The notes under the pieces: model-generated
Database searches by the model: none
Told to the model about the DNA's origin: nothing
What the model saw: the letters and a program-made list of their open reading frames with translations, nothing else
Made by a program: the position numbers and the translations under genes
In this document: positions 1-26,968 of the stretch, piece by piece
How positions within the stretch are numbered: position 1 is the first letter of the stretch
How the letters are laid out: every line of letters begins with the position of its first letter
IMG/VR virus record: IMGVR_UViG_3300003894_000023
Span: 1 to 26,968 of that record
DNA from: a virus
Reading direction: 5' to 3' (one strand)
Length of the DNA: 26,968 nt

Positions 1-92
1 CTTTTTTTTGGTAAGAAACTTTTTTTGGTAAGAAACTTTTTTTGGTAAGAAACTTTTTTTGGTAAGAAACTTTTTTTGGTAAGAAACTTTTT
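1..92. repeat. 17-bp T-rich tandem array, five copies
   Basis: The core GGTAAGAAAC occurs at 10, 27, 44, 61 and 78, an exact 17-base period, with runs of seven T between the cores (eight before the first, five after the last). The copies are otherwise identical. It is not a CRISPR, because no unique spacers separate the cores. It could be an iteron array, part of a terminal repeat region, or a protein-binding array upstream of the first promoter. It starts at the window edge, so more copies may lie outside. Confidence 0.9.
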
Positions 93-198
93 CAGGATAT
101 AAAAAATAAAAAAAAATTTTGAAGAGTTTAATAGAATGTGTCATTTGCGCGTATGGGATATGATGTGGGTCGGAGATTATTTGGAAACAAAAAAATCC

Positions 199-228
199 TT
201 GACTAGTAACTTTATTGTTGTATATTAT
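199..228 (+). promoter_or_regulatory. Sigma70-like promoter for the left-end small genes
   Basis: A TTGACT box lies at 199-204. TATATT at 221-226 (16-base spacer) or TATTAT at 223-228 (18-base spacer) serves as the -10. Just downstream, at about 234-251, the sequence repeats AAAGCTTT twice, each copy self-complementary, which may be a repressor site. The first plausible gene start follows at 273. Inferred from sequence only. Confidence 0.55.
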
Positions 229-272
229 ACCAAAAAGCTTTAAAAGCTTTAAAACAATGGGTGCAACCATCA

Positions 273-386
273 ATGAATCAAAAAGACACTCAAATAATGA
301 CAGAAGAACAGTTAAATCAAATATTACAACATGAACTTATCACCCACGAAACCAAGAGATTGGAGGTAGCAATGGAGTTAATGTAA
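273..386 (+). CDS. Small hypothetical protein, 37 aa
   Basis: This short reading frame begins at ATG 273, directly downstream of the promoter at 199-228. It encodes a Gln/Glu-rich peptide that ends in MELM. No family is recognised. A GGAGG at 362-366 inside its end would suit translation starting near 372. That suggests the real downstream gene may be the next frame, whose text continues sensibly after this stop, so a frame disruption near 384 is possible. A competing ATG at 256 opens another 25-codon frame. Confidence 0.3.
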   Translation: MNQKDTQIMTEEQLNQILQHELITHETKRLEVAMELM

Positions 387-412
387 TAAGAGAAGAACCT
401 GGCTGGTGTTGG

Positions 413-484
413 ATGGAATGTATTGGCAAAAATAAAGCAGGACGTGAACTTGATGGCGTTGAACATACGGAGGTGCCTGAATGA
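413..484 (+). CDS. Small hypothetical protein, possibly 5' truncated by a frame shift
   Basis: This frame is open from 335 to 484. Its end reads REEPGWCWMECIGKNKAG and onward, with the balanced composition of real phage small proteins. The only ATG in it is at 413, with no convincing ribosome site. The stop TGA at 482-484 overlaps the next start ATG at 481 (ATGA), a coupling typical of this genome. A good GGAGG site at 362-366 points into the preceding frame instead, so a single-base change near 384 may have separated the start from this body. No function is recognised. Confidence 0.35.
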   Translation: MECIGKNKAGRELDGVEHTEVPE

Positions 485-651
485 ATAACCAAATATTAAA
501 GCCATGTCCGTTTTGTGGAGGTGAAGTAGAGCGAGAAGGTTTAACTTTACAAACAATTTATTGCGAATATTGTCAAATAGAAATGAACAGGAATGTACAA
601 GATGGAGATATATCTGATGTTTGGAATAACAGGGAGGAATTAACGGGATGA
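481..651 (+). CDS. Lar-like small zinc-binding protein
   Basis: The 56-residue product carries KPCPFCGG near its start (C9, C12), a second CxxC in YCEYC (C28, C31), and a W-N-N-R motif near the end. This is the pattern of the Lar (restriction alleviation protein) family and related phage zinc-ribbon mini-proteins. Lar of the Rac prophage modulates host type I restriction, so an anti-restriction role is possible, though many phage members are uncharacterised. The start overlaps the previous stop (ATGA at 481) and the stop overlaps the next start (ATGA at 648), indicating translational coupling. An overlapping minus-strand frame is a shadow. Confidence 0.75.
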   Translation: MNNQILKPCPFCGGEVEREGLTLQTIYCEYCQIEMNRNVQDGDISDVWNNREELTG

Positions 652-836
652 ATATTTTGGAACAGAAGGCATTGCAGGAAGCAAGTAATTTTTTAATAGA
701 AGCAGAAAATACACTAGAGGCAATCAACTATAATTTAGACGCTAACCATGAAAAAGAAATACGAGAAAAATTGAATAACGCCATCGAAAACTTACAGGAG
801 GGGCTGAACTGGGTTAATGCACTTTTGGGGGAATGA
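648..836 (+). CDS. Hypothetical small helical protein, 62 aa
   Basis: The start ATG at 648 overlaps the Lar-like stop (ATGA), with GGGAGGAAT-type purine sequence just upstream. The product is acidic and rich in Glu, Asn, Leu and Ala, consistent with one or two amphipathic helices. It lacks membrane segments and recognisable motifs. Its stop at 834-836 overlaps a further ATG at 833. It resembles the many short phage host-takeover proteins in context only; no function can be assigned. Confidence 0.6.
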   Translation: MNILEQKALQEASNFLIEAENTLEAINYNLDANHEKEIREKLNNAIENLQEGLNWVNALLGE

Positions 837-928
837 AAATATTTTTTTTGAGCAAGAATCAAAACACGTTGCCCGGAAAACAGAGTATAGCCCTACAATA
901 TAGGCTAAAACGAAAATATAAAATTTAA
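833..928 (+). CDS. Possible tiny basic protein, 31 aa
   Basis: ATG 833 overlaps the stop of the preceding gene in the ATGA pattern used repeatedly here, and GGGGG lies just upstream as a weak ribosome site. The peptide starts MKIFFLSK and ends with the basic stretch YRLKRKYKI. Within it the DNA at about 888-905 forms an imperfect inverted repeat (TAGCC/GGCTA), so the segment could equally be a regulatory region. No homology is recognised. Confidence 0.3.
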   Translation: MKIFFLSKNQNTLPGKQSIALQYRLKRKYKI

Positions 929-943
929 CGATAAAATAAAAAA

Positions 944-1141
944 ATGAGACTCAACCGACGTAAATATTTATTTTATGCAGGTCAGGGAAAAGCATGGTTG
1001 GAACTATTTTATATAGCCGCAGAAAGTTATGGCGTGGATTTAAATGAATATCCTACACGCCGATGGCAAGAGCCATTCAGAGACTTAACCCCTAAAGAAT
1101 CAGAACTACATGCCAAAGTTTTTATGGAGTTTTTTAGATAA
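944..1141 (+). CDS. Hypothetical protein, 65 aa
   Basis: The product is basic at the N-terminus (MRLNRRKY) and rich in aromatic residues, with no membrane segment. Upstream of ATG 944 the DNA is A-rich and lacks a clear Shine-Dalgarno site. The stop at 1139-1141 shares one base with ATG 1141 of the next frame, which suggests coupling. The family is not recognised. The intact frame and plausible composition make it a likely real gene. Confidence 0.55.
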   Translation: MRLNRRKYLFYAGQGKAWLELFYIAAESYGVDLNEYPTRRWQEPFRDLTPKESELHAKVFMEFFR

Positions 1142-1538
1142 TGACGACTAAAACACACAAAGGCAGGTTAGATGCTTTGGCGGTTGAGGTGGCTGAGGTA
1201 TTAAAGTTAGATAGAGGAATCATGAGTTATCTGTTTTAAATGGGACACTTGTAATTATACAACGTGCAGGATATAAAAATTATTCGCTTGACAGGTTAAG
1301 GTCTATTATATTTTCCCCTACAGGCCGAAATTTGATGGAGCAAGAAGCAGAAAAAAGGGGCTATGAGAATTTTTATTATGAGAAAACGGTAAGTGAAGGG
1401 TGGTCTGTAACGATGAATAAGCCTAGTGACTTGACTGGTGAGCATAATATATCAAGCGAGCATAAAACGAAAGAAGTAGCCTGCGCTCTTACACTTTACG
1501 AGTTGGTGAATGGTCAGAAATTCGAATTGGAGGAGTAA
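1141..1538 (+). pseudogene. Probable frame-disrupted small gene (two frames)
   Basis: The first part starts at ATG 1141 and reads MTTKTHKGRLDALAVEVAEVL before stopping at 1237-1239. The second frame is open from 1215 to 1538. Its early part (from about 1221, reading HELSVLNGTLVIIQRAGYKN) looks like real protein but has no start codon until ATG 1332. Joining the two frames by a -1 step within 1215-1239 gives one protein of about 130 residues. No canonical slippery heptamer is evident. It is therefore either a decayed gene, a sequencing indel, or two genes, with the second starting at 1332 without a good ribosome site. Confidence 0.4.
1332..1538 (+). CDS. Hypothetical protein, 68 aa (or C-terminal part of a longer gene)
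   Basis: This is the ATG-initiated portion of the frame that is open from 1215. The product is soluble and Glu/Lys-rich, with a segment EGWSVTMNKPSD and an even amino acid mix typical of an expressed phage protein. No Shine-Dalgarno site precedes ATG 1332, supporting the view that translation originally began upstream in the 1141 frame. TTG 1329 is a minor alternative start. No family is recognised. Confidence 0.5.
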   Translation: MMEQEAEKRGYENFYYEKTVSEGWSVTMNKPSDLTGEHNISSEHKTKEVACALTLYELVNGQKFELEE

Positions 1539-1541
1539 TTT

Positions 1542-1577
1542 ATGATTATATTTATATGGGAGGAGATGGGGAAATGA
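1542..1577 (+). CDS. Possible 11-aa leader peptide
   Basis: GGAGGAG at 1529-1535 lies seven bases before ATG 1542, a much better ribosome site than most in this region. The frame encodes MIIFIWEEMGK and stops with TGA at 1575-1577, overlapping ATG 1574 of the zinc-ribbon gene (ATGA). A coupling leader is the simplest reading. It is too short for confidence. Confidence 0.3.
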   Translation: MIIFIWEEMGK

Positions 1578-2257
1578 ATGAAATTGGTACAGATGACATC
1601 GACGATATTGAAATGAGTTTGGAAGAAATCACCGAGGTTTGCACAGAGATTGAATCAGGTTCACGTTATAGAGCCGTAGGAGATGTGCGAGTTTTTGATC
1701 CACATGGGAAACTAAAGAAAGTCATTCCAGTTAATAGGATGCTGGAGGGTTCCTGGAAAAGGTTCAATGATAGTGGAGGCATGGAAGCATCAATAAACAA
1801 CAGTTATACCCGAGTACACAAAAAGAGGAAACATCAACCGAAGAAGTCCGTTCGGTGTGTATGTGAAGCCTGCGATAAAGATTTTATGAGTACGTCAACA
1901 AAGGCGAGGGTGTGTACAAAAGACGCGTGTGTCAAGCTGTCCAGGAGGGCTCAGAAACGTGGGATAACAATACGTGCTTTACGTAAGATTCTTGATGAGG
2001 TTCACACCTGCGAGGGCTGCGGGAAAAAATTCAAAACCAATAATCCCAGATTCACGAAATACTGCCAAAACCCCTGCAACTCCAAATATATTGAGAAAAA
2101 AATACGATCTATGAAGGTTACAAATATTTGTGTGACGTGTAAAGAGCCCTTTGAACTCGTCAATAGTCGCGCATCTCTGCGAAAATATTGCAACAACCCC
2201 TGTACGTATGAAGAAGCTATTAATAAAAAACTGAGGAAAAAAACAAAAAAGAATTGA
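1574..2257 (+). CDS. Protein with three zinc-ribbon-like repeats
   Basis: The start is taken at ATG 1574 rather than ATG 1556, because GGGAGGAG at 1558-1565 is eight bases upstream and 1556 has no site. The 227-residue product has an acidic N-terminus (residues 1-30), a linker with a basic patch near residue 85, then three Cys repeats. Numbered from 1556, these are C103/C106 with C120/C125, C152/C155 with C170/C174, and C192/C195 with C212/C216. The last two share the pattern YC-x-N-P-C. The C-terminus is strongly basic. Each repeat fits a four-Cys zinc site, so nucleic-acid binding is likely. No named family is recognised. It is the last gene before the promoter at 2254. Confidence 0.75.
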   Translation: MNEIGTDDIDDIEMSLEEITEVCTEIESGSRYRAVGDVRVFDPHGKLKKVIPVNRMLEGSWKRFNDSGGMEASINNSYTRVHKKRKHQPKKSVRCVCEACDKDFMSTSTKARVCTKDACVKLSRRAQKRGITIRALRKILDEVHTCEGCGKKFKTNNPRFTKYCQNPCNSKYIEKKIRSMKVTNICVTCKEPFELVNSRASLRKYCNNPCTYEEAINKKLRKKTKKN

Positions 2258-2287
2258 CAAATACAATAATAAACATTATATTGTATT
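2254..2287 (+). promoter_or_regulatory. Strong sigma70-like promoter with overlapping palindrome
   Basis: TTGACA at 2254-2259 and TATATT at 2277-2282 are separated by exactly 17 bases. An inverted repeat, AATACAAT (2260-2267) and ATTGTATT (2280-2287), has perfect 8-bp arms starting right after the -35 box and covering the -10 box. It is a likely operator. The first gene downstream starts at ATG 2314 with GGGAG upstream. Confidence 0.75.
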
Positions 2288-2313
2288 TAACATAATTCTT
2301 ACGGGAGAAATCA

Positions 2314-3231
2314 ATGCAGAAAAAACTGATAAATGAGTTGAAGGAGATGTTGTCTTACAAGCGCGTGGGCGGGTCGAATACAGAGAAATCGTTTATCAAT
2401 AGGTTCATTGCACCGCTTGGTGGGTATGAGGACAAATTTGGGAATCACATCGTCACAGTTGGGGACAGGCCAAATATTATGTTTTCTAGCCACACGGACA
2501 CTGTGCATTCCACCGAAGGGTTTCAGGAGGTTGAGTTTCGCAAAACTCTAGCGGTCGTAAAAGGAGATTCGAACTGTCTGGGTGCAGACGATGGTGCGGG
2601 AGTGTTCCTCATGCGGCAGATGATACTGAATAAAGTACCTGGTCTGTACATCTTTCATAGGTTTGAGGAACACGGTGGTCTAGGTTCAAAATTTATATTG
2701 AACAACACTCCAGAGATTCTGAACGGGATTGATTTTGCGATTGCATTTGATCGCAGAGGAGAATCCGACATTATCACGCACCAATTCGGTGGACGATGCT
2801 GTTCAACGGAGTTCGCTGTTCAGTTGGGAGCGATGCTTGGCGAGCAATATAAACCATCCAGCTTCGGGAGTTTCACGGACACAGCCACGTACGTTGGGAA
2901 AATTAAGGAGTGTACGAATGTATCCATCGGGTACGACGGTGAACACAGCCCTCGCGAAAACCTCAATGTTCTCCATTTATTCAGCTTGCTGGACGCATTG
3001 ATCAAAGCACCGTGGCATCAGCTACGAGCCCATGATTGGGTAGACGAGGTAGAGTCTCAGTGGGATGCGTTCGGGATGGATGATGTACTCGTTGCAGAGG
3101 AAGGCGATATTGTCAGTCTTGTTCAGAGTTTCCCAGAAGAGATTGCGGACATCTTGGAGTTGAGTGGGTACTCGTACTCAGACTTGAAGCAACAGATCGC
3201 AAACTACTACTCCGAGAATACTTATATATAG
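2314..3231 (+). CDS. Di-zinc exopeptidase/deacylase of the M20/M28 type
   Basis: The 305-residue product contains the full metal-ligand series of co-catalytic zinc exopeptidases, in order: SHTDTVH (H60, D62), LGADDGAG (D92/D93), EEHGG (catalytic and metal Glu 118-119), FDRRG (D146) and GEHSPRE (H211). Known members remove N-terminal residues from peptides or hydrolyse amide bonds such as N-acetylated amino acids; the substrate here cannot be told. It has no signal peptide, so it acts in the cytoplasm. About 75 C-terminal residues after the catalytic domain are acidic and of unknown role. It is the first gene after a strong promoter-operator, and the start has GGGAG nine bases upstream. Peptidases of this type are uncommon in phages. 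Confidence 0.8.
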   Translation: MQKKLINELKEMLSYKRVGGSNTEKSFINRFIAPLGGYEDKFGNHIVTVGDRPNIMFSSHTDTVHSTEGFQEVEFRKTLAVVKGDSNCLGADDGAGVFLMRQMILNKVPGLYIFHRFEEHGGLGSKFILNNTPEILNGIDFAIAFDRRGESDIITHQFGGRCCSTEFAVQLGAMLGEQYKPSSFGSFTDTATYVGKIKECTNVSIGYDGEHSPRENLNVLHLFSLLDALIKAPWHQLRAHDWVDEVESQWDAFGMDDVLVAEEGDIVSLVQSFPEEIADILELSGYSYSDLKQQIANYYSENTYI

Positions 3232-3240
3232 GAGATTATT

Positions 3241-3645
3241 ATGAACAATGATGATGATGATAGTATGTCAGTCGCTAAATTTTGGCGAGGGATTTACCGT
3301 GATATCGCTTACGAAATTGTACAGCATAGCGTAAACCTGAAGGTGCTACCTAATGGGGTTTGGTGTTTCTACTTGTTCATCCCCTATGACTGTGCGCCCC
3401 TAGATGAGTGGGATAGACCTGGTTTTGATAGCGATGAATCCGTGTTATCTGATATAGAGTGGCATGTGGGGATGACTTTTTACCAGCAACGCACAATTAA
3501 CGGTGTAAAACATTACAAAGTGGGTTGCGATTACGCTCATGCTTGTGATGACGGTATCAAATACAACGAGTTTGCGTTACAAAAAGAAGCAAAAAAAGCA
3601 ATAGATTCATTTTTTAACGGAATAGCTATTGACAATCCAAAATAA
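3241..3645 (+). CDS. Hypothetical phage protein, 134 aa
   Basis: Start ATG 3241 is preceded by an AGGAG-like purine run ten bases upstream. The protein opens with an acidic run (NNDDDD). It contains WCFYLFIPYD, EWHVGMTFYQQ and VGCDYAHACDDG, a Cys/His-containing segment, and its final helix carries EAKKAIDSFF. The pattern seems like a conserved phage family, but I cannot name it or its function. It follows the peptidase by nine bases and probably shares its transcript. Confidence 0.7.
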   Translation: MNNDDDDSMSVAKFWRGIYRDIAYEIVQHSVNLKVLPNGVWCFYLFIPYDCAPLDEWDRPGFDSDESVLSDIEWHVGMTFYQQRTINGVKHYKVGCDYAHACDDGIKYNEFALQKEAKKAIDSFFNGIAIDNPK

Positions 3646-3671
3646 TAACTTTATACTCTTTTATACGACAA

Positions 3672-3938
3672 ATGAGCGACATAATACATCAAGAATTTAA
3701 AGAAGCCAGTGAAGTCTTGCAAGATTTCATAAAAAACTGCTTAGAAGTTGAAGAGTTTGAATTGGAATACGCTCTCACGAAGTTTGATGAACTTCTGGGA
3801 AAACTAACACAGCGATCCAATGACCTGTGGGACGAGCTTGCGATGATGAAGAATAAGGGCGAACATCTTCCTACAGTTAAAGAGGAAATACACGTACTCG
3901 AACAAATGATGGAAATAACTGGAGAGCGATATCAATGA
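3672..3938 (+). CDS. Hypothetical coiled-coil protein, 88 aa
   Basis: An acidic, Glu/Leu-rich product with heptad-like spacing over most of its length, consistent with a helical or coiled-coil protein. There is no clear Shine-Dalgarno site before ATG 3672. A TATACT sequence in the 26-base gap upstream could act as a weak -10 box. The stop overlaps ATG 3935 of the next gene (ATGA). Function is unknown. Confidence 0.6.
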   Translation: MSDIIHQEFKEASEVLQDFIKNCLEVEEFELEYALTKFDELLGKLTQRSNDLWDELAMMKNKGEHLPTVKEEIHVLEQMMEITGERYQ

Positions 3939-4171
3939 AAAAAGTAATTCTGAAATTTACAGAGGAAGTATTGTGTTGCGGGGAAGTTGATATGGACGAC
4001 TCCGATTTTGATGAATATCAAAATACCATTTCATTGAAAGTTGGTACGGATATCCCAAAGGCCGAACGTGACCGCATCTTCCTTGCAATCATCAACAAGT
4101 ACATGATGCTTCTCGAAGAGAAGAGTGAGTTTTCTATTGATACTGACTCTATGAGCATTACTTTGATATGA
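3935..4171 (+). CDS. Hypothetical protein, 78 aa
   Basis: A small acidic protein coupled on both sides by ATGA overlaps: its start is within the stop of the coiled-coil gene and its stop overlaps the SNF2 helicase start at 4168. It has alternating beta and helix character (VILKFTEEVL at the start, LAIINKYMMLLEEK later). No motif identifies a family. Tight coupling to the helicase suggests a shared process but does not prove it. Confidence 0.6.
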   Translation: MKKVILKFTEEVLCCGEVDMDDSDFDEYQNTISLKVGTDIPKAERDRIFLAIINKYMMLLEEKSEFSIDTDSMSITLI

Positions 4172-5871
4172 TACGACCAAAACCTTACGAGCACCAATCT
4201 GAGTTACTCGAAGAACACGGCAAAAAAGAGTTCTACGGGTTGCTGTGGGAACAGGGTACAGGTAAGACACGCGGGATGATCGACGTGTGTGTGAGTCGAT
4301 ATCTTTCTGGCGACATCAACAGTCTGCTTGTAGTCGCTCCAAATGGTGTCCATCTGAACTGGATAAACGACGAACTTCCTACCCACATGCCTTCAGATGT
4401 TAAATGGCATGGGTACATATGGAAAACGAACAAATTTAAAACAAAGAAGGGTAAGAAGGAATTTGAACGTTTACTGGAGACTCCTGAGTTGTCAATCGTT
4501 GCTATCAGTTACGATTCGTTCATAACGAAACACGGTATGGTAGCCATGAAAACTTTCTTGCAGAAACGAAAGGTCATGATGGTGTGTGACGAAAGCCATA
4601 GGATTAAGAATCCGAAAGCGCAACGCACCAAAACGATAATCAAAGCAGGACCGTACGCACTCTACCGCATGATCGCCAGTGGTACACCAGTTGGGAACTC
4701 ACCTTTTGATATTTATTGTCAGTTTGAGTTCTTAAAACCCGGTTTGTTGGGTCACAGATCGTACGCGACTTTTTGTAAGGAATTTGGAATTTTTGAAAGA
4801 ATTGGATTGGGTCCGTATATCCCAATAACAACAAAAGTTGCTAGGATGGGGGGAGGGTATACAATCCATGACAAATTCATTTACCGCTTAAATTCAGCCT
4901 GCACGATGGATGGCAGACCATTGGAAATTGGCCGTGTTAATATTGGGAATTATAACAAAAAAGCAGAGTTTGTTCTCAATGGTGACAGTCCATCTGTGAT
5001 ACAGCTTATGTATACAAAGGTAATCAAGCCACCTTTCGAGAAGGTTAAGTCATATCGTAACTTGGACAGGTTGAATAAATTGATAGCCCCATATAGCAGT
5101 CGAATTTTGAAAGAGGATGTACTGGATTTGCCTCCTAAGATATACAAAAAGGTATACATGGAGATGTCTCCAGAACAAACAAGGCTTTACAAGTCGATGC
5201 GTGAGGACTGTATTGCAGAGTTACAAGGTGAAGTTACGACAGCGACTATCGCTCTTGTAAAAGTTCTGCGGATGCAACAGATAGTTTGTGGGTATTTACC
5301 CAGTGAGTCGGAGGATAAATACGTACCAATCGAAGAAGGCATAACCAACAGGATCAAAACTACCTTGGAGGTCGTTCAGGACAACCCAGGTAAGACGATT
5401 ATATGGGCAAGGTTTACCCATGACATCGAAGTACTTTTGGAAGAATTGAAGAACCTGGGTATCGAAGCCGTACGATACGACGGTAAGACAAGCGATGCCC
5501 AACGAACCTACGCAAAGGTTGCATTCCAAGCACAGGAACCAGGTGTCTATACGGTGGGTTCTGGAGCAACTGAAAAACAGGTGGAAGTGAAAACACCAGC
5601 ACGAGTGTTCATTGGGAATCAGTCAGCCGGTGGTGAAGGCCTCACATTACACGCCGCTTCGCTGATGATTTTTCATTCAAACGATACGAAAGCAATAGCG
5701 AGGTATCAGGCAGAGGATAGAGCACATCGTGCAGGTTTGAAGCATAGTGTTACCTATGTGGATATTGTTTGCCCAAATACAGTGGATGATAAATTCTTCA
5801 TGCCATTACTGAGGGATAAAAGAGAACTGGCTTCCCAAATTACGGGAGATACACTGGAGGAGTGGATATGA
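4168..5871 (+). CDS. SNF2-family (SF2) DNA helicase/translocase
   Basis: The 567-residue product carries the expected SF2 motifs. A Q-like YEHQ lies near residue 7, motif I is GTGKT at 30-34, motif II is DESH at 141-144 and motif III is SGTP at 171-174. The C-terminal RecA lobe has IIWARF, then NQSAGGEGLTLHAA as motif V and QAEDRAHRAG (514-523) as motif VI. This QxxxRxxR arrangement is typical of SNF2-like proteins. Such phage enzymes translocate on double-stranded DNA and are placed in replication or recombination. Length is normal for the compact phage form. The start overlaps the previous stop and the end overlaps ATG 5868 of the next gene. Confidence 0.92.
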   Translation: MIRPKPYEHQSELLEEHGKKEFYGLLWEQGTGKTRGMIDVCVSRYLSGDINSLLVVAPNGVHLNWINDELPTHMPSDVKWHGYIWKTNKFKTKKGKKEFERLLETPELSIVAISYDSFITKHGMVAMKTFLQKRKVMMVCDESHRIKNPKAQRTKTIIKAGPYALYRMIASGTPVGNSPFDIYCQFEFLKPGLLGHRSYATFCKEFGIFERIGLGPYIPITTKVARMGGGYTIHDKFIYRLNSACTMDGRPLEIGRVNIGNYNKKAEFVLNGDSPSVIQLMYTKVIKPPFEKVKSYRNLDRLNKLIAPYSSRILKEDVLDLPPKIYKKVYMEMSPEQTRLYKSMREDCIAELQGEVTTATIALVKVLRMQQIVCGYLPSESEDKYVPIEEGITNRIKTTLEVVQDNPGKTIIWARFTHDIEVLLEELKNLGIEAVRYDGKTSDAQRTYAKVAFQAQEPGVYTVGSGATEKQVEVKTPARVFIGNQSAGGEGLTLHAASLMIFHSNDTKAIARYQAEDRAHRAGLKHSVTYVDIVCPNTVDDKFFMPLLRDKRELASQITGDTLEEWI

Positions 5872-6098
5872 TAATTGTTTCGGCAATATTAATAAGTTTG
5901 ACAGCAGTGTGGTGTTTATGTTTTGGACTGTGTAAATATAATAACAATAGATGCTCATCACAATTCCACACGAGTAAAGCAGATTTAGATGAATTGAAAG
6001 CACTCGGTAGTGCTTTGCTTATTATAGAAATTTTTTGGATTATATTTCTGATTGTCTATCACAGTCTCATTTGGTTACTTAATTTTATAGGAGTTTAA
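5868..6098 (+). CDS. Small membrane protein, two transmembrane segments
   Basis: Start ATG 5868 overlaps the helicase stop (ATGA) and has GGAGGAG at 5856-5862. An in-frame GTG at 5862 is less likely. The 76-residue product has a hydrophobic segment near residues 2-22 (with two Cys), a polar loop containing NNNRC and SKADLDELK, and a second long hydrophobic segment near 45-74. Such proteins can be holin-like or involved in superinfection exclusion. Position amid replication genes argues against a lysis role, so only an inner-membrane location is inferred. Confidence 0.65.
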   Translation: MIIVSAILISLTAVWCLCFGLCKYNNNRCSSQFHTSKADLDELKALGSALLIIEIFWIIFLIVYHSLIWLLNFIGV

Positions 6099-6099
6099 G

Positions 6100-6282
6100 A
6101 TGCAAATTTTACGAATTAAAGATTTGATGAAGAAGTTGAGTGTTTCGCGTAGCTTGCTAGTGAAAATGCGCAAAGATCCAACATTCCCTAAGCCAGTACA
6201 GCTCGGTGAAAAAGCAGTTGGTTGGGATGAAGAAAAGATTGACGAATGGTTGTCCAACAGGGAAGGGCAGTCTCGTGGGTAA
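6100..6282 (+). CDS. AlpA-like helix-turn-helix regulator
   Basis: The 60-residue product matches the AlpA/MerR-like winged HTH pattern. It has a helix-turn-helix (LMKKLSVSRSLLVKMRKD), followed by the wing FPKPVQLGEKAVGWDEEKIDEWL. Family members are small DNA-binding activators or excisionase-type proteins. No integrase is visible in the window, so a transcriptional role is more likely than excision. The start is preceded by GGAG and is one base after the upstream stop. The end overlaps the likely GTG start (6275) of the next gene. Confidence 0.85.
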   Translation: MQILRIKDLMKKLSVSRSLLVKMRKDPTFPKPVQLGEKAVGWDEEKIDEWLSNREGQSRG

Positions 6283-6538
6283 GGCCCGCAGGTGGTGGAA
6301 CAAGTGGAGAGAAACGGTTCTGTTTGTATTGTCGCTGGCCCTGTTATTTTGGGCATTATACGAATGCACTAAAGGAAATCATAGAATTAGTGAAATGAAG
6401 CACAATTCCCAATTGACATTTCTGGTCCGCGACGTACCCATCCAACTCGAACACTGTTCATGCGATAGTGCTACGTACTGTCTGTCCGACGAAGATGTTA
6501 TGAAAGTACACATGTTTAACTCTTTATTTAAAAACTGA
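6275..6538 (+). CDS. Small single-pass membrane protein
   Basis: The frame is open from 6206, but most of that early part lies inside the AlpA gene. GTG 6275 overlaps the AlpA stop by eight bases, and I take it as the start, giving 87 residues. The N-terminus is basic (ARRWWNKWRE), followed by one transmembrane helix (VLFVLSLALLFWALY) and a soluble tail with a CxC and another Cys. Positive residues before the helix suggest an N-in topology with the Cys-containing tail outside. The family is unknown. Confidence 0.55.
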   Translation: MGKARRWWNKWRETVLFVLSLALLFWALYECTKGNHRISEMKHNSQLTFLVRDVPIQLEHCSCDSATYCLSDEDVMKVHMFNSLFKN

Positions 6539-6539
6539 T

Positions 6540-7067
6540 ATGGAAACAATAGATAGAATTGCAAATTTGATCGAGGAGCAACAGCATTTACAAGGTGTTG
6601 TGGAAGCGTGTGAGGCAAATTTAAAAACCGCCAAGGAAAAGTTGCGGGAGATGGAAGAATTGACTCTACCTCAAGCGTTGGAAGATGCAGGATTGGATAC
6701 GGGTAAGACAAAGGACGGTTTCGAGTTCTCTGTGAAAGAAAATGTTTTTGCATCCATCAAAGAGGATAGAAAATCCAAGGCACACGATTGGCTGGTCGAA
6801 CATGATGCAGGAAGTTTGATTAAAAATACGATCACCATCACGTTTGGGAAAAATGAAATGCAGGAGTGTTTGGCGTTCATTCAAGAACTGGACGAACGAG
6901 ATAACCCAGTTGATTTCACACGAAAGGAGGCGGTTCATGCCAGTACGCTTAAGAGTTACATAAGAGAGCAGTTGGAAGCAGGAAGATTGACATCAGATGA
7001 GATGGAACTGTTTGGTGTCTCGGTAGTCAAGCAAGCAAAGGTTAAAAAACCAAAGAACAAATTTTAA
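6540..7067 (+). CDS. Conserved phage protein with N-terminal coiled coil, next to the SSB gene
   Basis: The 175-residue protein starts with a coiled coil (residues 5-45). Next come a small domain around GFEFSVKENVFASIKEDRK and a C-terminal region with STLKSYIREQLEAGRL, FGVSVVKQAKV and a basic tail. This layout recurs in phage replication clusters beside single-stranded DNA-binding proteins, and it loosely resembles Gam-like nuclease inhibitors in the coiled-coil part only. I do not assign a function. ATG 6540 is one base after the preceding stop, and a 23-base gap separates it from the SSB candidate. Confidence 0.65.
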   Translation: METIDRIANLIEEQQHLQGVVEACEANLKTAKEKLREMEELTLPQALEDAGLDTGKTKDGFEFSVKENVFASIKEDRKSKAHDWLVEHDAGSLIKNTITITFGKNEMQECLAFIQELDERDNPVDFTRKEAVHASTLKSYIREQLEAGRLTSDEMELFGVSVVKQAKVKKPKNKF

Positions 7068-7090
7068 ATTTTTTAAAAGGATTTTGACAA

Positions 7091-7918
7091 ATGACCAAAG
7101 TTACAAAGAAAGAAACGACAGCAGTTACGGAAGCAATTGATTACGGTCAGTACGCTGGTACAGGTGATACACCTGCGGCAGGTATGGAGCACATGACACC
7201 CGATGACATGATTGTTTCCTTCGTGACCATATTGCAGGACTTGAGTCCTCAAGTAAAACCCACCCACAAGGGTGGTGTTGAGGGTGCAGAAGTAGGGATG
7301 ATTTGCAACACTGCGACGCAAGAGATTGCCAGTGGCAGTGATGGTGTGGCGTTTATCCCATGTTGGAAGGAGCATACCTTCGCAGAGTGGGTTCCACGCA
7401 ACAAAGGTGGAGATTTCGTGGGACTCCATGAGCCGTTGAGTGAAGTTGTCCGCATCGCTAAAGAAGAATCCAAAGAGTTCGGTAAGTTGTACGTGGGATC
7501 AAATGAACTGCATGAAACTTTTAATATTTATGGTTTGTGCAAATTCGGTGAAGGAGCGTACTCTCCTGCGGTGTTGCGATTCAAAAGCATGAGCATAAAG
7601 AAATACCGCATGTGGATGACAATGGCAAACAATGTGAGCATTAATTTGCCTGATGGGTCTGTCGTTAAACCACCGTTGTTCGCCCAGGTGTATCGTTTGA
7701 CTTCCATTGAACAGACGAAGGGTAACGATGATTTTTATAACTGGAACATTGCGTTCGATGGTGGCGATGCAACTTCAAGCAGATTGAAGCCGTCATCTAC
7801 TGAGTTCAAATTGGCCGCTCAGTTTTATGAGGCAATGAAGCAGGGGAACGTCAAAGTATCTGATGATAACATATCAGCAGAGATCATTGATGATGCCGAT
7901 GAAGCAGTACCTTTCTAA
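7091..7918 (+). CDS. Probable single-stranded DNA-binding protein
   Basis: The 275-residue protein ends in an acidic tail with the tip DDADEAVPF, closely similar to the DDDIPF tip by which bacterial SSBs recruit partner proteins. The body has aromatic-rich beta-type segments (FIPCWKEHTFAEW, YNWNIAFDGG) that could form an OB-fold surface. It is not a close match to E. coli SSB and may belong to a separate phage SSB-like family, so the call rests on the tail, composition and replication context. The N-terminus is Lys/Thr-rich. An AAAAGG ribosome site precedes ATG 7091. A strong hairpin follows the stop. Confidence 0.6.
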   Translation: MTKVTKKETTAVTEAIDYGQYAGTGDTPAAGMEHMTPDDMIVSFVTILQDLSPQVKPTHKGGVEGAEVGMICNTATQEIASGSDGVAFIPCWKEHTFAEWVPRNKGGDFVGLHEPLSEVVRIAKEESKEFGKLYVGSNELHETFNIYGLCKFGEGAYSPAVLRFKSMSIKKYRMWMTMANNVSINLPDGSVVKPPLFAQVYRLTSIEQTKGNDDFYNWNIAFDGGDATSSRLKPSSTEFKLAAQFYEAMKQGNVKVSDDNISAEIIDDADEAVPF

Positions 7919-7928
7919 CCATTATTTT

Positions 7929-7948
7929 GCCCCCTTTAACAAGGGGGC
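7929..7948 (+). terminator. GC-rich hairpin after the SSB gene
   Basis: GCCCCCTT (7929-7936) and AAGGGGGC (7941-7948) form a perfect 8-bp stem with a TAAC loop. The following sequence, ATTTCC, has only a short T run, so it may be a weak terminator, an RNA stabiliser or a processing site protecting the SSB message. The next gene starts at 7956. Confidence 0.65.
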
Positions 7949-7955
7949 ATTTCCT

Positions 7956-8243
7956 ATGACAACAAAATATAAAAATATAAAAAAAGATGACTCACCATTT
8001 CCTAGTTATCGCATCACGCTCAAAAAAGATGGGAGATACGTGAATCGGACAGGGTTTGTGAAACTTAAAGATGCACGTCAAGCATTGGCAGATTATTTGG
8101 GGATTGATATAGATGACTTACCTCTTAATGAACGATGTTCTATGTCTTATGAGCAAGCTGAGAGGTATCTTTCAAAGCCTACGCCGGAATTACGCAGATC
8201 AAAGAAATGTAAGCCCAGAATTTTGAAGGTGGTTCGCAAATGA
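7956..8243 (+). CDS. Hypothetical basic protein, 95 aa
   Basis: Start ATG 7956 lies eight bases after the hairpin; the frame is open from 7863, but that part overlaps the SSB gene. The product is basic, with FPSYRITLKKDGRYVNRTGFVKLKDARQALADYLG, an AP2- or integrase-arm-like beta-strand plus helix arrangement that could bind DNA, and a basic tail ending VVRK. The last codons GTT CGC AAA TGA are shared with the tail of the 8359 gene and flank a Ser/Arg-repeat module in both places. Function is unknown. Confidence 0.6.
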   Translation: MTTKYKNIKKDDSPFPSYRITLKKDGRYVNRTGFVKLKDARQALADYLGIDIDDLPLNERCSMSYEQAERYLSKPTPELRRSKKCKPRILKVVRK

Positions 8244-8326
8244 ATACTTATATCCGTGGCAGGCGCAGGAGCGGGAGATGGAGCGGGAGATGGAGCGAGA
8301 GCGGGAGCGGGAGCTGGATCGTATAA
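8240..8326 (+). CDS. Ser/Arg/Trp-repeat peptide, module 1 (28 aa)
   Basis: ATG 8240 overlaps the stop of the preceding gene (ATGA). The peptide begins MNTYIRGRRRSG and continues with GGAGCN-encoded Ser alternating with Gly, Arg, Trp and Glu, then ends at TAA 8324-8326 within TATAATTTTATCTAA. The same start and end sequences recur in modules 2 and 3. Whether it is translated is uncertain. Confidence 0.35.
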   Translation: MNTYIRGRRRSGRWSGRWSESGSGSWIV

Positions 8327-8358
8327 TTTTATCTAAACTTAAATGAAAGGACTTGAAA

Positions 8359-8616
8359 ATGAAAGTATTAGTTGAAGAGAAAGAGAACGAAGGGTTGGAA
8401 AGTTTGATGGGACAGCGTGTGACACTTTTGTGCGCTAACTACTTTTACACAGGAAAACTTGTAGGAGTTAATACCGATTGTGTAAAACTGGTAGACGGCG
8501 GTATCATTTACGAAACGGGTCCATGGGATTCAATAAATTGGAAAGATTATCAAGCTATTGAAGGGGACATCTATGTTCGAATACCTTTCATAGAATCCTT
8601 TGGAGTTCGCAAATGA
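8359..8616 (+). CDS. Conserved phage protein with small beta-barrel character, 85 aa
   Basis: ATG 8359 is preferred over the in-frame TTG 8353 because GAAAGG at 8345-8350 has suitable spacing. The protein contains LMGQRVTLLCANYFYTGKL, then GIIYETGPWDS, and ends RIPFIESFGVRK. This set of motifs recurs in small proteins of many phages and prophages and suggests an SH3- or Sm-like fold, but no function is established that I can name. Its stop overlaps ATG 8613 of the Ser/Arg-repeat frame. The final 19 codons are duplicated exactly 277 bases downstream. Confidence 0.7.
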   Translation: MKVLVEEKENEGLESLMGQRVTLLCANYFYTGKLVGVNTDCVKLVDGGIIYETGPWDSINWKDYQAIEGDIYVRIPFIESFGVRK

Positions 8617-8627
8617 ATACTCATATC
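8559..8627 (+). repeat. 69-bp direct repeat, first copy
   Basis: This segment covers the last 19 codons of the 8359 gene and the first codons of the module 2 peptide. It is identical base for base to 8836-8904, an offset of 277 bases. Identity stops abruptly on both sides, which indicates a recent tandem duplication or recombination between modules. Confidence 0.95.
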
Positions 8628-8825
8628 TTTTGTGGTAGAAGGAGCGGGAGCTGGAGCGGGAGCGGGAGCAGGAGCGGGAGCAGGAGCGGGAGCGAGAGCG
8701 AGAGCTGGAGCGAGAGCAAGAGCAGGAGTAGGAGCGGGAGCTGGAGCAGGAGCTGGAGCAGGAGCTGGAGCGGGAGCAGGAGCTGGAGCAGGAGCTGGAG
8801 CAGGAGCAGGAGCTGGAGCGTATAA
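8613..8825 (+). CDS. Ser/Arg-rich repeat protein, module 2 (70 aa)
   Basis: ATG 8613 overlaps the stop of the 8359 gene (ATGA), so translation would be coupled. After MNTHIFCGRR the product is a near-perfect alternation of Ser with Gly, Arg, Trp, Glu or Lys, resembling an RS domain. Serine is AGC (AGT once). The intervening residue is set by the variable sixth base of one hexamer and the first base of the next. The two other frames over the repeat are also open, giving Ala/Gly-rich text on this strand and Ser/Cys-rich text on the other, so openness alone is weak evidence. Coupling and the shared module layout favour this frame. No function is known. Confidence 0.4.
   Translation: MNTHIFCGRRSGSWSGSGSRSGSRSGSESESWSESKSRSRSGSWSRSWSRSWSGSRSWSRSWSRSRSWSV
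8641..8820 (+). repeat. Thirty-copy GGAGCN hexanucleotide array
   Basis: The 180 bases divide exactly into thirty hexamers of the form RGAGYN (almost all GGAGCN). Variation is confined mainly to the sixth base (G, T or A) and the first base (G or A). One unit is GGAGTA. The strand is almost all purine, with many GGG runs. Shorter arrays of the same hexamer lie in modules 1 and 3. Confidence 0.95.
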
Positions 8826-8835
8826 TTTTATCTAA

Positions 8836-8904
8836 TGAAGGGGACATCTATGTTCGAATACCTTTCATAGAATCCTTTGGAGTTCGCAAATGAATACTCA
8901 TATC
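8836..8904 (+). repeat. 69-bp direct repeat, second copy
   Basis: Exact copy of 8559-8627. Here the 19-codon tail of the 8359 gene has no upstream gene body, so it is a remnant gene end carried along with the module. It is preceded directly by the TATAATTTTATCTAA end of module 2. Confidence 0.95.
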
Positions 8905-8952
8905 CTTGGCAGGCGCAAGAGTGGGAGCAGGCGCAGGAGCTGGAGTGAATAA
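8890..8952 (+). CDS. Ser/Arg-repeat peptide, module 3 (20 aa)
   Basis: ATG 8890 follows the duplicated gene tail in the same ATGA arrangement. The peptide starts MNTHILGRRKSG and continues with SRRRSWSE. Its opening (ATCCTTGGCAGGCGCA) resembles module 1 more closely than module 2, although the upstream 69 bases match module 2 exactly. Because the gene it was coupled to is only a fragment here, translation is doubtful. Confidence 0.25.
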   Translation: MNTHILGRRKSGSRRRSWSE

Positions 8953-8989
8953 TTTTTTATAAACTTTAATAAATATAATTTAAAGTACC

Positions 8990-9253
8990 ATGAACAGACT
9001 GGCAAAATTTTTACAAGTACGTAAGGATGTTTGGGTCGATATCAATACCGTATTTAAATTCACAATAAAATGTTCTGAACAAAATGAATCCTTTTTTGTT
9101 TTATTTTATATTCTACGACCCGATAACTCTATTGGATATGAAAGTTCAAAAGAAATGGGATCACTTGCCGAAGCTCGTTACCTTGTACTGCAACTGATGG
9201 GTTTTGATGAGGAGACTATCGCCAAAATAAAAGAGGATCATGAAAAACTATAA
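8990..9253 (+). CDS. Hypothetical protein, 87 aa
   Basis: A small mixed alpha/beta protein with a hydrophobic strand FFVLFYILRPD and a helical C-terminal half (LAEARYLVLQLMGFDEETIAKIKEDHEKL). No Shine-Dalgarno sequence precedes ATG 8990. A TATAAT at 8974-8979 is very close upstream, so the message could be nearly leaderless, or expression may depend on readthrough. It overlaps the next gene by 14 bases. Function is unknown. Confidence 0.6.
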   Translation: MNRLAKFLQVRKDVWVDINTVFKFTIKCSEQNESFFVLFYILRPDNSIGYESSKEMGSLAEARYLVLQLMGFDEETIAKIKEDHEKL

Positions 9254-9626
9254 AGTTACTGTAGGAAAATACGACAGGGAGTTCCCAACCTGTTATTCAA
9301 CTTACTGGGAGACAAGTGGCCCACTAGAATGGTCTGATGCACTGCGCGTTTTCAACGAAATAGTTTTGGATCTTCCAGATGGCGAAGGAGAGAGATGGTT
9401 TAATGAGAATGGTGACTTTGAGGCATATGAATGGTTTAGTAAACGAACAATAAAATTACCAATAAAAGTCACACTCGACTTTTACTCTGTTGAAAAAAGA
9501 ATTTATGATTATTCAGCAATGCACACTTACGAAAAATTTTCTGGTAATAAAGTCCTGGGCCGTATTAAAGAATCAGTAGTTGAAACACAAAAACATTTAG
9601 TATTATTTGATAAAGGAGTAATTTGA
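9240..9626 (+). CDS. Hypothetical protein, 128 aa
   Basis: Start ATG 9240 lies within the end of the preceding gene. The product has several Trp and Tyr residues (STYWETSGPLEW, ERWFNENGDFEAYEWF) and no membrane segment or catalytic motif that I recognise. Its stop at 9624-9626 sits between the ribosome site at 9614-9618 and the two overlapping GTG codons of the methyltransferase locus, so it is translationally linked to that locus. Confidence 0.6.
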   Translation: MKNYKVTVGKYDREFPTCYSTYWETSGPLEWSDALRVFNEIVLDLPDGEGERWFNENGDFEAYEWFSKRTIKLPIKVTLDFYSVEKRIYDYSAMHTYEKFSGNKVLGRIKESVVETQKHLVLFDKGVI

Positions 9627-9631
9627 GTGTG
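9614..9631 (+). promoter_or_regulatory. Single ribosome site facing start codons in two frames
   Basis: AGGAG at 9614-9618 is followed by TTG 9623 (methyltransferase frame, 4-base spacing), GTG 9627 (overlapping 422-codon frame, 8-base spacing) and GTG 9629 (methyltransferase frame again, 10-base spacing). The two GTG codons share one base. This arrangement could feed ribosomes into both frames. Confidence 0.6.
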
Positions 9632-10171
9632 GCTACATACCCCAAAAACATTTTGTCCCTCTTCTCAGGAATTGGAGGACTTGATCTCGGAGTCAAGCTC
9701 GCTAACCCAAACGCTCGAACTGTCTGTTACGTTGAGCGGGAAACATACTGTGCGTCCGTTCTTGTGGAACGCATGGAAGAAAAGACCTTGGATTCGGCTC
9801 CTGTATGGGACGATATTACGACCTTCGATGGCAAGCCATGGCGTGGAGTCGTGGATACAATCATTGGCGGGTTCCCGTGTCAAGACCTATCCGTCGCAGG
9901 ACAACAAAAGGGTCTTCACAAAGGAACAAGATCCGGGCTTTTTTACGAGTATGTTAGAGTCGTTCGCGAAGTACGTCCCCGATACGTCTTCGTGGAAAAT
10001 GTTAGAGGGTTACTCAAGCAACAAGCGATGGAAACAGTCATCAAAGAGTTGGCCAACTTGGGGTTCAATGCGGAATGGGGTTTGTTCTCTAGCAAAGGAG
10101 TGGGAGCCAGCCATAAACGTGAGCGAGTGTTTATACTGGCGAAGTCCGCAGGCACAAGAGCCTGGAGTTAA
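9623..10171 (+). CDS. DNA (cytosine-5) methyltransferase, N-terminal part (motifs I-VIII)
   Basis: The 182-residue product has motif I LFSGIGGLDLG (13-23), motif IV GGFPCQDLS with catalytic Cys 86, motif VI VENV (Glu 125) and motif VIII HKRERVFIL (165-172). These bind S-adenosylmethionine and attack C6 of cytosine. The frame stops at 10169-10171, before any target-recognition region or motifs IX and X. Motif X reappears in the same frame at 10655-10915. The start is TTG 9623 or GTG 9629; the latter has better spacing. The whole coding stretch is overlapped by another open frame (9627-10895). Options are a two-polypeptide enzyme, frameshift expression, or an N-terminal remnant. Confidence 0.85.
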   Translation: MSVATYPKNILSLFSGIGGLDLGVKLANPNARTVCYVERETYCASVLVERMEEKTLDSAPVWDDITTFDGKPWRGVVDTIIGGFPCQDLSVAGQQKGLHKGTRSGLFYEYVRVVREVRPRYVFVENVRGLLKQQAMETVIKELANLGFNAEWGLFSSKGVGASHKRERVFILAKSAGTRAWS

Positions 10172-10895
10172 TCCTAATAGGCTGACAGGGGAATTTGGCC
10201 ATAGGATGTATGATAAGGAAACAGGCAGATTAGCCCAGGTTGGTCTCACACAACAAGCGGTAGCATGGCGAACGCCATCAGCAAGTGATCCTGTGGGCGG
10301 TGTAAAGGATTTGAATGATCCGAAGTATGCCAATGCAGATGCACCAAAGATAAAACTTAGTGATCAGGTGGTAGCATGGCGCACGCCAATAGCTGGTGAT
10401 GGTACGCACAACCATTGTTTAACACCGGCAGTTCTTGCGAACAAAACAACACTTACCTTATCAAACCAAGTGAATATAACAAACTGGCCCACTCCAGTAA
10501 CACAAGATTTAAAAAAAAGAGGTCCAAATAGCAAGCAACAAGGCTTAGCAGAAGAAGCATCAATTTGGCCTACTCCTACAACACGAGATTATAAAGGTGC
10601 TGTAACTGGAAAATCAATAGACCGAAAAGACGGTAAATCAAGAAAGGATCAATTATGCACTATAGCCGTCCACAACGACCTCCAAGTCCCGAACAAACAG
10701 ACCAATGGGAAGAAATCCTCGAACACGAACCACGACTCGCCCCTGCTCAAGAAAAGGTTGAACCCGACCTTTGTCGAGTGGCTGATGGGACTGCCAATTG
10801 GCTGGAGCTTGCCAATACCTACAGAAGTGAAAGATTACAAGCATTGGGAAACGGAGTCGATCCAATGGTTGCGGCGGTTGCTTGGTCAGTATTAA
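9627..10895 (+). CDS. Overlapping 422-codon protein with WPTP-type repeats
   Basis: This frame stays open for 1269 bases across both methyltransferase parts and the segment between them. Residues 183-343 (about 10172-10654) are the only sensible translation there. That part holds repeats of W-(R/P)-(S/T)-P at W171, W214, W251, W287 and W314, the last followed by TTRDYKG. A segment DTSSWKMLEGYS with SWPTWGSMRNGVC lies at 119-153, and FVEWLMGLPIGW at 382-393. From memory, the same motif series occurs in phage proteins filed as DNA methyltransferases; I cannot check this here. With equal base use, 422 codons without a stop has a chance near one in a billion. Start GTG 9627 has ideal spacing to AGGAG. 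Confidence 0.6.
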   Translation: MWLHTPKTFCPSSQELEDLISESSSLTQTLELSVTLSGKHTVRPFLWNAWKKRPWIRLLYGTILRPSMASHGVESWIQSLAGSRVKTYPSQDNKRVFTKEQDPGFFTSMLESFAKYVPDTSSWKMLEGYSSNKRWKQSSKSWPTWGSMRNGVCSLAKEWEPAINVSECLYWRSPQAQEPGVNPNRLTGEFGHRMYDKETGRLAQVGLTQQAVAWRTPSASDPVGGVKDLNDPKYANADAPKIKLSDQVVAWRTPIAGDGTHNHCLTPAVLANKTTLTLSNQVNITNWPTPVTQDLKKRGPNSKQQGLAEEASIWPTPTTRDYKGAVTGKSIDRKDGKSRKDQLCTIAVHNDLQVPNKQTNGKKSSNTNHDSPLLKKRLNPTFVEWLMGLPIGWSLPIPTEVKDYKHWETESIQWLRRLLGQY

Positions 10896-10915
10896 TGGAC
10901 AGATTTAATGAATAA
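10655..10915 (+). CDS. C5-methyltransferase C-terminal part carrying motif X
   Basis: The 86-residue frame is in the same phase as the N-terminal methyltransferase part. It contains the C-terminal signature of this phage enzyme family: PPSPEQTDQWEEIL, a CRVADGTANW segment, and motif X as SERLQALGNGVDPMVAAVAW. AAAGGA at 10643-10648 lies six bases before ATG 10655, so it could be translated independently as a small second subunit. Stops at 10169, 10175 and 10634 separate it from the N-part. It overlaps the 422-codon frame almost completely. No motif IX or recognisable target-recognition domain is in this piece. Confidence 0.65.
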   Translation: MHYSRPQRPPSPEQTDQWEEILEHEPRLAPAQEKVEPDLCRVADGTANWLELANTYRSERLQALGNGVDPMVAAVAWSVLMDRFNE

Positions 10916-10934
10916 ATTATGGCAGGAGTCTCAA

Positions 10935-10949
10935 GCGGGGAGTACCCGC
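10935..10949 (+). other. Short GC hairpin between methyltransferase and next gene
   Basis: GCGGG (10935-10939) and CCCGC (10945-10949) form a 5-bp stem with a GAGTA loop, followed by ATTATTTA. It may be a weak terminator or a translation control element in the 66-base gap. The same gap also holds a 15-codon frame at 10919-10966, not annotated as a gene. Confidence 0.4.
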
Positions 10950-10981
10950 ATTATTTACGTAACTAACACAGGAGCAAAATA

Positions 10982-11206
10982 ATGGGAATCGTAGCATCTT
11001 TACAAAAAGAACTCAGAATGGCAAAGAAATCAAATCTTCCTCCTGAAATGGAAAATCATATCATGGAGATTGCCGCTTTAAAAGAACGCATCCAAGAACT
11101 GGAAACAGAACTGGACGAAGCTCGAAAGACTGCTCGCAAGGATGAGCTGGCACGTAAAAAGGCCAACAAGAAAGCAACACAAACTTCTCAGGAGGATAAC
11201 AGATAA
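10982..11206 (+). CDS. Small coiled-coil protein, 74 aa
   Basis: Start ATG 10982 has AGGAG about eight bases upstream. Residues 25-65 form a clear heptad pattern of charged residues (ALKERIQELETELDEARKTARKDELARKKANKK), ending in a Lys/Gln-rich tail. There are no other domains. The stop shares one base with the exonuclease start at 11206, so the two are co-translated. Function is unknown; oligomerisation or scaffolding is plausible from the coiled coil. Confidence 0.6.
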   Translation: MGIVASLQKELRMAKKSNLPPEMENHIMEIAALKERIQELETELDEARKTARKDELARKKANKKATQTSQEDNR

Positions 11207-11748
11207 TGCACGTAATGATCGACTTGGAGACATTGGGAACACGGCCAGGGTCAGTGATATTGAGTATAGGAGCATGTGCTTTTGAATCCCACGGGTTTGA
11301 GTATGAGATACCAGACGAGCACACGTTCTACCAAAATATTTCAGTGGAATCCTCAAAAGCGGTGGGACTCACTGTGGATCAGGCGACTATTGATTGGTGG
11401 AAAAAGCAATCAGAGGTTGCTAAAGATGCTCTCCGAGTCGATCAAATACCTGTAAGAGATGCTCTTGCAAAATTTACACTCTGGTTTCGCAAAGTGCGTG
11501 GCAAGCACTTATGGTCCCACGGTGCTACCTTTGACATACCTCTTATAGAAGCGGCTTGTAGGGCAGTAGAACCTCAAATCCTACCGCCTTGGAAGTTCTG
11601 GGACGCTCGTGACACGCGAACAATTTATGATCTTGCTGGTATCGAACCAGATAGATCATCAGGGACTCATCATAACGCTCTGGACGATTCTATCAACCAA
11701 GCACGAGCTGTCCAGCAGGCGTACAATATTTTGAAAGGGAATAATTAA
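11206..11748 (+). CDS. DEDDh 3'-5' exonuclease (RNase H-like fold)
   Basis: The 180-residue product starts MHVMIDLETLG, with D6 and E8 as the first metal ligands. SHGATFD supplies D110, and HHNALDDS supplies H156 and D161 in the HxAxxD spacing of DEDDh enzymes. It resembles the compact phage/Rv2179c-like group rather than full DnaQ. Substrates could be single-stranded DNA or RNA ends. The start follows a strong GGAGGA site. It ends in an overlap with the dNMP kinase start at 11748, so the two form one translational unit. The polymerase downstream has its own proofreading-type domain, so this enzyme is probably not its sole proofreader. Confidence 0.85.
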   Translation: MHVMIDLETLGTRPGSVILSIGACAFESHGFEYEIPDEHTFYQNISVESSKAVGLTVDQATIDWWKKQSEVAKDALRVDQIPVRDALAKFTLWFRKVRGKHLWSHGATFDIPLIEAACRAVEPQILPPWKFWDARDTRTIYDLAGIEPDRSSGTHHNALDDSINQARAVQQAYNILKGNN

Positions 11749-12278
11749 TGAAAATTGTAGCTTTCACTGGGAAAATGTTCTCGGGCAAAACAACCGCCGC
11801 TCAATTCCTCGTTGAAAATTGTGGTTATACTCGCATACCTTTTTGTGAAACGTTGAAGCAAATGTGTGCCGCTATGGGTCTGTCCGACGAGCAATTATAT
11901 GGCTCGGAGAAGAACACACCTTCCACAGTATTCTGCGGAAAAACACCCAGGTATATCATGCAGACGCTCGGCACAGATTGGGCAAGGAAGATGATAGGAG
12001 AGGATATTTGGGTGAACCTGTGGGAAATCAACGTACTCAAACAAATGCAAAAATTTGAATCTAAAATTGTAATTGACGATCTACGTTTCCCGAACGAAGC
12101 TAAGATGGTGAACAGGCTCGGTGGCAAAGTTTTAAAGATTGTGAGGCCTCTTACAAATGATGAAGCTGTATCGAAACATCCTAGCGAAGTGTTGATGGAC
12201 GGTATATTGTGCGAAGAACTCCACAACGATTCGACGATGGAGGCGTTTGAAACACAACTAAAGGAGCGTTTTGGATGA
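11748..12278 (+). CDS. Deoxynucleoside monophosphate kinase
   Basis: The 176-residue protein opens with a P-loop GKMFSGKTT (G8, G13-K14-T15) directly after a beta strand. It contains RYIMQTLGTDWARKMIGEDIWVN, a region typical of phage dNMP kinases related to T4 gene 1. WVNLWE and IVIDDLRFPNEA (Walker B-like) follow. It would phosphorylate dNMPs, recycling nucleotides released from host DNA for phage synthesis. It overlaps its neighbours at both ends (11748 and 12275). Length is close to shorter phage members of the family. Confidence 0.85.
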   Translation: MKIVAFTGKMFSGKTTAAQFLVENCGYTRIPFCETLKQMCAAMGLSDEQLYGSEKNTPSTVFCGKTPRYIMQTLGTDWARKMIGEDIWVNLWEINVLKQMQKFESKIVIDDLRFPNEAKMVNRLGGKVLKIVRPLTNDEAVSKHPSEVLMDGILCEELHNDSTMEAFETQLKERFG

Positions 12279-12475
12279 AGCCCAAAAAGAAGGATAAAAT
12301 AAAGGAAATGATGCTCAGAGTAGAGGGCGTAACTGGAGTACAACTCACTAAGTTCTGTGGGTATGATAAAGGTTGGGCATCAGTTGGGTATATGCTGGCA
12401 AAGGAACATAATCTTGCATTTAAGACTAAGAAAGAAGGAAGAATAGTCCGTTATTTTTTGAGGATAAAACAATGA
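12275..12475 (+). CDS. Hypothetical small winged-helix-like protein, 66 aa
   Basis: The start overlaps the kinase stop (ATGA) with AAAGGAG well placed upstream. The product is basic. It has a helix-turn-helix-like segment (GVTGVQLTKFCGYDKGWASVGYMLAKEHNL) and then a strand-turn-strand (FKTKKEGRIVRYFLRIK), the layout of a small winged helix. DNA binding is an inference from this pattern and the charge. The stop overlaps the next start at 12472. Confidence 0.55.
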   Translation: MKPKKKDKIKEMMLRVEGVTGVQLTKFCGYDKGWASVGYMLAKEHNLAFKTKKEGRIVRYFLRIKQ

Positions 12476-12627
12476 GCTTAGAACTTATTGGCGATGAACT
12501 TTATTTTGAAGACCATGTTGTAGCAACACTGGACCCAGAAATGTTTGAAACGGTGCGCGGTAGATTGGAAGAGCAAATCGAGTTGTTCAACGAGTGGGAA
12601 AGAGAGACACAGAAAGAGAGACAGTAA
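12472..12627 (+). CDS. Hypothetical acidic protein, 51 aa
   Basis: ATG 12472 overlaps the previous stop (ATGA), and the stop lies one base before ATG 12629 of the next gene. The product is acidic, begins MSLELIGDELYFEDHVVATLDP, and ends with a helical stretch LEEQIELFNEWERETQKERQ. Its position in an unbroken coupled series makes it a real gene. No function is recognised. Confidence 0.6.
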   Translation: MSLELIGDELYFEDHVVATLDPEMFETVRGRLEEQIELFNEWERETQKERQ

Positions 12628-12628
12628 T

Positions 12629-13597
12629 ATGTTCGAATTTTTAAAAGGTGGATACAAAGAAAGTAATCTTGGATCTTCAGATTACGTGCGTTTGAGCGAT
12701 GGAAAGGCATCCGTCTACAATAGTTACTTCGCTCTGGAACAACCTTTAACCAGCGCATTTCATCCTGATATTTCGTGCTGTGTATTGGGAAGTCGTTTCT
12801 TTGCTGTAACGTCTTGCTCGGATGAGAATATGAAGGTCAAGCAGAAGGATGGTAAATTATTAATCCAAACATCCTCAGGAAAAGTATCGCTGGCCACTGT
12901 GCCCGTCGAGTCTGTGCCTAAAATCGAATGGTTCGAGGAACACGGTGCAAAAGATACTATGTTGGAAATTAAATTCGATGACCTCCTGCATTTTTGTTCG
13001 AAAAATTTTCCTAATGAAATACTTCGGTCTGTCTATGTTAAAGATGGTTATGCTTACACCACAGATAATGTCACTCTCACACGGACCGAGAGCGAGTTAC
13101 CAGACTGCCTACTGCCTTATGACGTTTGCAAGTTTTTTAAGAACGGAATGCTTGCGAAAGTTGGGCTAAAAAACGGAGCAACACGCTTCGATTTTGAAGA
13201 TGGTAGTCGAATGCAGAGCGGTCAATTTGCTGGCAAATACCCCGATATCCCATCAATTTTAGAACCGATGATTCGTGAAGCGCACAACATTGAACCCTTC
13301 ATGTTCCAAGGCAACTATGCAGATCAAATGAAGCGTTTGGGAGCAGTGATTGATAATAAGTTGTTACCCATTCAGCTTGTTGATGACACGTTGGTTACGT
13401 GTAGCGAGAAGGGCACTGCTGTTGAAACGTTCGATGCTCAGTGGCCAGATGTCCGTGTGGGATTCGAGCAAATGAATAGAGCATTGAGCAGGGGGTTAAT
13501 ATACCTTCGCATTTTGAGCGATGGGAAGTGCCTGTTCACGAACGCTTCAGAAATTGACGAAGCTTCCATTGTCCACGTCATCTCAAATCGTGTCTGA
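12629..13597 (+). CDS. Possible DNA polymerase sliding-clamp-like protein
   Basis: The longer open frame from 12545 overlaps the previous gene. ATG 12629, directly after the upstream stop, is the likely start and gives 322 residues. The middle region reads EILRSVYVKDGYAYTTDNVTLTRTESELPDCLLP, close to the pattern of beta-clamp domains, where a strand pair with ATDG-type text precedes a strand leading to a domain linker. AGKYPDIPSI fits the FPD segment of such domains. The gene lies immediately upstream of the family A polymerase. The protein is shorter than the bacterial beta clamp (about 366), so the assignment rests on partial pattern and context. Confidence 0.45.
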   Translation: MFEFLKGGYKESNLGSSDYVRLSDGKASVYNSYFALEQPLTSAFHPDISCCVLGSRFFAVTSCSDENMKVKQKDGKLLIQTSSGKVSLATVPVESVPKIEWFEEHGAKDTMLEIKFDDLLHFCSKNFPNEILRSVYVKDGYAYTTDNVTLTRTESELPDCLLPYDVCKFFKNGMLAKVGLKNGATRFDFEDGSRMQSGQFAGKYPDIPSILEPMIREAHNIEPFMFQGNYADQMKRLGAVIDNKLLPIQLVDDTLVTCSEKGTAVETFDAQWPDVRVGFEQMNRALSRGLIYLRILSDGKCLFTNASEIDEASIVHVISNRV

Positions 13598-13598
13598 T

Positions 13599-15578
13599 AT
13601 GAGTGGCTTCTTCCCAAATGTTGAAACCACCCATGTGGTCGCTACTCCTCCCGTCCTGCCACCCTCAGATTGGGTTGCACCCAAACTATCTGATCTACCA
13701 GAGTTCTCACGGGCAAGTCGTATAGCGATCGACTGCGAAACATACGATCCTGATTTGAAGACACTTGGCCCAGGTGTCCGCAGGACGGGCTACGTCGTCG
13801 GTATTTCGATTGGTATCGACGATGGCCCACGTTGGTATTTGCCCCTACGTCATGAAGGTGGCAATAATATGGACAACCCAGATCAGGTGGTTAATTGGGT
13901 ACGTGATCAATTCATGCGGTTCAAGGGTGATGTGGTAGGCACGAATTTGATGTACGATTTGGATTATCTTGCGGAAATTGGATGTCAGTTCAATCATTCA
14001 GATGTGAGGTATATGGATGTCAGTATTGCGGAGCCATTATTGAATGAACATAAATTCCGATATTCACTAGACAGCATTTCCAAAGAACATCTCGGTGAAC
14101 CCAAAGTTGAAGAACTTATGATTCAGGCTGCACACGCCATGAAGATCAAAGATGTCAAGGCGAATATATGGCGACTACCTGCTCGATTTGTTGGACCATA
14201 TGCCACAGCAGATGTTGATTTGCCACTTCGTATCCTCCCGATACAATTGCAAAAACTGGAAGATGAGGAGCTTATGCGAGTGTGGGATTTGGAATGTCGG
14301 TTGATTCCCGTTCTGTTCGAGATGCGTAGACGGGGAGTACGTGTTGATCTCAAAAAAGCAGAGCAAGTACTGATAAAATTACAGAACCTGGAAAACGAAC
14401 AGCTACACCGCGCCAAGCTTGCTTGCGGAAAGGAAATCCAGTTGTATGTTTCAGCACAATTGGGACCGTTGATCGAGGCTCGCGGTTATACACTTCCGAG
14501 AACTGAGAAAAAGCAAGAGTATCAGATTAAAAGCGAATGGTTAAAAAGTCATGCGGGTGAAGATCCATTGATTGAGTCTATTTATTTAGCTCGAAAGTTT
14601 TACAAAGCACGTACAACATTTATTGAAGGTCATATATTCAAACAGCATATTGGCGGGCGTGTCCATGCTCAATATCATCAAGTTAAAGGCGATAGTGATA
14701 AAGGGAACGATAGGAAACGAGGTACTCCCGGTAGACTAAGCAGTAGTGATCCCAACTTGCAGAATATACCCAGTCGCGATCCGATGCTCGGGCCGTTGAT
14801 ACGAAGCATTTTTTTGCCAGAGGAAAGGGAAGTTTACGAACGACACGATTGGAGTCAAATTGAGTACAGGTTCTTAGCCCACTATGCTCGGGGACGTGGG
14901 GCATCTGAAATGCGCGAGGCGTACAATAATGATCCCAACACTGACTTCCACAAAAAGTGCGCAGTTATGGCAGGTATTGATCCCGAGGACTCTTACAAGA
15001 GAAAGCAGGTAAAGAACGTAAATTTTGGGGCGGTGTACGGGAGTGGGAAGAAGACAACTGCCGAAACTATGGGCGTGAGTATTGAGGAAGCGGAAGCGTT
15101 CTTGAATTTATATCATTCTAAATTGCCTTTCGTTAAAAAAACATTTAAAGCAGTATCCGCAAAAGCTGATGAGACAGGATTCATCCACACAATAATGGGT
15201 AGAAGAAGTAGGTTTCCATTGTGGGAACCAGCAGACTGGGATCAATACGGTGATCCACTACCATATAAGCAGGCATTGAAGCAATATGGAAAAATAAAAC
15301 GTGCAAAGACTTACAAAGCTACCAACAGTTTGTTCCAAAACAACGCCGCAGACCTTATGAAATTAGCCATGGTCAAACAGTATGAGGATGGTGTTCACGA
15401 TGTATTAGGTGCGCCACTTCTCACAGTGCATGACGAACTTGGTCAAAGTCGCCCACAAACTCCAGAAGGTGAAAAAGCCATACAGCACATTAAGCACGTA
15501 ATGGAAACGTGCATGGAATTGCGAGTTCCCATCATTGCGGAAAGGGAGTCTGGAAAAAATTGGGGGGAGTGCAAATAA
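13599..15578 (+). CDS. polA: Family A DNA polymerase with 3'-5' exonuclease domain
   Basis: The start is placed at ATG 13599, one base after the upstream stop. The longer frame from 13521 lies inside the preceding gene. The 659-residue enzyme begins with an RNase H-like exonuclease: IAIDCETYD (D45, E47), NLMYDLDYL, and YATADVDL. The polymerase domain has LSSSDPNLQNIPSRD, motif A HDWSQIEYR (D417), motif B RKQVKNVNFGAVYG (R468-G477) and motif C TVHDEL (H611-D612-E613). There is no 5' nuclease domain, as usual for phage replicative PolA. It is the main phage replicase, acting with the primase-helicase, SSB and possibly the clamp-like protein. Confidence 0.95.
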   Translation: MSGFFPNVETTHVVATPPVLPPSDWVAPKLSDLPEFSRASRIAIDCETYDPDLKTLGPGVRRTGYVVGISIGIDDGPRWYLPLRHEGGNNMDNPDQVVNWVRDQFMRFKGDVVGTNLMYDLDYLAEIGCQFNHSDVRYMDVSIAEPLLNEHKFRYSLDSISKEHLGEPKVEELMIQAAHAMKIKDVKANIWRLPARFVGPYATADVDLPLRILPIQLQKLEDEELMRVWDLECRLIPVLFEMRRRGVRVDLKKAEQVLIKLQNLENEQLHRAKLACGKEIQLYVSAQLGPLIEARGYTLPRTEKKQEYQIKSEWLKSHAGEDPLIESIYLARKFYKARTTFIEGHIFKQHIGGRVHAQYHQVKGDSDKGNDRKRGTPGRLSSSDPNLQNIPSRDPMLGPLIRSIFLPEEREVYERHDWSQIEYRFLAHYARGRGASEMREAYNNDPNTDFHKKCAVMAGIDPEDSYKRKQVKNVNFGAVYGSGKKTTAETMGVSIEEAEAFLNLYHSKLPFVKKTFKAVSAKADETGFIHTIMGRRSRFPLWEPADWDQYGDPLPYKQALKQYGKIKRAKTYKATNSLFQNNAADLMKLAMVKQYEDGVHDVLGAPLLTVHDELGQSRPQTPEGEKAIQHIKHVMETCMELRVPIIAERESGKNWGECK

Positions 15579-15581
15579 TAT

Positions 15582-15623
15582 TTGTAAACAGTTTAGTTTT
15601 AGTATATAGTAAGTAAAACTTAC
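15582..15623 (+). promoter_or_regulatory. Sigma70-like promoter with two palindromes before dcd
   Basis: TTGTAA (15582-15587) and TATAGT (15605-15610) are separated by 17 bases. A perfect palindrome TAAACAGTTTA (15585-15595) overlaps the -35 box. A second inverted repeat, GTAAGT-AAA-ACTTAC (15609-15623), lies just after the -10 box. Both are candidate operators. The next start is ATG 15633 with CGGAG upstream. Confidence 0.65.
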
Positions 15624-15632
15624 GGAGATGTT

Positions 15633-16199
15633 ATGGTACTTTCAGATTTTAAAATAAAAAATATGGTGGAAAATGCTCAACCTTTAATCACTCCGTTCAT
15701 TGCCCAAAAAGAGTCTTTTGGTGGTGTGTCAAGAGGACTGAGTTCAGCAGGGTACGACGTGACGTTGGGTACTGAATTTGTACGATTCTTAGAGAATGTT
15801 AGACATGAACCGGTGTTTCCAAATTCGTCTTTTGATCCCTCTCAGTTTAAGCGTATAACGAGAGAGATTGGATTTGTCCCAATATTTAAGAACGAATTAC
15901 TCTTGTGCCACACCGTTGAAGTGATATCAATACCCGTTGACGTTGTAGGCGTGGTACACGATAAGAGTACGTTTGCACGATTGGGATTAGCAGTTCAGAA
16001 CACAGTACTGGAACCTGGGTGGTCTGGTCAAGTTACACTGGAATTGACTAATCATGGTCCTTCAACAATTATGTTGCCCGTTCACGGTGGTATTGCACAA
16101 GTAGTGTTTCACACTCTAACAGAACCATCAAGTTCACCTTACGATGGAAAATATAACGAGCAACGTGGTGTGGTTTTGCCAAGAAAAAGCGAGGAATGA
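15633..16199 (+). CDS. dcd: dCTP deaminase-like nucleotide hydrolase
   Basis: The 188-residue protein has the dCTP deaminase/dUTPase fold signatures: SSAGYDVTLG (38-46), DKSTFARLGL (K111, S112, R116), and LEPGWSGQVTLELTNHG with the catalytic-type Glu 137. A C-terminal GKYNEQRG closes the nucleotide site. Dcd converts dCTP to dUTP, feeding dTTP synthesis; some relatives also hydrolyse dUTP. Length is close to bacterial Dcd (about 193). It heads a new transcription unit from the promoter at 15582. Confidence 0.9.
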   Translation: MVLSDFKIKNMVENAQPLITPFIAQKESFGGVSRGLSSAGYDVTLGTEFVRFLENVRHEPVFPNSSFDPSQFKRITREIGFVPIFKNELLLCHTVEVISIPVDVVGVVHDKSTFARLGLAVQNTVLEPGWSGQVTLELTNHGPSTIMLPVHGGIAQVVFHTLTEPSSSPYDGKYNEQRGVVLPRKSEE

Positions 16200-16200
16200 A

Positions 16201-16368
16201 ATGAAAAAATGGGAATATTTAACGATTGAGAATGCGTACGCTATCAGTCCGAAAATGTTAAACGAGCAAGGCGAACAAGGTTGGGAACTTGTAACAATAG
16301 CTCAATTTAGCCACACTTGTGTAGCGTTTTTTAAACGTGAGAAGAGCGAAATAATAACACCTAATTGA
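16201..16368 (+). CDS. DUF4177-like small protein, 55 aa
   Basis: The frame is open from 16144, but ATG 16201, directly after the dcd stop with GAGGAA upstream, is the natural start. The product reads KKWEYLTIEN, then LNEQGEQGWELVTIAQ and VAFFKRE. This is the compact DUF4177 pattern (WEY, LN-x-x-G-x-x-GWEL, FKR), seen in phages and bacteria with unknown function. The stop overlaps the TTG 16365 of the next frame. Confidence 0.75.
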   Translation: MKKWEYLTIENAYAISPKMLNEQGEQGWELVTIAQFSHTCVAFFKREKSEIITPN

Positions 16369-16373
16369 GTGAT

Positions 16374-16613
16374 ATGCACATGACCAAATTCGGTATATTT
16401 ACAACACACACATGTGAGTACTGTGACGAAATTAATCAAACTTTTTTATTCCACCGTAAAGGAAATAAAGCTACTATTTTGGAATTTGATAATTTAGATT
16501 CTGCTTACGATTGTTTAAACAAAGAATTTACTGCACAACAACGCCTAGATGGGTGTCTTCAAATCAAACAACTTCCAAGAAAACTTTGGGGAGTTACGAG
16601 GACTGTAAAATAA
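16374..16613 (+). CDS. Hypothetical protein, 79 aa
   Basis: The frame opens at TTG 16365, but ATG 16374 (or ATG 16380) is the more likely start; none has a strong ribosome site. The product has a CEYCDE motif near the N-terminus (GIFTTHTCEYCDEINQTF) and one further Cys in DGCLQIK. It might coordinate metal or be redox-active, but a complete ligand set is not visible. No family is recognised. Confidence 0.5.
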   Translation: MHMTKFGIFTTHTCEYCDEINQTFLFHRKGNKATILEFDNLDSAYDCLNKEFTAQQRLDGCLQIKQLPRKLWGVTRTVK

Positions 16614-16614
16614 T

Positions 16615-17076
16615 ATGCCAATACTCGAATCAGATTTCTGGAGGAATATGCGCTTGGGACAACCCAAGTGGGTGAAGAAGCAGGGAAAGCTTGTACGCAT
16701 CGAATCCGCAACACAAAGTGGTATTCCTGATGTGCATTACACTGTCAGTGGGCATTCCGGTTGGATTGAATTAAAAGTTATTGGTTCGTTGCCACGTGTG
16801 GCCAGTGGCATTGTTAAAGTCGCTCACTTTAAACCTGTCCAACGAGAATGGATCAAAAGTGAAATGAAGTGTGGTGGCATGGCGTTTGTATTCTTACTTG
16901 CTGACACGAAGAAGGGACGAAAATATTTCCTCTTCGACGGGCTGTCTGCCGCTATGGAACTTGGTCGAACACTCAGCTATGAAAATGCAATTAGAAGTGC
17001 TGTTTTCTTCAGTGAAGATACAGTGCAATGGGATACTTTTTGGGAAAGAATAATTTCATGCAAGCGATCTTATTAG
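16615..17076 (+). CDS. PD-(D/E)XK nuclease (VRR-NUC-like)
   Basis: The 153-residue protein shows the PD-(D/E)XK core as GIPDVHY (D39) followed by GWIELKV (E52, K54), and then HFKPVQREWI (Q76) and a GGMAFVFLLAD strand. This order matches phage VRR-NUC-like or resolvase-type nucleases that cut branched or flapped DNA. It probably processes replication or recombination intermediates. ATG 16615 follows the previous stop by one base. The end overlaps the start of the double-HTH gene at 17058. Confidence 0.75.
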   Translation: MPILESDFWRNMRLGQPKWVKKQGKLVRIESATQSGIPDVHYTVSGHSGWIELKVIGSLPRVASGIVKVAHFKPVQREWIKSEMKCGGMAFVFLLADTKKGRKYFLFDGLSAAMELGRTLSYENAIRSAVFFSEDTVQWDTFWERIISCKRSY

Positions 17077-17396
17077 ATGAAATAACAGAGGGAGAGAAAT
17101 TCCATCTCTCTCGTAGACGAAAGGGGTTGACGCAAGCGCAATCTTCCAAATTGCTGGCATTCCCTGTGGTGTCAATACGAGACATGGAGATGGGCAATCT
17201 TCCTGTCCCGAAGTCGCTAGAAGTTGATCTTAACGCAACTGATTCTGAATTATGTTATATTGCACGACGTAGGTCTGGTTTGACACAGCGCCAACTCGCA
17301 ACACGATTGGGAAAGAGTCATGTCGCTATAATAAAAATGGAATCTGGTGAGTGGAATTGTGAACTCATTTTGGAATACTTTAAGAATATGTCTTGA
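17058..17396 (+). CDS. Tandem helix-turn-helix (XRE-like) regulator
   Basis: ATG 17058 is chosen over 17028 because the earlier frame lies inside the nuclease gene; 112 residues result. Two similar HTH units follow each other. Residues 14-50 read LSRRRKGLTQAQSSKLL, and residues 66-108 read IARRRSGLTQRQLATRLGKSHVAIIKMESGE. The second fits the XRE/Cro pattern well; the first is more diverged (loop FPVVSIRDMEMG). Together they could act like a covalent dimer on a palindrome. It is the last gene before the structured intergenic region and may control it or the promoter palindromes at 2260 and 15585. Confidence 0.7.
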   Translation: MQAILLDEITEGEKFHLSRRRKGLTQAQSSKLLAFPVVSIRDMEMGNLPVPKSLEVDLNATDSELCYIARRRSGLTQRQLATRLGKSHVAIIKMESGEWNCELILEYFKNMS

Positions 17397-17529
17397 TGAA
17401 CACAAGGGGCTCCTTTCACTGTGACCACTGCAACTTGGCACGTTAAAGTATCACCTGTATCCCACTGGATATAGAGTCGCCGCCCCGCACTCATTGTTAC
17501 AGCGTCTCGTAAGGTGATTCATGTTGCAT

Positions 17530-17583
17530 CTGACTGTGCCCTCGCCACTAGGTTAGGGGCAACTGACCTGGTGGCGCAGTCAG
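17530..17583 (+). other. Long two-part hairpin
   Basis: CTGACTG (17530-17536) pairs with CAGTCAG (17577-17583). After a bulge TGCCCT, CGCCACTAGGT (17543-17553) pairs with ACCTGGTGGCG (17566-17576) with a single G-U, leaving a 12-base loop. TTTATTG follows. It could be a terminator for the double-HTH transcript or the core of a structured RNA. Confidence 0.65.
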
Positions 17584-17724
17584 TTTATTGAACTAATTAA
17601 TCATGGGGGCATCTCCCAAGTGTCCGCAGTGGCATGGACATCGACGGTATACCTGTACACGTTATGTGTTTTAGTTCCTGCCCCCTTAAAGTTGATGGGG
17701 AACCCAAGGTATATCAAGCCACAT

Positions 17725-17757
17725 GATCACAGCCCCTACAGAATGGGGGCTGCGATC
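17725..17757 (+). other. GC-rich hairpin before the primase gene
   Basis: CAGCCCC (17730-17736) pairs with GGGGCTG (17746-17752) around a 9-base loop. GATC on each side extends the stem after one mismatch. It is followed by TTAAAAATT and the primase ribosome site, so it may attenuate transcription or shape the leader. Confidence 0.6.
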
Positions 17758-17786
17758 TTAAAAATTAATTTGTGGAGACAGAACGT

Positions 17787-20117
17787 ATGCTACTGAACTT
17801 CTTAAAAAAGTTTGGTGATAAATATCACATTCAATTATCGGCAATAGACCCGAACGGTGTCTCAGCCATCCAAACCCAAACATTCCTTCCCGACGAGTAC
17901 GCAACGACCTGTCTTGCGTTTGTTGAGAAATGGAATGGCACACGCAATCTATATTTCACAGTAAATCCACTCAAAGCACCTCTCAACAAGAAACCAACTC
18001 TCGCAGATATTGGACAGCTTCGATGGTTACACGTTGACATCGACCCAGAAGATGGAGCTAATTGGGAAAAGAGCAGGGAGGATATTCTTTCCCGTTTGAA
18101 AAGTTATTCACCTGCTCCAACAATGATTATTGACAGTGGGAACGGATACCAAGGCTTCTGGCAATTGGAGAAGCCGATCTTAGTGAACAATGTTTCACAC
18201 GGTCAGGATCTAGCAGGATACAATATTGCGTTGCGTGATGATCTTCAAGGGGACAACGTACAAGACATAAGTCGCATCATGCGACTCCCATACACTACCA
18301 ACGTCCCTAATGTTAAAAAAATAGCCAAGGGACGAACAAGCAGGCCTACAGAATTAATCTACTATCATGAGCAGATTCAGTACCCGTTAAACAAATTCAG
18401 ACTTGTAAAAGATTCCAGTAAAGCAGTTCTTCCGAATAAATCGGACATCAACTTTGCCAATCTGCCTGATGTCAACCTTTCAGAATTTGAAATAAATGAG
18501 GAGGTGAAAGAGGCCATCCTGACTGGTAATCGAGCAAAAGATCCCAGTAGGAGTGAAACCGTGATGTTCGTGGGATGTGCGTTGGCAAAAGCTGGTGCTG
18601 AAAGAGAACAAGTAGCCTCTATCTTATTAAATTCAAATTATGGAATCAGCGACTCAATATTGAGTTCCCCGTCACCCAACTCTTACTGCTTGCGTCAAGT
18701 AGACAGATGTTTTGATCTGTCTGTAAATGCGGAACTGGCAGAGTTGAATCAAAAATATTCATTCGTAATGGACGGGGGTAAGGTACGCATTTTTAAGTCA
18801 TCATACAGCGATATTCTGCGTCGTGAATCATTGGAACGAATTGCAGTGTCAGATTTTAAGTATATGTACAACAATAGGCAAGTGAGCGTTGGGAAGAAAA
18901 AGGACGGTTCACATCAAAAAATGCCTTTGGGTTCGTGGTGGTTACAGCACCCGGCTCGAAAAACTTACAAACAGATTATTTTTGATCCAACATCGGAAAC
19001 CCACAACGGCTGTTATAATCTGTGGAAGGGTTTTAACGTTGAGCAACATGAAAAAGAAAACGGTTGGGACTTGATGCAACAACATATTCTGAATAACATT
19101 TGCTCGGGCGTTACTGAATACTACGAATACTTGATAAATTGGATGGCACTTTGTGTTCAACAGCCTGGAAAGCCCGGCCAGGTGGCCATCGTAATGCGCG
19201 GCGAGCAAGGAACTGGAAAAGGAATATTAGCACGTAGTTTTGGGCATATATGGGGACAACACTTCCTGCACATATCCCACACACGCCATTTGACCGGTAA
19301 CTTCAACGCGCATCTCCGTGACTGTATTTTCCTATTTGCTGACGAAGCATTCTGGGCAGGAGACAAACAGGGGGAAGGAGCACTCAAACAATTAGTGACT
19401 GAACCTATTTTGACAATCGAGGCCAAGGGTATTGACCCAGTAGCCGCTCCAAACTTTATTCATCTGATGATGGCCAGTAACCATGAATGGGTCATACCAG
19501 CCGGACGGATGGAAAGAAGGTTCTTCGTTTTGGACGTATCATCGAAAAAAATACAACAACGAGACTACTTCAAAAGAATATCAGATCAAATGGAGTCTGG
19601 AGGGTACGAAGCTATGCTACATGATCTCATGTGCAAAGATTTGACCTCCTTCGATGTGACCCGAGTCCCTCAAACTAAAGCATTAGCCGAACAAAAAGAG
19701 ATAAGCATGGAACCCCATGAACAATGGCTGTTCCAGTGTTTGCAAAGTGGGCAAACTTTACCAGAACATGGGGGCTGGCATGATGAAGTTGAGCTGGACA
19801 GGCTGTACGAAGAGTACCTTGTTATGTGCGAGAATATTGGTGTCAAACGACGCAAGAACAAGATACATTTTGGGAAATTTATGAAAAAAATATTCCCACG
19901 AATGACAAAGGTGCAGAAGATTATTAAAAAACGAATGCGACGAGAGGGCAACATAATTGAGTGCAAAGCTACAATGTATTGCTTACCAAATTTAGAAAGT
20001 GCTCGCAAATATTTCGAAGTTTATACAGGCGCACAGCATACGTGGGACAATGCTGATCAAGTGCAAGGGTTTGTTGGAAGTTATAACAATTATAATGGAG
20101 CCGGACACAATGACTAA
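17787..20117 (+). CDS. Primase-helicase: AEP primase domain fused to SF3 (D5-like) helicase
   Basis: ATG 17787, with GGAG nine bases upstream, is preferred over GTG 17772; 776 residues. The N-terminal archaeo-eukaryotic primase domain shows LHVDIDPED (D84, D86 metal ligands), DSGNGYQGFW (with Gln where many AEPs have His) and DISRIMRLPYTTN. The C-terminal SF3 helicase has Walker A GEQGTGKG (472-479), Walker B IFLFADEA (D519, E520), MMASNHEW and the arginine region RMERRFFVLDV. It would prime and unwind DNA at the phage fork. The gene follows a 390-base structured region that may hold the origin. Its stop overlaps the HU-like start. Confidence 0.92.
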   Translation: MLLNFLKKFGDKYHIQLSAIDPNGVSAIQTQTFLPDEYATTCLAFVEKWNGTRNLYFTVNPLKAPLNKKPTLADIGQLRWLHVDIDPEDGANWEKSREDILSRLKSYSPAPTMIIDSGNGYQGFWQLEKPILVNNVSHGQDLAGYNIALRDDLQGDNVQDISRIMRLPYTTNVPNVKKIAKGRTSRPTELIYYHEQIQYPLNKFRLVKDSSKAVLPNKSDINFANLPDVNLSEFEINEEVKEAILTGNRAKDPSRSETVMFVGCALAKAGAEREQVASILLNSNYGISDSILSSPSPNSYCLRQVDRCFDLSVNAELAELNQKYSFVMDGGKVRIFKSSYSDILRRESLERIAVSDFKYMYNNRQVSVGKKKDGSHQKMPLGSWWLQHPARKTYKQIIFDPTSETHNGCYNLWKGFNVEQHEKENGWDLMQQHILNNICSGVTEYYEYLINWMALCVQQPGKPGQVAIVMRGEQGTGKGILARSFGHIWGQHFLHISHTRHLTGNFNAHLRDCIFLFADEAFWAGDKQGEGALKQLVTEPILTIEAKGIDPVAAPNFIHLMMASNHEWVIPAGRMERRFFVLDVSSKKIQQRDYFKRISDQMESGGYEAMLHDLMCKDLTSFDVTRVPQTKALAEQKEISMEPHEQWLFQCLQSGQTLPEHGGWHDEVELDRLYEEYLVMCENIGVKRRKNKIHFGKFMKKIFPRMTKVQKIIKKRMRREGNIIECKATMYCLPNLESARKYFEVYTGAQHTWDNADQVQGFVGSYNNYNGAGHND

Positions 20118-20379
20118 AGCTGAAATAGTAAAGCGTATTTCAAAAGAAGCTTATCTACCTTATTTTGAAGCAGAAGAAGCTTATGAAAGTGTTATTGACA
20201 CGATAAAAAGGCATCTCACAGAATCAGATGACCCAATCACCCTTAGAGGGCTGGGTACTTTTTTCACCCGACAACGCAAATCTCGTGAAGGCAGGAATCC
20301 TAAAACTGGTGTCCCTGCTGAAATAACCAAAAAACGTATGGTAAAATTCAAGCCAAGCAATGCCATTATATCCAGTTAA
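20110..20379 (+). CDS. HU/IHF-family DNA-bending protein
   Basis: ATG 20110 overlaps the primase stop; the longer frame from 19999 is inside the primase. The 89-residue product starts MTKAEIVKRISKEA, and has ITLRGLGTFFTRQRKSREGRNPKTG followed by ITKKRMVKFKPSNAI. These are the HU signature and beta-arm residues, with the arm sequence GRNPKTG well conserved. Such proteins bend DNA and often act at replication origins or in packaging. Its coupling to the primase suggests replication. The next gene starts within its last 20 bases. Confidence 0.92.
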   Translation: MTKAEIVKRISKEAYLPYFEAEEAYESVIDTIKRHLTESDDPITLRGLGTFFTRQRKSREGRNPKTGVPAEITKKRMVKFKPSNAIISS

Positions 20380-20767
20380 AATAAGTCGCCCTAATAGTCC
20401 TGATCATTTCCTTTCATCAGAGAAAATAACACAGTCACATTGGGATAGGTTCGAAGAAAAGGAAACCGAGAGAGTACCAAGCGTTCACGATATCTACGAA
20501 CTGTCTACGTGTTGTTCTGTTTGCAGTCGCAAAAGGCACAGTTTTAGATGGTTCAATGGCCACTTGTGTTCCCGTAAATGCCGACTCGAATTTTATATTT
20601 CAATTGGACACGAAGATTTCGTCCATGACTCTGGTGAATGGCTTGATGAGATACTAACGGACACAGCATTTAGAAAGGAAACATCAGAATATGACAACGA
20701 GGATTTGCGAACTACACAGATTCAGTGCAACAGAACAGGGTACTTATGGCGTTTTGCTCGATCATAA
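20360..20767 (+). CDS. Zinc-finger-like hypothetical protein, 135 aa
   Basis: ATG 20360 lies within the end of the HU gene. The central segment STCCSVCSRKRHSFRWFNGHLCSRKCRLEF has two CxxC-type pairs (CSVC and CSRKC) spaced like a treble-clef or zinc-ribbon site. The flanks are acidic (EWLDEILTDTAF, EYDNEDL). The last 77 bases overlap the start of the DUF5675 gene. Nucleic-acid or protein binding is a guess from the zinc site; no family is recognised. Confidence 0.55.
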   Translation: MPLYPVKISRPNSPDHFLSSEKITQSHWDRFEEKETERVPSVHDIYELSTCCSVCSRKRHSFRWFNGHLCSRKCRLEFYISIGHEDFVHDSGEWLDEILTDTAFRKETSEYDNEDLRTTQIQCNRTGYLWRFARS

Positions 20768-21122
20768 AAAGCAACCTATTTGTTGTACTGTTGAAAGACC
20801 TTGGATGAGTAATTTACCCAACATATCGTGTATTCCATCGGGTATTTATTCGACACATACACGTTTGCGCGGTAGTACAAACCAATTGGTCTATGAATTG
20901 GATGATGTTCCTGGCAGAACTTATATTCAAATCCACGTAGCGAACAAGCCATCCCAATTGAAAGGGTGCATCGCTCCCGTGACAAGTTTTGGTGAACTGG
21001 ATGGTGAACTCGGTGGGTTCAAATCGGCATACGCCTTTAGAAAGTTCATGGAGCATTTAGAATGTGGCGAAGTTAATTTAATACTTAATGTAACGGGTAT
21101 CCCAATGAAAGGAGAACACTGA
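20691..21122 (+). CDS. DUF5675-family protein
   Basis: The 143-residue product matches the DUF5675 pattern: ICELHRFSATEQGTYGVLL near the start, then CCTVERPWMSN and ISCIPSGIYSTHTR, and VPGRTYIQIHVANKPSQLKGCIAPV. The family occurs in phages and bacteria, often near lysis or structural genes; its activity is not established that I know of. The conserved His and Cys residues hint at an enzyme. AAAGGAA lies ten bases before ATG 20691. The end overlaps the first glycosyltransferase start by one base. Confidence 0.8.
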   Translation: MTTRICELHRFSATEQGTYGVLLDHKKQPICCTVERPWMSNLPNISCIPSGIYSTHTRLRGSTNQLVYELDDVPGRTYIQIHVANKPSQLKGCIAPVTSFGELDGELGGFKSAYAFRKFMEHLECGEVNLILNVTGIPMKGEH

Positions 21123-21988
21123 TGCGAGCGACGTTCCTGACAACCGGAACCAATGATCTGGAAAAAATTACAGGAGCATGGGATTGCTTTAACGATATTC
21201 CGTCGCAACGTGTCACTTTTGATCACAATGCACCAGCCATCGACGGCAGTATCCTCATCAACAGGGTGCTTGCCACTGAACCTGATGTGGTGTTCTACAT
21301 TGGGTCGTGCCATGGCAGAGGAAACCCTTCTGATCGAACTTTAAAAGAACTTAGATTATCTGGAGACTTTGATCTTATTCATATATGCTGTGATGCTGGA
21401 GACCCTCCATGGCATCCAGTTCTTGAGCGTTACGCACAAAATAAATGTTTTGATCGTCAAGTAAGTATTGATGGTGTTATGGCCGCACCGGTCGATTTTG
21501 TCACGCTCACGCCAATAGATTTGAGGCCATACGAGGTTCCTGTAAAAAAAGAACATCTTTGTGGATTCGCAGGAAACATTGGTTCTCCTTATCGAAGTCA
21601 GTTAGTTCGTAAATTAATGCGTTCGAACGACCTCAAGTTCCTAAAGCGAACACCAACTGCTTCCTACAAAGAATACGTGCATTTCGTTCAAAGTTGCCGT
21701 GTTATTTTGAATATCCCAATCACTGGGTCAACTACTATGATGCACGTAAAGGGACGTGTGTTGGAAGCAATTTTCGCAAAATGCGCTTTGATTGAAATGA
21801 AAGGCTCTCCTGCATTTAACTGGTTCCCACAGAGTCGTAACAATATATGGGAGTTCGATGATGATAATCTTGATGGTATTTTAAATGGACTTACAGAATC
21901 GGAAATTGAATCCCGTTGGGAACCGTTATACAATGAGGCTATTGAAAAATACCATCCACGAAACATATTTCGAGGCATAATGGGTTGA
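21122..21988 (+). CDS. Glycosyltransferase-like protein (GT-B/CgeB type), copy 1
   Basis: The 288-residue protein has the layout of the short CgeB-like glycosyltransferases. The first half contains DVVFYIGSCHG and HICCDAGDPPWH (87-98), and the second has CGFAGNIGSPYR, VKGRVLEAIFAKCALIEM and a final SRNNIWEFDDDN. It is clearly paralogous to the protein at 22915-23805, sharing HICCDAGDPPWH, CFD-QV-IDGV, APVD-VTLTP-D-RPY and VKGRVLE. It probably transfers an activated sugar, perhaps made by the adjacent reductase. AAAGGAG precedes ATG 21122. Acceptor and sugar are unknown. Confidence 0.75.
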   Translation: MRATFLTTGTNDLEKITGAWDCFNDIPSQRVTFDHNAPAIDGSILINRVLATEPDVVFYIGSCHGRGNPSDRTLKELRLSGDFDLIHICCDAGDPPWHPVLERYAQNKCFDRQVSIDGVMAAPVDFVTLTPIDLRPYEVPVKKEHLCGFAGNIGSPYRSQLVRKLMRSNDLKFLKRTPTASYKEYVHFVQSCRVILNIPITGSTTMMHVKGRVLEAIFAKCALIEMKGSPAFNWFPQSRNNIWEFDDDNLDGILNGLTESEIESRWEPLYNEAIEKYHPRNIFRGIMG

Positions 21989-21989
21989 T

Positions 21990-22949
21990 ATGAAAGTTCT
22001 TGTAACGGGTTGTCAGGGTGCTATGGGCTCATACATGGGAGAATATCTTCGCAGTGTAGACCCAAACATGAAAATTTGGGGAATTGGAAGAAGATCCGAA
22101 AAAGGTCATTGGAAATTTAACTTAAAAGTGTTAGACCTTTTGGATGATAAAAAACTATCCAATTTTATTTGTGAACACACGTTTGATCAGATATATCACT
22201 TTGCATCTAACCCAGATGTTGCTCTTTCTTTTTTTCATCCCAAAGAATTTTTACATAATAATATTCTGAGCACTGCTAATTTATTTGGTGCAGTGCATGA
22301 GCATTCCAAGAATACTCGAATCATACTCGCAAGTACTTCCGAAGTTTACGGTACGTGTTTAAACGGGCAGCCGATAGATGAAGAAGCCCCCTTATCTCCT
22401 GCGAATCCATACGCAGTTAGCAAGACATGCCAAGATTTATTGGGCAGAATGTATGTAGAATCAGTTGGAATGGATATCGTACGCATTCGGATGTTCAGTT
22501 ACTTCAATCCACGAAGAGCAAATATTGTAGCCTCGATGTTTGCACGGAAAATAGCACATATTGAGAGAAATGGTGGCATTCTCACACATGGTAATTTGGC
22601 ATCTATGCGTACATTCGTCGATATCGACGATGCTTGCAAAGCATACTGGCTTGCAGGGAAGCACGGGCAAATTGGTGAAGCATACAATGTGGGATCAACT
22701 GAACCAGTAAGCATTGGAGAAATTTTGACCGCAATGATGAAACAGGCCACTTGTCCAATTGAAGCCCAATTGGATGAACATCTGCTTAGGCCTACTGACC
22801 CTATTGCTCAAATACCTATTGTGACCAAGTTTCACAAAGACACTCACTGGGAACCAACCGTCCCCATGGACGTGAGTATCATGAAAACACTAAATTATTG
22901 GAGGAAAAAATTCGATGAAGGCTCTCTTTATCACGACGCATACAAATGA
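21990..22949 (+). CDS. NAD(P)-dependent nucleotide-sugar reductase/dehydratase (Rmd-like SDR)
   Basis: The 319-residue extended SDR has the Rossmann motif TGCQGAMG (6-13), ASTSEVYG (114-121) with the catalytic Ser/Thr, and Y141-x3-K145 in NPYAVSKT. RIRMFSYFNPRRANIVASMFARKIAHIE and SMRTFVDIDDACKAYWLA resemble GDP-4-keto-6-deoxy-mannose reductases (Rmd) and GDP-mannose dehydratases; I favour Rmd-like. It would make an activated deoxysugar such as GDP-rhamnose from a host-made intermediate. The gene sits between two paralogous glycosyltransferases and overlaps the second by 35 bases. Confidence 0.85.
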   Translation: MKVLVTGCQGAMGSYMGEYLRSVDPNMKIWGIGRRSEKGHWKFNLKVLDLLDDKKLSNFICEHTFDQIYHFASNPDVALSFFHPKEFLHNNILSTANLFGAVHEHSKNTRIILASTSEVYGTCLNGQPIDEEAPLSPANPYAVSKTCQDLLGRMYVESVGMDIVRIRMFSYFNPRRANIVASMFARKIAHIERNGGILTHGNLASMRTFVDIDDACKAYWLAGKHGQIGEAYNVGSTEPVSIGEILTAMMKQATCPIEAQLDEHLLRPTDPIAQIPIVTKFHKDTHWEPTVPMDVSIMKTLNYWRKKFDEGSLYHDAYK

Positions 22950-23805
22950 TGTATACAGTCTGATTAGGGCATGGGAATGCTGGAATGCGGAACCAGCAAG
23001 TTGGATTAAGTTTGATTACACTTCCAAAAGATCGCCTGACACTGAAATTATTGCTTCTGCACAGGACATTAAACCGGACATAATATTCTACATAGGGGCG
23101 TGTACATTTAAAGGCACTCCTTCGACGGACGCTCTAAAAACATTGCGCAATCTTGCTCCATCTATTCATATTTGTTGCGATGCTGGCGACCCACCGTGGC
23201 ACGAAATCATTGATAAGTACCGTCGTTTTGAGTGTTTTGACAAGCAAGTGGGTATTGACGGGGTTCAAAGTGCTCCTGTTGATTTGGTCACACTGACACC
23301 GGTTGATCCACGACCTTATTCTGGTGTTCCAGTTGATAAAACTATAAAATGTGGATTTTCTGGAGGCATCGGAAAGAGAGGTCTTCGTTATGACCTAGTA
23401 CAGCAACTTCAATCTTCTGGCATATTATCCTTTAGAAACAGAAATATAAATGGCGGGTACGATGATCATGTTTCGTTTCTTCAGAGTTGTCATGTTGTTC
23501 TTAATACTGCGTGGTCAGGAACGGGCAGTGTAAAGCAGGTTAAAGGACGTGTTTTGGAAACTGCGTTTGCTGGAAGTGCATTGCTCGAACATGCAGATGC
23601 CCCTACGGTAGATTTGTTCCCACGAAACTCTATCTATACCTACACCAGTGCTAAAGATGCCAAAGAAATTATACGATTTCTGGATACTGGAGATGCACGA
23701 ATAAAATCTGAAATTTGTTCTGATTTCATCAGAAAAAAATGGAATGCCCCAACAATTTACCGTCAAATTATGGAAGGAGTGATTGATGTGGATACTACCG
23801 AGTAG
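22915..23805 (+). CDS. Glycosyltransferase-like protein (GT-B/CgeB type), copy 2
   Basis: This 296-residue paralog of the 21122 protein keeps MKALFITTHTNDV, FYIGACTFKGTPS, HICCDAGDPPWH (85-96), IDGVQSAPVDLVTLTPVDPRPY, CGFSGGIG and VKGRVLETAFAGSALLEH. It differs in the C-terminal part, which may set acceptor or donor choice. The two copies flank the Rmd-like gene, suggesting duplication and divergence within the cassette. The start lies inside the reductase gene. It probably adds a second sugar or acts on a different site. Confidence 0.75.
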   Translation: MKALFITTHTNDVYSLIRAWECWNAEPASWIKFDYTSKRSPDTEIIASAQDIKPDIIFYIGACTFKGTPSTDALKTLRNLAPSIHICCDAGDPPWHEIIDKYRRFECFDKQVGIDGVQSAPVDLVTLTPVDPRPYSGVPVDKTIKCGFSGGIGKRGLRYDLVQQLQSSGILSFRNRNINGGYDDHVSFLQSCHVVLNTAWSGTGSVKQVKGRVLETAFAGSALLEHADAPTVDLFPRNSIYTYTSAKDAKEIIRFLDTGDARIKSEICSDFIRKKWNAPTIYRQIMEGVIDVDTTE

Positions 23806-24406
23806 AGGACGACCAGCTAATGTGCAACGATTCATCGACCACTGCTACATATCGAACGGTATGCCCGCGTCGTTGCTACTGTGCATTGATAACGATGATA
23901 GTTGTCTCCAACAGTATATCCAATTGAACCTCCCCAATGGATGGCATATCCGTGTCGATGAACGTACAAATTGTAATGAGATATTAAACAAAGTTTTCAA
24001 TTCCCACAAAAATGAACCTTTCTATGGCATCGTTTCTGATGATGTTGTCCCTGAGTCATCCGGTTGGAACACGCGGTTGGAAGATGTCGCAGGCAACGAT
24101 GGGTTGGCTTACGGGGACGACGGTATAAATGGCTCCAAGTTGGCTACGCACCCCTGCTTTGGAGGCAATATCATACGCGAACGTGGATACATCGCCCTGC
24201 CAGGTTTACAACGTCTTTATGCCGACAATGTTTGGACAACTACTGCTGAAGAAGATGGCGTTCTACGCTACGTCGAGGATGTCAAATTAACACATTACCA
24301 TTTTTCGAACGGCAAAGCACCTAAGGATGCAACTTACGAGAAAAGACATTGTGTTGCACAAGATAAACAAATTTATAATGAGTGGTTGAACTCAAGAAAG
24401 AAATAA
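23786..24406 (+). CDS. Glycosyltransferase, GT-A fold
   Basis: ATG 23786, with GGAAGGAG at 23772-23779, is preferred over TTG 23783; 206 residues. The product opens MWILPSRGRPANVQRFIDHC. It has a LLCIDNDDS segment near the nucleotide site and GIVSDDVVPE, with an acidic pair like the DxD metal motif. Later come AYGDDG, LYADNVWTTTAEEDGV and HYHFSNGKAP. This order matches small GT2-like phage glycosyltransferases. It follows the two GT-B paralogs and completes a sugar-transfer cassette. It overlaps the previous gene by 20 bases. Confidence 0.75.
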   Translation: MWILPSRGRPANVQRFIDHCYISNGMPASLLLCIDNDDSCLQQYIQLNLPNGWHIRVDERTNCNEILNKVFNSHKNEPFYGIVSDDVVPESSGWNTRLEDVAGNDGLAYGDDGINGSKLATHPCFGGNIIRERGYIALPGLQRLYADNVWTTTAEEDGVLRYVEDVKLTHYHFSNGKAPKDATYEKRHCVAQDKQIYNEWLNSRKK

Positions 24407-24407
24407 T

Positions 24408-24797
24408 ATGCACAAACGAGAGCAGTTACCGGCACGTCGTATTGGATACAACCAGACATCCATAGTAGGAGGTGAAAAAATACATCTCAGAACAGGCGAG
24501 TATCCTGATGGGCGACTCGGTGAGATATTTGTGTCCTTAAACAAGGACGGTAGCTTCCTTCGTCTAATGATGAATTGCTTCTGCATTGCAGTCTCGTTGG
24601 GATTGCAGTATGGTGTCCCATTGGAAGCGTTTGTGGAAAAGTTTTCCGGTCAACGTGGGAAACCCAGTGGGGTTGTGATTGGACATCCTCATATTAAAAT
24701 GGCTTCATCCCTTTTGGATTTTATTTTTAGAGACTTGGCAATTCATTACCTTGGCAGGAATGATATGGCAAATGTGCCAGTGAATACTGATGATTAA
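24408..24797 (+). CDS. Stand-alone TSCPD-domain protein
   Basis: The 129-residue product resembles the TSCPD domain found at the C-terminus of some B12-dependent ribonucleotide reductases and as a separate protein in phages. Matching text includes LPARRIGYNQ, VGGEKIHLRTGEYPDGRLGEIFVSLNKDG, GLQYGVPLEAFVEKFSG and a closing helix with FIFRDLAIHYLG. The domain's name-giving Cys-Pro motif is not obvious here. No reductase large subunit is in the window. A role in regulating nucleotide metabolism is a guess. Its stop overlaps the stop of the minus-strand gene. Confidence 0.7.
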   Translation: MHKREQLPARRIGYNQTSIVGGEKIHLRTGEYPDGRLGEIFVSLNKDGSFLRLMMNCFCIAVSLGLQYGVPLEAFVEKFSGQRGKPSGVVIGHPHIKMASSLLDFIFRDLAIHYLGRNDMANVPVNTDD

Positions 24798-26398
24798 ATT
24801 CTTTCAATCCATGTATACGATACTTTAACTATCGCCGCCGATCCTGAAGCCACTCTCGCGGTTATAACCCATCGGTCTCCAGGCCGTAGCGGTTCAATCA
24901 AGTTTGATAGATCCCTTGCACCCGATCCTTCCTTGCCCAGTTCAAATGTCAGTAACCGTTCACCACCTGCGATGGTGGTTCCAGTACTGCTGTGTCGCAT
25001 TACTGAGCTACCAGTGTCCACATCAGTTAATGCTGTGGCACCATCAATTCGTGTGGGATTTCTGTATAAAATCAACTCTACTGGTTTTGTGGCCTCACTT
25101 GAGAATGAGGTAAAATCTGGATACACACTTATCTTGTTGTGAATACTGTTATAAATTGTCTCATTATGCAGAATTAATAACACATTCTCGGTTGTTCCAA
25201 TAGTTTTAGAAGAAGAAATTGACCTCCGAATACCTTTTTCTGTTTCCTTCCCCTCAATGAAACCTGCTAAACTACTCGTTTTGAGTGTTATTGCCCCTCC
25301 TGAATACCCGGTTAATGTTTTCACCATTGCAGTGCAGTGGAGTGTTGGATTTTTCAAGGAAGGTAGGGTATTACTATTAGAATACTGTTCTCGATGTACT
25401 AATTGAAATGCTCCTGTAGCAGGATTTTCTATATAATAACCAATTTCTCCGTATCCCAAGTATTGGAAAGGTATTGCATACACATTACCTTTAATCGGAT
25501 CTAAGGTCATTTTAGATGGTCCTGTGCCATCCATCTTGTCTACATTCCACTCTGTTTGCGGAGTCCAAAATTCAGTAGGTGCAACGCCAGTAACATCCAA
25601 CGAAAACGCATTCGCTGTTACCCCCGTTGAACCGCCTGAGAAACTAAATGTGCCCGTCGCATTCTCAGCACGCAGACTGACGAAATTTACTGTAATGTTA
25701 TCGTCCGTGTGTACTTCCCATCCATTCCCTGCATCGAGGAATGCTTGTGCTTCAGCTACTATTTTTTCAGTTACTTGAGCAATTGTATCTCCAGATGTAA
25801 CAGCCACATTAACTGCCGTATCATCCAATGTGATTGTAATATTTCCAGTTCCAGTGGCCGCCCCAGTTATTTCTACGGAACGAAATTCTAATGAACCACC
25901 GTACCAACGCATAACTCCAAACACCAGTTCCTTAAAGTAGAAGAAATACCCCTCGTCGTCATCTCCTGCTCCTATCAATTGTATACAATTCGCAACACCA
26001 TTTGTGAAGAGTGCTGTTCCTCTGAATAATGCTCCTTGACCAGGGCCATAACGAATGGTGTCCTTTGTTCGTATCTGAGAAAACGAATTTGCCACTCCTG
26101 CCGCCGTAACACTGGCTTGACCACCCGATGCACTTACCGAACTTCCTGACTTATTCGTTAAAGATGACGCAACATCCGAATGAACCATGTCATAGGGGAA
26201 TTTTAGTTGCACCTGCGGTGTCAGCTCTGCCACTCGTAACTCGCCAAATGCCGTAGTTGGCCCATCTATAGTTACACTGGGTACATGAACGTATCCTTCA
26301 TGAGTTGTCTTGAGTTGAACCCGACCTGACCCTTCTTCACCGGCCACATCCCCATCAACTAAACTGCCACGCTTCAACGATATGTTTTTATCTGCCAT
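24794..26398 (-). CDS. Probable virion structural protein (tail/appendage), 534 aa
   Basis: The protein starts MADKNISLKRG, with AAAGGGAAG upstream of its ATG. It is rich in Thr, Ser, Gly and Val, with an N-terminal segment of short beta strands and a Gly/Ser-rich stretch near residues 85-100. A repeat-like insert near 175-275 (GNITITLDDTAVNVAVTSGDTIAQVTEKIVAE and NITVNFVSLRAENATGTFSF) resembles beta domains in tail and flagellar-hook-type proteins. It has few Cys and no enzyme motifs. This composition is typical of phage tail or receptor-binding structures. It could be decorated by the nearby sugar cassette. It lies downstream of the small membrane gene on the same strand. Confidence 0.6.
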   Translation of the reverse strand: MADKNISLKRGSLVDGDVAGEEGSGRVQLKTTHEGYVHVPSVTIDGPTTAFGELRVAELTPQVQLKFPYDMVHSDVASSLTNKSGSSVSASGGQASVTAAGVANSFSQIRTKDTIRYGPGQGALFRGTALFTNGVANCIQLIGAGDDDEGYFFYFKELVFGVMRWYGGSLEFRSVEITGAATGTGNITITLDDTAVNVAVTSGDTIAQVTEKIVAEAQAFLDAGNGWEVHTDDNITVNFVSLRAENATGTFSFSGGSTGVTANAFSLDVTGVAPTEFWTPQTEWNVDKMDGTGPSKMTLDPIKGNVYAIPFQYLGYGEIGYYIENPATGAFQLVHREQYSNSNTLPSLKNPTLHCTAMVKTLTGYSGGAITLKTSSLAGFIEGKETEKGIRRSISSSKTIGTTENVLLILHNETIYNSIHNKISVYPDFTSFSSEATKPVELILYRNPTRIDGATALTDVDTGSSVMRHSSTGTTIAGGERLLTFELGKEGSGARDLSNLIEPLRPGDRWVITARVASGSAAIVKVSYTWIERI

Positions 26399-26636
26399 TT
26401 TTAGCTTCCCTTTGCCAAGATTTCTTCTCTAATTCGTGTATTCTCGGGCCACGCCGTTCTAATTCTTTTTCTGCTACTGAAATTTTTTCCGTGTTCAATT
26501 CCACACGTATTGACAAATCATGAACTTGTTTCAAAGTCCACGCAGGCAGGGCAGTCAACGCCAATACCATAATGATCCCAAGAAGTCTATCCGCTTCAAG
26601 ATGCCTTTGACTATTATCTTTAGCGTTATCTCCCAC
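26388..26636 (-). CDS. Small single-TM protein with coiled coil (lysis or virion gene?)
   Basis: The open frame starts at TTG 26669, inside the upstream gene. GTG 26636, with GAAAGG at good spacing, is the likelier start and gives 82 residues. One hydrophobic helix (LLGIIMVLALTALPAWTL) is followed by a charged heptad region ending in KNGR. A membrane anchor plus coiled coil next to structural genes fits spanin-, holin- or tail-assembly-type roles, but no choice can be made. Its end overlaps the structural gene start by 11 bases. Confidence 0.6.
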   Translation of the reverse strand: MGDNAKDNSQRHLEADRLLGIIMVLALTALPAWTLKQVHDLSIRVELNTEKISVAEKELERRGPRIHELEKKSWQREAKNGR

Positions 26637-26656
26637 ATCTTGCGTCCTTTCTTTTT

Positions 26657-26968
26657 TTAGGATGTCCAATTAACATCGTCTTTATAATTAGATGGAAGTG
26701 AAATTTTTAAGGCTTCAGACTTCTGTTTGATGGCATCTACCATTGATTTTTTGGCACGTAAGGTATCCAATGTGGTTTGATCAGCAGTATCCAATGTAAT
26801 GGATAGGGAAGCTTCAATAGCAGATAACCTTTTATCAAATAGACCAAGTGCACTATTGATCAGGTCAAGCATGTCTCTTGAATCACCAATTAATGCAACA
26901 CGTCGTTTCTCTTCATCATCTATCAAAGCAGTAGTTACAGCAACTGGGTCGGCGGGATCAGGTGTGTT
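26657..26968 (-). CDS. Hypothetical protein, 5' end cut by window edge
   Basis: The frame is open from the right edge: upstream of the internal TTG 26926, fourteen more in-frame codons (reading NTPDPADPVAVTTA) reach 26968. So the true start lies outside and the TTG is not needed. The visible 103 residues are largely helical and acidic at first (DDEEKRRVALIGDSRDMLDLINSAL). They include ALGLFDKRLSAIEASLSI and end NWTS. No family is recognised. Its position next to virion-type genes suggests a structural or assembly gene. Confidence 0.55.
   Translation of the reverse strand, partial: NTPDPADPVAVTTALIDDEEKRRVALIGDSRDMLDLINSALGLFDKRLSAIEASLSITLDTADQTTLDTLRAKKSMVDAIKQKSEALKISLPSNYKDDVNWTS

Follow-up and report, generated by a model that had tools for sequence, protein, structure and literature searches.

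In a 26,968-nt stretch of viral DNA (positions 1 to 26,968 of IMG/VR record IMGVR_UViG_3300003894_000023; hereafter called the window), one DNA-methylating enzyme appears, as judged from sequence, to be encoded as two halves that share their DNA in different reading frames, and so it does in the roughly 130 related phage loci compared with it. The double coding is exceptional in its length and in how widely it is conserved, and in this phage one half is split once more. We put at roughly 80% the probability that the products of these frames, A and B, are subunits of a single C5-cytosine methyltransferase resembling M.EcoHK31I, an assignment that draws partly on analogy with that enzyme and that would take a three-ORF form in this phage. 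That the dual coding is real and conserved we consider close to certain. In bacteria and phages, extended overlaps on one strand with demonstrable constraint on both frames are seldom seen, and proof of them is difficult; the ~130 diverse loci provide a clean comparative test with internal controls.

Layout of the locus

The reading frames and the sites around them are as follows (positions in the window).

9613..9618, + strand: AAGGAG, Shine-Dalgarno-like, read directly; could serve both the A1 and the B starts
9623..10171, + strand: A1, catalytic part of a C5-cytosine methyltransferase with motifs I-VIII; 182 codons, start at TTG 9623 or GTG 9629
9627..10895, + strand: B, in the +1 frame relative to A; 422 codons, GTG start; phrog_1008 family, WPTP repeats, motif-IX-like C-terminus
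10172..10634, + strand: middle segment, coding in B only; WPTP-repeat, TRD-like; 13 frame-A stops besides the A1 stop at 10169
10641..10648, + strand: AGAAAGGA, Shine-Dalgarno-like, upstream of A2; read directly as AGAAAGGATCAATTATG, with ~6 nt spacing
10655..10915, + strand: A2, ORF in the same frame as A1; 86 codons, ATG start; EPxxxRVADG and motif X (LQALGNGVDPMVAAVAW)
10752..10805, + strand: motif-IX-like stretch of B (KRLNPTFVEWLMGLPIGW), placed on motif IX by profile comparison

The three ORFs stand exactly where an earlier note, made from the letters of this DNA alone, had placed them. AAGGAG is spaced 4 nt from the A1 TTG (9623) and 8 nt from the B GTG (9627). The second Shine-Dalgarno-like site, AGAAAGGA, may be partly dictated by the B residues RKDQL. 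The motif-IX-like stretch of B overprints a conserved part of A2, EPDLCRVADGTANW (10760-10801), and in homologs both frames are constrained there.

Within the virus record, the locus is flanked by replication genes; PHROG matches place a replication module (exonuclease, dNMP kinase, polymerase processivity factor, DNA polymerase, primase) at 11206-20117. Roughly 30 tandem copies of the hexamer GGAGCN occupy 8640-8820 (also 8268-8318), inside an ORF at 8613-8825 with a Gly/Ser/Arg-rich reading, and both strands have long open frames there. The left end of the record (3-92) is a perfect 17-base tandem repeat with 5.3 copies of TTTTTTTGGTAAGAAAC.

Protein identities

Searching the frames separately gave distinct families. 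A1 matches PF00145 in Pfam (E 2.4e-39), as expected if frame A is the C5-methyltransferase that had been claimed, and phrog_363 in PHROG (E 1e-53); a phmmer search of the PDB matched M.HaeIII and M.HhaI. The catalytic motifs of PF00145 are present in frame A (I, IV as PCQ, VI as ENV, and VIII). This locus does not encode a single-chain enzyme of this class, since A1 stops after motif VIII, motif X is on A2 and the IX-like stretch is in frame B.

B matches phrog_1008, labelled “DNA methyltransferase” (E 5.7e-27), and found no Pfam family and no PDB match; a search of viral contigs with its sequence gave no match, and the profile of B varies too much to yield a pattern for scanning. All 26 aligned B proteins match phrog_1008, which bears out the earlier note's statement that second-frame motifs of this kind recur in phage proteins labelled methyltransferase. 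The five W-(R/P)-(S/T)-P repeats that had been reported in B are there, as WRSP, WRTP, WRTP, WPTP and WPTP. The statement that FPCQDLS in one frame and KTYPSQD in the other are the same DNA needs correction: FPCQDLS corresponds to SRVKTYP in B, and KTYPSQD is only partly the same DNA.

A2 matches the A profile (E 1e-14) and phrog_29583 (E 9e-6) and aligns with the C-termini of A in the relatives. Its ATG lies just upstream of a block conserved in those relatives (PPxPxD...W, EPxxxR.ADG, GNGV.P). A search with A2 alone found no relatives.

Overlap beyond chance in this phage

As a null, we recoded one frame synonymously and scored the other, using a B HMM built without the window. When A1 was recoded, the +1 frame acquired a mean of 4.7 stops and none of 500 shuffles was stop-free; the observed number is 0. 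The B profile scores 133.8 bits over A1, versus a null maximum of 119.9. Where B overlaps A2, its profile scores 44.1 (null maximum 27.9), and with B recoded instead, the A score is 35.7 (null maximum 29.3).

The middle segment is different. Frame A has 14 stops there versus 15.3 expected, with an A-frame HMM score of 0.1. As 10172-10634 codes for B only, with frame A at an unconstrained stop density, the earlier note's description of a locus read in two frames over its whole length holds for both overlaps and fails between them.

Conservation across related loci

The comparison set consisted of 132 loci besides the window: 46 found through A1, 80 through the motif GG[FYI]PCQ[DP]xS and 6 from annotated phages, such that 126 of the 132 were retrieved by frame A alone. 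By A and B profiles, B runs along A in the +1 frame in essentially all of them. Far from being riddled with stops, the +1 frame of the family has 202 where 760 are expected, and many of the 202 are at B's own end. In a control set of 27 ordinary C5 methyltransferases from chromosomes, none of them with a B match, the +1 frame has 299 stops versus 306.5 expected.

Outside the profile set, the real +1 frame outscored all 40 A-synonymous recodings with the B profile in 79 of 79 loci. The recodings reached a median of 148 bits, compared with 205 for the real frame; since a recoded A still gives a substantial B score, A partly dictates B. With ordinary C5 methyltransferases as the control, constraint is seen on both frames beyond what each imposes on the other.

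Chromosomal occurrences of B are few (10 of 274 gammaproteobacterial genomes). Most phage records that we viewed annotate A only, and some annotate both ORFs.

Individual loci depart from the pattern. At L069 (1842-2741), the clearest such case among the loci read, one stop breaks frame B and A is intact. In L062, L073, L105 and L120, motif I, IX or X swaps between the frames once within the dual-coded gene. We considered these swaps as natural fusions and excluded them as evidence, as they look like single-base indels and are possibly assembly errors. An indel in a dual-coded gene exchanges both proteins instead of merely truncating one.

Selection on both frames

A and B share a start region. 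In 103 of 104 loci the B start is ATG (93) or GTG (10), and in 95 of the 104 an ATG, GTG or TTG of A lies 4 nt upstream of it; the typical start sequence is NTGAATGAG, with the pattern NTGAATG. At codon 2 of A, 91 loci have AAT and none has AAC, while CGT stands there in 10 with no other arginine codon, as the start of B requires. In the window the start sequence is TTGAGTG, where A starts at TTG or at GTG 9629, B starts at GTG, and there is a single AAGGAG.

In the overlap with motifs I-VIII, A is strongly constrained and B less so. Even so, degenerate sites in A, four-fold ones among them, are frozen by conserved B residues: Arg108 is CGA in 78 of 80 (Asp in B), Val114 is GTG in 76 of 76 (the Trp of SSWKT), Ala133 is GCC in 77 of 78 (the Pro of WPRWG) and Gly136 is GGG in 99 of 108 (Gly). 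The reverse effect, A freezing sites that are synonymous in B, is found in I-VIII and in IX/X and is absent from the linker; across the middle segment, frame A is free at B-synonymous sites, with a heterozygosity of about 0.6-0.74. In the last segment, the same DNA reads EPxxGRVADGVAxRVDRLKALGNGQVP in A and LNPxWVEWLMGWPxGWTDL in B, and both are constrained; four-fold sites of A fixed by B here include Val278, which is GTG in 71 of 72 (Trp in B), and Ala279, which is GCT in 68 of 68 (Leu). Codon-level tests thus find constraint on both frames, rather than on one only, in each of the two overlaps, as the suggestion of a conserved overprinted gene had implied.

Constraint on the first ~100 residues of B is weak, and within I-VIII change is still fastest at A position 3, which is position 2 of B; with A dominant in that segment, positional substitution rates alone cannot separate the hypotheses. 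That fast third position, together with the substantial B score retained by recoded A, is what one would cite for the view that only A is a gene and that its amino-acid composition and codon usage leave the +1 frame open. We give this view almost no credence: the real frame beats every recoding in each of the 79 loci, the four-fold sites are frozen and the AAT second codon is kept, ordinary C5 methyltransferases have no such effect, and the middle segment of the window is open in B only.

Proposed role of B

If A and B are subunits of one enzyme, A (I-VIII plus X) would be the catalytic, AdoMet-binding half. B would start 4 nt later from the same ribosome-binding site and supply the TRD, in the form of the WPTP repeats, together with motif IX; the two chains would assemble into one enzyme in the style of M.EcoHK31I. 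Most simply read, B would be the subunit that gives the enzyme of A its target recognition and its motif IX, and several observations bear on this. In the relatives examined, we found no TRD or motif IX in A. A profile of the IX-X region (L033, L089, Catdawg and ArV1) matches the IX-X region of ordinary methyltransferases at E 0.009, and the full B profile alone aligns at the place of motif IX, weakly (E 0.37); the motif by which B is assigned to IX is a short one.

For structure prediction with AF2, the alignment was built from viral-contig loci only. In the model of a homologous A (L055), confidence is mostly very high for the catalytic core, residues 188-273 come out as disordered, and the helix of motif X is again predicted confidently. 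Compared with M.HhaI, it aligns over 189 of 327 residues including both ends (Z 22.6), and the portion of M.HhaI left unaligned is about the size of the small domain bearing the TRD and motif IX. AF2 of B alone was poor (pLDDT 52).

The lack of a confident fold for B alone, and of any match to Pfam or PDB methyltransferase models, would also suit an independent overprinted protein, e.g., a DNA-binding or counter-defence factor, that is not a subunit at all. We regard this as improbable: it would leave A in the relatives examined with neither TRD nor motif IX, B has a motif-IX-like end, and its frame goes on to encode motif X in L033, L089, Catdawg and ArV1.

The order of motifs across the frames (I-VIII in A, TRD/IX in B, X in A) is that of a single-chain enzyme, which raises the idea of ribosomal frameshifting from A1 into B and back into A to make one chain. 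Such a route would require two shifts, and B has its own start 4 nt from that of A, kept in 103 of 104 loci. Conserved B residues within the I-VIII overlap, and relatives that hold the A linker open over the B-only region, where a double shift would make it needless, likewise argue for separate chains; we consider frameshifting very improbable.

Linker, motif X and the state of the enzyme in this phage

Under the two-subunit reading, A in most relatives would be a single chain in which a disordered linker bridges the B-only region. The middle segment could be measured in 108 other loci, where frame A contains 17 stops versus 305 expected under B-synonymous recoding, and the linker is stop-free in 104 of the 108 (12.7 expected). 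The stops are in L033 (10 observed, 10.2 expected), L089 (4, 3.8), L080 (2, 3.4) and L091 (1, 2.5), and near-neutral levels are reached in the window, L033, L089 and L080. Motif X is on the I-VIII chain in most relatives, in frame B in L033, L089 and L080, and on the separate ORF A2 in the window. With X in frame B, A in L033, L089 and L080 is free to end after VIII. Taken together, stop counts and X placement indicate that the linker is held open where A must reach X in one chain. The window no longer needs an open linker yet retains A1 and A2.

In this phage, the linker would have decayed, leaving A in two separate pieces, A1 with I-VIII and A2 with X and its own start site. Translation of B and A2, target recognition by B, and methylation would be expected, perhaps to protect the phage's DNA against restriction by the host. 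We advance only tentatively, at slightly less than even odds, a working enzyme whose three chains, each translated on its own, would carry I-VIII, TRD plus IX, and X, with the TRD-IX chain overprinting nearly all of the other two. The search turned up no close relative in which A2 stands apart, and A2 may therefore be a remnant in decay.

It is accordingly worth weighing a version in which the family is as proposed and the methyltransferase of this phage is decaying, with A2 a remnant and the enzyme dead. The 14 frame-A stops between A1 and A2, the failure to find close relatives with a separate A2, and an A1 start that is only TTG or GTG are all compatible with decay. Yet A1, B and A2 each remain open and keep their motifs. 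Over A2 the two frames are open at once, and the A score of 35.7 exceeds the recoding maximum of 29.3; an RBS-like site precedes A2, whose start falls immediately upstream of the conserved block. On balance, we judge decay unlikely, if deserving of more weight than the alternatives above.

Comparison with known systems

In M.EcoHK31I, the small-subunit gene lies within the large-subunit gene, in another frame. The large subunit of this enzyme (recognition sequence YGGCCR) carries motifs I-VIII and X and the small subunit motif IX (PMC3404938), and both polypeptides are needed for activity, according to the title of Lee, Kam and Shaw (1995), cited in PMC3404938. The locus described here, compared by described layout, would be alike in having I-VIII and a putative motif IX on separate polypeptides. 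It differs in that B runs nearly all of A's length and bears WPTP repeats, that the TRD, found in the large subunit of M.EcoHK31I, is here probably on B, and that motif X is on a third ORF (A2) instead of the I-VIII chain.

M.AquI (CYCGRG) has its motifs on two polypeptides, I-VIII on alpha and IX-X on beta (PMC3404938). It shares the split after VIII, and the same layout (I-VIII / TRD-IX-X), with motifs IX then X in one frame, is seen in L033, L089, Catdawg and ArV1. The window differs from it in having X in frame A and not B, and the frames here overlap over hundreds of codons.

Among annotated phages, K1ind2, Paenibacillus phage Leyra, Arthrobacter phage ArV1 and Mycobacterium phage Catdawg each have two overlapping ORFs annotated as DNA methyltransferases. 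Their A and B families are the same as here, a likeness known from annotation and family matches, and none is in three pieces. The overlap is partial in ArV1 and Catdawg: about 200-270 nt are shared between an I-VIII ORF and a TRD-IX-X ORF. This short-overlap form is possibly close to the ancestral layout. The phrog_1008 entry is labelled just “DNA methyltransferase”, and says nothing of overlap with the catalytic gene.

Our search of the open-access literature, outside which most subscription papers lie, found M.EcoHK31I and M.AquI and no conserved phage dual coding. The kind is thus known from M.EcoHK31I, but we found no description, in the literature searched, of conservation this broad or of a form in three parts.

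Discussion

If A and B belong to one enzyme, as is probable, their staying together would be explained. The B family is widespread and has been largely overlooked, as most of the records viewed carry a one-frame annotation. The variants, in which X is in A, in B or on its own, make up a series in which the splitting and rejoining of overlapping genes can be studied, and the B proteins may offer new DNA target specificities.
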